A stretch of DNA of 64,000 nt from Opitutus sp. GAS368 (GTDB taxonomy: Bacteria; Verrucomicrobiota; Verrucomicrobiia; Opitutales; Opitutaceae), in contig NZ_LT629735.1 in NCBI RefSeq assembly GCF_900104925.1, forward strand, positions 1,272,291 to 1,336,290, written 5' to 3'. Below the pieces are notes generated by a model. The model was not told where the DNA came from. It saw nothing but the letters and a program-made list of their open reading frames with translations, and did no database searches. Positions 1-64,000 of the stretch are shown here, in pieces (the first letter of the stretch is position 1; every line of letters starts with the position of its first letter). The position numbers and the translations under genes were made by a program.

Positions 1-1844
1 ACCGGCTCGGTTGAATACAAGGCGCCGCCTGTCGCCGCGCGCACCGCCGGGCCCTCCAGCACCACGCAACCGCCCAGCAGGTCGAGCTCGGGCCGCGCCG
101 TCAGCTGGCTGTCGCGCGGCAGGCCCAGGGCCGAAAGCTGCGGGCCGTTGTCGGCTTCCTCCACGCAGTAGACCACGGGGCCGCGCTGCAAGGCGACCTG
201 GCCGGCCGCCGCAAACACGCGGGTGTTGGCGCGGACCCGTTCGACCGGCATCGGCAGGTCCAGCACGACCCGGTCGCCGCTCCGCCAAATCCGGCTGATG
301 CGGGCGTAACCATCGACCGCCCCCGGTTCCCGGGCGACACCGTTCAGCACCAGGCCGGGCTGCCGGCACCAGCCCGGGATCCGCAGGTGCAGGGTGAATT
401 CCGCGGCGGCCCACTCCGGCTCGATGCGAAATTCGACGCGCCCCTGCCAGGGATAGTCGGTCCGCACGAGCAGCCGCACCGCCCCGGTTCCAGACTGGAA
501 TCCCGCCTCGCCCTCGGCGTAGAGATGGACGGCCAGCCCGTCGGGCATCTGCGAGTAGGCATAGTCGCCCAGCGAGGCAAAAAGACGGGCGACATTCGGC
601 GGGCAGCATGCGCAACCGAACCAGGGCACGCGCTGGGTCTTGACGAGATGGCACTCGTAGCGGCGCTTGGCGACCGCCGGCACCACCTCGAGGGGATTGA
701 CGTAAAAGAAGGTCCGCCCGTCGAGCGCGAGTCCGGACAGCACGTTGTTGTAGAGGGCGCGCTCCATCACGTCGGCATAACCGCCGTGCAGCTCCAGTTC
801 CAGGAGGCGTCGCGCGCACATCATCACGCCGATGGCGGCGCAGGTCTCGGCATAGGCCCGGTCGGGCGGCAGGTCGAAGGGCTCGCAGAATTTTTCTCCA
901 TAGGGCTCGGTGCCCACGCCGCCGGTGAGGTAGAGGTGCCGCGTCACGATGGCCTGCCAGAGCGCACGGCACTGGGCGGCCAGCGGCGCGTCGTGGCGGT
1001 CGCCGGCCAGGTCGATCATGGCGGCCAGCAGATACATCATCCGCACGGCGTGCCCGACGGGCTCGGTCAGCTCCCGCACCGGCCGGGCGGCCTGCAGGGT
1101 GGCCAGGCCGTCGTGATGCATGTGCCAGGGCAGCTTGCCGTCGTCGCCCGCCCGCCGCGCCGCCTCGGCCTCGAAATAATTCGGCGACCGGCCGCGTTGC
1201 TCGATGAAGTAGAGGGCGAGGTCGCGGTAGCGTTCGACCCCCGTCGCCCGGGCCAGGCGCACGAGGGCGAGCTCGATTTCCTCGTGCCCGCAGTAGCCCG
1301 GCAGTTGGTCCGGGCCGGGGCCGAAGGTGCGGGCGATCAGGTCCGCCAGCCGGCAGACCACGTCCAGCAGCGTCCGTTTGCCGGTCGCGCCAAAATGCGC
1401 CACCCCCGCCTCGATGAGGTGGCCGGCAACGTAAAGCTCATGGCAGTCGCGCAGGTTGGCCCAGCGATTCTGCGGCTCGACGAGCTGGAAGTAGGTGTTG
1501 AGGTAGCCGTCGGCGACCTGCGCTTTCGCGATGGTGACGATCAGCCGGTCCAGTGTCGCCTCGAGCGCCGGATCCGGATGGGTGGCGAGCCGGTAGCTGG
1601 CGGCCTCGATCCATTTGGCGAGGTCGGAATCCTGCCAGAACAGGCCGTGGAACTGCCCGGCTTTTTCACCGGCCGCCACCTGAAGATTGTGGACGCAGCC
1701 GCTGCGCTCCGCCCCGGGAAGGCGGTCGTTCAGGGCCTCCCATTGGTAGGGAATCACGGTTTCGCGGACCAGGCGGGCCCGGCCCGCGAGGAAACCGCGG
1801 TCGAAGCGGACCAGCGGCAGGGCGAGGGAGGAGGGATAACTCAT
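1..1844 (-). CDS. GH127 beta-L-arabinofuranosidase, 3' end cut by the window
   Basis: Glycoside hydrolase of family 127 (DUF1680), expected to release beta-L-arabinofuranosyl residues from plant-type glycans. The frame opens with ATG at 1844 and stays open to base 1, so the C-terminus lies outside the window (about 614 codons seen). Family landmarks are present: CHELY at residues 134-138, the Glu333-x-Cys335 pair in AETCA, and Cys413-Cys414 in CACCPPN. These match the Zn-binding Glu and three Cys of the characterised Bifidobacterium enzyme HypBA1, and Glu317 (GEKF) sits where its acid/base Glu322 lies. No signal peptide is visible, so the enzyme may be cytosolic. It is last in the six-gene minus-strand operon starting at 9474, 111 bases after the preceding stop. 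Family is certain; substrate is inferred. Confidence 0.93.
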   Translation of the reverse strand, partial: MSYPSSLALPLVRFDRGFLAGRARLVRETVIPYQWEALNDRLPGAERSGCVHNLQVAAGEKAGQFHGLFWQDSDLAKWIEAASYRLATHPDPALEATLDRLIVTIAKAQVADGYLNTYFQLVEPQNRWANLRDCHELYVAGHLIEAGVAHFGATGKRTLLDVVCRLADLIARTFGPGPDQLPGYCGHEEIELALVRLARATGVERYRDLALYFIEQRGRSPNYFEAEAARRAGDDGKLPWHMHHDGLATLQAARPVRELTEPVGHAVRMMYLLAAMIDLAGDRHDAPLAAQCRALWQAIVTRHLYLTGGVGTEPYGEKFCEPFDLPPDRAYAETCAAIGVMMCARRLLELELHGGYADVMERALYNNVLSGLALDGRTFFYVNPLEVVPAVAKRRYECHLVKTQRVPWFGCACCPPNVARLFASLGDYAYSQMPDGLAVHLYAEGEAGFQSGTGAVRLLVRTDYPWQGRVEFRIEPEWAAAEFTLHLRIPGWCRQPGLVLNGVAREPGAVDGYARISRIWRSGDRVVLDLPMPVERVRANTRVFAAAGQVALQRGPVVYCVEEADNGPQLSALGLPRDSQLTARPELDLLGGCVVLEGPAVRAATGGALYSTEP

Positions 1845-1955
1845 CTGAAACTTGAGTGGTTGGGTGACGGGGGCGGCGGCCGGACAACGCGTGATTTCAG
1901 GCCGGGCCAGCAACGGGCGGAAAGAGCAAGGACCCGCCACCGGGACGAGCCGTCT

Positions 1956-3866
1956 TCACGGTTTGACGCGGTCGGTGATGGTGAGCGTGTTGAAGTCCAG
2001 GACGCGCTCGAGCTTCCCCTCGGTGATGGTCAGTTTGCGCGAACCCTTCCCGGCGTTGAGGTGCGGCCCCTCGAAGAGCTTCCATTTCGTGTAGTCGATC
2101 TGCCGGCCGTCGACCTGCGGTGCCTGGCCGAACGTGCAGACGATTTCGTGGCCGCGCAGCGATTTCAACCTCACCGTCGGCACGGGCTCCAGCTTGAACT
2201 CGAGGGGCAGGGCCACGACCGCCGCCTTGAATGCGTCGAAACTCTTGAACTCGCTCGCGCTCGCGGCCTGCACGATCGTGCCGTTCTTCAGGTGCGGGCT
2301 CACGAGGAGCTTGTCCCCCTTTTCTCCCAGGTCGACGCGCTCCCACTTGTAGCCGCTGGGCGAAGGCAGCGACTTGTAGCCGAGCAGGTGCTCCCAGTGG
2401 AACGGGGCGAGCGGCCGGTAGGCCAGGTAGGTGTTGCCACCCTGCGCGAAGATCCAGCCGGACTTGTCCTCGGTGACGTTCACGAGGTCCTTGGAGAAGA
2501 AACCGTTGATCCGCGGAAACCGCGTGCCCTCGGGAATGTCGTAGAGCGCGATCACCGTGTCGAGATCCTGGAACACATGCTCGTAGGGGGAGCCGCCAAG
2601 GATCTTGTCCGGCACGTCGTAGGACGGCTTGCCCTGGCTCGCGAGCAGCTCGAGCATGTGGTCGGGCAGCTCGGTGAAATAGGTCTGCATCACCCGGGCC
2701 GAGGCATAGGGATGCGCCGAAAACATCGTGTTGTGCACGCCGCGGGGGTCCGGCACGGCCCAGGTGACGTCCCACACGTGCGTCTGGATCGGGTCGACCA
2801 GACCGCCCTGATAGGAGCCGACCGCGTAATCGTGGCGCATGTAGTTGGTCTTGTAGACGGGCGCCATCAGCACGTCGCTGTAGCGCCAGCGACGGCGGCT
2901 GCGCTTGAGGTCATGCTGGAGGTAATCCTCCGACCGGTCGTTCGCGAGGCGGAAGATGACCTCGGGCACCTCGTAGTTGGCCGCGGCGGCCGCGAACCAG
3001 ATGCCGAAGCCGCCGTAGCCCGCCGGCGGCGGCGTGTTGCCGAAGCACTGCCAGCTGAAATAGGACGACAGCGCCATCCAGCGCTGGATGACCGAGGTGT
3101 CATCGGTGCGGGCATTGGGGCCGCGCAGGACGCCGTTGAGGGTGTTCTCGGCGAGATCGGCGAGCAGCCAGTCGAGCTTCATGTGCCCGCGGATCTTCAT
3201 CTCCGGGTCGCGGGCCCAGGTCGCGAGATAGAGCATCGGGATGGCGTATTCGCCGATGTAGTGCGTCGGATTGAATTCGCCCTGCCCGATCGTGGTCGCG
3301 AGATCCATCCAATGGATGAGGTAGGCCCGCGCCTCGGCATTGTTCTCGGCGGAGCTCTTGCCGTTGAACCAGCTCGCCGCCGGCTCGCCGGGGTGGAGCT
3401 CGGTCATCAGGTAGAGCGAGGTGTAATACATCGCCCAGTGGTTCTCCGTGTCGCCGCGCATCGGGAAATAGGTGCGCCAGGCATCGCGGATCGCCGCCTT
3501 GGCGGCGGGCGAGAGCTGGTCGCGGCCCAGGAAGGAAATCGCCGTCCAGGGGAACATCCAGAACATGTCCTGGCTCTGCGGCCCGCTCATCAGCTCGATC
3601 ACCCGGGCGGAAACGGTCGCGGCGTCCTCGTGGCGCGCGAGCTTGGCCGCAATCTGCCCGGAGCCGAACGTCGCCGGGTCGCCGGGCTTGATCGAGTCGA
3701 CATACCACTGCAGCACTTCGTTCGCCCGCGCCAGATAGGCCGTGCGGCGGGCGTCAGTGGCGAAGTCCGTCACCGGCGCCGGCATCGGGCCGGTGGTGGA
3801 AGGTTGCGCCCGCGCCGGGCCGGCCAGCGCGCCACACAGGAAGAAAAGGGAAAGAATGCGTTTCAT
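1956..3866 (-). CDS. Secreted 636-aa protein of unknown function, possible alpha/alpha-toroid lyase-like fold
   Basis: I do not recognise a characterised family. ATG at 3866 gives a clean signal peptide (MKRILSLFFLCGALAGPARA), which fixes the start although the frame is open further upstream. The mature N-terminal two thirds are helical and rich in Trp, Tyr and His (for example HYIGEYAIPMLYLATWA and WNxxxxP-like turns), as in heparinase or alginate-lyase type toroids. The last third (about residues 480-636) looks beta-rich, with an FxHWEHL segment. It lies 20 bases after the Asp-box propeller gene and 111 bases before the GH127 gene. The setting suggests a periplasmic role on an anionic or deoxy-sugar glycan, but the fold comparison is only by eye. 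Confidence 0.75.
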   Translation of the reverse strand: MKRILSLFFLCGALAGPARAQPSTTGPMPAPVTDFATDARRTAYLARANEVLQWYVDSIKPGDPATFGSGQIAAKLARHEDAATVSARVIELMSGPQSQDMFWMFPWTAISFLGRDQLSPAAKAAIRDAWRTYFPMRGDTENHWAMYYTSLYLMTELHPGEPAASWFNGKSSAENNAEARAYLIHWMDLATTIGQGEFNPTHYIGEYAIPMLYLATWARDPEMKIRGHMKLDWLLADLAENTLNGVLRGPNARTDDTSVIQRWMALSSYFSWQCFGNTPPPAGYGGFGIWFAAAAANYEVPEVIFRLANDRSEDYLQHDLKRSRRRWRYSDVLMAPVYKTNYMRHDYAVGSYQGGLVDPIQTHVWDVTWAVPDPRGVHNTMFSAHPYASARVMQTYFTELPDHMLELLASQGKPSYDVPDKILGGSPYEHVFQDLDTVIALYDIPEGTRFPRINGFFSKDLVNVTEDKSGWIFAQGGNTYLAYRPLAPFHWEHLLGYKSLPSPSGYKWERVDLGEKGDKLLVSPHLKNGTIVQAASASEFKSFDAFKAAVVALPLEFKLEPVPTVRLKSLRGHEIVCTFGQAPQVDGRQIDYTKWKLFEGPHLNAGKGSRKLTITEGKLERVLDFNTLTITDRVKP

Positions 3867-3886
3867 GGTTGGGGGCCGGTCCGGGC

Positions 3887-4903
3887 TCAGCGGCCGGTTT
3901 TCGGCACGAAGGTGAAGGTTTGAATCGAGGCGCCCAGCAGGCCGGGAACGGTGCGCCAGGTGCGGCCGGCGTCGCCCGAAGCGTAAAGCCCATGACCGAA
4001 GACCGCCGCGTAGAACTCTCCGTTGTCGGGATCGATGGCGGCGCGCCAGACGCGCGCCGGCTCGGGCAGGCCGGCGTTGCGCGCCGTCCAGGTCGTGCCG
4101 GCGTCCTCGCTGACCAGCAGGCCGTAGCTCCAGCTCGCGATGACCAGGCGCCGGGGGTCCCGCGCATCGAAGGCGACGTTGTAGAGCGCCTTGTCGGAGG
4201 GCACAGCGTCGATCTTTTTCCAGGTGGCGCCGCCATCGCGCGAGAGCAGGGCGCCGGCGCTCTGGGTGACGGCGATCCACTGTTGCGGGTCATGCGGCGA
4301 CTGCTGGATGTCGTCGACCGTATCCGCCGTGGACAGGATGCGCTTCCAGGAGGCCGCGCCATTCTCGGTCAGATAGATGCCCGACTCGCAGCCGATGAGC
4401 ACCCGGCCCCGCCGCGTGCGATCCGCCCGCACCACCTGGGTGTATTTGCCCCGCTCCGGCAGGCCCTGCTCGCGGCGCTGCCAGGTCTGGCCGCGGTCGC
4501 GGGAGACGACGATGCCGTCGGGCAGGCCGGTGTAGACGGTGTCGGGCTCCTGGAAATCGACCGCGATCGACTTGGGCTCCGTCTCGTCCCAGCCCGTGAC
4601 CAGCCGCCACGACTTGCCGCCATCGAGGGTGCGCAGCACCCCGCTCAGGCAGGCGACGTAGAAAACGTTGGCCTCGCGCGGATCAAACGTGACCGAGGTC
4701 GCCAGCGCATAGTTGATGCCGACATGCCCGAATTCATCCGGCCCCGTGCGCACGAAGACGCCGTTGGACGAGCCGTCCTTCGCGCCCATGACGCGACTGC
4801 CGTTATTGAAGGCCGCGCAGAGGTAAAGGTCGTGCTGCGGGGCGGCACCGGCCTGGCTGGCGAGCAAGGCCAGGAGAACGAGGGAGGAGAGGATTCTTGT
4901 CAT
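3887..4903 (-). CDS. Secreted Asp-box (BNR/VPS10-like) beta-propeller protein
   Basis: 338-aa exported protein with signal peptide MTRILSSLVLLALLASQAGA. It is built of propeller blades ending in Asp-box motifs: TLDGGKSWR, SRDRGQTWQ, TENGAASWK, SRDGGATWK, SEDAGTTWT and SGDAGRTWR, six in all and evenly spaced. Such repeats occur in sialidases, sortilin-type receptors and many secreted proteins without enzyme activity. No sialidase FRIP motif or catalytic Arg triad was recognised, so binding or scaffolding is as likely as catalysis. The gene is 16 bases downstream of the PLP enzyme and 20 bases upstream of the 636-aa secreted protein, inside the glycan operon. Confidence 0.85.
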   Translation of the reverse strand: MTRILSSLVLLALLASQAGAAPQHDLYLCAAFNNGSRVMGAKDGSSNGVFVRTGPDEFGHVGINYALATSVTFDPREANVFYVACLSGVLRTLDGGKSWRLVTGWDETEPKSIAVDFQEPDTVYTGLPDGIVVSRDRGQTWQRREQGLPERGKYTQVVRADRTRRGRVLIGCESGIYLTENGAASWKRILSTADTVDDIQQSPHDPQQWIAVTQSAGALLSRDGGATWKKIDAVPSDKALYNVAFDARDPRRLVIASWSYGLLVSEDAGTTWTARNAGLPEPARVWRAAIDPDNGEFYAAVFGHGLYASGDAGRTWRTVPGLLGASIQTFTFVPKTGR

Positions 4904-4919
4904 GCGAAATCGGGTTGGG

Positions 4920-6182
4920 TCAGAGATCGTGCGCCGCGGCGCGCACCGCGCTGATGGTGCGTTCGACCTCGGCCCGGGAGGTGAAAACGTGGGTGGAAAT
5001 GCGCACGGCCCCGAGATCCTGCTCGGTCACCGGCCGGCAACGCAGGCGGTGTTTCCCAAGGAGGTAGCCAAAAAGTTTTCCGGCGTCGGCCCGGGCATGA
5101 CGGATCGTGGTGATCGAGGCGCGCAAGGACTCGGAACGCGGCGTGAGCACCTCGATGCCCTTGATCCGGGACAACTCCTGAATCAGCCCGGCCGCCAGGG
5201 CCCCGCCGTGGGCGGCGATGCGGGCGCGGCCGATCTGCTCCTGCAAGCTGACCGCCTCGGCCAGCCCGACAATCAGGCCGGCGTTGCGCGTGCCGTATTC
5301 ATGCCGCGAAGCCGCGTTGAAATCCTTGATCTCGCCCGGCAGCCGAGCCAGTTCGCCGGAGTAGGCCCCCGCCCCCGTGAGCGCCACCGCGTCCAGCCGA
5401 TCATGGCGCAGATAGAGCACGCCGGTCTCATGCGGGCCGCCCAGCCACTTGTGACCGCTGAACGCGCAGGAATCGCAGCCGATTTCCCGCAGGTTGACCG
5501 GGATCATCCCGACGGATTGCGCCGCATCGATGTGGAACCAGATGCCGCGCGCGCGCGCAAACTCCGCGATCGCCGCCACCGGGAACACCAGCCCCGTGGT
5601 GCAGGTGATGTGGCTGACCTGGATGACCTTGGTCCGCGGCGTCACGAGGGCGCGGATCCGCGCCAGATTCGCCTCCGGACTGGCGGGGTCGGGCTCGAAC
5701 AGGCGCACCACGACGCCGTGCAAGCGCGCCTGGTTGAGCCACGGGAAGGATCCGCCCGGGTGCGCGTGGCTCTCGAAGATCACCTCGTCGCCCGCCCTCA
5801 GCCCGAGACCGGCGGCGATGATCGAATTGCCCTCGGTCGCATTCCGGACAAAGCAGACCTCGTCGGCCGCCGCCCCGAGGAATCGCGCCATTGTCTCCCG
5901 GGCCGGTTCCAGCAGGTTGTGGCCGGTCTCGGAGTGCTCCTGCAGTTGCCGCATGGTCGCATCCACCGCGTCGAGCACCCGCTGCGATGCGGGCCCAAGG
6001 CCGCCGGTGTTGAGGTAAACCGGATCGTCGCTCAACGGATACTGCGCGCGCACGGCGCGCCAGAAGGCGTCGTCGCTCAGGGTCCCGAACGGGGGCAGGG
6101 CCGGGAGGGAGGCCCGGGCGGCCAGGGCGCTGATGGCCCCGAGTCCGAGCCCCTGCAGGAAGCTGCGGCGGTTGAGTTTCAT
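4920..6182 (-). CDS. Tat-exported class V PLP-dependent aminotransferase/desulfurase-like protein
   Basis: 420-aa fold-type I PLP enzyme of the class V group (NifS/isopenicillin N epimerase-like). ATG at 6182 is chosen because it yields a twin-arginine signal, KLNRRSFLQGLGLGA, and makes an ATGA overlap with the DUF6807 stop. PLP-site landmarks are VRNATEGNS, the Asp-x-x-x-Ser run HIDAAQSVG and the Schiff-base lysine in FSGHKWLGG. A PLP enzyme exported folded by Tat is unusual but recurs in bacterial isopenicillin-N-epimerase-like proteins. Its place between sugar-degrading genes suggests action on an amino or sulfur group of the substrate, or on an unrelated periplasmic amine. The reaction is unknown. 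Confidence 0.88.
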   Translation of the reverse strand: MKLNRRSFLQGLGLGAISALAARASLPALPPFGTLSDDAFWRAVRAQYPLSDDPVYLNTGGLGPASQRVLDAVDATMRQLQEHSETGHNLLEPARETMARFLGAAADEVCFVRNATEGNSIIAAGLGLRAGDEVIFESHAHPGGSFPWLNQARLHGVVVRLFEPDPASPEANLARIRALVTPRTKVIQVSHITCTTGLVFPVAAIAEFARARGIWFHIDAAQSVGMIPVNLREIGCDSCAFSGHKWLGGPHETGVLYLRHDRLDAVALTGAGAYSGELARLPGEIKDFNAASRHEYGTRNAGLIVGLAEAVSLQEQIGRARIAAHGGALAAGLIQELSRIKGIEVLTPRSESLRASITTIRHARADAGKLFGYLLGKHRLRCRPVTEQDLGAVRISTHVFTSRAEVERTISAVRAAAHDL

Positions 6183-7036
6183 TCGTCGGAAAAAGTCAGG
6201 GTGTGGTCGAGGTTGAGGGCCGCGCCCGCGGCGAGCGGCAAGTCGCGGGCGTATTGAAAGGGCAAGGCGGCCAGCGGATTGTGGCGCCGCACAAACCAGT
6301 GCAGCGGACCCGCCGGATTGGCGAAACGGATGCGCACGCGCCTCTGCGAACCATCTTTCTGCCCGTGCCACTCCATCCAGCCAGCCGCGGCACCGTGCAC
6401 CGCGGATTCACCCTCGAGTCCACCCTCGGCCCGGATCCCGATTCCGTCGTCGCCATGATCGTCCAGCAGGTCCCGGGCCCCGCGGAACTGCAGGCCGGTA
6501 TAATGCGATCCCGCCAAGCCCTGGTTGGAATCATACTGGCCGAGGTCCAAGGTGCGCGGCGCCACGTTGCGCAATATCGCCGTCCAACGCAGCGTCCACA
6601 CCGTGGGCGAGATCACGGCCAGGACGAGCGCCCGTTCCTCGTGCAGCAAGAGTTCACCCGTGGCTCCGACTCTCCACTCGAGCGCATGTGCCAGCCGGTA
6701 GGCCGTCCGCTCCCGCCAGACCACATGCCGCTGGCAGCCGTGATCGGCCCGGAACCGGTAGCCCTCGTCCCGGCGGTAGGTGGCGCCACCCCAGAAATTG
6801 AAGCCCCCCAGGCAGTTGATCGTAAAGCTCAGCCCGTGGTGCCAACGGTGATCATTGGGGCGGAAATTCGTGAGCTGCTCACCGGCCAGCGTATTGACCG
6901 GATGGGCGTATGGTCGCGGCGCCTCGTCCGCAAGGGTCTCCGGCCGGTAAACATAGCGCAGCAACAACCCGCCGTCCCGGCGGTGGATCTCCACCGCCTC
7001 GCTGGTTTCCGCCTTGAGCTCCAATTCCGGGTTCAT
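6179..7036 (-). CDS. DUF6807 (PmoA-like) family protein
   Basis: 285-aa protein of the family annotated as methane oxygenase PmoA-like (DUF6807). It is unrelated to membrane methane monooxygenase in any functional sense I can support, and the name should not be read as methane oxidation. Features are the beta-rich pattern, the HxxNxLxGxQ-type start (HPVNTLAGEQLTNFRPNDHRWHHG) with a His cluster, and the segment NCLGGFNFWGG. No signal peptide is seen. Members commonly sit in sugar-catabolic operons of Verrucomicrobiota and Planctomycetota. It overlaps the GH78 stop (7033-7036) and the PLP enzyme start (6179-6182) by four bases each, so all three are probably translationally coupled. Confidence 0.88.
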   Translation of the reverse strand: MNPELELKAETSEAVEIHRRDGGLLLRYVYRPETLADEAPRPYAHPVNTLAGEQLTNFRPNDHRWHHGLSFTINCLGGFNFWGGATYRRDEGYRFRADHGCQRHVVWRERTAYRLAHALEWRVGATGELLLHEERALVLAVISPTVWTLRWTAILRNVAPRTLDLGQYDSNQGLAGSHYTGLQFRGARDLLDDHGDDGIGIRAEGGLEGESAVHGAAAGWMEWHGQKDGSQRRVRIRFANPAGPLHWFVRRHNPLAALPFQYARDLPLAAGAALNLDHTLTFSDE

Positions 7037-9474
7037 GGCAGGGTCACCGACAGCCGGATGTCACCGCCCGCGGATTCATGGCGGGAACGGTCAGGCAGGA
7101 TGATCGAGACCGGCGTCCCGACCGGAACCTTGGCTTCCAGGGTAAAGGTCTCCTGCTCCACCTGCCACGCCACCTCGATCAGGCCGCGAGGCGTGCATAC
7201 ACTGCCGCGCGCGGAGGTCAGTCCGCAGAGATGGGGCGCCAGGGTGATCCGCGCAAAACCCGGCTCGGTCGGCACCACCCCGAGGATGCGTTGCTGGAAC
7301 TCGAGCACCGGGTGCGCGGACCAGGCATGGCAAAGCGACCGCCAGTAGCTGTTCTCCTCCACGAAGGTCGAAAGCCCGTAACCAATGGACTCGTGCCACG
7401 GCCCGAGGTGGCTCGGCATCTCGTCGTAGCGGCCGCAGCGGGCAAGCGCGCCAAAGCCCGTGTGCCACCAAAAGAAGGAGCCGGGCGCGAGTTTGGCGTC
7501 GGACGGGAAGCGCTTCATGATGATCGCGCGCTCCCGCTCGCCGGCCAGGCCGGCGACGATCGCCCAGGCATTGCCATACTGGCTGACTTCCGGACCGCCC
7601 GGGCGGTCAAAGTAAAGGCCCTCCGCTTCGGACCAGAAGCGCGCGTGCGCAGTGCGACGGAGCGCCGCCGCCTCGGTTGAAAGGGCGGCCGCTTCCGCGG
7701 GCCGACCCAGGCGGCCGATCATCCAGGCCGCCTCATCGAGCGCGTTGATGTATTGGGCGGCGTGCAGGCAGGTCGGGCCGTCGTCCGCTCCGGGCACGAC
7801 CCCGCGCGGCCACCAGGCGCACCAATCGGTGATGTTCCAATAGGGCAGCTTGGCCGGCAGTCCGTCCGCGTCGGTGTGCCGGCGATACCAGTCGAGCACG
7901 GCGCGCACCCCCGGCAGGAGTTCCCGGACCGTCTGGGCGTCCCCCGAACACAGGAAGTAGTCCCGGATGTTCGTTATCCAGTGGATGCTCCACGCGGGAA
8001 TGATCTGGACGAGCCGCGACGGATACCGCGCCTGGGTCAGTCCGTCGGAGAGCCGCGACCAATCGAAGTGATGGAGCGCCTGGCGGCTCAGCCGGCAATC
8101 GCCCGTCGTCATCATCGCGAGCTTCGAGGTGATCATGGTGTCGCCGGCATACTGCATCTGCTCGTAATGCGGGCAGTCCACGAAGGTTTCATGCGAACAC
8201 AGGCGCATCGTGTGCAGACCGACCTGCCAGATCTTGTCGAGGCCGGGATCGGAAGACGCAAACGTCGCCGCGACCCGATAGGGGTAGGCCGTGAAGCGCT
8301 GCTGCACGGCGTGAATGGTCAGCGGCTCGGATCCCACCGTGAGCTGCAGGCCGACATAGCGGAACGCGCGCCAGTGCAACGGCTCGAAAATTTCCTTCCG
8401 ACCGGATGGCTCCCAAATGTCGCACCAGCCCGTGACGCGGCCGCGGCGATCGAAGGTCCAGCCCGAGCTCTCGTCCGCAAAGTGCGAGGCCAGGTTGGCC
8501 AGCGGCTGCGGCCGGCCGAGCAGTTTCGCGCCGGGCGTATTCCACGGCAACCGCAGCGCTTCGGCGTAGGTGAGCTGCACCACGCTGCCGGCGCCACCGG
8601 CTGCGGTGATCACGGGAAAGGCGGTCGTGAGCACGCCCAAGTCCAGAACGAGATCGACCCTCTCCCCGGCCGCGAGCGTCAGCGGGGCACCGCCCGCGAG
8701 CATCGCGGCCCACTCCGACGACACCGCGCCGCCGCCACGGACGTATGCATCGGGGAACGCCGCCGGCGCCCCCTCTTCCATCATCGGGATCATGCGCGGG
8801 ACCAGGCCGTAGGGGCTGGCCGGATCGCGCCGGTGCTCAAGGCGCTCGGCCTTGTAAAGCACGCAGGCCGCCGGCCAGCCAGAATCGTCGAACTCGACCG
8901 TGTGCCATCCCGCCGGCACCAGCCGGGACACGCGGTGCTCGAAGTAACCCAGATAGCCCTCGAAGGTGGTGTGCTCGTTTTGAAAACGGTGGCCGCGATC
9001 CACCGCCACACGCCAGTGGGCGTCGGTCCGCAAATCGACCAAGCTGGTGCCGGCCCGGTCCACCACGACCCCCTCCAGCACGAAGCCGCCGGCGTAAGTC
9101 ATTACCGAACACGGCGCCCCGAGCAGCGCGGGGCGGTGGGCAACCCGCGACATATCCAGCACGATCGCCGCGAGCACGTTCCGGCCGGCACGCAGGTGGG
9201 GCGTCAGATCGAATGTATCGTAGAAGTGGTGGTTGACATCGCCCTTTGCCGGACCGCGCCCCAAGCAGACGCCGTTGCAGTAGAATACATACCGGCTGTC
9301 AGCCGAGAGGTGCACCGTAAGGGCCAAACCCGCCAGATCGGCCAGCTCGAAGGTGCGACGGAAATAGCGGACCTGATAGTGCGAAGGCGAACCCTCGCCC
9401 GCCTCCGGCGCCGCATGGGTGCCTTCGGCGGACCAAATCCAGGAAGCGCGCTGAACAAAAGGAAGGGGTAACAT
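7033..9474 (-). CDS. GH78 alpha-L-rhamnosidase-like glycoside hydrolase
   Basis: 813-aa enzyme with the GH78 layout: an N-terminal jelly roll with galactose-binding-like part (residues about 1-220; SADSRYVFYCNG), then a beta domain, an (alpha/alpha)6 barrel (about 400-740) and a C-terminal beta domain. The barrel carries DCPHYEQMQYAGD, the family's DCPxxExxxxxGD signature with its catalytic-acid Glu, and EENSYWRSLCHAWSAHP near the end of the barrel, matching the conserved CHxWSAxP segment. No signal peptide is present. This is the first gene of the minus-strand operon and is divergent from the isomerase gene at 9602. Rhamnosidase is the default activity; other deoxy-sugars are possible for this subfamily. 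Confidence 0.92.
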   Translation of the reverse strand: MLPLPFVQRASWIWSAEGTHAAPEAGEGSPSHYQVRYFRRTFELADLAGLALTVHLSADSRYVFYCNGVCLGRGPAKGDVNHHFYDTFDLTPHLRAGRNVLAAIVLDMSRVAHRPALLGAPCSVMTYAGGFVLEGVVVDRAGTSLVDLRTDAHWRVAVDRGHRFQNEHTTFEGYLGYFEHRVSRLVPAGWHTVEFDDSGWPAACVLYKAERLEHRRDPASPYGLVPRMIPMMEEGAPAAFPDAYVRGGGAVSSEWAAMLAGGAPLTLAAGERVDLVLDLGVLTTAFPVITAAGGAGSVVQLTYAEALRLPWNTPGAKLLGRPQPLANLASHFADESSGWTFDRRGRVTGWCDIWEPSGRKEIFEPLHWRAFRYVGLQLTVGSEPLTIHAVQQRFTAYPYRVAATFASSDPGLDKIWQVGLHTMRLCSHETFVDCPHYEQMQYAGDTMITSKLAMMTTGDCRLSRQALHHFDWSRLSDGLTQARYPSRLVQIIPAWSIHWITNIRDYFLCSGDAQTVRELLPGVRAVLDWYRRHTDADGLPAKLPYWNITDWCAWWPRGVVPGADDGPTCLHAAQYINALDEAAWMIGRLGRPAEAAALSTEAAALRRTAHARFWSEAEGLYFDRPGGPEVSQYGNAWAIVAGLAGERERAIIMKRFPSDAKLAPGSFFWWHTGFGALARCGRYDEMPSHLGPWHESIGYGLSTFVEENSYWRSLCHAWSAHPVLEFQQRILGVVPTEPGFARITLAPHLCGLTSARGSVCTPRGLIEVAWQVEQETFTLEAKVPVGTPVSIILPDRSRHESAGGDIRLSVTLP

Positions 9475-9587
9475 AACAGGAAAGTGGCTGGGGGCCGGGC
9501 GGGGTGACCCGGTTAAGGCCGTGGATCGGCTTAAAGCTTAAAAATTGGGCTGGCTTTCCCTTTTTTTTCAACATCTATTTTCATATC

Positions 9588-9608
9588 TTTTCATCTCAAT
9601 CATGAAAA
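9588..9608. promoter_or_regulatory. Inverted repeat overlapping the isomerase start
   Basis: TTTTCAT (9588-9594), a 7-base spacer and ATGAAAA (9602-9608) form a perfect inverted repeat that covers the start codon of the plus-strand gene. It lies in the only A/T-rich stretch between the divergent GH78 and isomerase genes. A related repeat lies before the LacI gene (10506-10526). Being a regulator site is an inference; the spacers of the two repeats differ. Confidence 0.3.
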
Positions 9609-10456
9609 CTGTTTCACCCCCGCCCCGCCTCTATTTCTGCGCCACCCTTTGGTCGTTGGTCGGCCACCCCAACGCGCGGCGCGAGTGGTCGCTGGCACGC
9701 AAGATGACCGCCATCCAGGCCGCCGGCTTTGATGGTGTGGCGGAAATGTTTCGTCCCGAGCTGGCGCCTCACTTGCAGCGCCTTGGCTTGGATATCTGCG
9801 GCCGCGTCTTTTCCCGGGACGGGCGCGATGTCGAGGGCCTGCTGAAGATCGAGGCGGCCGGTGGCGCCAAATACGTCAACTGCATGCTGGGAGCGCACGA
9901 CACGACCCCGGCCGCGGCCACGCGGCTGATCATCAGGACCGTGCGCATCGCCCGGAAACTCGGCCTGTCCGCGCATCTCGAGAGCCACCGGGACACTTGC
10001 ACGGAAACCCCGGAGAAACTCGCTGAAATCGCCCGTCTCTATAGGAGAAAGACGGGGACCCTGCTACCCGTGACCTGGGACCACTCCCATCCCGCGGTGA
10101 TGAAGCACATGCTGCCGGAGGATTTCTCCCGCCGGCTGCTGGACCAACCCCGCCTGATCCAGCAATCCCGGCTGTTTCACTGCCGGCCGTTTGGCAGCCA
10201 GCACTGCCAGATCCCGGTAACCAACGGCCGAGGAAAGCTGACTCCCGAGTTTCGCGACTACCTGGCGTTTGCCGAAGACCTTTTCACCGTCTGGCTGCAA
10301 GGCCCGGCGCCCCGGGGCGAACTCTGGGTCTGCCCCGAACTGGGCACGACCGTGGGATATCACGTCAGCACCAATCCGCCGGTGTGGCCCGACACGATTC
10401 GCTGTCGCAAGGAACTGCTTGGCGCTTGGAGACGTGCCTTCCGACGCACGGCGTAA
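9602..10456 (+). CDS. Sugar phosphate isomerase/epimerase-like TIM-barrel protein
   Basis: 284-aa protein of the xylose-isomerase-like TIM-barrel superfamily (AP endonuclease 2 family). ATG at 9602 starts MKTVSPPPRLYFCATLWSL. Likely divalent-metal ligands lie in ESHRDTC, WDHSHP and the C-terminal ELGTT, in the usual order Glu, Asp/His, Glu. The length fits family members that isomerise or epimerise free or phosphorylated sugars. It has no signal peptide. It stands alone between the divergent GH78 operon and the LacI gene, with a 21-base palindrome immediately after its stop. The substrate cannot be told from the sequence. Confidence 0.82.
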   Translation: MKTVSPPPRLYFCATLWSLVGHPNARREWSLARKMTAIQAAGFDGVAEMFRPELAPHLQRLGLDICGRVFSRDGRDVEGLLKIEAAGGAKYVNCMLGAHDTTPAAATRLIIRTVRIARKLGLSAHLESHRDTCTETPEKLAEIARLYRRKTGTLLPVTWDHSHPAVMKHMLPEDFSRRLLDQPRLIQQSRLFHCRPFGSQHCQIPVTNGRGKLTPEFRDYLAFAEDLFTVWLQGPAPRGELWVCPELGTTVGYHVSTNPPVWPDTIRCRKELLGAWRRAFRRTA

Positions 10457-10475
10457 AAACTTAAAGTAAGTTTTT
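10455..10475 (+). terminator. Palindrome with T-run after the isomerase gene
   Basis: AAAAACTTA, spacer AAG, TAAGTTTTT form a perfect 9-bp inverted repeat starting inside the stop codon. The stem has little G+C, so it may be a weak terminator or a protein-binding site rather than an efficient terminator. Confidence 0.4.
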
Positions 10476-10488
10476 CGGCTGAAATCCC

Positions 10489-10526
10489 TTGACTCAGTCG
10501 GTAATTTTCATGCTTTTATCATGAAA
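10489..10526 (+). promoter_or_regulatory. Candidate promoter with operator palindrome for the LacI gene
   Basis: TTGACT at 10489-10494 resembles a -35 element. The palindrome TTTCATG-N7-CATGAAA (10506-10526) sits where the -10 region would be, 26 bases before the LacI start. This is typical of autoregulation by a LacI repressor, and the related repeat at 9588-9608 could make the isomerase gene a co-target. The -10 element is poor, so this is a hypothesis. Confidence 0.35.
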
Positions 10527-10551
10527 CGTTCTGAAAGGGAACCCCTATCCC

Positions 10552-11598
10552 ATGTTGATTACAGAAATCGCCCACAAGGCACGTGTCTCTCCTGCAACCG
10601 TCTCACGAGCGATCAACCAACCTCAATTGGTCGCGCAAGACAGCCTGGCCCGTATCCGGGCGGTAATGCGGGAACACAACTACGTTCCGGCTCCGGTTAA
10701 CCGCCGCCGCGGACCCAAGGTTCACCGGGCGGAGCAAAAGCGGATTGGGGTGTGGTTCGTCGGGGCCAAGGTCAACAATCCCAGCCTGAATTGGTTTCAG
10801 GACCAGTTGCTGCAGGTGCAGTCCGCCGATTCCAGCTATGGCGTCGACCTGCGCGTGCTCTTCTCCAGCCATCCCGGAGAGTTGCCCCGCAATATCGCGA
10901 ACGAGCAACTTGATGGACTGATCGTCCAGGGCATGGAGCCGTCGCCCGAGTGCCTGGCCCAGCTGCGCGAGATCCCGCACGTCTGGTTCATGACCCGCCG
11001 GTCGGCCGCTTACCCGGGCGACTACGTCGAGCCCAACAATATCGAGAATGGCTGCATGGCGGCCGATTATCTTCATTCCCGCGGCCACAAGTCAGTCGCG
11101 GTCATCTCCACCGACCCGGACTACAGCGCCATTGTCCGCCGCAACGAGGCTTTCGTTGAGCGAGCCACCGCGCTCGGGCTCGCCGTGCATACGATTCTGG
11201 GCCAGGCCAAGCCCGGCGGCACGAGCTATCTGGAAATCGCACCGGTGCACAGCGAAAGCAGCATTCTCGTCCAACGCCTGCTGGAATGCACCCCCAAGGC
11301 CACCGGGCTCTATATTCCGGTGGATCATTTCTGCGGCTCCTTTTTCCGGGCCCTGCGGGAAACAGGCCAAAGGCCCGGCAAGGACTTTGAGGCCGTCCTG
11401 GGCAACTACAATCCGGTCATCTACCACAACCTCGACCACTCGCCCGCGGCGATCGACATCAACCTCCCCATGCTTGTCCGCAAGGTCGTGGATCACCTTC
11501 TCTGGCGCATCGACAATCCCCATGCGGCCGGACGCATCGGCATCATCGTCTCCCCGCGCTTGATCACCCCCGAAGCATCGGGCAGCCGCGCGCGGTAA
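10552..11598 (+). CDS. LacI-family transcriptional regulator
   Basis: 348-aa repressor or activator. The N-terminal helix-turn-helix is ITEIAHKARVSPATVSRAIN, followed by the hinge helix region (SLARIRAVMREHNYVP). The rest (about 65-340) is a periplasmic-binding-protein-like effector domain with VGAKVNN, ENGCMAADYLHSRGHKSVAVIS and GLYIPVDHFCGSFFRALRE, where a sugar effector would bind. It sits 69 bases before the TonB receptor gene and probably controls the receptor and the downstream run to 26793. A palindrome just upstream suggests autoregulation. Confidence 0.93.
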   Translation: MLITEIAHKARVSPATVSRAINQPQLVAQDSLARIRAVMREHNYVPAPVNRRRGPKVHRAEQKRIGVWFVGAKVNNPSLNWFQDQLLQVQSADSSYGVDLRVLFSSHPGELPRNIANEQLDGLIVQGMEPSPECLAQLREIPHVWFMTRRSAAYPGDYVEPNNIENGCMAADYLHSRGHKSVAVISTDPDYSAIVRRNEAFVERATALGLAVHTILGQAKPGGTSYLEIAPVHSESSILVQRLLECTPKATGLYIPVDHFCGSFFRALRETGQRPGKDFEAVLGNYNPVIYHNLDHSPAAIDINLPMLVRKVVDHLLWRIDNPHAAGRIGIIVSPRLITPEASGSRAR

Positions 11599-11667
11599 CC
11601 CGTGCCCGCCTCTTGCGGGGCCAATTTACCGGGACCTAATGCCGGTTAACGAAAACAAACCAATAGT

Positions 11668-14600
11668 ATGATACCTACCAATACCCCCTCCACGCGCCGC
11701 GCCAGCAAGTTGCTGGCCGTCGGCTTGGCGGCGCTGGTGACGAGTTCCGCTGCGCTTGCGCAGTCGGCCGACTCCGATGCCCTCCGCCGCCTCCAAGATG
11801 AGAACGCTACCCTGCGGAAGCGTCTCGCCGAAATCGAGGCGCAGAGCCATCCGGCTGCCGCCGCCTCTGCCACCCCGACCTCTCCCGTGTCCGCCGCCAC
11901 CAGTGCGGCCCGCCCCGCCACCGCTGCGGAGCCCCAGGACAAGGAGACCTACGCCCTCTCGCCCTTCGAGGTGAAAAGCGGCAACGACTACGGCTACCTG
12001 AAGACCAACGCCGCCACCGCGACGCGCATCGGCATGGCCATTCAGAATGTGCCGATGAACATCTCGGTCATGAGCGAGGATTTCCTCAAGGACACCGGCG
12101 TCCAGTCCATCACCGACATCCTCCGCTACACTTCCTCCGGCTCGCCCGACTCGCGCTTCGCGATGCGGGTGCCCGGCAACTCCGCGACCCCGCAGGGCAA
12201 CTTCACCCTCCGTGGCTTCACGGTCAACTCCCTGCTCCGCGACGGCATCTTCCGCTACTCGGCCTACAACCTCGACAACGTGGACCGCGTCGAGATCGTG
12301 AAGGGACCGGCGGCCGTCTTCTTCGGCCAGGGCTATCCCGGCGGTGTCATCAACTACATCACCAAAAAGCCCTTGTTCGACAAGCCGATTGCCGCGATCA
12401 GCTATGCGGTCATGTCCAACGCCGGCCAGAAGGTCACGGTGGACTACAACGCCCCGATGGCGGAAAACGCCGCCTTCCGCGTGGTCGGCGCCTGGGCCGA
12501 CCAAAAGGGATTCCGCACCGGCGAGTTCCACAAGAACTACAACTTCACGCCATCGCTCACCCTCAATCCGTTCAAGAGCGGCAAGCTGCATGTCAATCTC
12601 GAGCTCGAGCATCTGACCGAGTCCTACAATGCCAACGACTCCGCCTGGCTCTATCCGCAAGGCTGGTTCGATGCCTATAAGAATCCCTCCGCCGCCCTGA
12701 TCGCCGCCGCCCCCGCCTCGGTTTCCGGCGCCGCCGATCCGATCGCGGCCTATCGCGCCCGCATCTTCAACAGCCTCGGCAACTACATGGCTGACGTGCG
12801 CAAGGCGGCGAACGATCCCGGCCTGCCGATCTACACCCAGTCCGTGGTCTCGCCCTATGCCTCCTACACGGACCTGAACGGCAATCGCGTCCAAGACAAG
12901 CACTTCAACTTCACGAATTCGGGCGCCTTCTCTTCGAACGAAGTGAACACCTTCACGGCCACGGTCGATTTCTCGCCCTTCAGCTGGCTGGATGCCCGCT
13001 ATGTTTACACGAAGGACAACGATCGCTTTAACAACATCTTCGCGCAAAACGCTCCCAACGCCGACGGCATGACCTTCAACGCCGCCAGTGGCGGCGGCGG
13101 CAACGGCTATTACCGCCGGACGCAGGACCATCAGATCGACGTCATCGTCAAGGCCGACTTCCTCGGCATCAAGAACAAGTTCCTCTTCGGCGGCGTCTAC
13201 AGCCAGCCCTTCCAGCAATACATGGCCTCGATTGGCGCGGTCTACTACGCGGTTCCCGGCTACAACTATCCGGCCAACAACCCCAACAACCTGCCGTCCC
13301 CCGGCAGCATGGTCCCGGTGCTGCAAGTGTTGAAGGACCGCAACGGCAACATCCTCACCGCCCAGCAGGTCTACTCGATGTGGGATCCCTCCGTCCAAAT
13401 CCAGCCCCCCGTCTCCAAGATCTACAACATCAACCGCAACCTGCTCGACGGCTATCGCTCCACCAACACGGCGCTCTACCTCAACTGGCAGGGCACGGCG
13501 CTCAAGGATGACAAGCTCACCATGCTCGGCGGTTATCGCCGCGAGGGCAGCAAGGGTTTCGGCCAGAACCTGACCTCCAACGATCCCTGGTTCGTCGTCC
13601 CCAATACGGCTTACCTCGACCAGGCGAATTATCCTCCGGGCGTTTACAACTACTCGCCGAGCTACGCCGGCGACCCGCAGGGCTTCCGCACCGTCTACGG
13701 TGACTCCTGGATGGGCGGCGTCTCCTACGCCATCACCAAGGAAGTCTCGGTTTACGCCACGGTGTCCAAGACCTTCAAGCTGAACACCGGCTCCGCCGGC
13801 GGCTACGACACCCTGGGGATCAACAACCTGCTGAATGACGCCTTGACCAACAACGGCGGCAGCTTCAGCTACCGCGGCCAGACGATCACCAGCGTCGCCC
13901 AAGGTCTCGCCGCCATCGAGGCGGATGGCGCCAACAAGCCGCTGAACAACGAGTCCGGCAAGAACTTCGAGGTCGGCGTCAAGACCGCGCTGTGGAACAA
14001 CCAGCTCGTCACCACGTTCTCGCTGTTTCGCGGCATCCGCCAGGACCAGAAGCTCGATGACAGCAATGCGCAGGCCAATGTCAACGAGCCGTTCAACTAC
14101 AGCACCACGATGTTCGCCCCCACCTCGCCCTACTACAACACGCGCAACTTCCGCTGGCGCGCCGTGGGGGTGAAAAACCAGATCACCGGCACCGACTTCG
14201 ACATCACCTGGACGCCTAATCGCAACTACCAGGCCGTGATCAACGGCGCCTACATGTGGCAGGCGGCGACGATCGACAACCCGCTCTACGCCCACCCGGG
14301 CTCGACGGCCTACAACAACGCCGCGGTGGCGACCCAGATCTTCGACTCGATGTATTACGGCAACCGCATCGAGAACGTGCCGGAATACCGGTTGAACGTC
14401 TTCAACAAGTATACCTTCACCACCGGCGCGGCGCGCGGCCTCAGCCTTGCGCTCGGCGCCCGCTACTCCTCGAAGACTGTCGTCAGCCGCAGCATCGACT
14501 GGAACCCCGACCGCGGCGGCTTCCAGGCCGGCAACTACTGCGTGTTCGACGGCAACATTTCCTACCCGTGGGAAGTGCTCGGCTACAGGATGGTCTCGTC

Positions 14601-14700
14601 CCTGGGCGTCACCAACCTGACCGACAAGGTCTACTACGAGGGCAACTATGCCCCCGCCGATCCGCGCAGCTGGACCCTGCGCACGAGCGTCAACTTCTAA
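11668..14700 (+). CDS. TonB-dependent outer-membrane receptor
   Basis: 1010-aa receptor. It has a signal peptide (about residues 1-31, ending AALAQ), a short coiled coil (LRRLQDENATLRKRLAEIE), an Ala/Pro-rich spacer, a TonB-box-like segment (YALSPFEV), a plug domain (about 105-230, with NVPMNISVMSEDFLKDTG and VDRVEIVKGPAAVFFGQGYPGG), and a 22-strand barrel ending in aromatic TSVNF. It resembles siderophore receptors in the plug, but in this lineage such proteins often import oligosaccharides, and the LacI gene before it and sugar genes after it favour that. A strong terminator follows directly, so it may be a separate or partly read-through transcript. Confidence 0.95.
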   Translation: MIPTNTPSTRRASKLLAVGLAALVTSSAALAQSADSDALRRLQDENATLRKRLAEIEAQSHPAAAASATPTSPVSAATSAARPATAAEPQDKETYALSPFEVKSGNDYGYLKTNAATATRIGMAIQNVPMNISVMSEDFLKDTGVQSITDILRYTSSGSPDSRFAMRVPGNSATPQGNFTLRGFTVNSLLRDGIFRYSAYNLDNVDRVEIVKGPAAVFFGQGYPGGVINYITKKPLFDKPIAAISYAVMSNAGQKVTVDYNAPMAENAAFRVVGAWADQKGFRTGEFHKNYNFTPSLTLNPFKSGKLHVNLELEHLTESYNANDSAWLYPQGWFDAYKNPSAALIAAAPASVSGAADPIAAYRARIFNSLGNYMADVRKAANDPGLPIYTQSVVSPYASYTDLNGNRVQDKHFNFTNSGAFSSNEVNTFTATVDFSPFSWLDARYVYTKDNDRFNNIFAQNAPNADGMTFNAASGGGGNGYYRRTQDHQIDVIVKADFLGIKNKFLFGGVYSQPFQQYMASIGAVYYAVPGYNYPANNPNNLPSPGSMVPVLQVLKDRNGNILTAQQVYSMWDPSVQIQPPVSKIYNINRNLLDGYRSTNTALYLNWQGTALKDDKLTMLGGYRREGSKGFGQNLTSNDPWFVVPNTAYLDQANYPPGVYNYSPSYAGDPQGFRTVYGDSWMGGVSYAITKEVSVYATVSKTFKLNTGSAGGYDTLGINNLLNDALTNNGGSFSYRGQTITSVAQGLAAIEADGANKPLNNESGKNFEVGVKTALWNNQLVTTFSLFRGIRQDQKLDDSNAQANVNEPFNYSTTMFAPTSPYYNTRNFRWRAVGVKNQITGTDFDITWTPNRNYQAVINGAYMWQAATIDNPLYAHPGSTAYNNAAVATQIFDSMYYGNRIENVPEYRLNVFNKYTFTTGAARGLSLALGARYSSKTVVSRSIDWNPDRGGFQAGNYCVFDGNISYPWEVLGYRMVSSLGVTNLTDKVYYEGNYAPADPRSWTLRTSVNF

Positions 14701-14721
14701 GCCGTCCGCTCGTCAGCCTTC

Positions 14722-14753
14722 AAGGCGGAGGCCCCTACGGCCTCCGCCTTTTT
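14722..14753 (+). terminator. Rho-independent terminator after the TonB receptor gene
   Basis: A 12-bp G/C-rich stem (14722-14733 pairing with 14739-14750), a 5-base loop CCTAC and a T-run. It separates the receptor from the ten-gene run beginning at 14776 and may set their expression ratio. Confidence 0.9.
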
Positions 14754-14775
14754 AATATCCGCGACTCATCCGGCC

Positions 14776-15327
14776 ATGTCACCCCTCCTCCGTTTCTGCT
14801 CCCTTTTCGGCCTCCTCGCCCTCCTCGGCGCCGCCCCGGCGGACGCCATCGCGGCCGCCCCGTCCGCCTCCCCGCTCGCCGGCTCATGGTCGATCGATCT
14901 CGCCCGCAGCACCGAACTCAGCCCTTGGAAAAGCTACGATCTCACCATCACCGTCGCCGGTGAATCGCTGACCATTCACCGCCACCTCGCCTGGGGCCGC
15001 CGGTCTTTCGACGACGAGATGACCGTCACAACCGGCACCACGGTCACCGTCCCCGTCCTCCTGTGGCCCGACAACCGCCACCTCGGCGCCTACATCAGCC
15101 CCGATCACACCAAGCGCGTCCGCGCCGAGTGGATCGACACCGGGCGCATTCTCCGCCTCAACACCGACCTCGTCCTCGTCACCCAGCAGGGGGCTCGCGC
15201 GGTCAACATTCTCAGCGACTACAAGGTTTCCGCCCACGGCACCTTGCTCACCCTCACCGAACTGCGCAGCACCCGCAACCGGCCCGTCGTCTACGTCTTC
15301 ACCCGCGCCACCGCCGCCGCGAAATGA
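14776..15327 (+). CDS. Small secreted lipocalin-like protein, copy 1
   Basis: 183-aa exported protein (signal peptide about 1-27) of unknown function. The mature part is all beta, beginning LAGSWSIDLARST, a GxW start as in lipocalins and DUF-type calycins. It is clearly paralogous to the protein at 19923: shared are GxWxxDxxRSTxLxxW, LxWGRxxF, RAxWxDxGRxLR, and a C-terminal ExxSxRxRPxVYxFT. Its stop overlaps the start of the GxGYxYP gene (ATGA at 15324-15327). The pair recurs at 19923-22073, so the two proteins probably work together outside the cytoplasm, perhaps one binding what the other acts on. Confidence 0.85.
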   Translation: MSPLLRFCSLFGLLALLGAAPADAIAAAPSASPLAGSWSIDLARSTELSPWKSYDLTITVAGESLTIHRHLAWGRRSFDDEMTVTTGTTVTVPVLLWPDNRHLGAYISPDHTKRVRAEWIDTGRILRLNTDLVLVTQQGARAVNILSDYKVSAHGTLLTLTELRSTRNRPVVYVFTRATAAAK

Positions 15328-16994
15328 AACCCCTTCTCTCCGCCCTGCTCGTCTTCGGCGCCACCGCCGGCCTCGCCGCCGACTCCTCGCTCATCGAGCG
15401 CCTCGCCCCCAAGAAGGTCGCCCACGCCCCGGCCGCCGCGACTATCGTCCCGCTCTCCGAGAACTGGCGCATGGACGGCGATGTGCCGGTCCATGCCTTG
15501 CTCATCTCTCTCCAGGGTCTGGCCAACCGCGACTACCCCCGCCTCTACCTCGAGTATCCGAAAAGCTGGCAGTGGGAGATCGTCCGCCCGCTCGAGACCT
15601 TCCTCGAAAAGCGCCACGGGGTTAAGTTCGACCGCCTCGGCCTGGACGACGCTGACGACGCGCTCGGCCGCTTTGCCCAATACGCCAAGGGCGTCGTCGT
15701 CTGGGACAAGTCCGTTCGCTCCTCCCTCATCGTCGCTTTCACGATCGCCGGCGTCGAGGACCTCGTGACCGTCACCGAGGACCAGCTCCCGCTCGCCGCC
15801 AAGCACGGCCTGAAGCCCATCGTCGACCTCCGCGGCCGATTCACCGGGCAGACCGACGCGCAGATCTACCAATGGGCCTACGACCACTATTTCGAGCGCT
15901 GCTCGCGCGACTACTACGTCGTCATGGGCGGCCACGCGGGCCCCGAGATGCAGCCGGGCGTCGCCGACTTCGGCATCCGCCAGCGCGCGTTCTTCTCCGA
16001 TCTCTCCTCCAACCCCAAGGACCCGGAGGAACTTGCCCTGCTCAACAAAATCCTCGGCCGCCAGAACATCCCGAGCGTCGTCCTCGGCTGGCATTCCTAC
16101 GGCAAGGACACCGAGGGGTCGCACACTTCGCTCGTCGGCCGCTACGGCCTCATCATGGAGGGCCTGCACAACCTCCCCAACGTCTCCTTCACCTCGCAGA
16201 TCCCGCTGACGCCCGACTTCAAGTTCACCAACAACCATCACGTGCAGCCGGCCGAGACGCGCCCGGCGGAGAAGAAGGTCTACGTCGCGGCCGTCGCCAC
16301 CGACGCCATGGGCATCGGCGCCTGGACCAAACCCGGCCGCGGCCAGATCCCCTACACCTGGCAGGTGCTCATGAACTGGGCCTGGATGAATCCACCCGCC
16401 CTCCAGTATTTCTACGAGGACAAGTCCCCCAACGACTACTTTATCGGCGGCCTCTCCGGCCCCGGCTACATGTATCCCAAGGCCATCCCCGCCGGGAAAT
16501 GGCCCGCACTCACCGCCGTCGGCCGCGACCTCATGAAGCGCCTCGATCTCCGCGTGCTCGAGATCATGGATTACTCCGAGGGCAACCGCCACCTCGGCAA
16601 CACCGACCTGCCGAAGGAGGTCGTGGACCGCTACTACGCGCAATATCCCGACGCCATCGGCTTCATCAACGGCTACGGCACCGCCCGCACCTTCGACCTC
16701 CGCGACGGCCGTCCCCTTATCAGCTACGACTATTATCTCGACGTGCAGCGCCCCGTCGACGAAGCCGCCGCCGACCTCGAGGAACTCATCCAGCTCAACC
16801 CGCAGCGCCCCTACTTCCTCCTGCTCCACGTCCGCGAGTCCAACACCGTCGAGAAGGTCTCGCAGATTCTCGGCAGTCTCAGTGAACCGGTCGAGGTCGT
16901 CCCGCTCGACGTCTTCCTCAAGCTTGCCGCCAGCGCCAAGACCTACCGGACCAACTTCGAGCAGCCGACCGATCCGGTGGACCGGAATCCGTAA
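15324..16994 (+). CDS. GxGYxYP-family putative glycoside hydrolase, copy 1
   Basis: 556-aa exported protein (signal peptide about 1-19, ending GLAADS). It carries the signature segment GGLSGPGYMYP that names the GxGYxYP family, preceded by the N-terminal subdomain with LLISLQGLANRDYPRLYL. Conserved acidic and aromatic segments are GWHSYGKDTEGSHTSL, GIGAWTKPGRG and RPYFLLLHVRESN. The family is predicted to act on carbohydrates, but I know of no settled substrate. ATG at 15324 overlaps the preceding stop. A close paralogue sits at 20457. The genes around it suggest a cell-envelope step before uptake by the TonB receptor. Confidence 0.9.
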   Translation: MKPLLSALLVFGATAGLAADSSLIERLAPKKVAHAPAAATIVPLSENWRMDGDVPVHALLISLQGLANRDYPRLYLEYPKSWQWEIVRPLETFLEKRHGVKFDRLGLDDADDALGRFAQYAKGVVVWDKSVRSSLIVAFTIAGVEDLVTVTEDQLPLAAKHGLKPIVDLRGRFTGQTDAQIYQWAYDHYFERCSRDYYVVMGGHAGPEMQPGVADFGIRQRAFFSDLSSNPKDPEELALLNKILGRQNIPSVVLGWHSYGKDTEGSHTSLVGRYGLIMEGLHNLPNVSFTSQIPLTPDFKFTNNHHVQPAETRPAEKKVYVAAVATDAMGIGAWTKPGRGQIPYTWQVLMNWAWMNPPALQYFYEDKSPNDYFIGGLSGPGYMYPKAIPAGKWPALTAVGRDLMKRLDLRVLEIMDYSEGNRHLGNTDLPKEVVDRYYAQYPDAIGFINGYGTARTFDLRDGRPLISYDYYLDVQRPVDEAAADLEELIQLNPQRPYFLLLHVRESNTVEKVSQILGSLSEPVEVVPLDVFLKLAASAKTYRTNFEQPTDPVDRNP

Positions 16995-17009
16995 GGCAAA
17001 ATCACGTCC

Positions 17010-19883
17010 ATGCGCCTCAGTCACATTCTGGCCACGATCGCTCTCGTCCTCGCGGCCGAGTTTCCCGCCCTCGCGGCCGAACCGGCCCGGCGACCTCTCT
17101 CACATCGCGACTTTGACGGCTGGAGATCGATCACCAACGAGGCGATCTCTCGCGACGGCCGCTACCTCGCCTACGCCTATATGCCGCTTGAGGGGGACGG
17201 TGAGGTGATCGTGCGGGAACTCGCCACGGGCCGCGAGCAGCGGGTGCCGGCCGGCGCCCTGCCCGCGCCGCCGCTGAATGGATCTGAGGCGGATCCGGAG
17301 CGCCCGGCCCCGCGCCGAAGCGTATCGATCAGCCTCACCAGCGACAGCCGCTTCGCGATCGCCGGAGTCTTTCCGCCCCAAGCCGAGACGCTGGCGGCGA
17401 AACGGGCCGGGAAGAAGGCCGCCGAACTTCCATCCGAGAGCCTCGCCATCGTCACTTTGGCCACCGGCGAGGTCACGCACCTCGCCGGCGTGCAGAGCCA
17501 TCAGATCCCAGCCAACGGCGGCGCCTGGCTGGCCTATCTCAGGACGGCCGCACCCGGTTCCGCTGTCGCCAACGGGCCCGCCAGCAAGCCTCAGGAGAGC
17601 AAGATCGGCGCCGAACTCGTGCTGCGTGATCTCGCGGCGGCCACCGAGCGCGTATTTCCCCACGTCACCGAGTATGTCTGGGCCCGCGACGGCCGGACCC
17701 TCGTGTTCCTCGTCTCCGTCGGGGACGAATCGGCCGATGGTGCCTATGCCGTCACCCCGGGCGATCCGGCGCCGCCCGTTACGCTCGCCACCGGTCCGGG
17801 ACGCTACGTGCGGTTCACGTGGGACCGGGCGCAGGGCCAGGGCATCTTCCTCAGCGACCGCGGCGAGGCCGGCGCGAAACGACCGGGGCTTTCCCTTTAT
17901 TACTGGCACCGGGGCTCAGCCGGAGCCACCGCCGTTTTGTCCGCCTACTCGCCCGGCGTGCCGGCGGGCAGCGTGCTCAGTGGGGACGTGACGCCGGCGT
18001 TCTCGTTCGACGGCCGCAAGCTCTACGTGTCCACCGCACCAGAGCCCGCGGCACCCGATCCGCGTCTGGCTGCGCTGCTCGATGAGGAAAAAGTCTCCGC
18101 CGATCTCTGGCGCTGGAACGACGAGGTGATCCAACCGCTGCAGAAAGTCCGCGCCGAGCAGGACCGCAAGCGCGCCTACGTGGGCGAACTTGACGTGGAG
18201 AGCCACGCTTTCCGCCAGCTCGCCGATCCGGCGCTGGCCACGCTCGCCTTCAACGACGACGGCTCGCTCGCCTTCGGGTTGGACGACCGCCCCTACCGCG
18301 CGCGTCTCGACTACGATGGCGCCTACTCCGACCTCTATCTCGTCAACGCCGCCACCGGCGCGCGCCAGCTCGCGGTCCGCGCGCTGGGGGAGAAGGCCGG
18401 CGTCCGCTGGTCGCCCGACAACCGTTGGATCGCCTACTACGCAGACCGCCAGTGGTTCGCCCTCGACGCTCGCGACGGCTCGGTCCACCCGCTCAGCCGG
18501 AGCCTGCCTTTCGCGGTTTTCGACGAGAATCACGACATGCCGGAAATGCCCGGTGCCTATGGCACGGCCGGGTGGACCGCCGACGGCGCCTCGTTGCTGA
18601 TCTACGACCGCTTCGACCTTTGGCAGGTGTTTCCCGACAATCGCCCCGCCCGCAACCTGACCGGCGGCTTCGGCCGCGAGCACCGGATCCAGCTGCGCCT
18701 CCAACCGATCGAAGCGAACCTGCCGGGCGCCGAGCCCCGCGGCGCCGACCTGGGCCGTCCGCTCATCCTTCGCGGCGAAGAAGAGGCGACGCGCGCGACC
18801 GGCTTCTATCGCTTCACGTCCGACGGCCGGACCCCGCCGGAGCTCCTCCTGTGGGCGGACAAGGACTATCGCTACCTCGGCCGGGCGCTGTCCGCCGACG
18901 TCCTCCTGCTCACCGCATCGCGCTTCGACGAGTTCCCCGACATTCTCGCGACTGACCCGGCCTTTGCCCAGCCGCGCAAGATCACCGACGGCGGCGCCCA
19001 GCTGGCGCCGTTCACGTGGGGCTCCGACGAGTTGATCAGCTACCGCAGCACGGACGGCGTGGAATTGACCGCTATGCTCTGCAAGCCGGCCAATTTCGAT
19101 CCGCGGAAAAAATACCCGATGATCGTCTACATCTACGAGCGGCTGTCGGGCAACCTGCACCGGTTCTTCTCGCCGACGCCGTCCGCCGTCATCGACCCCT
19201 CCTTCTACACCAGCAACGGCTACCTCGTGCTGATGCCCGACATCGCCTACACCACCGGCCATCCGGGCCAGAGCGCCTACCGCTGCGTGATGCCGGCGGT
19301 CGACGCCGTGGTCCGCCGGGGCTGCGTCGACGAAAACGCCCTCGGCCTCGAGGGCCATTCCTGGGGCGGCTACGAGACCTCCTACATCATCACACAGACG
19401 AACCGCTTCCGCGCCGCCGAGGCCGGGGCGATCGTGGGCAACATGACCAGCGCCGCCGCCGGCATCGGGGAGAGCTCGGGCCGCTCGCGCCAGTTCAAAT
19501 ACGAGAAGAACCAGAGCCGCCTCGGCGTCACTCTGCAGGACGCGCCGCTCCTCTACCTGGAAAACTCGCCGGTGTTCTTTGCGCAGCAGGTGCAAACGCC
19601 CTTGCTGATCCTGCACAACGACCACGACGACATCGTGCCGTGGCCGCAGGCCGTCGAGTTCTTCCTCGCGCTGCGCCGGGCGGGCAAGGAAGCCTACCTG
19701 TTCAACTACAACGGCGAATTCCACAGTCCGCGCCGCCGCGTTGACCAGGAGGATTTCGCCCGCCGCATGCACCAGTTCTTCGACCACTTCCTCAAGGGCG
19801 CCCCCGCGCCCGACTGGATGACCCGCGGCATCCCCTACCTCGACCGCGACGCGGAGAAACTCCGCTTCCGCGACACGCCGTAA
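17010..19883 (+). CDS. Secreted S9-family (prolyl oligopeptidase) peptidase
   Basis: 957-aa exported serine peptidase (signal peptide about 1-23). Residues about 30-640 form a beta-propeller-like domain and about 680-950 an alpha/beta-hydrolase domain. The nucleophile elbow is GHSWGGY (Ser784). An Asp follows in HNDHDDIVPWPQ, and the catalytic His in NGEFHSP. The order Ser-Asp-His and propeller-first layout match S9 dipeptidyl peptidases/acylaminoacyl peptidases. It sits between the two copies of the lipocalin-like/GxGYxYP pair, 15 bases after one and 39 before the other. A peptidase here hints at a glycoprotein or peptide-linked glycan substrate, but an esterase role is also possible. Confidence 0.9.
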   Translation: MRLSHILATIALVLAAEFPALAAEPARRPLSHRDFDGWRSITNEAISRDGRYLAYAYMPLEGDGEVIVRELATGREQRVPAGALPAPPLNGSEADPERPAPRRSVSISLTSDSRFAIAGVFPPQAETLAAKRAGKKAAELPSESLAIVTLATGEVTHLAGVQSHQIPANGGAWLAYLRTAAPGSAVANGPASKPQESKIGAELVLRDLAAATERVFPHVTEYVWARDGRTLVFLVSVGDESADGAYAVTPGDPAPPVTLATGPGRYVRFTWDRAQGQGIFLSDRGEAGAKRPGLSLYYWHRGSAGATAVLSAYSPGVPAGSVLSGDVTPAFSFDGRKLYVSTAPEPAAPDPRLAALLDEEKVSADLWRWNDEVIQPLQKVRAEQDRKRAYVGELDVESHAFRQLADPALATLAFNDDGSLAFGLDDRPYRARLDYDGAYSDLYLVNAATGARQLAVRALGEKAGVRWSPDNRWIAYYADRQWFALDARDGSVHPLSRSLPFAVFDENHDMPEMPGAYGTAGWTADGASLLIYDRFDLWQVFPDNRPARNLTGGFGREHRIQLRLQPIEANLPGAEPRGADLGRPLILRGEEEATRATGFYRFTSDGRTPPELLLWADKDYRYLGRALSADVLLLTASRFDEFPDILATDPAFAQPRKITDGGAQLAPFTWGSDELISYRSTDGVELTAMLCKPANFDPRKKYPMIVYIYERLSGNLHRFFSPTPSAVIDPSFYTSNGYLVLMPDIAYTTGHPGQSAYRCVMPAVDAVVRRGCVDENALGLEGHSWGGYETSYIITQTNRFRAAEAGAIVGNMTSAAAGIGESSGRSRQFKYEKNQSRLGVTLQDAPLLYLENSPVFFAQQVQTPLLILHNDHDDIVPWPQAVEFFLALRRAGKEAYLFNYNGEFHSPRRRVDQEDFARRMHQFFDHFLKGAPAPDWMTRGIPYLDRDAEKLRFRDTP

Positions 19884-19922
19884 CTTTCCCGCCCCTCCAC
19901 TTTCGATTCACGCCCATCCATC

Positions 19923-20453
19923 ATGCGACACCTCCGATCATTCCTCGCTCCGGTCCTTTTCTTCTTGCTTCTGCCTATCGTGGCACTGGCCGCCACCTCG
20001 CCCTTCGAGGGCCGCTGGCGCCTCGATCGCTCGCGCAGCACCGTCCTTGACGGCTGGCACGCGTGGGACCTCGTCATCAGCGTCACCGGCAGCCAGGTCA
20101 GCCTGCGGCACGACCTGAAGTGGGGCCGGACCGATTTCTCCGCCACCAACACCGTCGATACCGCGCATCCCGTCTCCCTGCCGGCCTTCTTCCGCGTCGA
20201 GCAGCGCCACATGGCGCTCTATCCCGCCAAGGGCCAGCCCACGCCCGTCCGCGCCGCGTGGCTGGACGCGGGCCGCACGCTTCGTGTCGAAGCGGATGCA
20301 CCGATCGAGATCTCCCAGGGGCAGGCCGTGATGCGGATCTACGCCGAATACCGCCTCGTCGAGGGCGACCGCGAACTGCTGCTTATTGAGCTCCACAGCT
20401 CCCGCCCCCGTCCGCTCGTCTACCGCTTCACCAAGGTTTCCGAGGAGAAATAA
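19923..20453 (+). CDS. Small secreted lipocalin-like protein, copy 2
   Basis: 176-aa exported protein (signal peptide about 1-23), paralogue of the protein at 14776. It shares FEGRWRLDRSRST at the mature start, DLKWGRTDF in the middle, RAAWLDAGRTLR, and SSRPRPLVYRFT at the end. The mature domain is about 150 residues and beta-rich. It is followed after 3 bases by its GxGYxYP partner, the same order as in copy 1, so the pair was duplicated as a unit. No function is known. Confidence 0.85.
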   Translation: MRHLRSFLAPVLFFLLLPIVALAATSPFEGRWRLDRSRSTVLDGWHAWDLVISVTGSQVSLRHDLKWGRTDFSATNTVDTAHPVSLPAFFRVEQRHMALYPAKGQPTPVRAAWLDAGRTLRVEADAPIEISQGQAVMRIYAEYRLVEGDRELLLIELHSSRPRPLVYRFTKVSEEK

Positions 20454-20456
20454 TCC

Positions 20457-22073
20457 ATGCGCCGTCTCATTTTACTTTTTGCCCTGATCTGCAGCACCGG
20501 CGCCTTCGCCGCCGATTCCGCCCGTTCCGCCGCGTTCATGCGCTGGGACGGCGACTGGCAGGTGGCCGGCGGCCTGCCGGAAAAGACCCTGCTTCTCAGC
20601 CTGCAGGGCCTCGCCAACCGCGCCGCCCCGCAGTTCTACGTCATTCACCCGAAGGATTTCCAGTGGGAGATCACCGAACCGCTCTTCGAGTTCTACCAGC
20701 GCAAGCACGACGTGCGCTTCGCCGAGCTCAAGACCGCTGAGGAGGCGCTCGCCCGCTTCAACGGCAGCGCCAAGGGCTACGTCGTCTGGGATCCGGCGGT
20801 CCCCGCTTCGCTCAACGTCGCCTTCACCATCGCGGGCCTGGAGGACGCTTTGGTGGTCACGCCCGCCCAGGTCCCGCTCGTTGAAAAACACGGCTTGCGG
20901 AAGATCGACGACCTCACCGGCCGCTACACCGGCCGCACCGACGCACAGATCTACGCCGACGCGGTCGACCGCTACTGGGCGCGCTGCACGCACGATGCCA
21001 TCATGCTCCAGGGCGGCCACCGCGGCGCCGTGCGCCAGCCCGCCATGGCCGACTGGGGCATCCGCCAGAAGATGTTCTTCCACGACCTCTCCGCCAATCC
21101 GCAGCATCCGGAGGAACTCGCGCTCGAGAAACGCCTGCTCTCCGAGCTGAAGCCCGGCTCGATCGTCTTCGGCTGGCATGCCTACGGCAAGGACACCGAG
21201 GAGCAGCACACCACCCTGCTCTCCGGCTACGGGCTCAAGATGGAGGGCCTGCACAACCTCCCCAACCTGAGTTTCAACTGCCAGTTCGGCTTCACCCCGG
21301 GCTTCAAGTTTACCAACCCCGGCCACGTCGCCCCCGACGCCAGGCTCACGGCCGGACCGAAGGTCTACCTCGCCTTCGTGCAGTCCGACAGCATCGGCAT
21401 CGGCGTCTGGACCAAACCCGGCCGCGGCAAACTGCCCTTCGCGTGGCAGGTCACGATGAACTGGACGAAGTTCTCCCCCGCCGCGCTCGAGTATTTCCAC
21501 GAGAGCGCCACCCCCAACGACTACTTCATCGGCGGGCTCTCCGGTCCGGGCTACATGTATCCGAACCACATCCCGGCCGACCGCTTTCCGCTGCTCATGC
21601 AGGAGGCCCGCGAGATGATGGCCGCCCTTGACGAGCACATCATGGAGATCATGGACAACTCCGCCGCCGACGGGAACGTGGGCAACACGGACCTCACCAA
21701 GGAGACCGTCGACCGCTATTACGCGGCCTTCCCGAACGTCATCGGCTTCATCAACGGCTACGGCCCGGCTCGCACGCGCGACCTGCGCGACACCCGGCCG
21801 ATGCTCTCCTACGAATACTACATCGACCCGCGCCGCCCGCGCGAGGAGGTCGCCGCCGACCTGAACGAGCTCATCGCCCTCAACGCCAAGCGGCCCTACT
21901 TCCTCCTCGTGCACGTCCGCGAGTCCAATGACGTGAACAGCCTCGTCGACATCGTAAAGCAGCTCAGCGGCCCGACCGAGGTCGTGCCGGTCGACGTCTT
22001 CCTGAAGCTCGCTGCCAGCCAAAAAACCTACACGACCCGCTATCAGGATCCGGCCGACCCGAAGCACTTCTGA
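20457..22073 (+). CDS. GxGYxYP-family putative glycoside hydrolase, copy 2
   Basis: 538-aa exported paralogue of the protein at 15324 (signal peptide about 1-19). It has the same signature, IGGLSGPGYMYP, and the same blocks: LLLSLQGLANRAAPQFYV, GWHAYGKDTEEQHTTL, GIGVWTKPGRGK and RPYFLLVHVRESND. The N-terminal linker is shorter by about 20 residues than in copy 1. The two copies are alike over the whole length yet differ at many positions, so the duplication is old, and both copies look intact. The DUF481 gene starts 8 bases downstream. Confidence 0.9.
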   Translation: MRRLILLFALICSTGAFAADSARSAAFMRWDGDWQVAGGLPEKTLLLSLQGLANRAAPQFYVIHPKDFQWEITEPLFEFYQRKHDVRFAELKTAEEALARFNGSAKGYVVWDPAVPASLNVAFTIAGLEDALVVTPAQVPLVEKHGLRKIDDLTGRYTGRTDAQIYADAVDRYWARCTHDAIMLQGGHRGAVRQPAMADWGIRQKMFFHDLSANPQHPEELALEKRLLSELKPGSIVFGWHAYGKDTEEQHTTLLSGYGLKMEGLHNLPNLSFNCQFGFTPGFKFTNPGHVAPDARLTAGPKVYLAFVQSDSIGIGVWTKPGRGKLPFAWQVTMNWTKFSPAALEYFHESATPNDYFIGGLSGPGYMYPNHIPADRFPLLMQEAREMMAALDEHIMEIMDNSAADGNVGNTDLTKETVDRYYAAFPNVIGFINGYGPARTRDLRDTRPMLSYEYYIDPRRPREEVAADLNELIALNAKRPYFLLVHVRESNDVNSLVDIVKQLSGPTEVVPVDVFLKLAASQKTYTTRYQDPADPKHF

Positions 22074-22081
22074 GCCACCCC

Positions 22082-23071
22082 ATGCACTCTGCCAGTCGCT
22101 TCCCCCTTGCCATCGCCGGACTGCTGATCGGGCTTGGGCTCCTGCAGCCGGGCGCCGGCGTGGCGGCGACCTGGAGTCTCGCCAACGGGGACCGGGTCAG
22201 CGGGCAGCAGATCCGGGAAACGGCGGACACCATCGTGATATGGCATGATGCCCTTGGTGAAATCTCCATTCCGCGCACCGCCCTGGCCGTGCCGCCGCCC
22301 ATCATGACGGATTCCGATCTGCAGGCCGCAGCGCGGATCGCTCCGGCCAATCCGACCCAAAGGCCAACGCGCGCCGCCTGGAGAAGACAGATCGAGTTTG
22401 GCTATTCCCAGCAGTCGGGCGTGAGCTTGGTGCGAAACCTCAGCTCGCGCGTGGAGATCACGGGCAAGGACGGGCCGGACTCCTATCGCATCACGGCCAA
22501 GCTGCTCCAATCCGAGCTGGCCGGAACCAGACAGACGGACCGGTTGGACGCGGACCTGCTTTGGCGCCACGACCTGACTCAGCGCATATTCATCCAGTCG
22601 TTAAGCACCGGATTCAGGGATGGCATCCGGAACATCAAACTCAGCGCCGAGGAACAGGCCGGAGTGGGCTTGCGCCTGGCCGAAAACTCCAAGCAGGCCG
22701 CCCACGTAGGCTTTGCCGTTTCCGGACGCTTCCAGGAGCACGGCGACGCTCCCAACAGCCAGGGGATTCTGGGCATGATGTTCGAGGACTATTCCCGCTC
22801 GTGGGGCAACGGCCTGCATTTCAGCCAGGAGCTGAGCGCAGCCCTCTCAAGCGAGACCGTCACCACCTTCCCCATCGACCCGGGAGTATCATCCCATGGT
22901 CCCCTCGGGAGCGGCAATTATCGGCTGAGGTTTAACTCCGCCCTGGTGAGTCGCGCGGTGAACCGCTCGACGCTCAGTTTACGATACGAATATCTGTATG
23001 ACCAATCCGTGCTGAACCCGGCCTACCGGACTGACCAGCGGATCACCACCGCCATCGGCTACGGCTGGTAG
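22082..23071 (+). CDS. DUF481 (YdiY-like) outer-membrane beta-barrel protein
   Basis: 329-aa exported protein (signal peptide about 1-29). An N-terminal SH3-like segment (TWSLANGDRVSGQQIRET...GEISIPRTAL) precedes a barrel of alternating strands that ends GYGW, with an aromatic last residue as in outer-membrane proteins. This arrangement matches the DUF481/salt-induced YdiY family. Its role is not established; a small outer-membrane pore or signal protein is plausible. It lies 8 bases after copy 2 of the GxGYxYP gene and 17 bases before the dehydrogenase, linking the surface part of the operon to the cytosolic enzymes. Confidence 0.82.
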   Translation: MHSASRFPLAIAGLLIGLGLLQPGAGVAATWSLANGDRVSGQQIRETADTIVIWHDALGEISIPRTALAVPPPIMTDSDLQAAARIAPANPTQRPTRAAWRRQIEFGYSQQSGVSLVRNLSSRVEITGKDGPDSYRITAKLLQSELAGTRQTDRLDADLLWRHDLTQRIFIQSLSTGFRDGIRNIKLSAEEQAGVGLRLAENSKQAAHVGFAVSGRFQEHGDAPNSQGILGMMFEDYSRSWGNGLHFSQELSAALSSETVTTFPIDPGVSSHGPLGSGNYRLRFNSALVSRAVNRSTLSLRYEYLYDQSVLNPAYRTDQRITTAIGYGW

Positions 23072-23088
23072 CCTTCGAAAGGAACAAA

Positions 23089-24105
23089 GTGCGCACATTG
23101 TATTACCCCGCCTTCGATCGCCTTGAAATCGCCGAGATCGCCTCCCTGCCTTTGCTGCCCGACGAAGTCCGGTTACGCGTGGCCGCTTGCGGACTATGCG
23201 GCAGCGAATTGGAAACCTTCAAGAACCGCAGCCCGCGGCGCACCCCGCCGCTCGTGATGGGCCACGAATTCTGCGGCGTGATCGTCGAGTCCGGCGCCGC
23301 GGTCTGTGACTGGCGGCCGGGCGCGCGCGTCGTGAGCAATTCCCTTGTGCCCTGCAGCCGCTGCGTGCGCTGCCGGCGAGGCGACACCCATCTCTGCGCC
23401 GACCGCCAGATCTTCGGCATGCACCGGCCCGGCGCCTTCGCCGAGTTCGTCAACGTCCCGGCGCGCTGCCTCATCCCCTGGCCCGCCGGCCTGCCCGCCG
23501 AGGCCGCCGCGCTGGCCGAGCCGCTCGCCAACGGCATCCACGTCGTCAACCTCACGCGCCACCTGCCCGCCGCCACCGCCCTGGTCATCGGCGCCGGCCC
23601 GATCGGTCTCTTCTGCCTGCAGGCCCTGCAAGTGCTGCGGGGCACGCGCGTCTTCGTCGCCGACCTCAGCCCGGAACGTCTCGCGGTCGCGCGAAGGCTC
23701 GGCGCCGCCCGCGTCATCAATCCGCGCGAGGAGGATGTCGCCGATATCCTGCGCGCCGCCACCGCCGGCGAGGGTGCGGACCTGAGCGTCGATGCGGTCG
23801 GCAGCGCGATCACGAAACGGACCTCCCTCGAGGCGCTCCGCCCCGGCGGCGCCTCCGTCTGGATCGGCCTCCACGAGAACACCCTGCCTGTCGACACCTA
23901 CGGCATCACGCTGCCGGAAAAACAGGTGCTCGGCACCTACGCCGCGAAGATCGACGAGCTCCGCCAGGCTCTCAACCTCATGGCCTCCGGCCAGGTCGAA
24001 ACGCTCTCCTGGGTGCAGCGTTTCGAGTTGAAGGACGCCGTGCCCGCCTTCCACCGCATGCTCGCCGCCCAAGGCGCCGACCTGAAGGCCGTCATTTGCC
24101 CCTAG
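23089..24105 (+). CDS. Zn-dependent medium-chain alcohol/polyol dehydrogenase
   Basis: 338-aa cytosolic oxidoreductase of the MDR superfamily, threonine/sorbitol dehydrogenase-like. GTG start, with GAAAGGAAC just upstream as ribosome site. The catalytic Zn region is ACGLCGSELE and GHEFCGVI. Four Cys of the structural Zn lobe appear in PCSRCVRCRRGDTHLC. The NAD(P) fold has VIGAGPIGLFCLQALQ. Such enzymes oxidise a secondary alcohol of a sugar, polyol or sugar acid. With the SDR, the 2-hydroxyacid dehydrogenase and the lactonase that follow, it fits an oxidative non-phosphorylative sugar pathway. The exact substrate is not shown. Confidence 0.9.
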   Translation: MRTLYYPAFDRLEIAEIASLPLLPDEVRLRVAACGLCGSELETFKNRSPRRTPPLVMGHEFCGVIVESGAAVCDWRPGARVVSNSLVPCSRCVRCRRGDTHLCADRQIFGMHRPGAFAEFVNVPARCLIPWPAGLPAEAAALAEPLANGIHVVNLTRHLPAATALVIGAGPIGLFCLQALQVLRGTRVFVADLSPERLAVARRLGAARVINPREEDVADILRAATAGEGADLSVDAVGSAITKRTSLEALRPGGASVWIGLHENTLPVDTYGITLPEKQVLGTYAAKIDELRQALNLMASGQVETLSWVQRFELKDAVPAFHRMLAAQGADLKAVICP

Positions 24106-24122
24106 CGATTCCCTGCCCCGCC

Positions 24123-24950
24123 ATGCCTATCCCGCCCACCCGCACCCCGATCCTGCAGCGTTTCCACGACAAGGTCGCCCTCGTCACCGGCGGCACCAAC
24201 GGCATCGGCCACGCCATCGCCCTCGAGCTGCTGCGCGAGGGAGCTCAGGTCGTGGCGACGGGCCTGCCTGCCGACCTCGCGGAAGGCCGCGCGGCGTTCG
24301 CGGCCGCCGGCTTCACCCCCCTGCTTCTCGCCGGGGACATGGCCGACGAGGCCTTCTGCCGCCAACTCGTGGCCGCCGCCCTCGAGAGGCACGGCCGGAT
24401 CGATTGCCTCGTGAACAATGCGTTTTCCTTCGTCGCCAAGGGGCTCGAGGCCACGCGCGAGGATTTTCTCCGCAGCTTCACCGTCGGCCCCTTCGCCTTC
24501 GCGCAGCTGACCCAGCTCGTCGCCGGCCCCATGCAACGCCAGGGTGGCGGCGCGATCGTGAATGTCTCCAGTATCTCCGCCTGGATCGCCCAGCCCAACC
24601 GCTGGACCTACAACACCGCCAAAGGCGCCGTCGCCCAGCTCACCCGTTGCGCCGCCCTCGACCTCGCTCCGCACCGGATCCGCGTGAACAGTGTCAGTCC
24701 CGGCTGGATCTGGACCCGCGAGGTGGACAAAGCCGCCGGCGGCGATCGCACCACCTATGACCCGGTCTGGGGCCAGTTCCACATGCTGGGCCGCCTGGGC
24801 CACCCCGTGGAGATAGCCGGGCCCGTGCTTTTCCTGCTGAGCGACGACGCCTCCTTCATCACCGGCACCGACCTGCCGGTCGACGGCGGTTACAACGGCC
24901 TTGGTCCCGAGGGCCTCGGCCAGAATACCCGGATCGCCGGCAGCCGCTGA
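24123..24950 (+). CDS. Short-chain dehydrogenase/reductase (SDR)
   Basis: 275-aa classical SDR. The coenzyme motif is TGGTNGIGHA, the NNA motif is VNNAFS, the catalytic Ser lies in NVSSISAW and the Tyr/Lys pair in YNTAKGA; the C-terminal PVDGGY block is intact. ATG at 24123 is preferred over upstream TTG because it sets a normal N-terminus. L-fucose, L-rhamnose and L-arabinose oxidative pathways all use an SDR for the first oxidation (to a lactone) or for a later keto-acid step, and a lactonase gene lies two genes downstream. It is probably a sugar or sugar-acid dehydrogenase. Confidence 0.9.
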   Translation: MPIPPTRTPILQRFHDKVALVTGGTNGIGHAIALELLREGAQVVATGLPADLAEGRAAFAAAGFTPLLLAGDMADEAFCRQLVAAALERHGRIDCLVNNAFSFVAKGLEATREDFLRSFTVGPFAFAQLTQLVAGPMQRQGGGAIVNVSSISAWIAQPNRWTYNTAKGAVAQLTRCAALDLAPHRIRVNSVSPGWIWTREVDKAAGGDRTTYDPVWGQFHMLGRLGHPVEIAGPVLFLLSDDASFITGTDLPVDGGYNGLGPEGLGQNTRIAGSR

Positions 24951-24958
24951 ATTATCCC

Positions 24959-25918
24959 ATGAACCAGTTCCACACTGTCATCACCGACCACGGATTCCCC
25001 CATCTCCGCGCCGAGGAAAGCGTCCTCGCCGCGGCCGGCAGCGCCCTCACCGCCGCCCAGTGCAAGACGCCCGAGGAAGTCGTCGTCGCGGCCCGCGAGG
25101 CCGACGCGCTGCTCGTGCAGTGGGCGCCGATCAACGCCACCGTCATCGCCGCGCTCACCCGCTGCAAGGTCATCGTGCGCTATGGCATCGGCTACGACAA
25201 CGTGGACCTCGCCGCCGCCAAGGCCCGCGGCATCCCGGTCTGCAATGTGCCGGACTATGGGGTCAACGAGGTCGCCGAGCACGCCGTGTCGCTGGCGCTG
25301 GCGCTGGCCCGCCAGCTGCCGCAGACCGACGCCCGTCTGCGGACCGGGACTTGGAAGATCACGCCCGACCGACCCATGCCCGCGCTCGGCGCATCCGTGT
25401 TCGCCACCGCGGGCTTCGGTCGCATCGCCCGGCATGCGCATGCGATCATGCGCGGTTTTGGCGGACGACGCATCGCTTACGATCCCTTCGTGCCGGCCGA
25501 GACCATGGCCCGCGACGGCGTGGAAAAAATCGGGCTGGAAGCGCTCTTCACCGAGGCCGACCTGCTCTCGCTTCATCTGCCGCTCACCGCCGAGACGAGG
25601 CACTTCGTGTCCGCCGCGCGCTTCGCCATCATGAAGCGCACCGCCGTGGTCGTGAACACCGCGCGCGGCCCGTTGATCGACACCGCCGCGCTCGCCGCCG
25701 CGCTCACCGCCGGCACGATCGCCGGCGCCGGCCTGGATGTGTTCGAGACGGAACCTCTCCCCGCCGATCATCCGTTGCGCGCGGCGCCCAACGCCCTGCT
25801 GACCTCCCACGTCGCCTGGTATAGCGAGAGCAGCATTCCGCGCCTCCAGCGCCTCGCCGCCAAGGAGGCCGCCCGCGGCCTGCGCGGCGAGCGGCTCAAG
25901 AACCAGGTGAACCGGTAA
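24959..25918 (+). CDS. D-2-hydroxyacid dehydrogenase, CtBP/phosphoglycerate-dehydrogenase-like
   Basis: 319-aa NAD-dependent 2-hydroxyacid dehydrogenase. The family blocks are VRYGIGYDNVDLAAAKARGI, NVPDYGVNEVAEHAVSLAL, the catalytic Arg in NTARGPLID, Glu in FETEPLP, and His in TSHVAWYSE. The dinucleotide loop reads AGFGRIAR, where most relatives have GLGRIGR, so the third glycine is Ala and the strand before it is altered. The gene is 8 bases after the SDR and 23 before the lactonase. It may interconvert a 2-keto and 2-hydroxy sugar acid late in the pathway. Confidence 0.88.
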   Translation: MNQFHTVITDHGFPHLRAEESVLAAAGSALTAAQCKTPEEVVVAAREADALLVQWAPINATVIAALTRCKVIVRYGIGYDNVDLAAAKARGIPVCNVPDYGVNEVAEHAVSLALALARQLPQTDARLRTGTWKITPDRPMPALGASVFATAGFGRIARHAHAIMRGFGGRRIAYDPFVPAETMARDGVEKIGLEALFTEADLLSLHLPLTAETRHFVSAARFAIMKRTAVVVNTARGPLIDTAALAAALTAGTIAGAGLDVFETEPLPADHPLRAAPNALLTSHVAWYSESSIPRLQRLAAKEAARGLRGERLKNQVNR

Positions 25919-25941
25919 CCGAACCTGCCGTTCGCACCCAC

Positions 25942-26793
25942 ATGCCCGCCTTCCCGATCGTCGACTCCCATCTCCATCTCTGGGATCTCGGCCGGCTCCG
26001 CTATCCCTGGCTGGCGAATGTCCCCCGGCTGAATCGCAACCACCTGATCGGGGACTACCGCCGCGCCTGCGGCCCGGTGCAGGTCGCGAAGATGGTGTTC
26101 CTGCAGTGCGAGTGCGACTTCGCCCAATTCCAGCAGGAAGCAGACTGGGTCGCCGAGGTCGCCGCCGTTGAGCCGCGCATCCGTGGTATCGTGCCATGGG
26201 CTCCGCTCGAGAAAGGAAACGCGGTCGAGGCCGACCTCACGCGCCTTGCGGCCAACCCGCTCATCAAGGGCATCCGGCGCATCATCCAGTTCGAGGCCGA
26301 CCCGGAATTCTGCCTGCAGCCCGGCTTCGTGCGCGGCGTGCAACTACTGCCTCGCCACGGCCTGAGCTTCGACCTGTGCGTCAACCACCGCCAGCTCGCC
26401 CGCACCATCCGGCTCGTGCGCCAATGCCCCGAGGTCCGCTTCGTGCTCGATCACATTGCCAAACCCGACATCAAGGCCGGCCTGCTCGATCCCTGGCGCG
26501 CCGAACTGCGCGAACTCTCCCGCTGGCCCAACGTCTGGTGCAAGATTTCCGGCCTCGTGACCGAAGCCGACTTTGATCGGTGGCAGCCGGCCGACCTGCG
26601 CCCTTACCTGGACCACGTGATCGACTGTTTCGGTTTTGACCGCGTGATGTTCGGCGGCGACTGGCCGGTGTCCACCCAGGCCGCCGACTACCCGCGGTGG
26701 GTGGAGGTGCTGGACCAGGCCGTGTCCGGAACCTCACCGGATGAACAGCACCGGCTCTACGTGCGCAACGCCGAGCAATTCTACCGCGTGTAA
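25942..26793 (+). CDS. Amidohydrolase-family sugar lactonase (L-fuconolactonase/L-rhamnonolactonase-like)
   Basis: 283-aa TIM-barrel hydrolase of the COG3618 group, which includes L-fucono-, L-rhamnono- and 4-sulfomuconolactonases. Metal or active-site segments are DSHLHLWD at the N-terminus, the ECD turn in FLQCECDF, VLDHIAKPD, and GGDWPVS with the final Asp. The enzyme would open the lactone made by a sugar dehydrogenase, such as the SDR two genes upstream. This is the last gene of the operon; palindromic repeats follow. An aldonate dehydratase and an aldolase, expected to complete a fucose- or rhamnose-type route, are not in the window. Confidence 0.88.
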   Translation: MPAFPIVDSHLHLWDLGRLRYPWLANVPRLNRNHLIGDYRRACGPVQVAKMVFLQCECDFAQFQQEADWVAEVAAVEPRIRGIVPWAPLEKGNAVEADLTRLAANPLIKGIRRIIQFEADPEFCLQPGFVRGVQLLPRHGLSFDLCVNHRQLARTIRLVRQCPEVRFVLDHIAKPDIKAGLLDPWRAELRELSRWPNVWCKISGLVTEADFDRWQPADLRPYLDHVIDCFGFDRVMFGGDWPVSTQAADYPRWVEVLDQAVSGTSPDEQHRLYVRNAEQFYRV

Positions 26794-26879
26794 GCAATTT
26801 CCTCGGCCTGCCGACCGTCCTTTTTCCAGCCGGTCAGAAGGAGAGCGCTACTGCGGTGTATTTGGAAAATCCTCTGATT

Positions 26880-26953
26880 GTCATCCTGAGCCGGGCGAAG
26901 GATCCAGCAGGAGTCACGCGTGCTTCTGGATCCTTCGCCCGGCTCAGGATGAC
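26880..26953. repeat. Perfect 27-bp inverted repeat (hairpin element)
   Basis: Bases 26880-26906 and 26927-26953 are exact reverse complements, with a 20-base loop. The arm contains CCTGAGCCGGGCGAAGGATC. The stem has no T-run, so it is not a simple terminator. The arm sequence type (CCTGAGC...GAAGGATC) is one I associate with palindromes scattered in unrelated bacterial genomes; this should be checked by search. It may still end the upstream operon's mRNA. Confidence 0.85.
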
Positions 26954-27016
26954 CGGCAGCGAAAGTGATGGATTGAGCGCCAGATTGGGCGGTTAAGGTA
27001 TTTTGCAAACACACCC

Positions 27017-27169
27017 TAATGTGGTGTCAGACAAGTTCGGTTCATAGTGTAGGAGCCTGCTTGCAGGCGATTCAGGCGTGGGGGATTGGCTCCGCGGGTC
27101 AAAATCGCCTGCAACATTCGGAAATTGGTCTCTTGAGATTATGCAGCAAACTTATCTGACGGGACACTA
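27017..27169. repeat. MITE-like element with imperfect 23-bp terminal inverted repeats
   Basis: Ends 27017-27039 and 27147-27169 (reverse complement) match at 17 of 23 positions, both starting TA and both containing GTCAGAYAAGTTYG. Inside is a second inverted repeat: TTGCAGGCGATT (27061-27072) pairs exactly with 27103-27114, next to AGGAGCCTGC. The 153-bp size, lack of coding sequence and terminal repeats fit a non-autonomous transposable element or a decayed insertion-sequence remnant. No target duplication is clear apart from TA. Confidence 0.5.
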
Positions 27170-27356
27170 GATCGTCAGTCCCCAGCTTATCTATATTCTC
27201 GCCGGAGATGGCTGGTGTTTTTCTACACCCTGATTTCTACATCTCTTTCCGTTTCGGCGCTTTTCGACCCCTTCGGGAAACATCGGGTTTCTGATTTCCC
27301 CTCTGAAGAGCACATCGGGACCCATCCGGAAACATGGGGAAACACCGCGTACTGGG
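27170..27356. other. Non-coding stretch before the ada stop
   Basis: Together with the two repeats above, this completes a 563-base gap between the lactonase and ada genes. Short open frames cross it on both strands, but none has codon use or a start site like its neighbours. I see no RNA gene, and no terminator for ada. Confidence 0.5.
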
Positions 27357-28451
27357 TCAGCGTGCTCCACCCAAGGCAAACTTGCGCTCGTGTTCCAGCA
27401 GCCGCTGCTTGCGCCAGACGCCGCCCGCGTAACCGCAAAGGTCGCCATCCGACCGGATGACCCGGTGGCAGGGAATCACGAGGGCGAGCATGTTGGACCC
27501 GTTGGCGCGGGCGACCGCCCGGTGCCCGTTGGGCAGCCGGACGCGCGCCGCCATTTCCTTGTAGCTGCGGGTGCGGCCGGCCGGGATGCGCCGCAGTTCG
27601 GCCCAGACGCGCCGCTGAAAATCGGAGCCGACCGGCGCGAGCGGCAGGTCAAACCGCAGCGACTCACCGGCAAAGTAGCGCGTCAGCTGCCGCTGTGTTT
27701 CCGCCAGCACGGCGTTGCTGCCGGGCACGATGGCGCATTTCAACCGGCGGCGGAGCAGCACGAGCTCGCGTTCGAGCCCGCGGCGGTCAGCGAACTCCAG
27801 CAGGCGCAGGCTCTGCTCATCGGCCAGCGCCAGCATGGTGCCCAGCGGGGTTTCCATGCGTTGAGCGAGCAGACACTGGCCGGTCTTGGCCCCGCGCGGC
27901 GGCGTGCCGAAAACCCGCGTGAACGCCTCGCGGAAGCCGCTGGTGGATTCGTAGCCGCGCGCCAGCTGCACATCGATGACCGCCTTGCCGGCTTTCACAT
28001 CGCGCAAAGCTAGGCCCATCCGCCGGGCTCGCTGGTAGGCATGAAAGGTCATGCCGTGATACGATTGGAACTGCCGGCGGGCGGTCGAAGGCTCGATGCC
28101 CATGGCGGCGAGGTCCTTGTCACTGACGCGCCCCTCGGCGGATTCCTCGACGGCGCGGCGCAGGCGCTCGACGAGCGGCGGCACGGGCTTGGTGCTGTCC
28201 ATCGGCCGGCAGAGCCGGCAGGGACGGTAACCGCCATGCAGCGCCTCGTTGATCGAGGGGAAGAACTCGACGTTCTCGGGCTTCGGCCTTTTGGCCCGGC
28301 AGGTCGGGCGGCAGAAGATGCCGGTCGTCTTCACGCCGGTGAAAAACACGCCTTCGTAGGCGGCGTCGCGCCGGGCCAGCGCCCGATACATCGTGCGCGG
28401 CGTGGGCAGGGACTGGATAGAAGCGGCCAAGGAAAGTTCTGGTTGAATCAT
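27357..28451 (-). CDS. ada: Ada: bifunctional DNA methylation-damage sensor and O6-methylguanine-DNA methyltransferase
   Basis: 364-aa protein with all three Ada parts. The N-terminal Zn domain has four Cys in FCRPTC and CRLC, including the one that takes methyl from phosphotriesters. An AraC-type helix-turn-helix follows (about 95-185). The C-terminal methyltransferase has the acceptor Cys in the IPCHRVI motif and the downstream GYAGGVWRKQRLLEHE block. ATG at 28451 is chosen over a TTG six codons upstream. In other bacteria methylated Ada activates its own gene and other alkylation-repair genes; no alkA or alkB is adjacent here. Confidence 0.95.
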   Translation of the reverse strand: MIQPELSLAASIQSLPTPRTMYRALARRDAAYEGVFFTGVKTTGIFCRPTCRAKRPKPENVEFFPSINEALHGGYRPCRLCRPMDSTKPVPPLVERLRRAVEESAEGRVSDKDLAAMGIEPSTARRQFQSYHGMTFHAYQRARRMGLALRDVKAGKAVIDVQLARGYESTSGFREAFTRVFGTPPRGAKTGQCLLAQRMETPLGTMLALADEQSLRLLEFADRRGLERELVLLRRRLKCAIVPGSNAVLAETQRQLTRYFAGESLRFDLPLAPVGSDFQRRVWAELRRIPAGRTRSYKEMAARVRLPNGHRAVARANGSNMLALVIPCHRVIRSDGDLCGYAGGVWRKQRLLEHERKFALGGAR

Positions 28452-28503
28452 GCGCCCAGTATAGCGCAACCGCTTGCCGCGATTCCGCCGATAATCGGGC
28501 GGG

Positions 28504-29253
28504 TTATTTCTTCGGCAGGTAGTCGCGGAGGTCGGGGACTTCCTTTTCGCGCCGGCCGCTGCTCAGCCGCACGAAATAAGGCTCGGGCGGGAGCAGGCCG
28601 GAGTCCTCCTCGTCATCCTCCTCATCGTCGGTCTCGAGGCCTTCGATCTCATAGCTCTCGCCCTCGTCGAAGTATTGCGAGACGCGGCGCGCGGTGGGGT
28701 CGAGCCACACCAGGGGCGTGATGAGGTCGCCCTTCGTCTTGACCTGCACGAAATGACAGGGGAAATGCTGGTCCTTGAAATGGCCGATGAAATCACTGAG
28801 CCACTTGTTGGCCAGGCCCTCACGGCGGGTGAGGAACACGACGTCGGCAAAATGGATGCAGGCGTCGAACCACTGCCGGAGCACCGGTTGCTTTTCGGCG
28901 AGCTGGCAGTCCACGACGCAGAAGATCCGGGCGAGCGTGGCCCCGTGCTCCTCGAGCCAGGGCTTGAGCGCTTCCAGCTGGTCCATCGGGCTGATCCGTG
29001 AGTCGGCGATAAAGAAGACCGTTGCGGCTCCCAGCCCTTCGACCGGCGGCAGCGCCGGCTCGGTCCACTTCCAGCGGCGAAGCTCGGTGTTCGGCAGGCC
29101 CACCAGCTTGGTGTCCGCCGGGTCGGCCTCCTCGTCCTCCGCCAGCAGCACCAGCGCCCTCTCCTCCGGCGCGAGCCCGTTTTCGATCAGGTCGCGCACG
29201 ATGGCGCGACGACCGGAGCCGGGCGTGCCCAGGATAAAGTAAACAGAATTCAT
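28504..29253 (-). CDS. P-loop GTPase/ATPase-like protein with acidic C-terminal segment
   Basis: 249-aa protein starting MNSVYFILGTPGSGRRAIVRDLI, a Walker A loop right at the N-terminus. FFIADSRISPMDQL and IFCVVDCQLAE resemble Walker-B and metallochaperone (CobW/UreG-type) strands; FLTRREGLANKW occupies the place of a base-specificity motif. Residues about 210-225 are a run of Asp/Glu (DDEEDDEED). No CobW CxCC motif is present. ATG at 29253 is preferred to GTG two codons earlier. It lies downstream of aroC on the same strand, with a palindromic repeat filling the gap. Function unknown. Confidence 0.75.
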   Translation of the reverse strand: MNSVYFILGTPGSGRRAIVRDLIENGLAPEERALVLLAEDEEADPADTKLVGLPNTELRRWKWTEPALPPVEGLGAATVFFIADSRISPMDQLEALKPWLEEHGATLARIFCVVDCQLAEKQPVLRQWFDACIHFADVVFLTRREGLANKWLSDFIGHFKDQHFPCHFVQVKTKGDLITPLVWLDPTARRVSQYFDEGESYEIEGLETDDEEDDEEDSGLLPPEPYFVRLSSGRREKEVPDLRDYLPKK

Positions 29254-29335
29254 TTTCACACGAAGATCGCCAAGGGCGCCAAGAATGCAACCAAGGCAAA
29301 GCCGCTTAGCGAACTTTGCGTTCTTGGTGTAAAAT
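29252..29335. repeat. Imperfect palindrome with 9-base internal periodicity between aroC and the P-loop gene
   Basis: ATTTTCACACGAAG (29252-29265) faces CTTGGTGTAAAAT (29323-29335) as an imperfect inverted repeat, and CCAAGAATGCAA (29279-29290) faces TTGCGTTCTTGG (29316-29327). The left half repeats CCAAGNNNG-like units every nine bases. The element ends exactly at the aroC stop and the start codon of the next gene. I associate this sequence type with interspersed repeats of environmental bacteria; that is recollection, not a search. Confidence 0.55.
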
Positions 29336-30426
29336 CAAAACTTGAAGGTTTGGTTCTGCGCGGCCTGGCGCATCCAGTGATCGACGAGCACCAGGGCCGT
29401 CATGGCCTCGACAATGACCACGGCGCGCGGCAGCACGCACGGATCGTGGCGGCCGCGGGCCAGCAGTTCGGTCTCGGCCCCGCGAATATCAACCGTTTTC
29501 TGGGTCTGGAGGATGGTGGCGGTGGGCTTGAAGGCGGTGCGAAAGACGATCTCCTCACCGTTGCTGATACCGCCCTGCACGCCGCCGGAATGGTTGGTGG
29601 CGGTGCGGATCCGGCCGCCCTTCGTCACGAAGGCGTCGTTGTGCTGCGAACCCTTGAGCAGGGTGCCGGCGAAACCGCTGCCGATCTCGAAGCCCTTGGT
29701 CGCCGGCAGCGAGAGCATGGCCTTGGCCAGGTCGGCCTCGAGCCGGTCAAACACCGGTTCGCCCAGTCCCACGGGGACATTCCGCACGCGACACTCGATG
29801 ATGCCGCCGACGGAGTCGCCCGCGCTGCGCGCCTGCTTGATGCGCTCGATCATGCGAGTGGCGGTGCTTTCGTCCGGACAGCGCACCGAGGTGGCCTCCA
29901 CCTCGGCGAGCGTCGGGAAACCGCCCATCGGCGGGGCGATGATATCGTGGATCTGCGTGACGTAGGCGCGGATCTCGAGCTTGTTCGCGAGGTAGAGTAT
30001 TTTCCGCGCCACCGCCCCCGCCGCCACCCGGCCGATGGTCTCGCGGGCCGAAGACCGTCCGCCACCGCGGTGGTCGCGATGGCCGTATTTGGCCTGGTAG
30101 GTGTAGTCCGCGTGCGACGGACGGAATTTCTCCTTCATCTCGTCGTAGGCGGCGGGACGCTGGTCGCTGCTGTGCACCGCCAGGGAAATGGGCACGCCGG
30201 TCGTGAGGCCCTCGAACACGCCGGCCAGGATCTCGACCTTGTCGGCCTCCTTGCGGGGTGTCGTGATATCGCTCTGCCCGGGGCGGCGCCGGTCGAGGTC
30301 GGTCTGGATTTCCTCCGCCGTCAGCGGCAGGCGCGCCGGGCAGCCGTCGATGACCACGCCCACGGCCGGCCCGTGGCTTTCGCCCCAGGTGGTGATGCGG
30401 AAATTCTGGCCGAAGGAGTTGGACAC
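29335..30426 (-). CDS. aroC: Chorismate synthase
   Basis: 363-aa enzyme for the last step of the shikimate pathway, converting 5-enolpyruvylshikimate-3-phosphate to chorismate with reduced FMN. The signatures are in order: GESHG near the start ([12 protein letters not shown]), [14 protein letters not shown], the [17 protein letters not shown] block that binds FMN and substrate, and the late [17 protein letters not shown] block. GTG at 30426 gives the standard N-terminus [18 protein letters not shown], which agrees with relatives; upstream in-frame sequence is not conserved-looking. The FMN reductase-like gene at 30490 is divergent. Confidence 0.96.
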
Positions 30427-30489
30427 GGGGCGGAATGTTTGCGCGCGGCCCGCTTGCAAGCAAGCCCTAGGTAAGGCATAGGTTCGCAC

Positions 30490-31098
30490 ATGAAGTTCTT
30501 CATCCTCAGCGGCAGCCACCGGGCGGAAGCGCAGACGCTCAAGGTCGCGAAGTATGTGCAGTCGGTGCTGACCCGCGAGCATCCCGGAGCCGAGGCGCAT
30601 CTCTACAGCCTGAGCGGGAACCCCCTGCCCCTGTGGGATGAGACGACGGGCGGCGCACCCGATGCGCTGTGGGATCCGATCTCGGCCGAATTGCAAGCGG
30701 CGGACGCGCTGGTGGTCCTGACCCCTGAGTGGAGCGGCATGGCCACGCCCGGCGTGAAGAACTTTTTGCTCAACTGCACCGCTGGCGAGATCGGCCACAA
30801 ACCCGGCCTGATCGTGACCGTGTCGGCCATGCGCGGCGGCAGCTACCCGGTGGCCGAGCTGCGCATGAGCGGCTACAAAAACAACCGGCTGTGCTGGATC
30901 CCGGAGCATGTCATCATCCACCACGCCGAACAAAACCTGAATACACCGGACGGCGCGACGGACCTCGGCAAGGAGGACACCCTCCAGCGCCAGCGGCTCC
31001 GCTATGCGTTGCGCCTACTGGAGGAATACGGCAAGGCCCTGAAGCTGGTGCGCACCAGCGGCACCGTGGACCACAAGACCTTCCGCAGCGGAATGTAG
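30490..31098 (+). CDS. NAD(P)H-dependent FMN reductase-like flavoprotein
   Basis: 202-aa flavodoxin-fold protein of the NADPH-dependent FMN reductase family. The phosphate-binding loop is [15 protein letters not shown] at the N-terminus, and the second flavin segment is [19 protein letters not shown], where the family has PEYNGSxPxxLKNxxD. It probably reduces flavin or quinones in the cytosol. It is divergent from aroC, whose enzyme needs reduced FMN; a functional tie is tempting but not shown. It stands alone. Confidence 0.85.
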
Positions 31099-31183
31099 CA
31101 GCCGCCCATGTTCGGCGAGCTTCGGCGCGACCGCCTTCGCCCGAGAGTGGCTTGCCGGGCCGTAGCTCCAAAGGAGCGAAGGC

Positions 31184-31259
31184 TGGTGCCCCCGCCCGGA
31201 ATTGAACCGGGATCACACGTTTAGGAAACGCGTGCTCTATCCATTTGAGCTACGGGGAC
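31184..31259 (-). tRNA. tRNA-Arg (anticodon CCT)
   Basis: Full cloverleaf on the minus strand. The acceptor GTCCCCG pairs with CGGGGGC (one G-T pair), followed by discriminator A and encoded CCA. The D stem is GCTC/GAGC, the anticodon stem CGCGT/ACGTG with loop TTCCTAA (anticodon CCT, reading AGG), and the T arm CCCGG-TTCAATT-CCGGG. It is divergent from rpsR. Confidence 0.96.
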
Positions 31260-31314
31260 TAAAGCCATTTCCAGACATGCCCGCGGACGGGGTTTGGCAA
31301 ACCAAAAATGCCCG

Positions 31315-31343
31315 TTGACAGGCCGGGGTGGAAAGCCAACCTT
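31315..31343 (+). promoter_or_regulatory. Candidate rpsR promoter
   Basis: A perfect -35 hexamer TTGACA (31315-31320) is followed 17 bases later by AACCTT (31338-31343), a poor -10. It lies 19 bases before the rpsR start, so the leader would be very short. Confidence 0.35.
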
Positions 31344-31361
31344 CCGACTCCTTTTTCAAAC

Positions 31362-31556
31362 ATGAGCACGACCGAAACCAAGACCCAGACCCTCAAGCCC
31401 GAGGAAATTCCTTTCACCAGCCCCCAGTTGATGAGCCGCTTTATCACGGACACGGGCAAGATCCTGCCGCGCAAATACACCGGCTTCTCGGCCAAGCAGC
31501 AGCGCAAGGTCACGGCCAAGATCAAGCGCGCGCGCAACATGCTGACGATGCAATAA
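31362..31556 (+). CDS. rpsR: 30S ribosomal protein bS18
   Basis: 64-aa small-subunit ribosomal protein, starting MSTTETKTQ at 31362. The conserved core is [28 protein letters not shown] and the end [13 protein letters not shown], matching S18 (RRFIxxxGKILPRRxTGxxAKxQRxLxxAIKRAR). The length is normal for the family. It stands alone with its own terminator, not in the common rpsF-ssb-rpsR-rplI cluster. Confidence 0.96.
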
Positions 31557-31578
31557 GCCGTTGCCGGCTTAGCCTTTC

Positions 31579-31606
31579 AGCCGGAGCCTTCGCTCCGGCT
31601 TTTTTA
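31579..31606 (+). terminator. Rho-independent terminator of rpsR
   Basis: AGCCGGAGC-CTTC-GCTCCGGCT (9-bp perfect stem, 4-base loop) followed by a T-run, 23 bases after the rpsR stop. Confidence 0.93.
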
Positions 31607-31618
31607 TTGCCCGGATCC

Positions 31619-32593
31619 ATGCAGGCCCAAATCCATCGCCCGACCCCCGCCAACCTGCGCCGCCTGGCCGCGGCGTTGCAGCGCGGCGAACTCGTGGCGA
31701 TCCCGACGGAGACGGTCTACGGCCTGGCGGCCCATGCGCTCGACGCCAAGGCCTGCCGGGCGATCTTCCACGCCAAGCGCCGGCCGGCCAACGACCCGTT
31801 GATCGTGCATGTGCTCGACCTGGCCCACGCGGAGGAACTGGCGGAGTTCAACCCGGCGGCCCGGCGCCTCGCGCGCCGATTCTGGCCCGGCCCGCTGACG
31901 TTGGTGCTGCCGAAGAAGCCCTGCGTGCCTGGCCTTGTGACCTCCGGCGGTCCGACCGTGGCGATCCGCGCCCCCGCGCATCCCCTCGCCCGCCGTCTGC
32001 TGCAGCTGGCGAAAATCCCGCTGGCCGCGCCCAGCGCCAATCTTTTCGGCTATATCAGTCCCACCACCGCAGCCCATGTGAGCGAAGGTCTGGGTTCACG
32101 CATCCCGCACATCCTCGACGGTGGCGCATGCGCCGTCGGCGTGGAATCGACCGTGCTGGATATCACGAACCCGGCGCGGCCGCGCATCCTGCGGCCTGGA
32201 GTCGTGACCGCCGCGCAGATCCAGCAGTTGCTTGGCGTGAAGGTGTCTGGCGCCAAGTCGCGCGGCTCGCGGACGCGCCAGCTCGCCCCGGGCATGCTGG
32301 AACGACACTACAGCCCGCGCACACCGCTCGTCCTGCGCCGGCCGCCCGCCAAACTGTCGGCCGGTGTCGCCGGCGTGCTGCTGCGCCAGCCCGCCATCAA
32401 GCCGGCCAAAGATGTCTTCTGGCTCAGCCGGCGTGGAGCGCTGACCGAGATGGCGCGCAACCTCTACGATGTGCTGCGCCGGGCCGATGCGGGCCGTTAC
32501 CGGCAGATCTGGATGGAGCCGCTGCCGGGCGACCCCGGCGGGCTCGCGACGGCCATCAACGACCGGTTGAAGCGCGCCGCGGCACGGCGCTGA
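31619..32593 (+). CDS. Threonylcarbamoyl-AMP synthase (Sua5/YrdC family)
   Basis: 324-aa enzyme that makes threonylcarbamoyl-AMP for the t6A37 modification of ANN-decoding tRNAs. The YrdC domain (about 1-200) shows IPTETVYGLAAHALD, KRRPANDPLIVHV, FWPGPLTLVL, VAIRAPAHPLA and PLAAPSANLFGYISPT. The C-terminal 100 residues are a Sua5-type extension after a linker with APGMLERHYSPRTPL, so this is the long Sua5 form rather than short TsaC. ATG at 31619 lies just downstream of the rpsR terminator. The gene is followed by a REP-like palindrome. Confidence 0.93.
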   Translation: MQAQIHRPTPANLRRLAAALQRGELVAIPTETVYGLAAHALDAKACRAIFHAKRRPANDPLIVHVLDLAHAEELAEFNPAARRLARRFWPGPLTLVLPKKPCVPGLVTSGGPTVAIRAPAHPLARRLLQLAKIPLAAPSANLFGYISPTTAAHVSEGLGSRIPHILDGGACAVGVESTVLDITNPARPRILRPGVVTAAQIQQLLGVKVSGAKSRGSRTRQLAPGMLERHYSPRTPLVLRRPPAKLSAGVAGVLLRQPAIKPAKDVFWLSRRGALTEMARNLYDVLRRADAGRYRQIWMEPLPGDPGGLATAINDRLKRAAARR

Positions 32594-32609
32594 AGCATTT
32601 GCGTCGAAT

Positions 32610-32661
32610 GTAGGGGCGTGGCTCGTCCACGCCCATGGGCGCGCACAAGGCGCGCCCCTAC
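32610..32661. repeat. REP-like double palindrome
   Basis: The outer arms GTAGGGGCG (32610-32618) and CGCCCCTAC (32653-32661) are complementary. Inside are two smaller hairpins, GGCGTGGCTCGTCCACGCC and GGGCGCG...CGCGCCC. The same GTAGGGGCG...CGCCCCTAC ends occur at 51049-51077. It lies between the convergent Sua5 and BY-kinase genes. Confidence 0.7.
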
Positions 32662-32714
32662 ATGAATCACCAACCAAGCGCGTTGAGGTCAACGCGCTCC
32701 GCCTTCAACCGGGC

Positions 32715-34931
32715 TCAGCGCTCGACCGTGCCCGGGTCCTGCTTCGCCATCGTCACGTAGTAGTCCTTGTAGGACTTGTCGTAATACTGGGCGTAGTAGT
32801 AGCCGGAGACCGCAAGGTTGAGGCCGTTGAGCACGGCGCCGAAGCACGGCACATTCACCTCGAGCAGCTTCCGGGCGCTGAACTGCGCGGCCTTGCGGCG
32901 GACGCGGTTGAAGAAAATGGTGAACAGCGAGCCGTCGAGCAGCGGGAGGATGATCAGGGCGTCGCTCACGGCCGCCAGCGGCGGGGTGTCGATGAAGATA
33001 CGGTCGTAGCGCTTGCGCAGCTCGGAGAGCATCAGCTCGAAGTTCTTGCTGTTGAGGATCTGGGTGGGGTTCTTGGCCCGGCCGCCGGCGGGGATGACGT
33101 CGAGATTCGGGTGCACGTTCCGGCAGAGCACCTGGTCGACCGTCTGCGTGCCCGCGCACACGTCGATCACACCCTTGAGATTCTCCAGGCGAAACGACTT
33201 GTGGATGTTCGGCTTGCGGAGATCGCAGTCCACGATGACGACCTTCTCGCCGTGGGCGGCGAAGGTGAGGGCGAGGTTCGTCGTGGTGAAGGACTTGCCC
33301 TCGCCGGGAATGGTGCTCGTCACGAGGATGGCCTGGGCGCGCTTGCTTTCGTCCTTGAGGCGAAGGCTGGAGTGCAGCGTGAGGAAGGATTCCACGACCT
33401 GCTTGTCCTGGTTGTTGGCCACGATCTGGGCCTTCTCGGGCTGGTCGAGCCGCTTGATCTCGGGCACGATGCCGATCAGCGGCAGGCCGACCACCGACTC
33501 GATGTCGAAGGAGCTCTTCACCCGGTCGTCGATGTAAGCGACGAAGAAGGCGAAGGCCGTGCCGAGCGCGAGGCCGCCGAGGAAACCGAGGGCGAGGTTG
33601 AGCGGAATATTGGGCGAAAAGGGCTTGAGCGCCGGGGCGGCCCGGTCGACCACCCGCGCACTCTGGGTCTCGATGGTGCTGCTCATCGAGGTCTCACGCA
33701 TGCGGCCGAGGATGCTGTTCAGCAGGTGCTCGTTGATGTCGTAATCGCGGACGAGATTGGAATATTCCACCGCGTAGCGGTCCAGCTCCAGCGACTCGCT
33801 TTCCTGACGGACGAGGTTGGCGCGCGCCTCCTCGTCGTTGCGCTTGGCCGTCTGGAAATCCGCCTCGAACATGGCGGCGGTCGAGTCGATGGCGCGGCTG
33901 AGCTCCCGCTCCGTCTGGGCGAGGGAATTCACCGCCTCGATCATCTTGGGATGCTTGTCGCGGTAGTGTTCGCGCAGCTGAGACATGACGATCTTCTGGG
34001 CGGACACCTGCTGCACGAGCTGGCCGATCAGCTGCGAACTCGAGATGAAGGGCAGGTCGAGCAGCTGCGCCGGCGTGGCCTTGCGCTCCTGCACCTGGCG
34101 CCAGCGGATCTCCGCCTCGTTGAGGCGCGAGGTGGTCTGGGTGACGTAGGCGTTGAGGGCCTTGAGTTTCTCGGTGACGATGTCCTTGCGCTGGTCGAGC
34201 GAGACCATCTTGTTCTTCTCGCGGTAGGCCTGCAGGTTGATGGCCAGTTCCTCGACCTTCTTCTTCTGTTGCTCGGCGCGCTCCTTCAGGTCGTCGACGG
34301 CCTTCATGGAGTCCTCGATGCGCAGCCGCGAGTTGTAGGCGATGTATTCGTCGATGAACAGATTGGCGACCTTGGCGGCGACATGCCGGTCGGGGTGGGC
34401 GTATTGCACCTGGAGCACGAGGCTCAGGCGCACCGGCACGATCTTGCGTTCCCGGAAGATGATCTCGGCGGGACTGGGAGGAGACGAGGCCGCGGATTTC
34501 TGATACGGGGCCAGGAAGGCCTTCAGGTCCTCGCCCGTGAGCCGGTCGGCGACCCGTTGGACGATGGCGAAACTCTCCAGCACCTTCACCTGCGTGTTCA
34601 GGTCCTCCGCCGAGCGGATTTCATTGTCCACCACGCCTTGCACCTGCATCACGACCGGATCGCGGCGAAATACCTGCACGCTGGCGACGGACTGGTATTG
34701 GGGCACGCGGGTGAACGTGAAGATCGTGGCCGCCGAGAAGACCAGGGCGAAGACGAGCACGATATACCAGGCCCGCTCGCGCAGGATGAGCACGTAATCC
34801 TGCATGCTGCGCTGCATCTGGTTGTCGCCATGCCCGGGCGAGCCGTAGCCGCTGTAGCTCGTGCCATAGTAGGTGTAGGGATAGGCTTCGCCCGATCCCT
34901 GGGCTTTCTCGGCTTTCGGCACTGTGTCCAT
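32715..34931 (-). CDS. Polysaccharide-chain-length/BY-kinase protein (Wzc-like)
   Basis: 738-aa inner-membrane protein of exopolysaccharide export. The order is: N-terminal Tyr/Gly-rich cytosolic tail, transmembrane helix (about 54-72), Wzz periplasmic domain with long coiled coils (about 75-480), second transmembrane helix near 490-512, then a bacterial tyrosine kinase domain. Walker A is TIPGEGKSFTTTN (Lys546); Walker A' is VVIVDCDLRKP; Walker B is RIFIDTPPL. The C-terminus carries a Tyr cluster (YYYAQYYDKSYKDYYV), the usual autophosphorylation site. ATG at 34931 follows the Wza-like stop by 10 bases, so the two are co-transcribed. Confidence 0.94.
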   Translation of the reverse strand: MDTVPKAEKAQGSGEAYPYTYYGTSYSGYGSPGHGDNQMQRSMQDYVLILRERAWYIVLVFALVFSAATIFTFTRVPQYQSVASVQVFRRDPVVMQVQGVVDNEIRSAEDLNTQVKVLESFAIVQRVADRLTGEDLKAFLAPYQKSAASSPPSPAEIIFRERKIVPVRLSLVLQVQYAHPDRHVAAKVANLFIDEYIAYNSRLRIEDSMKAVDDLKERAEQQKKKVEELAINLQAYREKNKMVSLDQRKDIVTEKLKALNAYVTQTTSRLNEAEIRWRQVQERKATPAQLLDLPFISSSQLIGQLVQQVSAQKIVMSQLREHYRDKHPKMIEAVNSLAQTERELSRAIDSTAAMFEADFQTAKRNDEEARANLVRQESESLELDRYAVEYSNLVRDYDINEHLLNSILGRMRETSMSSTIETQSARVVDRAAPALKPFSPNIPLNLALGFLGGLALGTAFAFFVAYIDDRVKSSFDIESVVGLPLIGIVPEIKRLDQPEKAQIVANNQDKQVVESFLTLHSSLRLKDESKRAQAILVTSTIPGEGKSFTTTNLALTFAAHGEKVVIVDCDLRKPNIHKSFRLENLKGVIDVCAGTQTVDQVLCRNVHPNLDVIPAGGRAKNPTQILNSKNFELMLSELRKRYDRIFIDTPPLAAVSDALIILPLLDGSLFTIFFNRVRRKAAQFSARKLLEVNVPCFGAVLNGLNLAVSGYYYAQYYDKSYKDYYVTMAKQDPGTVER

Positions 34932-34941
34932 GTTGCGCAAA

Positions 34942-35544
34942 TCAGAAAAGTTTTTCGGGCACAAGGACAACATCGCCCTTGAGCAGGAGCCATTGTTCCC
35001 CGGAGGCGCCCTTCATCAGGTCGACCACATTGATGGTGAAAGTCTCGGTCTTGCCCTCGGCACTGGTGCGGGTGAGCTGCACCCGTTTCAGGTCGGCGAT
35101 GCGGGATTGCCCGCCGGCGCGGGCGATCGCCTCCACCAGCCCCATTTTCTGCTCGGGCGGGAACACCACGGACCCGGGTGAGTTGACCGCCCCGACCACC
35201 TGCACCGTCCGCTGCGAGTATTCCAGCACCGTCAGGTTGACCTGCGGGTTCACCAGATAGTCCCGATCATACAGGCTGCGGATGATCTCTTCCGCCTGCC
35301 GCACCGTGCGGCCGCGAAGGTCGATCGTGCCGATCATCGGCAGGTTGATGGTGTATTCCTGGGTGATGCGCACTTCGCGCAGGAGATCGGGTTCCTGGAA
35401 GATCAGGACCCTGATCAAGTCCGAGGGCTGCAGCACATAATCCGTCGGCGCCGGAGTCGGCGTCGGGGCCGGCGTTTCGGCGGCCGGCAGCACGCCCAAC
35501 AGCAGGGCGAGGAGCGGCAGCAGCCCGATGAGTCGTGATCGCAT
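34942..35544 (-). CDS. Polysaccharide export protein (Wza-like, Poly_export/SLBB)
   Basis: 200-aa exported protein (signal peptide about 1-22, then a Pro/Thr linker). The Poly_export domain (about 35-115) shows YVLQPSDLIRVLIFQEPDL and INLPMIGTIDLRGRTVRQAEE. One SLBB domain follows (about 118-195; VQVVGAVNSPGSVVFP). It is shorter than Escherichia Wza and lacks the C-terminal membrane helix, and no lipobox Cys is visible, so how it reaches the outer membrane is unclear. The BY-kinase gene follows 10 bases later. Together they form an export pair. Confidence 0.92.
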   Translation of the reverse strand: MRSRLIGLLPLLALLLGVLPAAETPAPTPTPAPTDYVLQPSDLIRVLIFQEPDLLREVRITQEYTINLPMIGTIDLRGRTVRQAEEIIRSLYDRDYLVNPQVNLTVLEYSQRTVQVVGAVNSPGSVVFPPEQKMGLVEAIARAGGQSRIADLKRVQLTRTSAEGKTETFTINVVDLMKGASGEQWLLLKGDVVLVPEKLF

Positions 35545-35556
35545 GGAGTTTAGGAA

Positions 35557-35591
35557 TAAAAAACGGAAGAAGATCGACGACCTTCTTCCGT
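35557..35591 (-). terminator. Rho-independent terminator of the beta-barrel gene
   Basis: ACGGAAGAAG (35582-35591 read on the minus strand) pairs with CTTCTTCCGT (35563-35572) and is followed on that strand by a T-run. It sits between the barrel gene stop and the Wza-like start. Confidence 0.88.
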
Positions 35592-35611
35592 CAAAAAATC
35601 AACCGAGGCCC

Positions 35612-36736
35612 TCAATAGCGGACGCTGGCCCCAAGGCTGAACACATTGTTGGTGAACGCTGTTCCGGCGCTGGCCATGTTCGAGCTGTTGTCCCGGTAGA
35701 TGTAGTTGGCGTTGAAGTTCAGGTAAGCATTGTAACTGTAGGTCGCCCCGATCGAGCCTTCGACATAATCATCGGTGCGGGTGGGATATTTGGTCGAGCG
35801 CCAGCTGAGGCCGGCATTCAGGGCCCACTGTTCCGAGAGATGGTTGGCGATACTGGCGCCAAAGGAGAGGTTCTTGGTCGAGTCACCGGTGCCGGAGTTG
35901 CCGAAGTCATTGCTGGCATTAATCAGGACGCTCGTTTTCTCGGAATAAGCGTAGGTGAGGCCCCCGCTCAAACCAACGAGAGACTGGCTGCCGGCCCGGT
36001 CGAAGGAGCGGGCGGTATAACCCACCCGGACTTGCCCGGTCAGCTTGGGGGTAAATTCACCGCGGGCGCCGATATTGAAGAAACTGTCGCGACTGTCATC
36101 GCCGCTGCCCGACAAGGCGGTGGACCGGTAGGAATAGCCCGCACTCCAGTCGAGTTTGGGGGTGGCTTTGAAGTAGACATCGACGGGGATCGTCAACACA
36201 TCGCTGCTCGTAAAGGCAACCGGAACATAGTGGACCTTGTCGTAGGCCAAGCCGATGGAGAGTGATGTTTTTTCCGTAAGACCGAATTCCGTCTTCCCGC
36301 TCAAGTTCGTGACATTGCGCCGGGCGATGTCGCTGGATAGGGTTGCTCCGACTTGATTCTGGGCGATTTCAGCATACGAGGCGTTGAAATCAGCTTTCGA
36401 AACTCCATTGGAGTAGGCCGCCCTGGTTCCGACCGTGGCCAGATTAACATTCTGCTTGGACTGCGAGCTGTAGCGGCGGATTTCCTCGTTGTAGTAGACG
36501 TCGCCAGTGACGGCCGATCCTTTGCCAAACACCAGATCCAAACCAGGGGTAAAGCTGTAGATGGTATCGCTCTTGCCCGAGGCGCCCAGATAGATGTTAT
36601 CGTCCGAAGAGAGCAGTGCGCCGGCCGTGACGAAGAGTTCGGCATTGTCTCCAACCGCCATGAATGGAGCGGCTTTAGCCGTGGACAGGCCTAGGCAGAG
36701 AGAGAACAGTGCGATTTTAGTGATGTAGTGCTTCAT
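35612..36736 (-). CDS. Outer-membrane beta-barrel protein of the polysaccharide export locus
   Basis: 374-aa exported protein (signal peptide about 1-22, MKHYITKIALFSLCLGLSTAKA). Almost all of it is amphipathic beta-strands with Tyr/Phe girdles, ending LGASVRY with an aromatic-terminal strand typical of barrels. I count roughly 16-18 strands. It resembles the outer-membrane beta-barrel (BBP2/OMP) proteins that accompany Wza/Wzc genes in Opitutaceae. Codon use is less G+C-rich than in the neighbours (many AAC/ACT/TCG codons). It has its own terminator. It may secrete or anchor the polysaccharide. Confidence 0.82.
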   Translation of the reverse strand: MKHYITKIALFSLCLGLSTAKAAPFMAVGDNAELFVTAGALLSSDDNIYLGASGKSDTIYSFTPGLDLVFGKGSAVTGDVYYNEEIRRYSSQSKQNVNLATVGTRAAYSNGVSKADFNASYAEIAQNQVGATLSSDIARRNVTNLSGKTEFGLTEKTSLSIGLAYDKVHYVPVAFTSSDVLTIPVDVYFKATPKLDWSAGYSYRSTALSGSGDDSRDSFFNIGARGEFTPKLTGQVRVGYTARSFDRAGSQSLVGLSGGLTYAYSEKTSVLINASNDFGNSGTGDSTKNLSFGASIANHLSEQWALNAGLSWRSTKYPTRTDDYVEGSIGATYSYNAYLNFNANYIYRDNSSNMASAGTAFTNNVFSLGASVRY

Positions 36737-36913
36737 TAATCAGGCTCCAGTGTAGAGTCTTAGGTCAGTTTGAGAGTAGGTGGGCGAAAGAACTGCAAAT
36801 CACTTTCTTATTCAAGCCTATACTATGCCATTTTTCGATGACAAAGAGGCCTGGCTCACTCGGTCTGAAGGTTGTTTGCTAGTGAGGAAAATTCAGCGGA
36901 TTTAAATCACATC

Positions 36914-38497
36914 GTGAACCAGCGACCTGTTAAAAAATCGGACTTAGGCCCGCAAAGGCTGATTTTAAGCATCTGGTGGTGCCGATTGGGGGTGGTGGCC
37001 GGTATTTTGGGAGTGGGAGCATGGCTTTTCCTCACTTTTGGCGCCTGGCTCTTTGTCAAATACCGCCGGGACTTCCCTGAGGTAAAGTATGTCGACCTGC
37101 TGTGGCCCGGCCGGTGGCCGCAATACCGGGTAAATCAGGGCAATCACTACATCGCGCAAAGCGAAGCCCTGCTCCGGCAGGGAGATTACACCCTCGCCGT
37201 GCAAAAGCTGCGCATCGGCGTGAGCAAGGCGCCCGCGAATACCCAGGGCCGCACGCTGCTCGCCCGGGTCTATCTCGCCTACCGCCGGCCCGACCTCGCC
37301 CGGGAGGTGCTGATCGACGGACTGGCTTGCCTGCCGGACAATACCGCTTACCTGCAGAGCACGCTGTCCTTCCTGCTGGAGTTCCGGGAAGACGCCAAGC
37401 TGCTCCAGATCACCAGCCGGATGCTGGCCGCGCCGACCAACTCCGCCACCAAGCCTCTCCTTGCCACCTTTGCGGCCACCGCGGCCTATTATCACGGCAA
37501 TTACGACGAGGCGGAGCATCTGCTTATGCGCTACCGCCTGGGTGATACCGCCGACGGTGTCCTCCTGCAGGCACGCATCGCCTGGGAACGCGGCTATCCC
37601 GAATTGGCCCTGCTTCACCTCAAGGAGCATCTGACGACCCACCCCCAGCACGATGCGGCCCTCGCCCTGCTGGCCGGCTACTACCAATCCTTGGGCCGCA
37701 GCAGCGAATGGGAGTCCGCCCTCGTCGAGCGCGTAACCGGCGATCCGCTCGCGCCGGCGCCGCGCGTGGCCTACCTTCAGCTCCACCACCGGCGGGGCGA
37801 CCAAGTCCGGCTGGAACGGGAAACGGCGACCTTCCTCCGGCAGTTTGGGCGCGATCCCGCCGCCTTGCTGCTGCTCGCCGACTTCGCCGCGAGCACCGGC
37901 CAGCCCGCCCTGGCCCGCCGTGTGCAGCAGTCCCTCGCCCCCTATCCCGAAAACGCCGGTGCCGCCGCCCTCATGGTCGCCGAGGCGCACATCGTCGCGG
38001 GCGAATTCAAGACGGCGCTCGACCTCCTTGCCGGCTCCACGCGCGAATACCCCGAGTGGACCAGCCAGTTCGCCCCGGTCCTGAACGGCCTGCAGGCGGT
38101 CGCCCTGAGCGGACTCGGACGGACGGACGAGGCCCGGCTCTCGCTCGACCATCTGCTCACGCAGAAAAATCTCCGCGCCGACAATCTCGTCGCCGTGGCC
38201 AACCGGCTCTCCACCCTGGGCGCCCGTGAGCTGGCCCTCGCCGTCTTGGGCCGCGCCGCCGAGGCCGATCCACTCAACCAGGCCGCGCTGACCCATCTGA
38301 TCCGGCTTGAGCTCGACACGGGGGCCGCCGCAAACCTGCCCGTCCACCTCGGACAGTTCCTGCGCACCCGCCAGCCTTCGCGCGAAATCCTCTCCCGGGC
38401 CCGGACCGCGCTCGGCAGCGACCGGCTCCTGCTGCTGCCTGCCCAAAAAGATCTCCTCGCCGCGCTGCAGACCGCCCTCGGTCCGCGCCGCCTCTAG
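36914..38497 (+). CDS. Membrane-anchored TPR-repeat protein
   Basis: About 527 aa from GTG at 36914; a TTG at 36872 would add 14 residues, and neither has a good ribosome site. One transmembrane helix (LGVVAGILGVGAWLFLTFGAWLF) lies near the N-terminus. The rest is tetratricopeptide-like helical hairpins, for example ALLRQGDYTLAVQKLRIGV and ARVYLAYRRPDLAREVLIDGL. Bacterial TPR proteins of this layout often serve as scaffolds in polysaccharide export or exosortase systems, and this gene is divergent from the export block. It overlaps the hisC stop tail to tail by 4 bases. Confidence 0.8.
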   Translation: MNQRPVKKSDLGPQRLILSIWWCRLGVVAGILGVGAWLFLTFGAWLFVKYRRDFPEVKYVDLLWPGRWPQYRVNQGNHYIAQSEALLRQGDYTLAVQKLRIGVSKAPANTQGRTLLARVYLAYRRPDLAREVLIDGLACLPDNTAYLQSTLSFLLEFREDAKLLQITSRMLAAPTNSATKPLLATFAATAAYYHGNYDEAEHLLMRYRLGDTADGVLLQARIAWERGYPELALLHLKEHLTTHPQHDAALALLAGYYQSLGRSSEWESALVERVTGDPLAPAPRVAYLQLHHRRGDQVRLERETATFLRQFGRDPAALLLLADFAASTGQPALARRVQQSLAPYPENAGAAALMVAEAHIVAGEFKTALDLLAGSTREYPEWTSQFAPVLNGLQAVALSGLGRTDEARLSLDHLLTQKNLRADNLVAVANRLSTLGARELALAVLGRAAEADPLNQAALTHLIRLELDTGAAANLPVHLGQFLRTRQPSREILSRARTALGSDRLLLLPAQKDLLAALQTALGPRRL

Positions 38498-39588
38498 ACA
38501 CGGATGACTTCCGCCAGGGCCGCCAGCAGGCGCTCGTTTTGCGCGCGGGTGCCCACGGTGATGCGCAGCCATTCCGGCAGGCCGTAGGGCTTGACCGGTC
38601 GCGTGATCAGGCCGCGGGACTGCAACGCGGCAAACACCGCGGCGCCGTCGCCCACCTTCACCAGCAGAAAATTTCCGCCGCCGGGCACGAACGCGAGCCC
38701 GAGCCGCTTGAATCCGTCGCCCAGGAACGTCCGCCCCGCCGCATTCTCGCGCCGGCATTTCTCCACGAATTCATGGTCGTCGAGCGCGGCGCCGGCCGCC
38801 GCGACGGCGATGCCGTTCACGTTGAATGGCTGCCGCGCGCGCTGCACGATCGCGATCAGCTCCGGGGCGGCGTAGCCGTAGCCGACGCGCAGCGCCGCCA
38901 GCCCGTAGATCTTCGAGAAGGTCCGCAGGCCGATCACCTTCCGTCCTTCCGCGATCAGCGGCCGCAGGTCGAACACCTCGTCGAGATACTCCGCATACGC
39001 CTCGTCGAGCACGAGGATGACGTGCGGCGGCAGCCCGCGCACCAGCGCCGTGATCTCCGCCGCGCTGTTGACCGCGCCCACCGGGTTGCTCGGGCTCGCG
39101 AGGAAGACCAGGCGCGTGCGCGGCGTGATGGCCGCGGCGAGCGACTTGAGGTCCTGCTGCATGTTGACCAGCGGCACCTCGACGGGCGTCGCCCCGAACA
39201 TCAGCGTGACCAGCTTGTAGACGATGAAGGACGACTGGTGCATCACGCCCTCAACGCCCGGCGCAAGGAACGCGTGGCCGAGCAGCTCGAGCAGTTCGTT
39301 CGACCCGTCGCCGATGATGAACTGGTCCAGGCCGAGGCTCCACTTGGCCGCCAGTTTCTGCCGCAGGGCGTAGTAGCCGCCATCGGGGTAGAGGTTCATC
39401 TCGCGCACGGCGCGCTCCGCCGCCGCCATCGCCTTGGGCGACGGCCCGAAGGGATTCTCGTTCGACGCCAGCTTGACAATGCCCGCCGGGTCCAGGCCGA
39501 GCTCGCGCGCCACCTGGTCGATCGGCTTGCCCGGTTCATACACCGGCTGCGTCAGGATCCCCTTGTTGGCGAGTTCGGCAAAAGTCAT
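38494..39588 (-). CDS. hisC: Histidinol-phosphate aminotransferase
   Basis: 364-aa PLP enzyme of histidine biosynthesis (imidazole-acetol phosphate + Glu to histidinol phosphate). Landmarks: IVKLASNENPFGPSPKA, the NPxYPDGG-type NLYPDGGYYALRQKLA, SPSNPVGAVNS, LDEAYAEYLD, and the Schiff-base Lys in RTFSKIYGLAALRVGY. The C-terminal RITVGTRAQNERLLAAL is typical. No other his genes are nearby. Some family members also transaminate aromatic amino acids, so hisC is the likeliest but not the only assignment. Confidence 0.93.
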   Translation of the reverse strand: MTFAELANKGILTQPVYEPGKPIDQVARELGLDPAGIVKLASNENPFGPSPKAMAAAERAVREMNLYPDGGYYALRQKLAAKWSLGLDQFIIGDGSNELLELLGHAFLAPGVEGVMHQSSFIVYKLVTLMFGATPVEVPLVNMQQDLKSLAAAITPRTRLVFLASPSNPVGAVNSAAEITALVRGLPPHVILVLDEAYAEYLDEVFDLRPLIAEGRKVIGLRTFSKIYGLAALRVGYGYAAPELIAIVQRARQPFNVNGIAVAAAGAALDDHEFVEKCRRENAAGRTFLGDGFKRLGLAFVPGGGNFLLVKVGDGAAVFAALQSRGLITRPVKPYGLPEWLRITVGTRAQNERLLAALAEVIRV

Positions 39589-39642
39589 GCGGCCAGCCCA
39601 CCGTCTGACGGGCGCCGGTTCAAATCAAAAGCGGCCGCCCGC

Positions 39643-40236
39643 TCAGGCCCGGCTCGGCACGCGCACCCACTTCATCCCGGCCGCCTCGGCCGCCTGGATG
39701 CCCGGCACCGCATCCTCGAACACGAGGCAGCGCGCCGGCGCGACACCCATTCTTTTCGCCGCGAGCAGAAACATATCTGGCGCCGGCTTGCCGTGGACTA
39801 CATCCTCGGGCGTCACCACCACCGGGAAAAGATCCTGCAGGTGCATCAGCTCCAGCGTATGCCGCACGATGTCGCGCGGGCCGCCCGACGCCACGCTGAC
39901 CGGCCGGCCCTGGCTCACCGCCTTCCGCGCAAACGCGACCACCGCCTCGATCACCTTCATCTCCGACTTCAGCTCGAGGAACAGCGCCTCCTTCTGGTGG
40001 AAGACCTTCTCCACATCCAGCGTGAGCCCGTAGTGGTCCGCGAAAACCTTGGCGACGCCGCGCGTCGGCATGCCGCCGAGCGAGTAGAACAGGTCCTCGC
40101 TCAACTCCTCCTTCAATCCCGCGTGCTGCATCGCCCGGTTCCAGGCGCGGTAATGCAGCGGCATGGTGTCCACCAGCGTGCCATCGAGGTCGAAGATGTA
40201 GCCGGCGAAATCGCCGGCGGGAATGTCGAGTTTCAT
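39643..40236 (-). CDS. HAD-family phosphatase/beta-phosphoglucomutase-like
   Basis: 197-aa HAD hydrolase with a helical cap. Motif I is FDLDGTLVDTMPLHYRAWN, motif II SVASGG, motif III Lys in VHGKPAPDMFLLAA, and motif IV VFEDAVPGIQAAEAAG. The motif IV wording and the size fit the sugar-phosphate (beta-PGM, 2-deoxyglucose-6-phosphate) branch. ATG at 40236 is chosen by alignment of motif I to its usual place near residue 17. It lies 54 bases downstream of hisC's start on the same strand side. The substrate is unknown. Confidence 0.87.
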   Translation of the reverse strand: MKLDIPAGDFAGYIFDLDGTLVDTMPLHYRAWNRAMQHAGLKEELSEDLFYSLGGMPTRGVAKVFADHYGLTLDVEKVFHQKEALFLELKSEMKVIEAVVAFARKAVSQGRPVSVASGGPRDIVRHTLELMHLQDLFPVVVTPEDVVHGKPAPDMFLLAAKRMGVAPARCLVFEDAVPGIQAAEAAGMKWVRVPSRA

Positions 40237-40304
40237 CAGCGCCGGCCAGCGAAACGCCCGCCCTGCTCCGCGCAACGCCAAACGTTGCGTGCGCGGCGGC
40301 CGGG

Positions 40305-40787
40305 TCAGCAGCACGCCCCGCTGCCGGCTTCGGCAGATTCAGGTTCGTTACTGCAGCCACAACCCTCGTCGATGCCGCATTTCTCCTTGGCGAGACAATC
40401 GGTGTGCTTGAGACCGAGCTGCAGGGTCAGGACATCGCCGACCAGGCCGGCACCCTCGACACGATACTGCGAAACAAGCTCATCCTCGTATTCGACCTCG
40501 ACCGGAAGTTCACCCGTGGGCAAAAAAGAATCCGCGAACCCGAGAATGTGCGCCAGTTTGCCGGCGGTCAGCCGGTGGCCGTCGTCCACGGATGATCCCA
40601 CGTAGGTTTGCAGCACGCACGCCTCGGAGGCGCGGAAGGCGCCGCCGCAGTCGACAAACTTCTTCGTCACGTGCCCGACCTCGGTCACGTGGCAATGGGC
40701 CGGCACGCGGCGGCCGTCCGGCAATGCGATGGCCAGACCGAGTTCGGGACATTTTTGCAGGCAGGCCTTCAGTTCTTGCAGGTTCAT
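40305..40787 (-). CDS. DUF6428 family protein of the ars operon
   Basis: 160-aa cytosolic protein starting MNLQELKACLQKCPELGLAIAL. It has conserved His/Cys sites (PAHCHVTEVG, VDCGGAF) and a Cys-rich tail (CLAKEKCGIDEGCGCSN...ACC) that could bind metal or arsenite. This matches DUF6428, a family regularly found next to arsC/arsR in Bacteroidota and Verrucomicrobiota. The role in arsenic resistance is inferred from neighbours. The gene is 22 bases after arsC and is last in the operon. Confidence 0.85.
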   Translation of the reverse strand: MNLQELKACLQKCPELGLAIALPDGRRVPAHCHVTEVGHVTKKFVDCGGAFRASEACVLQTYVGSSVDDGHRLTAGKLAHILGFADSFLPTGELPVEVEYEDELVSQYRVEGAGLVGDVLTLQLGLKHTDCLAKEKCGIDEGCGCSNEPESAEAGSGACC

Positions 40788-40809
40788 GTTCTTGGTTGGT
40801 TTGAAATGG

Positions 40810-41322
40810 TCAGCGCTTCAGGCCGGCCTCGCCCTCCAGCTTGAACTGCCGCCCCACGTCGCGCACGGCGACGGCATCGAGCAACCGGTCGTCCGGGAAG
40901 GCGCAAAACAGGTCCACGCGACGGGCGATTTGCGAGGCCACGTTGACGAAGAACTGGAATTTCTCCTCTTCCGTGCCTTCGACGGCGGCAGGGTCCGGGG
41001 AACCCCAGTGGGCTATCATCGGCTGGCCCGGCCAGATTGGGCACGCCTCTTTTGCGTTGTCGCAGACCGTGATCACGAAATCGAACCGCACAGCCTTGAA
41101 CTCGTCCCACGATTTCGAGCGGGCGCCGCCGGCCTCGATGCCGTATTTCTCGCGAAGCGTGCGCACCGCGAGCGGGTTGACGCGGCCGGTCGGGTGCGAG
41201 CCGGCGCTGTGCACCTCGAAGCGGCCCTGGCCCTTCGCCCGCAGCAGGTATTCGCCGAGGATGCTGCGGGCCGAGTTGCCGGTGCAAAGGATGAGAACCT
41301 TGTAGGGAGTCTTGGTGGTCAT
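40810..41322 (-). CDS. arsC: Arsenate reductase, thioredoxin-coupled LMW-phosphatase type
   Basis: 170-aa enzyme reducing arsenate to arsenite. The P-loop is LCTGNSARSI with the nucleophilic Cys, and the resolving pair is in VCDNAKEACP, spaced seven apart as in staphylococcal pI258 ArsC (Cys10, Cys82, Cys89). ATG at 41322 gives the usual N-terminus; the in-frame extension upstream is Ala/Arg-rich and unlike the family. The arsR stop lies 7 bases upstream. No arsenite pump (arsB or acr3) is in the window. Confidence 0.94.
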   Translation of the reverse strand: MTTKTPYKVLILCTGNSARSILGEYLLRAKGQGRFEVHSAGSHPTGRVNPLAVRTLREKYGIEAGGARSKSWDEFKAVRFDFVITVCDNAKEACPIWPGQPMIAHWGSPDPAAVEGTEEEKFQFFVNVASQIARRVDLFCAFPDDRLLDAVAVRDVGRQFKLEGEAGLKR

Positions 41323-41329
41323 GGGGGAT

Positions 41330-41683
41330 TCAGCTGCAGCCGCACGGGCTCGTCTCGGCAAACTTCGGCGCCAGCCTTTTCAGCCGCGCCAGGTCGCGCT
41401 TGAACACCGGGTCCTCCTGCGCGCAGTCCTGCAGGCACGCCAGGTTGGCTTTCAACTCGCGGGCCGGCTTCGCCGGCAGCCCATAAACCATCCAATTGCC
41501 CTGCCGCTCGACCTCGACCAGGCCCCGGGCCCGGAGGTAGGCGAGGTGTTTGGAGATCTTTACCTGCGGCTCAGCGAGGATTTCCTGGAAGTGGCAGACG
41601 CACAGCGGGCCCTGCGCCAGCACGTTCAGCAGGCGCAAGCGGGTGGGATCGCAGAGGCATTCGTAGATTGGGATCAGCTCCAC
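41330..41683 (-). CDS. arsR: ArsR-family metalloregulator
   Basis: 117-aa winged-helix repressor. It opens YECLCDPTRLRLLNVLAQGPLCVCHFQEIL, with a CVC metal-binding pair in the alpha3 position used by classical ArsR proteins for As(III). The DNA-reading helix is VKISKHLAYLRARGLVE. The tail has CLQDC and CGCS, extra Cys that may also bind. It is the first gene of arsR-arsC-DUF6428, downstream of an operator candidate at 41691-41714. Confidence 0.93.
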   Translation of the reverse strand: MELIPIYECLCDPTRLRLLNVLAQGPLCVCHFQEILAEPQVKISKHLAYLRARGLVEVERQGNWMVYGLPAKPARELKANLACLQDCAQEDPVFKRDLARLKRLAPKFAETSPCGCS

Positions 41684-41690
41684 GCGAAAT

Positions 41691-41714
41691 CTATATGCTT
41701 ACCAAGGAATATAG
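41691..41714 (-). promoter_or_regulatory. ArsR operator candidate
   Basis: CTATAT (41691-41696) and ATATAG (41709-41714) form an inverted repeat with a 12-base centre, 8 bases before the arsR start codon. Position and A/T-rich dyad shape fit ArsR autoregulation; the exact motif is not proved. Confidence 0.55.
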
Positions 41715-41722
41715 TTCAACCG

Positions 41723-41746
41723 AAAAAAGCCTCCCCGGCGGGAGGC
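41723..41746 (-). terminator. Rho-independent terminator of the DEAD-box helicase gene
   Basis: GCCTCCC (41729-41735), loop CGGC and GGGAGGC (41740-41746). On the minus strand the stem is followed by a run of six T. It lies 7 bases after the helicase stop and insulates arsR from it. Confidence 0.9.
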
Positions 41747-41752
41747 TCGATT

Positions 41753-43216
41753 TTAGCGCCGGCCGCCGCGCATCAGGCGGCTCTTCGGCTTCTCAGGCGC
41801 GGCCTGCGGCATGCCGCCGCCGTCGAAGATGCCCGAGTAGGTGTAGTTGAAGCCCTCGACCTTCTTCCACTCGATGCTCATGCCGATAAAGCGCTCGATG
41901 CTGCGCGCGTCGCGCCAGGTTTCCTCGGTGACGAGGGTGAAGGCGTCGCCGGTCTTCTGCGCGCGGCCGGTGCGGCCGATGCGGTGGACGTAGTCCTCGG
42001 GATTCTCCGGGACGTCGAAGTTGATGACGTGCGACACGTCCGCGATGTCGAGGCCGCGGGCGGCGATGTCGGTGGCGACCAGCACCTCGTGCTTGCCGGA
42101 CTTGAAGCCCTTGAGCGCGTCGACGCGCTCCTGCTGGCTGCGGTCGGAGTGCATGACGGCGCAGGTGTGCCCGGCCTGCTTGAGGCGGCTGGCGACGTAG
42201 TCGGCGCCGCTCTTGGTGCGCGAGAAGATGATGACGCTGTGGTATTGGGTCTGCTCAAGCAGGTGCGCGAGAAGCTCGAACTTCTGGGCCTGCACCACGG
42301 GATAAAACGCGTGCGAGATGGTCTCGGCGGTCGAGCGCTCGCGGCTGACGGAAATCTTGAACGGATCGCGCAGCGCCCACGCGGCGAGCTGCTCGATCTC
42401 GGGCGGCAGCGTGGCGGTGAAGAACAGCGTCTGGCGCGACTTCGGCACCTTGGCCACGATGCGCTTCACGTCGGGGAGGAAGCCCATGTCGAGCATGCGG
42501 TCCACCTCGTCGAGGACGAGCGTCTGGACCTGGTCGAGCTTGATCTCGCCCTGTTCCATGAAGTCGAGGAGCCGGCCCGGGGTGGCGACGAGGATATCCA
42601 TGCCGTGCGCCAGGTCCTCGCGCTGCTTGCCGTAGCCGACGCCGCCGTAGATGACGGTCGTGCGCAGGTCGGTGAACTTGGAATATTCCTTGAACGACTC
42701 CTCGACCTGCAGCGCGAGCTCGCGGGTGGGCTCAAGCACGAGGCAGCGGATCGGGCCGTGCGTGCCGAGCCGCTGGAGGATCGGCAGCGAGAAGGCCGCG
42801 GTCTTGCCGGTGCCGGTCTGGGCGGAGCCGATGACGTCCTTGCCGCTGAGCACGACCGGGATGGCCTGGGCCTGGATGGGTGTCGGGGTCTCGTAACCTT
42901 TCTTCTGCACGGCGTAGGCGATGCGGTCGCCGAGTCCGAGCGCGGTGAAAGGCGTGTCCATCTTCGGCACCTCGGGCAGCGGCTTGGCGGCCTGGGCGGC
43001 GCGCGGCGCATGGGCAGCGGGCCTGACCGGGGCGTGGGTCGGCGCGGCCGGCCGGGGCGCCTCGGAACGGGGGGCATGACCGCCCCGTTTGTCGTGGCGG
43101 GGTTGGGCGCCTTTGGGCGCGGGCCGGTTGGACTTGGGGTGGGCCGGTTTGGTTTCGGGGCGCTTGGCGTCCGCGGTGAAGGTCTGCCGGATCTTGGAAA
43201 TTAACTTACGTAGCAT
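41753..43216 (-). CDS. DEAD-box ATP-dependent RNA helicase (RhlE-like)
   Basis: 487-aa helicase. After a basic Pro/Ala/Lys/His-rich linker (about 12-85) comes the two-domain core with all motifs: Q motif (GYETPTPIQAQAIP), AQTGTGKT, PTRELALQ, ATPGRLLD, DEVD in place of DEAD (VLDEVDRMLDMGF), TATLP, and HRIGRTGRA. DEVD instead of DEAD is a known tolerated variant. Likely roles are ribosome assembly or RNA decay. ATG at 43216 is used because the N-terminal basic segment starts there. Confidence 0.94.
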   Translation of the reverse strand: MLRKLISKIRQTFTADAKRPETKPAHPKSNRPAPKGAQPRHDKRGGHAPRSEAPRPAAPTHAPVRPAAHAPRAAQAAKPLPEVPKMDTPFTALGLGDRIAYAVQKKGYETPTPIQAQAIPVVLSGKDVIGSAQTGTGKTAAFSLPILQRLGTHGPIRCLVLEPTRELALQVEESFKEYSKFTDLRTTVIYGGVGYGKQREDLAHGMDILVATPGRLLDFMEQGEIKLDQVQTLVLDEVDRMLDMGFLPDVKRIVAKVPKSRQTLFFTATLPPEIEQLAAWALRDPFKISVSRERSTAETISHAFYPVVQAQKFELLAHLLEQTQYHSVIIFSRTKSGADYVASRLKQAGHTCAVMHSDRSQQERVDALKGFKSGKHEVLVATDIAARGLDIADVSHVINFDVPENPEDYVHRIGRTGRAQKTGDAFTLVTEETWRDARSIERFIGMSIEWKKVEGFNYTYSGIFDGGGMPQAAPEKPKSRLMRGGRR

Positions 43217-43291
43217 GGAATAGTAGGCCTTGGTATCAGGGCCCACTGCCCGCATTGCAATCCCACATCTCGACCCGGCAAACCCGGAAAC

Positions 43292-43705
43292 TCAAAGGGC
43301 GGCTTTGATCTTGTCCAAGATGGACATAGACAGGGTTTCGTCGCCGAAAACCCCGACGCGGATGATCACCTTGGTGGAACGGTCCGTCACCTTCTCGAGC
43401 CTGACCTCGACTTTTTTATCAAGCGCGGTGCGGGAAACGAGCTGGGCGTCGACGCTGCTCTTCTGGTTGCTGATGTTGGCAAACTCCAGCTGGGTGAGCG
43501 CCTTTTGCGATGCGGTGAAGACGGCATCGATATTGTTGCCCAGATTGGCCTCGAGCTGGCCTCGATACCAAGCCACCCCGGTGCCCGCGGCACCCGCGGC
43601 CACAACGGCGAAACAGCCGGTCAGGCCGGTGGCCGCCAGGGCCAGCCCGAGAGCAACCAAGAGAACACGAACGGATCCATGGGCAGACTGAATGGAATGT
43701 TTCAT
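43292..43705 (-). CDS. DUF3568 family lipoprotein
   Basis: 137-aa small exported protein with a lipoprotein signal ending LAATGLTGC. The mature part starts CFAVVAAGAAGTGVAWYRGQL and contains FTASQKALTQLEF and VFGDETLSMSILDKI, matching DUF3568. Members are small envelope lipoproteins of unknown role. The gene stands alone; the upstream region to 43843 holds a possible TTGACC element facing the GNAT gene. Confidence 0.85.
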   Translation of the reverse strand: MKHSIQSAHGSVRVLLVALGLALAATGLTGCFAVVAAGAAGTGVAWYRGQLEANLGNNIDAVFTASQKALTQLEFANISNQKSSVDAQLVSRTALDKKVEVRLEKVTDRSTKVIIRVGVFGDETLSMSILDKIKAAL

Positions 43706-43843
43706 AGCTCAACTCAGACCGGGTCGGCCAGGATTTGCTCCGAAAATATTCCCGGACTGTTGACCTGTTTTTTACGGGCGGTGCAGTGGTCCGCCCTCGT
43801 TCATGCACTCGCCTTTGCCGCCCCGGTGCCTATGTCAGTGCCC

Positions 43844-44317
43844 ATGCCTTGCTTCCTCCGCTCCGCCACTGCCGCCGACGTCCCGCTGATCCTCGACCTC
43901 ATCCGCGGCTTGGCGGTCTACGAAAAACTCGCGCACGAAGTCGTCGCCACCGAGGACGCCCTGCGTCGCACGCTCTTCGGTTCGCCGCCGGCCGCGCAGG
44001 TTGTGATCGCCGAGGTCGACGGCCAACCCGCGGGCTTCGCGCTTTATTTTTTCAACTACTCCACCTTCCTCGCCAAGCCCGGCCTCTATCTCGAGGACTT
44101 GTTCGTTAAACCGGAATTCCGCGGCGGCGGCACCGGCAAGGCGCTCCTCCTGCACCTCGCGAAGATCGCCAACGCCCGCGGGTGCGGCCGCATGGAGTGG
44201 TCCGTCCTCGACTGGAACGAGCCGGCGATCAAATTCTACGAGGCCCTCGGGGCCCGCCGGATGAAGGAATGGCAGATCTGCCGGCTTACCGGACCGGCGC
44301 TCACTCAGTATGCCTGA
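43844..44317 (+). CDS. GNAT acetyltransferase, diamine (SSAT)-like
   Basis: 157-aa acetyl-CoA-dependent N-acetyltransferase. Residues about 5-30 show LRSATAADVPLILDLIRGLAVYEK; the middle shows YLEDLFVKPEFRGGGTGKALL with the acetyl-CoA pyrophosphate loop R-G-G-G-T-G; the end has VLDWNEPAIKFYEALGA, identical in style to spermidine/spermine and thialysine acetyltransferases. ATG at 43844 or 43832 both fit (4 residues apart). The acceptor may be a polyamine or a lysine analogue. Confidence 0.88.
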   Translation: MPCFLRSATAADVPLILDLIRGLAVYEKLAHEVVATEDALRRTLFGSPPAAQVVIAEVDGQPAGFALYFFNYSTFLAKPGLYLEDLFVKPEFRGGGTGKALLLHLAKIANARGCGRMEWSVLDWNEPAIKFYEALGARRMKEWQICRLTGPALTQYA

Positions 44318-44346
44318 GGTCGCTTGCGCGACATCGCCGACCCAAG

Positions 44347-44502
44347 GTGATCGGCAAACCGGTGCAGCGCCTGGGCAGGACCGCGCTGACGCCCGGCAGC
44401 TTTCCTCCCGCGGCGATGATCTGCTCTGCGCGCTCGCCCGGTGACCGCGTGAAGATCGCCGGCCACGCTGTCCTCTACCTGCGCGGCGCAATCGAGGTTT
44501 GA
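44347..44502 (+). pseudogene. Remnant of a phzF-family gene, C-terminal fragment only
   Basis: Translation from 44347 gives LGRTALT and later PGDRVKIAGHAVLYLRGAIEV up to a stop at 44500-44502, the typical C-terminus of PhzF/YHI9-type isomerases. The missing middle, QLSSRGDDLLCALA, appears in another frame at 44397-44438, so at least two frameshifts separate the pieces. Only about 50 codons remain; nothing of the N-terminal two thirds is present because the intact GNAT gene ends at 44317. A decayed, non-functional gene. Confidence 0.75.
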
Positions 44503-44528
44503 GTCGGGATTTTAACGGAAAATCACCC

Positions 44529-44556
44529 AGGCGGTCCGATTGGGCCGCCTTTTTTC
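44529..44556 (+). terminator. Rho-independent terminator
   Basis: AGGCGGTCC-GATT-GGGCCGCCT (9-bp stem with one G-T pair) followed by a T-run. It sits 27 bases after the phzF remnant, perhaps once its terminator, and now ends the GNAT transcript. Confidence 0.88.
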
Positions 44557-44584
44557 ATCCCGGTTTTCCCGCTTTCGGGAAAAT

Positions 44585-44624
44585 TGTGTTGGTCACAGAA
44601 TCGTAACATGGCAACTGTGCTGGT
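44585..44624 (+). promoter_or_regulatory. Direct repeat upstream of the MocR-type gene
   Basis: TGTGTTGGT (44585-44593) and TGTGCTGGT (44616-44624) are spaced 31 bases start to start, close to three helix turns, 75 bases before the regulator's start. MocR/GabR/PdxR regulators are known to bind direct repeats in their own promoters. Candidate only. Confidence 0.35.
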
Positions 44625-44698
44625 TTCAATTAAACCACGCTGCTGCTGCCGTGTTCCAGCGGTTTCCGCTACCTTCTGCCCGTCCCTTTCTCCACGCC

Positions 44699-46165
44699 AT
44701 GATCCAAACGCTGCCCTCGCCCCTCGCGAAGCCGGTTGAAACCCCGCTGTCGCAGCCGCTCTACGCCGAGCTGGCCACCTCCCTCCAGTCGCTCATCGAG
44801 CAGGGCACGCTGCGCCCGGGCCATCGCGTGCCGTCCGTCCGCCGCATGTCGCTCCAGCGCGGCGTCAGCATCGCCACGGTGCTGCAGGCCTATACGGTGC
44901 TGGAAAATCGCGGCTACCTGGAGGCTCGGCCGCAATCGGGCTACTACGTCCGCCCGCGCCCGCCATTCCTCAGCCCCGAGCCGCGCATGGCCAAGCCCAT
45001 GGCTAAGCCGGCCTACGTCGGCGTGAAGGATCTCACGACCGCGATCATGGAGCGCTCGGTCGACCATGATTACATCCCCTTCGGCGCCGCCTGCCCGCAC
45101 CACAGCCTGTTTCCGAACAAGAAGCTCGCGCGCCTGCTCGGCTCCGTCGCCCGCCGCGACCCCACGCTCATCAGCCGCGAGAGCATGAACTGGGGTTACG
45201 AGCCGCTCACCCGCGAGATCTCCCGCCGCTACCTGCAAGGCGGAGTGCCGCTTGCACACGACGAGCTGGTCGTCACCATCGGCTGCTCCGAGGCCCTCAA
45301 CCTCTGCCTGCGCGCGGTCACCAAGCCGGGCGACACCGTCGCCATCGAGACGCCCGCCTACTTCGGTTTCCTCGAGATGATCGAGAGCCTCAACCTCCGC
45401 GCCCTCGAGATCCCGACCTCCTCCCGAGAGGGCATCTGCCTCGACGAGCTGCGCGACGCCATCGAGCAGAACGACGTCAAGGTCGTGCTCGTGATGCCGA
45501 ACTTCCACAACCCGCTCGGCAGCCTCATGCCCGATGAGAAGAAGCAGCGGCTCTACGACCTGCTCTGCGAATACGACCTGCCCGCCATCGAGGACGACGT
45601 TTACGCCGACACGCACTGCGGCGACTTCCGGCCCAAGCCGCTCAAGGCCTGGGACAAGGACGGCCGCGTGATGCTCTGCTCCTCCTTCGGCAAGACCCTC
45701 GCCCCGAGCTTCCGCATCGGCTGGACCGCGCCCGGCCGCTACCTCGAACGCGTGCGCCGGCTCAAGTTCACCAACACCATGGGCACGCCCGTGGTGCTGC
45801 AGAAGACCATCGCCGAGTTCCTGCGCGACGGCGGCTACGACCACCACCTGCGCACGCTCCGCCGCGCCTACCACCAGCAGCTGCACCAGTTCGCCCAGTC
45901 CATGCAGCGCTACTTCCCGGAGGGCACGCGCTACAGCCGGCCGCAGGGCGGCAACGTCATCTGGGTCGAGCTCCCCGCGAAGGTCGATACGCTCAAGCTC
46001 CACCACGAGGCGCTCAAGCACCGCATCAACACCGCGCCCGGCGCGCTGTTCTCGGTGAAGAACCGCTACAACAACTGCCTGCGCATGAGCTGCGGCTTGC
46101 CGTGGTCCGACGAGATCGAGGCCGCGCTCAAGACGCTCGGCGACCTGATCAAAAAACAGCTCTGA
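44699..46165 (+). CDS. MocR-type regulator: GntR DNA-binding domain fused to class I aminotransferase
   Basis: 488-aa chimera. A GntR winged helix (about 15-85; PLYAELATSLQSLIEQGTLRPGHRVPSVRRMSLQRGVS) is joined to an aminotransferase fold (about 115-485). The PLP site keeps IGCSEALNL, MPNFHNPLGS, IEDDVYADTHC and the Schiff-base Lys in CSSFGKTLAPSFRIGW. In known members PLP or its adduct acts as effector for genes of PLP, GABA or amino-acid metabolism. Targets here are unknown; the DJ-1/PfpI gene follows after 205 bases. Upstream direct repeats may be its own operator. Confidence 0.93.
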   Translation: MIQTLPSPLAKPVETPLSQPLYAELATSLQSLIEQGTLRPGHRVPSVRRMSLQRGVSIATVLQAYTVLENRGYLEARPQSGYYVRPRPPFLSPEPRMAKPMAKPAYVGVKDLTTAIMERSVDHDYIPFGAACPHHSLFPNKKLARLLGSVARRDPTLISRESMNWGYEPLTREISRRYLQGGVPLAHDELVVTIGCSEALNLCLRAVTKPGDTVAIETPAYFGFLEMIESLNLRALEIPTSSREGICLDELRDAIEQNDVKVVLVMPNFHNPLGSLMPDEKKQRLYDLLCEYDLPAIEDDVYADTHCGDFRPKPLKAWDKDGRVMLCSSFGKTLAPSFRIGWTAPGRYLERVRRLKFTNTMGTPVVLQKTIAEFLRDGGYDHHLRTLRRAYHQQLHQFAQSMQRYFPEGTRYSRPQGGNVIWVELPAKVDTLKLHHEALKHRINTAPGALFSVKNRYNNCLRMSCGLPWSDEIEAALKTLGDLIKKQL

Positions 46166-46370
46166 GCGTGCGAATTCACCGCCCGCTTTCCGCCGTTTAC
46201 CGCGCCGAAGCACCTCCGGAGCGTAGGCGGGTTGGCCGACCGGCCAATACTCCGATTCTTATTTCCGATTATCTTCCCGCGATGACCGCCCCCGCCCGCA
46301 GAGAACACCGCGTCCCGCCCGGTAGCGACACCCGCGCGGGTTTTTGCTGTCGGCAGGCGGACAGACGGCC

Positions 46371-46973
46371 ATGAAACGCCACGTTGCCATTCTCATCTTT
46401 CCCGAGGTCGAAGTGCTCGACTTCGCCGGACCCTTCGAGGTCTTCGCCGTCGCCAACGAGCTGACGGGATTCGAGACGTTCCACACGTTCACCGTCGCCG
46501 AGCTGCCGGGCAGCATCCGCGCCCGGAACGGCCTGAAGGTCGTGCCCGACTTCACCTTGGAGACGGCCCCGCCGCCGGACATTCTCGTCGTGCCGGGCGG
46601 CGCCGGCACCCGTCCTTTGCTGAAGAAACCCACGGTGCTTGAATGGATCCGCCAGCGGGCGCGCAAGGCCGAGGTCGTCGCCTCTGTCTGCACCGGCTCG
46701 CTGGTGCTGGCCCAGGCCGGCCTGCTGAACAATCTCCGCGCCACGACCCACCACGAGAATTTCGCCGAATTGGCCGCCCTCGCCCCCAACACCGACCTGG
46801 TCGAGGACACCCGCTTCACCGACAACGGCCAGGTCCTGACCTCCGCCGGCATCTCCGCCGGCATCGACCTGTCGCTGCACATCGTCGCCCGGCTGCTGGG
46901 CGAAGCCGCCGCCACCCGGACCGCCCGCTACATGGAATACCATTGGCTCAACGATACAGGCGTCGCCCGCTGA
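46371..46973 (+). CDS. DJ-1/PfpI-family protein (isonitrile-hydratase-like)
   Basis: 200-aa class I glutamine-amidotransferase-like protein. The start is HVAILIFPEVEVLDFAGPFEVFAVA; the nucleophile elbow ASVCTGSLVLAQAGLL carries the conserved Cys. The C-terminal ILVVPGGAG and TSAGISAGIDLSLHIVARLLG are typical of the branch that also forms the N-terminal part of FtrA-type AraC regulators. It lacks a helix-turn-helix, so it is the enzyme-like form. The stop at 46973 is followed 14 bases later by the transporter start. Confidence 0.9.
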   Translation: MKRHVAILIFPEVEVLDFAGPFEVFAVANELTGFETFHTFTVAELPGSIRARNGLKVVPDFTLETAPPPDILVVPGGAGTRPLLKKPTVLEWIRQRARKAEVVASVCTGSLVLAQAGLLNNLRATTHHENFAELAALAPNTDLVEDTRFTDNGQVLTSAGISAGIDLSLHIVARLLGEAAATRTARYMEYHWLNDTGVAR

Positions 46974-46987
46974 ACCCCATCTCTTTT

Positions 46988-47986
46988 GTGACCACGCCCA
47001 CCAATCATCCCACCAAGACCGCCCTCATCGCCGGCTTTGCCGCCATCTATCTCATCTGGGGTTCCACCTACCTCGGTATCCGCATCGCCGTGGAGACGAT
47101 GCCGCCGTTCCTGATGGCGGGTGTCCGCTTTCTCGTTGCCGGCGGGATCGTCGCCGCGTTCATCGCCTTCACCAAGGGCTTCCGCGCCACGCGCAAGCAG
47201 TGGCGCGACAACGCCATCACCGGCGGCTTCCTCTGCCTCGGCGGCAACGGCCTCGTGTCGTGGTCCGAGCAGAAGATCCCCTCGGGCATCGCCACCCTCA
47301 TCATCTCCGCCGGCCCGGTATTCATTGTCCTGATGGACTGGGCCGTCCACGCCTTTTTCAAGGACGGCAAGCGCGGCACGAAGCCGGCGGCGCTCACTTT
47401 CGTCGGCCTGGCCCTGGGCATTGTCGGCCTGACGATTCTGGTCGGCCCCGACGTGCTGGCGACCGGCGTCGGCAGCCTCGACCCTTGGCGTGTGCTCGGG
47501 CTGCTGGCGGCGACACTCCTCTGGGGCGTCGGCATGCTCTACATGCGCTACGCGTCCGGCCCCGCCGAGCCCTTTACCGCTTCGGGCATTCAGATGCTCT
47601 GCGGCAGCGGCTGGCTCCTGCTCGCCAGCGTGGCCAGCGGCGAACTTTTGCATTTCACTCCTGCCGCCATCACCGGCCGCTCGGTCTTTGCCTGGTCTTA
47701 CCTCGTCGTCTTCGGCTCACTGATCGGGTTCAGCACTTTCACCTGGTTGATGAAGCACAGCACCCCGGCGCGCGTCAGCACCTACGCCTACGTCAACCCG
47801 GTCGTCGCCGTGTTCCTCGGCTGGTTCGTGCTGCACGAGCCCGTCTCGCCCCGCATCTTTGTCGCGGCCGGCGTGATCATCGCCGGCGTGGCGGTCATCA
47901 CCATCGCGAAAAACAAGAAAACCGTCCCGGCTCCCCCGCGCCCGGTGGTCGCCGCCTGTCCCGCCCCGGCGGCCGAAACCCGCTGA
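46988..47986 (+). CDS. EamA/DMT-superfamily transporter
   Basis: About 332 aa from a GTG start at 46988. Ten hydrophobic helices fall in two EamA repeats (first about 10-135, second about 165-310), with IYLIWGSTYLGIRIAVETMPPFLMAGVRF at the start and TYAYVNPVVAVFLGWFVLHEP at the end, both typical of YedA/RhaT-like drug/metabolite exporters. It probably exports an amino acid or small metabolite. It lies 14 bases after the DJ-1/PfpI gene, so the two are co-transcribed. Confidence 0.9.
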   Translation: MTTPTNHPTKTALIAGFAAIYLIWGSTYLGIRIAVETMPPFLMAGVRFLVAGGIVAAFIAFTKGFRATRKQWRDNAITGGFLCLGGNGLVSWSEQKIPSGIATLIISAGPVFIVLMDWAVHAFFKDGKRGTKPAALTFVGLALGIVGLTILVGPDVLATGVGSLDPWRVLGLLAATLLWGVGMLYMRYASGPAEPFTASGIQMLCGSGWLLLASVASGELLHFTPAAITGRSVFAWSYLVVFGSLIGFSTFTWLMKHSTPARVSTYAYVNPVVAVFLGWFVLHEPVSPRIFVAAGVIIAGVAVITIAKNKKTVPAPPRPVVAACPAPAAETR

Positions 47987-48096
47987 TCCGGCAACGGCAC
48001 CGGCCGCGCCTTTCTCCACCGATCGGGACCGGCCGCATTGGGATTGAAGCCGCCGCCCGCGCGGCCTAGTAGTCCCTCCACGGGCCATGCACCACC

Positions 48097-50511
48097 ATGT
48101 CCACCCCCAACGATTCCTCGCCCGCGGGCGAGCCCGCCGCGCAGTCTTCCGCTGACGCTTATTATCCCGCCAAATTCAAACAGCTTGAGCTGGCCGCCCT
48201 GCACGCGCGGCGCCAGACGCTCAAGGGCGTGCCGCCGGAGAAACACGGCGCCCCGCCCGCGGAATTCCCACCCGACACCGTCGGCTTCGCGCTATCCGGC
48301 GGCGGCATTCGCAGCGCCACATTCTGCCTCGGCGTGTTCCAGGCCCTCGCCCGGAAAAAACTTCTCGGCCAGATTGATTTCCTTTCGACCGTCTCCGGCG
48401 GCGGCTACTTCGGCAGCTTCTACGGCGCGTGGTTGAACCGCGGTCGCGCGGAAAAGCAACCCGACGCCAGCTGGCTCAAATCAAATGTGTTCTTCTGGCA
48501 TCGCGACCTGCGCCAGTCCGCGCCGGTCGCCGGCCACTTTGGAAAAGTTGAAGGCGCCCTCGCCGATTCCGACTCGTTCGAGGTTTCCTGGCTCCGCCAA
48601 AACGGCCGCTACCTCATGCCGAACGGCTCGGGCGACGCGCTGCTCGCCGCCGCCGCCACGCTCCGCAACTGGCTCTCCATCCAGTTTGTCCTCGCGGTGT
48701 TTCTCACCATGATTTTCTGCCTGGTCAGCCTGGTCGACCGGAAGCCGCCCGAGCCGCCGCCCGTCGGGCTCGACTGGTGTGGCCAGCTGGTCAAGATACC
48801 CATCCAGTGGAGCCCGTGGTTCTGGACCGTGCTGCCGCCGCTCGCGCTCGGGATCATGGTCGGTGCGCTGTATTGGGTGCCGAGCCTCAGTGGCGACGCC
48901 CGCAACCGCTATACGCGCTGGCTGAAGAACTGCCTCATTGCCGTGCTTGGCCTGGCGGGCCTGGCACTGCTCGACACCGCCGGTGCCACCATCTGGGACG
49001 ACAGGCACGCCTTGAAGGACGCTTATTGCGCGTGGGCCGTAAGGGCCGGCGGAGTCGGCGCCGTGCTCCTGCTCTTTGCCGGCAAGGCTCGCGATTTCCT
49101 CACGAAGCTGGTTTCCCAAAAGGAAAAGATCAGCGTGCGCCTGGACTGGCTGGCCTCGGTCGCCGCCCTCGGGCTCGCGATCCTCTGGCTGACCACCCTC
49201 GATACCGCCGCGCACGCCCTGATGGACCGATGGCCCCGGAGCCTCTATGTCCTCACCGTCCTGGCCCTCCTCGGCGGATTGCAGCTCGGGTTCCTGAACC
49301 TCTCCTCACAGGCCAATCTGTATGGCGCCCGCCTGACCCGGGCCTATCTCGGCGCCTCGAATCCCCGGCGGCGGAACCTCGACGAGCAGGGCATCACCGA
49401 GACCATCCCCGGCGACGTCGTGCCTTATGAAACCTATGCGCCCGAGGAGGTCGGCGGTCCGCTCCATCTGATCAACGTCACGGTGAACGAAACCCAGGAC
49501 GGTCGCAGCAAGACGGAGCAGATGGACCGCCAGGGCTTCAACCTTGCGATCGGACCCGTGGGCCTTTCCGCGGCGGTGCGGCACCATGCGCTTTGGATGG
49601 CGGACGACGGCAAGCCGCGCGCCGCCGTCCAGCCCGTCGACAACGGCAGCGAATTCCATTGCCTCGGCGGCACCGGCCTCAAATCCCACAAGATCGAGCA
49701 GAAGGAACTCGGCCAGTGGATCGGCATCTCGGGCGCGGCGGTCAGCACCGCGCTGGGCGCCCGCACGAGTCCCGGCCTGAGTTTTCTCTGCGGCTTCTTC
49801 AACGTCCGCCTCGGCTGGTGGTGGGATAGCGGCGTCATCCCGGCCGCGCGCCACGCGAGCCTCCCGGCGCGCGTGACGGATTTTCTCCTGCATTTGCCCG
49901 GCTTCCTGTTCCCCATGCAGTCGCAGTTGCTCAATGAGTTTCAGGCGCGCTTCTACGGCTCCGCCCGGCGGCATTGGTATCTCACCGACGGCGGTCACTT
50001 CGAGAACACCGCCGCCTACGAACTCCTCCGCCGCCGGCTGCCCTTCATCGTCATCTGCGACGACGGGGGCGATGCGGAACGCCAGATGGATGATTTCGCC
50101 AACCTCGTCCGCAAGGCCCGGCTCGACTTCAATGCCGAGATCACGGTGCTCCCGCCCAAGCCGGTCGGCAAACCGTCGGCTGTGCAACCCGGCTCGCTGA
50201 CCGAGGTCATGGACATCGACGGGAAAACCGGCTTCTCCGCCACCGGTGCCCTGCTCGCCCGCGCCGTGTTCCAGGACAACGGACAGGAATCCCTCCTTCT
50301 CCTGCTCAAGCCGACCGTCACGGGCACCGAACCGATGGACATCCTTAACTACCACGCGGCGCACCGGGAATTTCCCCAGGAAACGACCGCCGACCAGTTC
50401 TTCGACGAGGCGCAATGGGAGAGCTACCGCAAGCTCGGCGAGATCACCGCGGCGGGAATTTTCGCCCGCGTGGAGCCCGGCCGGCCGTGGCGGGCGGCAT
50501 TCACCGCCTGA
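48097..50511 (+). CDS. Patatin-like phospholipase with inserted membrane domain
   Basis: 804-aa protein. The oxyanion loop is ALSGGGIRSATFCLGVFQAL (Gly68-70), the nucleophile is Ser100 in STVSGGGYFGS, and the catalytic Asp is Asp631 in LTDGGHFENTAAYELLRRR. About 500 residues separate the Ser and Asp motifs, far more than in ordinary patatins. The insert (about 190-410) holds five or six transmembrane segments (for example WTVLPPLALGIMVGALYWV). The enzyme is thus probably an inner-membrane acyl hydrolase. It stands between the EamA transporter and the BamE-like lipoprotein, 75 bases before the latter. Confidence 0.87.
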   Translation: MSTPNDSSPAGEPAAQSSADAYYPAKFKQLELAALHARRQTLKGVPPEKHGAPPAEFPPDTVGFALSGGGIRSATFCLGVFQALARKKLLGQIDFLSTVSGGGYFGSFYGAWLNRGRAEKQPDASWLKSNVFFWHRDLRQSAPVAGHFGKVEGALADSDSFEVSWLRQNGRYLMPNGSGDALLAAAATLRNWLSIQFVLAVFLTMIFCLVSLVDRKPPEPPPVGLDWCGQLVKIPIQWSPWFWTVLPPLALGIMVGALYWVPSLSGDARNRYTRWLKNCLIAVLGLAGLALLDTAGATIWDDRHALKDAYCAWAVRAGGVGAVLLLFAGKARDFLTKLVSQKEKISVRLDWLASVAALGLAILWLTTLDTAAHALMDRWPRSLYVLTVLALLGGLQLGFLNLSSQANLYGARLTRAYLGASNPRRRNLDEQGITETIPGDVVPYETYAPEEVGGPLHLINVTVNETQDGRSKTEQMDRQGFNLAIGPVGLSAAVRHHALWMADDGKPRAAVQPVDNGSEFHCLGGTGLKSHKIEQKELGQWIGISGAAVSTALGARTSPGLSFLCGFFNVRLGWWWDSGVIPAARHASLPARVTDFLLHLPGFLFPMQSQLLNEFQARFYGSARRHWYLTDGGHFENTAAYELLRRRLPFIVICDDGGDAERQMDDFANLVRKARLDFNAEITVLPPKPVGKPSAVQPGSLTEVMDIDGKTGFSATGALLARAVFQDNGQESLLLLLKPTVTGTEPMDILNYHAAHREFPQETTADQFFDEAQWESYRKLGEITAAGIFARVEPGRPWRAAFTA

Positions 50512-50586
50512 CCCATCACCGGGCATGAAGCAGCGCTGGTTTTTCCGTGAAACCCGGTTAGATTGCCGGGGTCTACCCCTTCCATC

Positions 50587-51039
50587 ATGAACCACCGCCT
50601 ACTCTCCACCTTCATGCTCGCCGCCAGCCTCGGATTTCTGGCCGGTTGCCAGTCGGTCGATGATCGCATCAAGCAAAAGCCCGACGTCTTCGCCAAGCTC
50701 GATGCCGCCACGCAGGACAAGATCAAGCAAGGCATCGTCGACCTCGGCTACACCCAAGACATGGTCTATCTCGCCCTCGGCAAGCCGGACGAAAAGCGGC
50801 AGGCGGTCCGCACGGAAGGCACCTCGGTCGTGTGGATCTACAACACCTACTACGACCGCTACGATGGCACGAATATGGTCGGTTACTACCGGCGCATTTA
50901 CTACGATCCCTATCTGCGCAGCTACCGCGTCTTCTACAACCCGGCCTACATCGAGACCTACCGGCCGGAAAAAGAGGAACGCATCCGCGTCACCTTCCGG
51001 GACGGCAAGGCCACGGTGATCGAGCAGTCGAAGGACTGA
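50587..51039 (+). CDS. Small lipoprotein, BamE/SmpA-like
   Basis: 150-aa exported protein with a lipoprotein signal ending LGFLAGC. The mature part has VDLGYTQDMVYLALGKPDEKR, like the G-T-x-x-x-V-x-x-x-L-G-x-P start of BamE/OmlA domains, followed by a Tyr-rich stretch (NTYYDRYDGTNMVGYYRRIYYDPYLRSYR) unusual for that family. It may be an envelope-assembly lipoprotein. The Tyr-rich region could interact with lipid or glycan. Single gene. Confidence 0.78.
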   Translation: MNHRLLSTFMLAASLGFLAGCQSVDDRIKQKPDVFAKLDAATQDKIKQGIVDLGYTQDMVYLALGKPDEKRQAVRTEGTSVVWIYNTYYDRYDGTNMVGYYRRIYYDPYLRSYRVFYNPAYIETYRPEKEERIRVTFRDGKATVIEQSKD

Positions 51040-51048
51040 GGTCCATCG

Positions 51049-51077
51049 GTAGGGGCGCGGTCAAGCCACGCCCCTAC
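51049..51077. repeat. REP-like palindrome overlapping a stop codon
   Basis: GTAGGGGCG (51049-51057) and CGCCCCTAC (51069-51077) pair perfectly. The ends are the same as in the element at 32610-32661. Bases 51074-51076 are also the stop of the minus-strand phosphatase gene, so the element ends that gene and the lipoprotein gene from both sides. Confidence 0.75.
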
Positions 51078-52045
51078 AACAGCCGTTTGAGTTTCGGCCC
51101 GATCAACCGGGCCAAACTTGGGTTCGCGTAGCCGACCCAAGCCACGGGTGAGGTCGTGTCGAGCGGCACGCGCAGCGGCTTGCCGTCCGGCGCCGTGACC
51201 ACGCAGCCCAGCTCTTGCGCGATCAGCGCCGTGCCAATGTCGTAGGGGTGGCACGTCAGCGCCGACGGCAGGCGCAGCCGGGCAAAGGCCAGCGGCCGCA
51301 GGTCGGCGATGAAGCGGTCGTGTCCCATCAGCAGCTCATAGAGCTGGCCGCCGGTGCTCAGGTATTGGTCGTCGAAAATGTGCGGGCTGTCACCGAGCGC
51401 CCGCCAGAGCTTCGCCTCGTGCTTGGCCAGCCACACCTTGCCCGGCGGGAAAAACTTCGCGAACGACGCGAACCCGTGCGCCAAGTCGCGCGCGCGAGAA
51501 GGCCGCGGCACAAATTTTCGCCGCCGGCCGGTGCGCAGATCGAGCCGGTCCGCCCGCACGCCTTGCCCGCGCACCGCGCTGAGCTGGTCCGCGAAGCCCG
51601 CCTTGCCCGTCGGCAGCTCCGTCATGGCCGCGACGATGATGTCGCTGAGATTGGTCTTCGCCCCGCGTTGCGGCGCGAGCGCGGCGAGGCTCCAGGCACT
51701 GCGCTTGTCATACATCAGCCCGCGGGTGCCGTCGATCGGATCGAGGATGCACTTGAAGAGGGTCTGCTTTATCGGGGTGCGGCGGGGAAAGGTGACCGCG
51801 GCTCCCTCGAGTCCCTCCATCACCAACTCGACCGGCCAGCGTTTTGGCCAGTTTTTCCCGAACCAGGCCAGCACGGCGTGCTCGCTAACCTTGTCGATGC
51901 CGTAAATCGTGTCTGCCGTGGTGACCGCCGCCACGCGCGTCAGCCGCCGGGCCCCGCGGCGTTGCGCCGTCCGCACGGAATCGCGGATGGCGTCCTGCAG
52001 CCGGCAGAGCAGCCGCCGGGCCTGGTCGAGATTGGGATGCATCAT
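51074..52045 (-). CDS. Inositol-monophosphatase-family protein
   Basis: 323-aa protein of the FIG/IMPase superfamily (Mg/Li-dependent phosphatases). The metal motif is LDPIDGTRGLM, and the second signature is SALTCHPYDIGTALIAQELGCVV, where most members have GxDWDxAAxxxI. Replacement of WD by YD and the change of the usual upstream EE pair to VMEGLEG suggest a diverged substrate or weak activity. ATG at 52045 is preferred; the frame stays open far upstream without family features. It is divergent from the PLP enzyme at 52103 and ends in a REP-like palindrome. Confidence 0.82.
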   Translation of the reverse strand: MMHPNLDQARRLLCRLQDAIRDSVRTAQRRGARRLTRVAAVTTADTIYGIDKVSEHAVLAWFGKNWPKRWPVELVMEGLEGAAVTFPRRTPIKQTLFKCILDPIDGTRGLMYDKRSAWSLAALAPQRGAKTNLSDIIVAAMTELPTGKAGFADQLSAVRGQGVRADRLDLRTGRRRKFVPRPSRARDLAHGFASFAKFFPPGKVWLAKHEAKLWRALGDSPHIFDDQYLSTGGQLYELLMGHDRFIADLRPLAFARLRLPSALTCHPYDIGTALIAQELGCVVTAPDGKPLRVPLDTTSPVAWVGYANPSLARLIGPKLKRLL

Positions 52046-52102
52046 TAAATCCAAATGGGTGAATGAGCTGACCGCCACCAGCCGCTGCTTGCAACCGCGT
52101 TT

Positions 52103-53941
52103 ATGACACAGCAACTTTACGCCATGCAAAAGACCCCGGCTTCCCCCAAGAAACCCCACAAGCCGGAGGCCCCGCCGGCGCGACTGCTTTCCCCGCGCCG
52201 CAAGACCACGCAGGCCACCACGCTCCACGAACTGGCGGTCGAACAACTCGAGCATTTCCACATCGACCCGCGGAGCGAGGCGGGCAAGCCGCTGCTCGCA
52301 CTCGCCGAGAAACTCTATGCCGCGCACGGCGACGTGATGGATTTGTGGGAGGCGACCACGCGCGAACTCGGCCGCCTGCCGCGGCAGGACCGGCTGGCGC
52401 TGTTCAACGCCAAGAAGTTCCTCTCCTTCCAGCTGGCGAAGCTGCTCGACACGCTGCAGAACCCGTCGCGCAAAACGCACCAGTCGCTCCGCTACAGCAA
52501 CACGACGATGCTGGCGAAGGGCCCCTACCCGATCTTCGACAACGTCACGGCCATCTTCTCGGCCACGCCGGTCATCACCCGCACCGCGACCTACCTCTAC
52601 GCCTGCTCCGAGTGGATCGACGACGCCTTCCAGGGCCGCGAGTTCCTGCACGAGATCTATTCGCGCCTGATGAACCCGACGTCCATCTCGCTCGCCAACC
52701 ACATCGTGGACATCGAAGCCGGCCCGATGGCGGGCGAATACATGGCCTGGAACTTCAACTCCGGCATGGGCGCGATCGACGCCGCGCTCTCGCACCTCAT
52801 CGGCTACCGCGACGTCGTCCTCTCCTCGCGCAACATCTATGGCGGCGCCTACCAGCTCCTGCACGACTGGTTCGGCAAGCGCTCGAATCTCGACGTGGGC
52901 GTCGAGTTCTTCGACGGCTTCACCACCGCCGACTTCACCAAGGCGCTCGCCGCCGTGAAACGGAAATACTCCGAACAGCTCACCACCGGCCGCCGCATCT
53001 ACATCTACCTCGAGAGCCCGTGCAACCCGCATGGCGTGTTCCTCGACGTGCCGGGCATCTGCGCCGCGGCGCACGCGGCCGGCCTCACCGTCATCTGCGA
53101 CTCCACCGTCGGCACGCCCTTCCTCGTCCGCCCGCTGCAGCAGCCCAATCCCGCCGAGCGCCCGGACTACGTGATCCACAGCTACACCAAGGATCTTACC
53201 GGCCACGGCACCACGACCGCCGGCGTCGTCATCGGCCGCAACGAGGACATGTTCCTGCCGAAGGGCGACACTTCGCCGTCCGGCAAGAGCTGGCACGACA
53301 CGCTTTTCTGGAACGTCTACTACATCAAGGGCGCGTTCCTCGACTCCGACAAGGCGTTCGAGGTGCTGACCGGCATGAAGACGCTCGAGCAGCGCATGCT
53401 CAAGAAATGCATCAACACGCTGGTCTTCGCGCGCTGGCTCGCCTCCAACCCGCTCGTCACCGTGAGCGGCCCGGCCAACCCGGAGGACCCGAACCACGCC
53501 ACCGCCGCCCGGCTCTCCTATCTCGGACTGCCCGCGCCGCTGTTCACCATCAACTTCGAGGCGGCGAAAATCTCGCGCGTCACGCTCGAGCGCTTCTTCG
53601 ATTCGCTGGCCCCGATGTTCGGCCACATGGTGTCGCTCGGCCAGAGCAACACGCTCGTGCTCTGCCCCGCACTCACGTCGCATTCCGAACTCGGCCCCGC
53701 GGCGCTCAAGGAGGCAGGCATCACACCGACCACCATCCGCATCTCGGTCGGCGACGAATCGCCCCGCGAGCTCATCGGCGATTTCCTCGCGGCCACCCGG
53801 GCCATCGATGACCAGATCTCCGGCTTCAGCAAGAAGTTCATGGCCGGGGCCGAGATCGACCGCACCGCGGACGAAATCTACACCGAAGTGCACCGGCGAC
53901 ACGCCGCCGCCCAGCCGCGTTTCGCGGATTGTGTGAAGTGA
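52103..53941 (+). CDS. Enlarged Cys/Met-metabolism PLP enzyme (gamma-family)
   Basis: 612-aa fold-type I PLP protein of the Cys/Met metabolism family; ordinary members are about 400 aa. Residues 1-45 are basic and Pro-rich, and about 45-130 form a helical N-terminal extension. The core shows SGMGAIDAALSHL, SSRNIYGGAYQLLHDWF, ESPCNPHG, ICDSTVGTPFLVRPL and the Schiff-base Lys363 in IHSYTKDLTGHGTTTAGVV. Such long forms are known as a separate subgroup of unknown substrate. Its stop overlaps the GNAT start (GTGA at 53938-53941), so the two are translationally coupled. Confidence 0.9.
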   Translation: MTQQLYAMQKTPASPKKPHKPEAPPARLLSPRRKTTQATTLHELAVEQLEHFHIDPRSEAGKPLLALAEKLYAAHGDVMDLWEATTRELGRLPRQDRLALFNAKKFLSFQLAKLLDTLQNPSRKTHQSLRYSNTTMLAKGPYPIFDNVTAIFSATPVITRTATYLYACSEWIDDAFQGREFLHEIYSRLMNPTSISLANHIVDIEAGPMAGEYMAWNFNSGMGAIDAALSHLIGYRDVVLSSRNIYGGAYQLLHDWFGKRSNLDVGVEFFDGFTTADFTKALAAVKRKYSEQLTTGRRIYIYLESPCNPHGVFLDVPGICAAAHAAGLTVICDSTVGTPFLVRPLQQPNPAERPDYVIHSYTKDLTGHGTTTAGVVIGRNEDMFLPKGDTSPSGKSWHDTLFWNVYYIKGAFLDSDKAFEVLTGMKTLEQRMLKKCINTLVFARWLASNPLVTVSGPANPEDPNHATAARLSYLGLPAPLFTINFEAAKISRVTLERFFDSLAPMFGHMVSLGQSNTLVLCPALTSHSELGPAALKEAGITPTTIRISVGDESPRELIGDFLAATRAIDDQISGFSKKFMAGAEIDRTADEIYTEVHRRHAAAQPRFADCVK

Positions 53942-54441
53942 ATCCGCCGCCCGTCCTGCGCCGCGCCACTCCCGCCGACGCCGCCGTGGCGTTGTCGTGG
54001 ACCCCGGAGGACGACGCCCTGCGCCGCTGGGCCGGGCCCAGCACCCGCTGTCCGGCCACGCCGGAGTCCCTGTGGACGGATATCAATCACGCGGACACCA
54101 CGGCCTTCGCCTTCGGATCCCCGGGGCACGGACTCGTTGGTTTCGGCCAGGTACGGTTCCGCGAGCAGACCTACGGCCATCTCGCCCGCATCATCGTATC
54201 GCCCCATCATCGCGGGCTGGGCCTGGGTCGCGCCCTGTGCACGGCGCTGATGCGCGAGGCGCTCAAGTTGCATCCGACCATCACCGGCTACTCGCTTTAT
54301 GTTTTCCCGGACAACCTCAACGCGATCGCCCTTTACCGTTCACTCGGCTTTGCCGATCGCGGCATGCACCCCTCTTATCACTGCATGCTCATGGAGGCAC
54401 CCCTGCCCGCCGCGCCGCGCATCGCGGATTGCGTGCCGTGA
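53938..54441 (+). CDS. GNAT-family N-acetyltransferase coupled to the PLP enzyme
   Basis: About 167 aa from a GTG that overlaps the preceding stop. The acetyl-CoA site is ARIIVSPHHRGLGLGRALCTALM, and the C-terminal NLNAIALYRSLGF is typical of the superfamily. The N-terminal substrate lobe (ADAAVALSWTPEDDALRRWAGPS) is like the branch that acetylates small amines or amino acids. The coupled PLP enzyme suggests that its product or a by-product is acetylated, which is an inference. Confidence 0.86.
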   Translation: MNPPPVLRRATPADAAVALSWTPEDDALRRWAGPSTRCPATPESLWTDINHADTTAFAFGSPGHGLVGFGQVRFREQTYGHLARIIVSPHHRGLGLGRALCTALMREALKLHPTITGYSLYVFPDNLNAIALYRSLGFADRGMHPSYHCMLMEAPLPAAPRIADCVP

Positions 54442-54463
54442 ACCTCCCGCAAAGAATCGGGCC

Positions 54464-55411
54464 GTGAGATATTGCTTCCACCCGATCCTCGCTCTGCTGG
54501 GCCTGCTTGCCACCGGGCTTCCGGGCTGGGCGGCGGAACCAGCCGGCACGATTGAATCGCGCGCCTGCGCATCCGCCGTTCTCGGCCACGGCATCAGCTA
54601 CCAACTCTACCTGCCCCCGGGCTATGTGGCGGATGGCTCCGTGCGTTATCCCGTCCTCTACCTCTTGCACGGGCGCGGCGACAAGATGGCCGCCTGGACC
54701 ACCATCAAGCCGGACCTGGACCGTCTGATCGGCGAACATCGGATCCCGGCCGTGATCGCCGTCATGCCAGACGCGTCGTCGAGCCGCCGGGCCGGCTACT
54801 ACATTGATTCGCAGTTTGCCGGAACCAAGGATCTGCCGGCGGGCGAAGCGGTGGAAAGCGCCTTCACGCGCGACCTGGTCGCCCACGTCGATGCCACCTA
54901 CCCGACGCGCCCGGAGCGAAACAGCCGCATCGTCGGCGGTTACTCGATGGGCGGCTATGGCGCGCTGCGTTATTCGCTCGCCCATCCGGAATTGTTCGGC
55001 GCCGCCATTGTGCTCAGCCCGGCGGTCTACTTCCCGCTCCCGCCGCCGGATTCCAGCACGCGGGAATTCGGCGCGTTTGGCAAGGGGCCGGCGGTCTTCG
55101 ATGCCGACACCTACACCGCGCTCAATTACCCGGCGACCATCCCGGCCTTCGTCGCGAAGGGGCTGCCGCTGGTGATGTTCATCGCCGTGGGCGACGACGA
55201 ACATGCCCTGGCCGATCCGGCGCAGGCGGCGCACGACCTGGATTACGAGGCGCACACGCTCTACAACAAAATCCGGCGCGTGCCGAAGACCACCTCGCAG
55301 TTGCGCGTCGTGGCCGGCACCCACAATTGGGACACCTGGCGACCCACCTTTGTCGAGGGGATTGAATATGTGTTTACCCGGCTCAAACCGGCGCCCACCC
55401 CGGGACGTTGA
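54464..55411 (+). CDS. Secreted esterase (D-type/S-formylglutathione-hydrolase-like alpha/beta hydrolase)
   Basis: About 315 aa from GTG at 54464, with a signal peptide (about 1-25, ending GWAAEP). An alpha/beta hydrolase of the putative-esterase family: the oxyanion segment is YLLHGRGDKMAAW, the nucleophile Ser in GGYSMGGYGALRY, the Asp in FIAVGDDEHALAD, and the His in GTHNWDTWRPTFVEG. Such enzymes include feruloyl, acetylxylan and tributyrin esterases; with the sugar loci on both sides, deacylation of plant polysaccharide is likely. It is convergent with the symporter and ends next to its stop. Confidence 0.88.
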   Translation: MRYCFHPILALLGLLATGLPGWAAEPAGTIESRACASAVLGHGISYQLYLPPGYVADGSVRYPVLYLLHGRGDKMAAWTTIKPDLDRLIGEHRIPAVIAVMPDASSSRRAGYYIDSQFAGTKDLPAGEAVESAFTRDLVAHVDATYPTRPERNSRIVGGYSMGGYGALRYSLAHPELFGAAIVLSPAVYFPLPPPDSSTREFGAFGKGPAVFDADTYTALNYPATIPAFVAKGLPLVMFIAVGDDEHALADPAQAAHDLDYEAHTLYNKIRRVPKTTSQLRVVAGTHNWDTWRPTFVEGIEYVFTRLKPAPTPGR

Positions 55412-57826
55412 TCAGGCCGGGCCGGCAACCGGCTTGCGCTTCGGCGTGAGAATCGTGAGCCCGGCGATGGATTCCTCGGACGGCGCCGGGAAGAAGAGGC
55501 TCGCCAGGTAGCCGACCACAATGGAGATGAGAATCGAGCACCCGAGATAGAGGAACGGATGCACCAGGTGCAGCCACCAGACGGCGAACGTAACGACGAA
55601 GCTGACGATCATGCCGATCAACACGCCCTGCCAGTTGGCCCGCCGGGTGAACATGCCCAGCGTGTAGGCACCGCCGAAGGCACCGCCAAAGAGCCCGACC
55701 AGCTCGATCGAGGTGTCCAGGAATGAATTGATGCTGAAGCGCGAGAGCAGGATCGCCAGACCGATGCCGATGAGCCCGGCAATCACCGTGACCCACTCCG
55801 CCAGCCGGATGCTGAACGCCTGGCTCGGCTGCTTGGCGATTTTCTCGTAGAAATCCACGGACACCATCGTGGAGACGCTGTTCAGGATGCTGGAGCTCGT
55901 CGCCATGGCGGCGGAAAACAGCCCGGCAATCATCAGGCCGGTTACCCCCGTCGGCAGCTCCGCCGCGATGAACAGCGGAAACGTCGCGTCAATCGGCAGC
56001 AGCGGGTTCATCCTTTCCGGATGGCTGTGGTAAAACACATACAGGCCCGTGCCGATGAGATAGAACAGGGCGCTCGCCGGGATGACCATCACCGCAAACA
56101 CCCAGACCGACCGGCTCGCCTCCTTCTCGGACTTGGTGGTGAACACCCGCTGCATGAGGATCTGGTCCTTGGGAAAAGTCAGGACCGTCTCGAGCAGGGT
56201 CAGGAAGATGAAACACCACACGGTCGCCTTGGTCAGGTCGAAGCTCCAGTCGAACATCTTCATCTTGTCGTCCGCCATCGCTGTCGCCACGAATTCGCCC
56301 GCCCCGCCGTGGAGCCGGGAGATGATGAAACCCACCGCGAAGATCAGGCCGCCGACCTTGACGATGACCTGCGCCAGATCCGTCCAGATCACCGCCCGCA
56401 TGCCGCCCAACGCCGTATAGGCGATGGTGACCAGCCCCATGATCATGATGCTCCAGATCACGTTCAGTCCGGTGATGGTCGCAATGGCGAGCGACGGCAG
56501 GAACAGGATCACACTCAGCCGGCCGCTCATGTGCATCGTGATGCAGAACGCGCTGGCCGCGAGGCGCACCGACTTGTGGAACCGCTGGTCGAGGTAGGTG
56601 AAAACGGACATGAGCTCCAGTCGCCGCAGCAGGGGCACGATCCACACCGCCACGAACATCAGGCCGAGCGCCCCGAAGATGTTGCCCAGCAGATACTGCC
56701 AGTTCGTGGCGAAGGCCTTCGCGGTGGTCGCGATGTAGCCGATGGAACTTGAATTGGTGGCATAGAGGCTGATGCCCGCGGCCCAGAAGGGAATCGTCCG
56801 GCTGCCCACGAAAAAACTCGCGGTCGATTGCTTCTTTTCCCGGCGAAAACAGTAAACCCCGATGCCGGCGATGAGCGCCAGATAGAGGACGATCATGACC
56901 CAGTCGAGCGGCCGGAGCAGAAGCTTGGTCGGTACCAGTTCGACGAGACTCAGGGTGAGCTGCCGGTCGCCGGCCCGGGCGAGAAGAAAGCCGTTGCCCC
57001 ACGCCGCGCCGGGCTGGATCCCGGCGAAGGCTACTTGGCCGAGTTCCGCCCAAACGCGGGTGACCGTGTAATAGGTCACGATCCGCCGCGCCGCGCCGTC
57101 GCCGACCATGCAAAGAATGTGGGCCTGTCCCACGGCCCGCGCCGCCCCGGCGGCGAGCGGCCCGGGCAAGGGCGAGGCCTCGATCCAGGTCCCTCCCGCC
57201 GACCACTGGTGCAGCCGTTGACCGGTGCCGTCTGTGGAAGTCACCACGGCAAAGAGCGAATCCTGCTGGGCCACAAGCGCCTCGACCCGGCCGGCGGCAA
57301 TCCCGGCGTAGGCACTCCAGGCGGGAGCGCCGTCCTTGCGCGACCAGACGAAAAGGCGGCTGACACCGGACTGATCCGTGCCATGGACAAAAACCTTGGC
57401 GTCCTTGACCGCGCCGTGGACGGCCCGCAAGGGCATGGGCAACGCCGGCAACGGGCGGGACGAGAGCTGTCCATCCGTCAACAAAAGCTGGTGGACCTTT
57501 TGTGTCGCGTCGGTCGGGCCGTCCGCCAGCAGCGCAAAGGCCGTCTGGCCGTCCCCGAATACCGCGGTGAGCGTGCCTGCGGGCCGCCACGCCAGCTCCT
57601 GCCAGCTGTTTGCTCCCGTTTGCCTCCAGCCGCGGCCGCCTTCGAGCACGAGGGGAATTCCATCCACCACCGCCAATTGGCTGCCGGCGCCCGCGGTCAC
57701 GCTGCCCTGGTCGGTCAGGCGCACCGGGAGCAGCGGGGCCGCCCCCACCAACGCGGCGCAGCCCAGCGCCAGCAGCAACGCGCCGGTGGTTCTCAGGAAA
57801 CGGAGGGGCTCGGGGGGAATCTTCAC
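55412..57826 (-). CDS. Sodium/solute symporter (SSS) fused to N-terminal beta-propeller
   Basis: About 804 aa. After a hydrophobic signal (about 10-30), residues about 35-305 form Kelch-like blades resembling sialate epimerase (NanM) and are expected to face the periplasm. Residues about 310-800 are an SSS transporter of 13-15 helices, with IALYLALIAGIGVYCF-like first helix, SRTIPFWAAGISLYATNSSSIGYI (Na+-site region) and GLMIAGLFSAAMATSSSILNSVSTM. Fusions of this type are known in sugar and sialate loci. GTG at 57826 is preferred over an upstream TTG. It lies downstream of the TonB receptor gene, beyond its terminator. Confidence 0.9.
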   Translation of the reverse strand: MKIPPEPLRFLRTTGALLLALGCAALVGAAPLLPVRLTDQGSVTAGAGSQLAVVDGIPLVLEGGRGWRQTGANSWQELAWRPAGTLTAVFGDGQTAFALLADGPTDATQKVHQLLLTDGQLSSRPLPALPMPLRAVHGAVKDAKVFVHGTDQSGVSRLFVWSRKDGAPAWSAYAGIAAGRVEALVAQQDSLFAVVTSTDGTGQRLHQWSAGGTWIEASPLPGPLAAGAARAVGQAHILCMVGDGAARRIVTYYTVTRVWAELGQVAFAGIQPGAAWGNGFLLARAGDRQLTLSLVELVPTKLLLRPLDWVMIVLYLALIAGIGVYCFRREKKQSTASFFVGSRTIPFWAAGISLYATNSSSIGYIATTAKAFATNWQYLLGNIFGALGLMFVAVWIVPLLRRLELMSVFTYLDQRFHKSVRLAASAFCITMHMSGRLSVILFLPSLAIATITGLNVIWSIMIMGLVTIAYTALGGMRAVIWTDLAQVIVKVGGLIFAVGFIISRLHGGAGEFVATAMADDKMKMFDWSFDLTKATVWCFIFLTLLETVLTFPKDQILMQRVFTTKSEKEASRSVWVFAVMVIPASALFYLIGTGLYVFYHSHPERMNPLLPIDATFPLFIAAELPTGVTGLMIAGLFSAAMATSSSILNSVSTMVSVDFYEKIAKQPSQAFSIRLAEWVTVIAGLIGIGLAILLSRFSINSFLDTSIELVGLFGGAFGGAYTLGMFTRRANWQGVLIGMIVSFVVTFAVWWLHLVHPFLYLGCSILISIVVGYLASLFFPAPSEESIAGLTILTPKRKPVAGPA

Positions 57827-57898
57827 ACTATGGGCGTTTACCAACTGGCCGTCACGGGAAAGTTACAGCGGCGGCACCGGGCGACACCAACGGGCGGA

Positions 57899-57957
57899 TA
57901 AAAAAACGCCCGATGCCCTCCGGGGCTGAAACACAGTCCGCGGAAAAGCATCGGGCG
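57899..57957 (-). terminator. Terminator of the TonB receptor gene
   Basis: CGCCCGATGC (57907-57916) pairs with GCATCGGGCG (57948-57957); on the minus strand the stem is followed by a run of seven T. The 31-base loop is large. It separates the receptor from the symporter gene. Confidence 0.8.
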
Positions 57958-57983
57958 GGAGGAGGAAGCCGCCGGGTGTTCGC

Positions 57984-60155
57984 TTAGAACTTCACCACAT
58001 GCGAGATCGAGATCACGCGGCCGCGGCCGGCGAAGTAGTTCTGGAACTGGTCGATCTGGGCCCAGGGCAGGATGTAGTAGTGGTTCAGCAGATTCTCGAC
58101 GCCCAGCGAGAAGTCACCCCACTTCTTGGTGGAGTAGGTCGCCGTGAGGTGCGCGAGGGTGAGCCCGACGGTGTGTTCCTCGCCGGGCGCGCCGATGTTG
58201 ATATCGCGGGAGAAGAGATGCTCCACATCGAGCGTCAGGCTGGCCCGGGGATAGAATTTCCACGTCGAGGACAGGTTGAGTTTGTCGGGGCTGACATTGC
58301 TCATGCCCTGCTGGCGGATGAGCGGGCCGGTATCGGAAGTCCGGGTGTAGCCCGTGGTATGCGAGAAGATCGCCGTGAACTTGAGCGCCGCGTTCATCTT
58401 GTATTCCCCGCTGAACTCGAGGCCGCGCAGCAGGACCGGCCGGCGTTGCAGGATGAAATCCTTGGTCACCGGATCCACCGACAGGCTCGAGCCGAGGTCG
58501 GAATAGGAGCGATAGTAGGAGCCGCTGAAGCTGAACTGTTTGCCGTGCCAGCTTACGCCACCTTCCTTGTTGTCAAAGATCACCGCCTGCAGGTCGACGA
58601 TGCCGTTCACCGTCTGGCCGGGGGTATTCACGTTGCGCAGCGGGATGCCGACGTTCGGCAGCGAGAAGCCCTTGCTGTAGGAACCGAAGACCGACCAGTT
58701 CTGCGGCAGCCGCACGATGACACCCGCATTGGGCAGGGTGCTGCTGTATTCCAGGGTGCCGCCTTTGACAAACGTGTTGTGCGCAAAGTAGACCGTGGTG
58801 TAGTCGTCCACCTGGAGCGTGCCGCCTTCGTGACGCACCCCGCCACTGACGGTAACCGGGCCTTGGGTGTAAGAGGCCTGGGCGAAGGGGGCCTTGCTGG
58901 TGTAATTCATCGGGGGCACCCAGGTGCGCCCCGTGAGCGCGAGCAGTTGCTGGGCCGTTTCATCCATATAGTCGAACCCCGGGGTCAGCTCCAGGCCCGT
59001 GAGCCCAAAAACGTCCTTGCCTGACCAGGAACTCCGCACGCCCTTCTTCTGGGAGTTGATTTCGGACTGATCGATCCCCACGCCCAGCGGAGCCAGGACC
59101 GGATCAGCCTTGTCGGGGGCGACGACCTCGGGGTTGAACCGCATGGCCTGACTGGCCTTGTAGGCCTGGACATTCAGTGACCCGCCGAAAAGAGCGTCGT
59201 TTTTATACGCCAGTGCATACTGGCTGAAATCATTGAACGAGGCTCTCCCTCCGGGCGGCACGCCGCGGATGGCGGAGTCCGTGATGCCCTGCGTGCGGTC
59301 GCCAAGCAACTGAACATAATGTCCCATGCCCTCGATGCGGAACTGGCTGACCGTCAGCGTGAGGCGTTGGGCGTTGTTTTCGCCAAAACTGTGCCCGGCC
59401 TTGATGAACAGATTCTTGGACTGCGTATCGCTGTCGGAACCACTCGCGCCCAAGCCCTGCAGCCGGCCGTTGGCATCGTAAGGCGCGCCGCGTTTCTCAA
59501 AGGCCGCGCCAAAAATCAAATCATTGGCGCCTTCCTTGTGGGTGTAGTTCAGGCCGACCCGGTAGCCATAACTGTCGCTGTAACCCTGGCCGAAGAATTT
59601 GGTGCGCAGGGTGGCTTCGCTGCCATCCTTGGTCGGGCTCTTGGAAATGTAATTGATGATGCCGCCGGCCGCACCGATGCCTTCCGCAGCCGAGGGGCCG
59701 TTGATCACTTCGATCTGCGACACGATGTCCATGTCGGTGAAGGTCGCGTTGCGGCTGCCTTCGCGCAGCGGGGTGGTCTGGGAGATGCCGTCGAAGAGGC
59801 GGAGCGCGACGCGACCGCGCAGGGTCTCACCGGTGTTCTGCATCTGCTGGGTCGCGGGCGCATAGCCGGGCACGGTCCGGGCGAGCACGGCGGTCAGATC
59901 ATCCGAGAGCAGCAGCGCATTGTTGATTTCATCCGGGGAGATCAGGGTGATGGCGCCGGGAATCTGGTCGATCGCCTTGGGCGACCGATAGCCGGTGGTG
60001 ACGGTCAGCTTGTCCAGTTGGACCACATCGGTTTTCTTGTCGTCATCCTTGGCCGCGGCGGTGGTCTGGGCCAGGCCGCGGGTGACGCACGAGACAAGCA
60101 GCAGCGCAGCAAGCAGCGCGGCGGCGGAGTGGGAGCGGGCGGGGTGTTTATTCAT
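57984..60155 (-). CDS. TonB-dependent outer-membrane receptor
   Basis: 723-aa receptor. It has a signal peptide (about 1-30, ending TRGLAQ), a TonB-box-like DVVQLDKLTV, a plug domain (about 55-165; RSPKAIDQIPGAITLISPDEINN, VINGPSAAEGIGAAGGIINYIS) and a barrel ending VISISHVVKF with terminal Phe. ATG at 60155 gives the signal peptide. GCAAACGTTTGC lies 15 bases before the start codon, so a LacI protein would block expression. Sequence style is like catecholate-siderophore receptors, but the control and neighbours point to a sugar ligand. Confidence 0.94.
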   Translation of the reverse strand: MNKHPARSHSAAALLAALLLVSCVTRGLAQTTAAAKDDDKKTDVVQLDKLTVTTGYRSPKAIDQIPGAITLISPDEINNALLLSDDLTAVLARTVPGYAPATQQMQNTGETLRGRVALRLFDGISQTTPLREGSRNATFTDMDIVSQIEVINGPSAAEGIGAAGGIINYISKSPTKDGSEATLRTKFFGQGYSDSYGYRVGLNYTHKEGANDLIFGAAFEKRGAPYDANGRLQGLGASGSDSDTQSKNLFIKAGHSFGENNAQRLTLTVSQFRIEGMGHYVQLLGDRTQGITDSAIRGVPPGGRASFNDFSQYALAYKNDALFGGSLNVQAYKASQAMRFNPEVVAPDKADPVLAPLGVGIDQSEINSQKKGVRSSWSGKDVFGLTGLELTPGFDYMDETAQQLLALTGRTWVPPMNYTSKAPFAQASYTQGPVTVSGGVRHEGGTLQVDDYTTVYFAHNTFVKGGTLEYSSTLPNAGVIVRLPQNWSVFGSYSKGFSLPNVGIPLRNVNTPGQTVNGIVDLQAVIFDNKEGGVSWHGKQFSFSGSYYRSYSDLGSSLSVDPVTKDFILQRRPVLLRGLEFSGEYKMNAALKFTAIFSHTTGYTRTSDTGPLIRQQGMSNVSPDKLNLSSTWKFYPRASLTLDVEHLFSRDINIGAPGEEHTVGLTLAHLTATYSTKKWGDFSLGVENLLNHYYILPWAQIDQFQNYFAGRGRVISISHVVKF

Positions 60156-60170
60156 TGGGGCAGGTGTTAA

Positions 60171-60182
60171 GCAAACGTTTGC
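60171..60182. promoter_or_regulatory. LacI-type operator, copy 1
   Basis: Perfect 12-bp palindrome GCAAACGTTTGC with the central CG typical of LacI-family sites, located 15 bases before the TonB receptor start (minus strand). Confidence 0.8.
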
Positions 60183-60346
60183 GCTTACGGGGAGATTAAC
60201 GGAGAGAAAAGTCAGGGAACAGCCGGGCACGGGTCACCGACGCCCGGAGGGGCGAGGGAGGAGCGGGAGGTGGTTCCGGCGGGACGGCAACAGGGGTAAC
60301 GTGGTTGGCGGACGGGGGTCGGCGGGGTCGCCGGCAAAAAGGATGA

Positions 60347-60358
60347 GCAAACGTTTGC
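60347..60358. promoter_or_regulatory. LacI-type operator, copy 2
   Basis: Identical GCAAACGTTTGC palindrome 67 bases before the GH127-like gene and 191 before the receptor start, in the shared divergent promoter region. Confidence 0.8.
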
Positions 60359-60425
60359 ACGACGAACATTTTGTTTTTAACCCTCGTGTCAACTTTTTTG
60401 TCACCCTACCCTTTCGGCATCCCGC

Positions 60426-62276
60426 ATGCGCCACCCCATGAATTTCCCCTCCCCTGCGCAGGTAAGGCTCAACGGCCTGCTCGGCCGGGCCCTGGCTGCC
60501 AGCCAGACCGCCCACCTTGCCCGCTTCATCCAGGACAAGGACAGTCCGCCGATCGCCCTCTTTTGCCCCCAGCACACGGCGCATAACCACGAGGGCGACT
60601 GGTATGGCGAACATGCCGGCAAGTGGCTCTGCGCCGCCGCGCAGGCCGTGGAACGCACCGGCGACCCCCGGTTGGAATCCAGCTTGCGCCGCGTCGCCGA
60701 CTACCTGGTGAGCGTGCAGGACGCCGCAGGTTACCTGGGCACCTATGCCCCTGCCCGGCGTTTCATGTGCCGGCAGGTGGCGGGCCCGCGCACGTGGGAC
60801 GGCGCTCCCGGCCAGCGCACCTGGGATATCTGGGTCCACAGCTATCTCATCCTCGGCTTGCTCGCGGCCGGGCGGGTCCTCGCCCAACCCGGTTACATCG
60901 CCGCGGCGCGAAAGATTGGCGATCTCTGCTGGCGGACGCTCAGCGAGGGCGGCATCGCCATCACTTCGCTCGGAAATCACCACGGCCTCTCGGCCACCGT
61001 GCTGCTGGATCCGGCGGTGGAACTTTACCTGGTGACCCGGGAGCCGAGATATCTCGAGCTCGCCAAACTCATCCTGCAGCAGGCGAACGAAGCCCCCGCC
61101 CTCGAGCTGTTGCCGCAGATCCTCGGCGGCGCCGACGCCGCTTTCATCGCCACGGGCAAGGCCTACCAACTGTCGTGGAATCTGGTCGGGCTGGCCAAGC
61201 TCTACCGGGCGACCGGCGAACCCGGTTACCTGCAGGCCGTGCAGCAGGTATGGGAGAGCATCCGGCAGCATCACCTGACCCTCGGGGGCGGTCCGTGGGG
61301 CGGCGTGGCCCACCGGTCCCGCGAAGTCTTCAATCCGCCGCACGTCTTCAGCCCCTACGGCTACGTCGAGACCTGTTCCACTTTTTCCTGGATCCAGCTC
61401 AACCGCGAGCTCCTCGCCCTGACCGGCGAGGCCCGGTATGCCGACGAGATTGAGAAATCCGCCTACAACGACCTGCTCGGCGCCCAGGCGCCGGACGGTG
61501 ACAACTGGTGCTACTATTCATTCCCTAACGGCAAGCGGGTGTTCACCACCTACTGGCGCTGCTGCAAGTCGAGCGGCCCCTGGGCCCTCGAGGAACTGCC
61601 CCCGATCGCCTATGGTGTGACGGGTGAAGGTCATCTCACCGTCAACCTTTACGGCCCGGGCCAGGTCACCCTGACGTCGCCGTTCGCCGGTGCCGTCCGG
61701 CTCGAGCAAGTCACGCGCTATCCATTCGAGGGCGACATTCGGATCACGGTTGAACCGGAGCGGTCCGCGAAATTCGCGATCCTGCTGCGCGTTCCCGGCT
61801 GGGCGGAGCAGGCGGTCATTCAAGTCAACGGCGCGGTGGTTGCTGTCCCCGCCCGGCCCAATTCCTTCGCCGCGCTCGAACAAGTCTGGCAATCGGGCGA
61901 TGTCATCACCCTGCAGCTGCCGATGCCGCCGCGGCTGCACCGGCAAGTGAATCGCAATCTCCAGGAATCGCGCACCCCGGACGGCTCGCCGGTCAGTCAG
62001 GAAGTGCTGCATTTCGATTACGCCGCGATCACGCGCGGCCCGCTGGTTTATGCCACCGGCCTGATCGATGGTTTCAAGAGCGAGGAGACCATCCGCCTGC
62101 CGTCCAAGCCCGAGGCGGCGCTCGAGCTGCTCGACCCACCCGCGGGCAGCGAGGCCCGGGCCGTGCGGCTCAACCTCGGCTATCGGCCCCCTCTGACCTT
62201 CAGTCCGTATTTCGAGGCGGGGGGGCGGGCCGATGGCGCCTGGCGCCTCACCTGGCTGCAAATCGCCCCCGGGTAA
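60426..62276 (+). CDS. GH127-like beta-L-arabinofuranosidase family protein (diverged)
   Basis: 616-aa protein of the GH127/DUF1680 superfamily. The barrel shows DYLVSVQDAAGYLGTY and a CHExY-like region replaced by TWDIWVHSYLILGL. Zn-site residues remain as Glu315-x-Cys317 in VETCSTFSW and Cys379-Cys380 in YWRCCKSSG. The sequence differs widely from the GH127 protein at 1-1844, and may belong to a related family such as GH146. No signal peptide was seen, so it is probably cytosolic. ATG at 60426 or 60438 both fit. It is divergent from the receptor under shared operators. Confidence 0.86.
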   Translation: MRHPMNFPSPAQVRLNGLLGRALAASQTAHLARFIQDKDSPPIALFCPQHTAHNHEGDWYGEHAGKWLCAAAQAVERTGDPRLESSLRRVADYLVSVQDAAGYLGTYAPARRFMCRQVAGPRTWDGAPGQRTWDIWVHSYLILGLLAAGRVLAQPGYIAAARKIGDLCWRTLSEGGIAITSLGNHHGLSATVLLDPAVELYLVTREPRYLELAKLILQQANEAPALELLPQILGGADAAFIATGKAYQLSWNLVGLAKLYRATGEPGYLQAVQQVWESIRQHHLTLGGGPWGGVAHRSREVFNPPHVFSPYGYVETCSTFSWIQLNRELLALTGEARYADEIEKSAYNDLLGAQAPDGDNWCYYSFPNGKRVFTTYWRCCKSSGPWALEELPPIAYGVTGEGHLTVNLYGPGQVTLTSPFAGAVRLEQVTRYPFEGDIRITVEPERSAKFAILLRVPGWAEQAVIQVNGAVVAVPARPNSFAALEQVWQSGDVITLQLPMPPRLHRQVNRNLQESRTPDGSPVSQEVLHFDYAAITRGPLVYATGLIDGFKSEETIRLPSKPEAALELLDPPAGSEARAVRLNLGYRPPLTFSPYFEAGGRADGAWRLTWLQIAPG

Positions 62277-62294
62277 GCTGGCCGCGGGCGGTCT

Positions 62295-63260
62295 TCAGGC
62301 CGCCCCGGTCTTCCGTAGGAAACGCTGCAGCTCGGACCGGGTCGGCATCGCAAAAGCGGCACCGGGCTTGGTGATCGACAGCGCCGCCACCGCCGTGCCA
62401 AGGCGGGCCGCCGCGACGACCTCCCCCTTGTGGCGGACCAACCCCGCCGCGAAACCGCCGCAAAACGCGTCGCCCGCGCCGGTCGTGTCCACGACCCGCA
62501 TGCCCCGGTGGGCCGGGATGAAATGATGGCCGCTCCGCTCCGAGATGAAGCAGCCCCGGCGGCCGAGGGTCACGATGAGCGTTGGCACGCCAAGCTGGCG
62601 GCACAATCCGTGCAGCGCTTCGCGGGGCATGGCCTGCAGCGCCCGTTCATCGAAGCCGCGCCGGCGGATGCCCGGCAAGGCCCGGACCAGCGCCACAAAT
62701 TCGCTTTCATTCGGAATCAGGATGTCGACATGCCGCAGCAGCGCGGGGCCAAAATCAGTCCGCATCGGCGCCGGATTCAAAATGGTCGTCACCCCCGCCT
62801 GCCGCGCGACCCGGAGCACATGGGCCGTGGTCGCGAGGTTTGATTCCAGCTGGGTCACCACCACCCGGGCCTTGGCCAGCAGCGACCGCGGCACATCGGC
62901 CGGGGCCAGCGCGGCGTTGGCGCCCGGCTCGATCACAATCTGGTTCTGGCCCTCGCGGTTGAGCAGGATCACCGCGGTACCCGTGGATTGGCCGGCCTTG
63001 AGGACCAGGTGACAGCCGATTTTTTCCCGCCGGTAGAAGGCCGTCACCTGGCCGGCGAACCCATCCCGGCCCATGGCGCCGATGAAGACGGTTTTCATCC
63101 CCGTCCGGCCGCACGCGATGGCCTGGTTGGATCCCTTGCCGCCCTGCCCGCCGGCCAGCCGGGCCATGATCGTCTCCCCCGCCCGGGGAAATTCCGCGCA
63201 GGCAAAGGTCAGGTCCTGCATGATGCTGCCGACGACGACGACCTGGGGTGAAGGAGGCAT
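62295..63260 (-). CDS. PfkB-family sugar kinase (ribokinase-like)
   Basis: 321-aa kinase. N-terminal VVVVGSIMQDLTFACAEFPRAGETI and GGQGGKGSNQAIACGRTG (the GGKGxNQA ribokinase block) bind the sugar. The C-terminal signature DTTGAGDAFCGGFAAGL has the catalytic Asp and anion hole. ILNPAPMRTDFG and IPNESEFVAL are the typical middle segments. ATG at 63260 gives the usual start. It likely phosphorylates the monosaccharide released by the nearby GH127-like enzyme. An operator palindrome lies 72 bases upstream. Confidence 0.92.
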   Translation of the reverse strand: MPPSPQVVVVGSIMQDLTFACAEFPRAGETIMARLAGGQGGKGSNQAIACGRTGMKTVFIGAMGRDGFAGQVTAFYRREKIGCHLVLKAGQSTGTAVILLNREGQNQIVIEPGANAALAPADVPRSLLAKARVVVTQLESNLATTAHVLRVARQAGVTTILNPAPMRTDFGPALLRHVDILIPNESEFVALVRALPGIRRRGFDERALQAMPREALHGLCRQLGVPTLIVTLGRRGCFISERSGHHFIPAHRGMRVVDTTGAGDAFCGGFAAGLVRHKGEVVAAARLGTAVAALSITKPGAAFAMPTRSELQRFLRKTGAA

Positions 63261-63332
63261 GGAAAGCGGAAGAGGGGCTGCGCGGGGGCCGGGGGGCTTG
63301 CGCGATTCAGGGCAAAAGGGGTGCAACGTCAT

Positions 63333-63344
63333 GCAAACGTTTGC
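63333..63344. promoter_or_regulatory. LacI-type operator, copy 3
   Basis: Third identical GCAAACGTTTGC, here inside the longer palindrome ATGCAAACGTTTGCAT (63331-63346). It lies between the LacI gene stop and the kinase start, on the kinase's promoter side. Confidence 0.8.
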
Positions 63345-63379
63345 ATGTGCGTTGCGTCAAGCGAAACCTTTCCGGGCGC

Positions 63380-64000
63380 TCAGCAGGACTTCCGGATGAT
63401 CAGCTCGGGCATGAGCTTGAGGCTTGTGGCCGGACGCTTGGCATCCTCGATGCGCTTCAGCAGCAGTTCGGCCGCATACTTGCCCACCTCGTAGGCCGGC
63501 TGGCGGACGACGGTGAGCGGCGGGTTGAACACGCTCGACAGCGGCAGCTCATCAAAGCCCACGATGCCGACCTGCTTGGGAATCTTCAGGCCGCGCGCGG
63601 CAATGGCCTCGAGCGCCCCGGCCGTCATCAGGCCGTTGCACGCAAACAGCGCCGTGGGCGGATCGGCGAGCGAGAGGAGTTCGTGCGCCAGGGTTTGCCC
63701 GCTCTCCTGCTTGAAGTCGCCGAAGCGGATCAGCTCCGCCTTGATCGGCAGCCCGGCCTGGGTGTGCGCGTCCTTGTAGCCGCGCAGGCGCTCCCGTCCC
63801 GTCGAGGAATCCGCGGGGCCGCCAATCAGGCCGATGCGCTTGTGCCCCTGGGCGATGATGTGCTCGACCGCCTTCAGGGCGCCCGTGTGGTTGTCCACCT
63901 CCACCTTGTCGAGGTTTCCGCTCGAGAGACTGCGGTCGACGCAGACCACCGGGATGCCGTTGCGCACCACCTGCAGCACCGCGGGATCATTCTCATGGAT
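63380..64000 (-). CDS. LacI-family regulator, 5' end outside the window
   Basis: C-terminal 206 residues of a LacI/GalR regulator; the frame stays open to the window edge, so the helix-turn-helix is not seen. The effector domain shows GIPVVCVDRSL, GHKRIGLIGGPADSSTGRERLRGY, PPTALFACNGLMTAGALEA, VGIVGFDELPLSSVFNPPLT and the final KLMPELIIRKSC, all standard. It ends 119 bases before the kinase start and is the obvious owner of the three GCAAACGTTTGC operators. Confidence 0.93.
   Translation of the reverse strand: MHENDPAVLQVVRNGIPVVCVDRSLSSGNLDKVEVDNHTGALKAVEHIIAQGHKRIGLIGGPADSSTGRERLRGYKDAHTQAGLPIKAELIRFGDFKQESGQTLAHELLSLADPPTALFACNGLMTAGALEAIAARGLKIPKQVGIVGFDELPLSSVFNPPLTVVRQPAYEVGKYAAELLLKRIEDAKRPATSLKLMPELIIRKSC

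Follow-up and report, generated by a model that had tools for sequence, protein, structure and literature searches.

The question raised by this locus of Opitutus sp. GAS368 is whether a recurring 12-bp palindrome, GCAAACGTTTGC, marks the operators of a local regulon and, if so, which regulator acts on them. The first-pass annotation of the window (the whole 64,000-nt stretch of DNA that was analysed) had proposed three copies, placed between genes in the promoter regions of a receptor, a GH127-like enzyme and a kinase and controlled by the adjacent LacI. A scan of the window confirmed these three as exact (operators A, B, and C in Table 1) and found zero further exact copies. The positions therefore stand and the total does not, since a fourth exact copy is located at window-equivalent positions 64491-64502, 491 bp beyond the end of the window, in the gap that separates lacI from a divergent operon into which the regulon extends. 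In the whole-genome motif scan, set beforehand as the refuting test, the palindrome was not spread through the genome: the single-contig genome of 4,150,783 bp holds four exact copies, all in the cluster within one 4.3-kb stretch, compared with 0 exact matches for the reversed-pattern control. The composition (window GC 0.657) predicts 0.13 exact copies per genome versus the four observed, making a chance origin very unlikely, as had been supposed. With one mismatch, 3 additional places are found in the genome versus 2 for the control; two of the three lie inside ORFs of 578 and 347 amino acids, and the third, GCAAACGTGTGC, precedes another ORF of the lacI family by 36 bp and is itself overlapped by a mechanical 326-amino acid ORF. 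When up to two mismatches are allowed the window contains 6 matches, a number reached by 7 of 100 shuffles and thus not beyond chance; the signal resides in the exact copies, and the evidence was accordingly restricted to exact and one-mismatch sites.

Table 1. Operators, candidate promoter elements, and genes of the cluster, in window coordinates
Feature	Position	Strand	Remark
Sodium:solute symporter	55412..57844	-	PF00474 above cut-off; adjoins receptor, without operator
Terminator-like hairpin and T tract	57907..57957	-	Between receptor and symporter
TonB-dependent receptor	57984..60155	-	PF00593 and PF07715 above cut-off
Operator A, GCAAACGTTTGC	60171..60182	.	15 nt before receptor ATG 60155
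Operator B, GCAAACGTTTGC	60347..60358	.	Receptor/GH127-like intergenic region, 67 nt before ATG 60426
TTGACA hexamer, candidate -35 toward receptor	60387..60392	-	28–31 nt from operator B across loci
GH127-like enzyme (beta-L-arabinofuranosidase family)	60426..62276	+	PF07944 and PF20736 above cut-off
PfkB/ribokinase-like sugar kinase	62295..63260	-	PF00294 above cut-off
Operator C, GCAAACGTTTGC	63333..63344	.	72 nt before kinase ATG 63260
TTGACG hexamer, candidate kinase -35	63355..63360	-	Operator C would overlap spacer and -10
lacI-family repressor, 3' part	63380..64000	-	Full protein 334 amino acids; start at window-equivalent 64384, outside window

The intergenic placement of the sites depends on the gene starts. 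It holds for all three with the starts chosen here, ATG 60155 for the receptor and ATG 63260 for the kinase; with the starts listed first by the ORF tool (GTG 60230 and ATG 63332, respectively), operator A would fall inside the receptor ORF and operator C would directly precede the kinase ORF. The full LacI protein scores above cut-off for PF00356 (58.7 bits), PF13377, and PF00532, corresponding to a helix-turn-helix and a periplasmic-binding-protein-like effector domain. The kinase reaches 260.8 bits against the TIGR02152 ribokinase model, under its cut-off of 299.65, and no signal peptide was seen by eye in the GH127-like enzyme. The best NCBIfam model for the latter is aceric acid hydrolase, but at 131.6 of 950 bits, and aceric acid was for this reason not adopted as the substrate. 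The divergent operon past the window encodes an FGE-domain protein, a GH13-like protein, a CitE-like protein, a CoA-transferase (CaiB-like), and an MFS protein; a PDB sequence search with the N-terminal 465 amino acids of the FGE-domain protein gave no match up to E 1.

The extended motif, RNGCAAACGTTTGCNY, is an even palindrome with a central CG, the classical LacI-family form, and agrees with the rule of an even palindrome of 16–22 nt with central CG given in section 9 of a LacI-family survey (PMC4052901). Two positions out from the core, 51 of the 52 sites have a purine on the left and all 52 have a pyrimidine on the right; these outer columns played no part in site selection. Mean flank information in the 39 of 52 sites that were aligned is 0.46–0.82 bit versus ~2 bits in the core, the latter being partly a product of site selection.

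Comparison of 14 loci carrying the cluster, the GAS368 locus included, shows operators recurring at the same four places. Not all of these loci are independent, as L012 and L013 are near-copies that are identical around site B. Site A is occupied in 12/14 loci (10 exact, 2 one-mismatch), site B in 14/14 (13 exact, 1 one-mismatch), site C in 14/14 (11 exact, 3 one-mismatch), and the lacI-divergon site in 12/13. In L015 and L024 only one site lies between the receptor and GH127-like genes, and it was counted as B; in L052 operator B is present though no GH127 gene was found there. A lacI orthologue of at least 86% identity occurs in 7 of 57 genomes; all seven carry exact sites at the locus, with 27 of their 29 exact copies inside the cluster. 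Together the other 50 genomes contain 12 exact copies; for the reversed control the total over all 57 is 14. Two loci depart from this pattern. L015 has one-mismatch sites only, with zero exact copies in its genome and no site among the 205 nt that can be seen ahead of its lacI, and the genome of L010 has three sites and no lacI match, its contig breaking off 81 bp beyond site C, at the place expected for lacI. In Massilia norwichensis and M. polaris, outside the phylum, the same gene set includes a lacI of 36% identity, and the interval between it and the kinase gene contains one exact site in the former and two overlapping one-mismatch sites in the latter. Within the stretches covered, the clusters of Luteimonas and Sphingomonas lack both the site and lacI.

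Operator B had been assigned to the GH127-like promoter; it probably serves both genes, and the receptor no less than the GH127-like gene, because an exact TTGACA directed toward the receptor lies 28–31 nt before operator B in 14/14 loci. Exact TTGACA is present in 0.26% of 50-nt windows in six of these loci. As a candidate -35 element this hexamer would place operator B at about the receptor transcription start. A conserved TTGACA-like hexamer toward the GH127-like gene across site B was not found, such a hexamer being present in only 3/12 loci. Around operator A no TTGACA-like hexamer (up to one mismatch) occurs in the 50 nt to its left or right in any of the 11 loci examined, and operator A probably acts as an auxiliary site within the receptor leader. 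The start-to-start spacing of A and B in the 12 loci with both is 176, 176, 147, 99, 100, 147, 192, 180, 178, 142, 132, and 195 bp, with no constant helical phase upon hand division by 10.5; this variability, together with the two loci without A, leaves a fixed A-B DNA loop unsupported, and it was rejected.

Near operator C, TTGAC[GC] is found in 14/14 loci, at 10 nt in 11, at 15 nt in L012 and L013, and at 16 nt in L014. Hexamers within one mismatch of TTGACA are common (7.8% of 50-nt windows), so that for the kinase and the divergon weight attaches to the constant spacing and not to the hexamer by itself. Across the fourth site a conserved TTGACA-like hexamer toward lacI was seen in 0/11 loci. 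A sigma-70 consensus scan found no promoter and no -10 box was convincing, the best having 3/6 matches, and for these reasons only -35-like hexamers are proposed, as candidates. The symporter, which it had been suggested may lie outside the regulon, has no site within two mismatches in the region spanning 350 nt upstream and the first 100 nt of the gene in 12/12 loci carrying it. The hairpin that precedes it has a predicted energy of -33.8 kcal/mol, as the best of a scan without shuffled control, and is followed by TTTTTTTA; its shorter form is among 3 terminator-like sites, compared with an average of 4.8 in shuffles. Such a hairpin before the symporter is present in 7/9 assessable loci and was not found in L015 and L016, the count omitting L018, L024, and L053, where the computed receptor-symporter gap is 0–10 nt. 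Both observations support the separation of the symporter from the operator set.

The four palindromes are very probably operators for the cluster's own LacI-family repressor. The adjacent LacI had been named as the natural regulator, and this reading is supported because the sites are restricted to the cluster genome-wide, recur in conserved positions in 14 loci, follow the lacI orthologue, and have the LacI-family motif form. From these positions, this uniqueness and conservation, and the co-occurrence with lacI, all of them read from sequence, we infer that LacI would bind and repress here, with the hexamers as putative promoter elements and a predicted inducer. The 12-mer itself neither proves nor names the regulator, since it stands beside other lacI paralogues in relatives and is a generic LacI-family operator, with PurR and MalR sites in print. 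It is thus conceivable, though unlikely, that another LacI-family protein is the main regulator or that two paralogues share the operators: the genome encodes nine LacI-type helix-turn-helix domains, and the paralogue C1:3203115 has a similar recognition helix (STVSR), an ARxL hinge, and the one-mismatch site, at C1:3203331, 36 bp upstream. However, the sites follow the cluster's own lacI orthologue across genomes (with L010 and L015 as exceptions), one of them lies upstream of that gene itself, and the other seven paralogues are without the ARxL hinge.

The identical core in predicted Haemophilus influenzae PurR sites (PMC3739930) and in the RegPrecise PurR consensus ACGCAAACGTTTGCGT, as quoted in PMC4576408, might suggest a PurR-type purine regulon with the palindrome as a PurR box, and the best models of the Massilia regulators are PurR and RbsR, though below cut-off. 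Such a regulon is extremely improbable here, as the PurR model gives LacI 233.1 bits against a cut-off of 501, no improvement on the CytR or RbsR models, and places it outside the PurR equivalog, and the lack of any exact site outside the cluster means that none is found at purine genes. It is very unlikely that the palindromes are conserved for some other reason, as an RNA hairpin, a DNA-structure element, or the site of another factor. Operator A is indeed close to the start codon of the receptor, a possible place for an RNA element, but the identical sequence stands at four places with differing gene distances, the RNA hairpin would by inspection comprise only 4 pairs and a 4-nt loop, and the presence of sites follows lacI.

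With the cluster's LacI as the regulator, a dimer would, without inducer, occupy RNGCAAACGTTTGCNY at four places: at site B over the start of the receptor-directed promoter, which is also before the GH127-like gene; at site A in the receptor leader; at site C over the kinase promoter; and at the fourth site, in the interval shared by lacI and the divergent catabolic operon, through which lacI itself may also be regulated. A sugar or sugar phosphate derived from the incoming glycoside would act as inducer and release the repressor, so that uptake, hydrolysis, and phosphorylation would be induced jointly with the downstream operon. Tentatively, the operators may outline an undescribed pathway common to Opitutia and, in rearranged form, Massilia and other Proteobacteria, in which a furanoside would enter via receptor and symporter and be hydrolysed intracellularly by the GH127-like enzyme; the ribokinase-like kinase would phosphorylate its sugar, and an acid part would be activated by the CaiB-like CoA-transferase and split by the CitE-like lyase, with one LacI responding to a substrate-derived inducer in Opitutia and Massilia. 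The literature searched contained no description of a gene set combining GH127-like, FGE-domain, CitE-like, and CaiB-like proteins, nor of such a LacI regulon in the Verrucomicrobiota. What began as a guess from raw sequence is now a well-bounded regulon with a tested motif; it ties together genes that recur as a set in two phyla, and regulator and operators offer a direct handle, through an inducer screen, on the substrate.

Among known systems, the PurR box of gamma-proteobacteria has the same GCAAACGTTTGC core (for example AAGCAAACGTTTGCGA) and is listed mostly at purine genes (PMC3739930), whereas all sites here lie in one sugar cluster. The MalR operator of Streptococcus pneumoniae, CGCAAACGTTTGCGT, shares both the core and a sugar regulon, but as described in PMC4451989 it serves maltose genes in a Firmicute, a gene set different from this one. 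RbsR/CytR-type regulators are the best NCBIfam models for LacI, both below cut-off (CytR 239 bits; RbsR 238.7 of 382 and 232.4 of 531 bits, outside RbsR membership), and their ribokinase has a counterpart in the ribokinase-like kinase here; RbsR systems differ in that the genes named here include a TonB receptor, a GH127-like enzyme, and acyl-CoA-type enzymes and no ribose transporter. In the relative L071, a 62–63% identical LacI has as neighbours a ribokinase-like gene and a gene probably for a nucleoside hydrolase, judging by its N-terminus. The closest likeness is to the local LacI-family sugar regulons of the PMC4052901 survey, which covers 7 phyla and whose main text does not contain 'Verrucomicrob'. 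Shared with these are the even palindrome with central CG, an operator ahead of the regulator gene, neighbouring genes for transport and catabolism, few and local sites (four exact copies, all in the cluster), and operator positions that recur at the same genes from one orthologous cluster to another. The survey text places operators 30–140 bp upstream in >75% of cases, not in all, and three of the four sites here fall within this range (67 bp before the GH127-like gene, 72 bp before the kinase, and, for the fourth site, 106 bp before the lacI start and 102 bp before the divergent-operon start), with site A outside it at 15 bp. As read from the DNA, the system is an ordinary local LacI regulon with autoregulation, of a well-known kind and new in its detail.

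All three exact copies of the 12-mer GCAAACGTTTGC that the first-pass annotation had read as LacI operators were found, with no further exact copy in the window. Scanning the whole genome (4,150,783 bp, single contig) gave four exact copies, against none for the reversed pattern and 0.13 expected from composition alone (window GC 0.657), so the palindrome is not spread genome-wide. Allowing up to one mismatch added three places compared with two for the control; two of the three fall within ORFs (578 and 347 aa); the third, GCAAACGTGTGC, precedes another lacI-family ORF. The three-site observation is real, and its interpretation as a regulon of the adjacent LacI holds and is extended.

Genes and operators of the cluster, in window or window-equivalent coordinates (C1, genome contig; G000, own genome; L005 and L008, loci fetched from it). 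The receptor and kinase ATGs are our choice over other start codons that come earlier in these ORFs.
Feature	Position	Strand	Remark
Sodium:solute symporter gene	55412-57844	minus	
TonB-dependent receptor gene	57984 to ATG 60155	minus	
Site A, GCAAACGTTTGC	60171-60182		exact match; receptor-proximal
Site B, GCAAACGTTTGC	60347-60358		exact match; GH127 side
GH127-like enzyme gene	60426-62276	plus	
PfkB/ribokinase-like kinase gene	62295 to ATG 63260	minus	
Site C, GCAAACGTTTGC	63333-63344		exact match; kinase
lacI gene	ends 63380		start outside window; 334-aa product
Fourth site, GCAAACGTTTGC	64491-64502 (C1:1336781-1336792)		491 bp beyond window end
Divergent operon beyond lacI	64605-71751 (L005:9896-17042)		outside window
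One-mismatch copy, GCAAACGTGTGC	G000 C1:3203331-3203342 (L008:1501)		precedes another lacI-family ORF by 36 bp

The fourth operator lies 106 bp from the lacI ATG and 102 bp from the divergent operon. The LacI product carries LacI HTH and sugar-binding domains, and the products of the operon are a protein carrying an FGE-sulfatase domain at its C-terminus, a GH13-like protein, a CitE-like lyase, a family III (CaiB-like) CoA-transferase and a BT1-type MFS transporter; the N-terminal 465 aa of the FGE-sulfatase-domain protein had no PDB match by sequence. Of greater interest is which substrate this gene set handles.

The GH127-like protein as query retrieved 17 loci. Within the limits of the contigs, the same layout is seen in ten Opitutia loci and on the short contig L010, which belongs to a MAG labelled Gammaproteobacteria and carries an Opitutia-type cluster at 80% identity, perhaps through a binning error; the other six are two from Massilia, one each from Luteimonas, Sphingomonas and Solibacter, and a betaproteobacterial fragment. 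Together with the window's own locus and two from relatives (L052 and L053), the eleven same-layout loci make a set of 14, not all independent because L012 is a near-copy of L013, which shares a genome with L009. Sites B and C are present in 14/14 loci (13 and 11 exact, respectively) and site A in 12/14 (10 exact, two with one mismatch); L015 and L024 have just one site in the interval from receptor to GH127-like gene, which is counted as site B. The site between lacI and the divergent operon is found in 12/13 loci (11 exact), L010 being left out as lacI is absent from its contig; in L015 no site occurs in the 205 nt that the contig offers.

A lacI orthologue of at least 86% identity occurs in 7 of 57 genomes (our own and 56 relatives), and all seven contain the exact 12-mer, with 27 of 29 copies inside the cluster; of the two strays, one (L056:8338) directly follows another lacI and one (L057) lies in an ORF. 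In the remaining 50 genomes there are 12 exact copies, spread over ten of them, and the reversed control gave 14 copies in the 57. Eight of those 12 fall within ORFs that were called mechanically and measure 120 aa or more, and four lie between ORFs on stretches with a 24–28% identical lacI, three in L051 (3266, 9059 and 17640; 1 to 15 kb from lacI) and one directly after lacI in L059 (L059:7407). In L051, L056 and L059 the 12-mer sits on stretches with other lacI paralogues (24–28% identical), as if several LacI proteins in these relatives used one operator core. Among five further genomes with lacI of at least 83% identity, those of L014, L016, L018 and L024 have 4, 4, 4 and 5 exact copies, two of the last five in ORFs outside the cluster, and that of L015 has none, all its sites having one mismatch. 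The L010 genome has three exact copies; a lacI search of it gave no match, and the contig stops 81 bp past the kinase site. In Massilia norwichensis the genome's sole exact copy is found in the rearranged cluster, in the interval from the kinase gene to a lacI of 36% identity; M. polaris has there a pair of overlapping one-mismatch copies, 12 bp apart (L073:5110-5133), which together form one 24-bp perfect palindrome. Neither site nor lacI was seen in the stretches fetched for the Luteimonas and Sphingomonas clusters, the one exact copy of the Sphingomonas genome being inside ORFs on a different contig, and at the Solibacter locus a lacI of 41% identity lies some 9 kb away from the GH127-like gene, with no exact copy in that genome. 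The gene set thus goes together with a LacI and this operator in two phyla, but not in all genomes that carry the gene set.

Exact TTGACA stands 28–31 nt before site B on the receptor-ward strand in 14/14 loci, compared with a background of 0.26% of 50-nt windows in six of these loci. With this hexamer as the -35 element, site B would cover the receptor transcription start and act by simple blocking. Site A would then be an additional site within the receptor leader; it has no such hexamer within 50 nt in 11/11 loci checked and is missing from two loci. At the kinase, TTGAC[GC] precedes the operator by 10 nt in 11/14 loci and by 15–16 nt in three, and toward the catabolic operon a hexamer (TAGACA in ten loci, TCGACA in one; none in L018) precedes the fourth operator by 15–16 nt in 11/12 loci, one-mismatch hexamers being common (7.8% of 50-nt windows); both operators would overlap the -10 region. 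No conserved hexamer was found toward the GH127-like gene (3/12 loci) or lacI (0/11), no convincing -10 box was found, and a consensus promoter scan returned no promoter; we infer the promoter assignments from the hexamers. In 7/12 loci the receptor-ward TTGACA is preceded, at 12 nt, by another TGACA-like hexamer (window 60387-60404), maybe the site of a second regulator. The symporter, for which the first-pass annotation saw no operator copy, indeed lacks one in 12/12 carrying loci: the 350 nt ahead of its start and the first 100 nt of the gene contain nothing within two mismatches of the operator. A hairpin (-33.8 kcal/mol, then seven T) is predicted between receptor and symporter, with similar ones in 7/9 assessable loci, and the symporter is therefore probably expressed separately or through partial read-through.

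Nine LacI-type HTH domains are encoded in the genome, and only those of the cluster LacI and of C1:3203115 combine an STVSR recognition helix with an ARxL hinge, whose leucine in PurR structures enters the central CG step. Slight cross-talk with the C1:3203115 LacI is possible because GCAAACGTGTGC lies upstream of its gene, where it is possibly a self-operator. Another LacI-family HTH, at window 10558-10689, has a hinge unlike the classical ARxL. The cluster LacI scores below the cut-off of each named LacI-family model that it matched, and its scores for CytR, RbsR and PurR hardly differ. In a relative (L071:9247-12652) a 62% identical LacI adjoins two genes, one for a probable nucleoside hydrolase (so called by its N-terminus) and one ribokinase-like, with GAAAACGTTTGC in between; this hints at a ribose-type ancestry of the cluster repressor.

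Fifty-two sites (39 in the first alignment) were picked by the 12-mer, and the columns two bases outside it played no part in the picking. The left column is G or A in 51/52 sites (exception, the L052 kinase site) and the right T or C in 52/52; the operator is therefore at least 16 bp, RNGCAAACGTTTGCNY. Selection accounts for part of the invariance within the inner 12 bases, but not for the recurrence at the same four places. Published examples of the same core include predicted Haemophilus PurR sites (PMC3739930), the MalR operator of Streptococcus pneumoniae (PMC4451989) and entries in lists of PurR consensus sequences and sites (PMC4576408, PMC2585596). A literature search for such a regulon in the Verrucomicrobia phylum found no paper, and the main text of a LacI-family survey does not mention Verrucomicrobia (PMC4052901). 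That survey, of more than 1,300 regulators, describes even palindromes with a central CG, mostly 30–140 bp upstream, and self-regulation in 72% (PMC4052901); the cluster operator shares the even palindromic form and the central CG.
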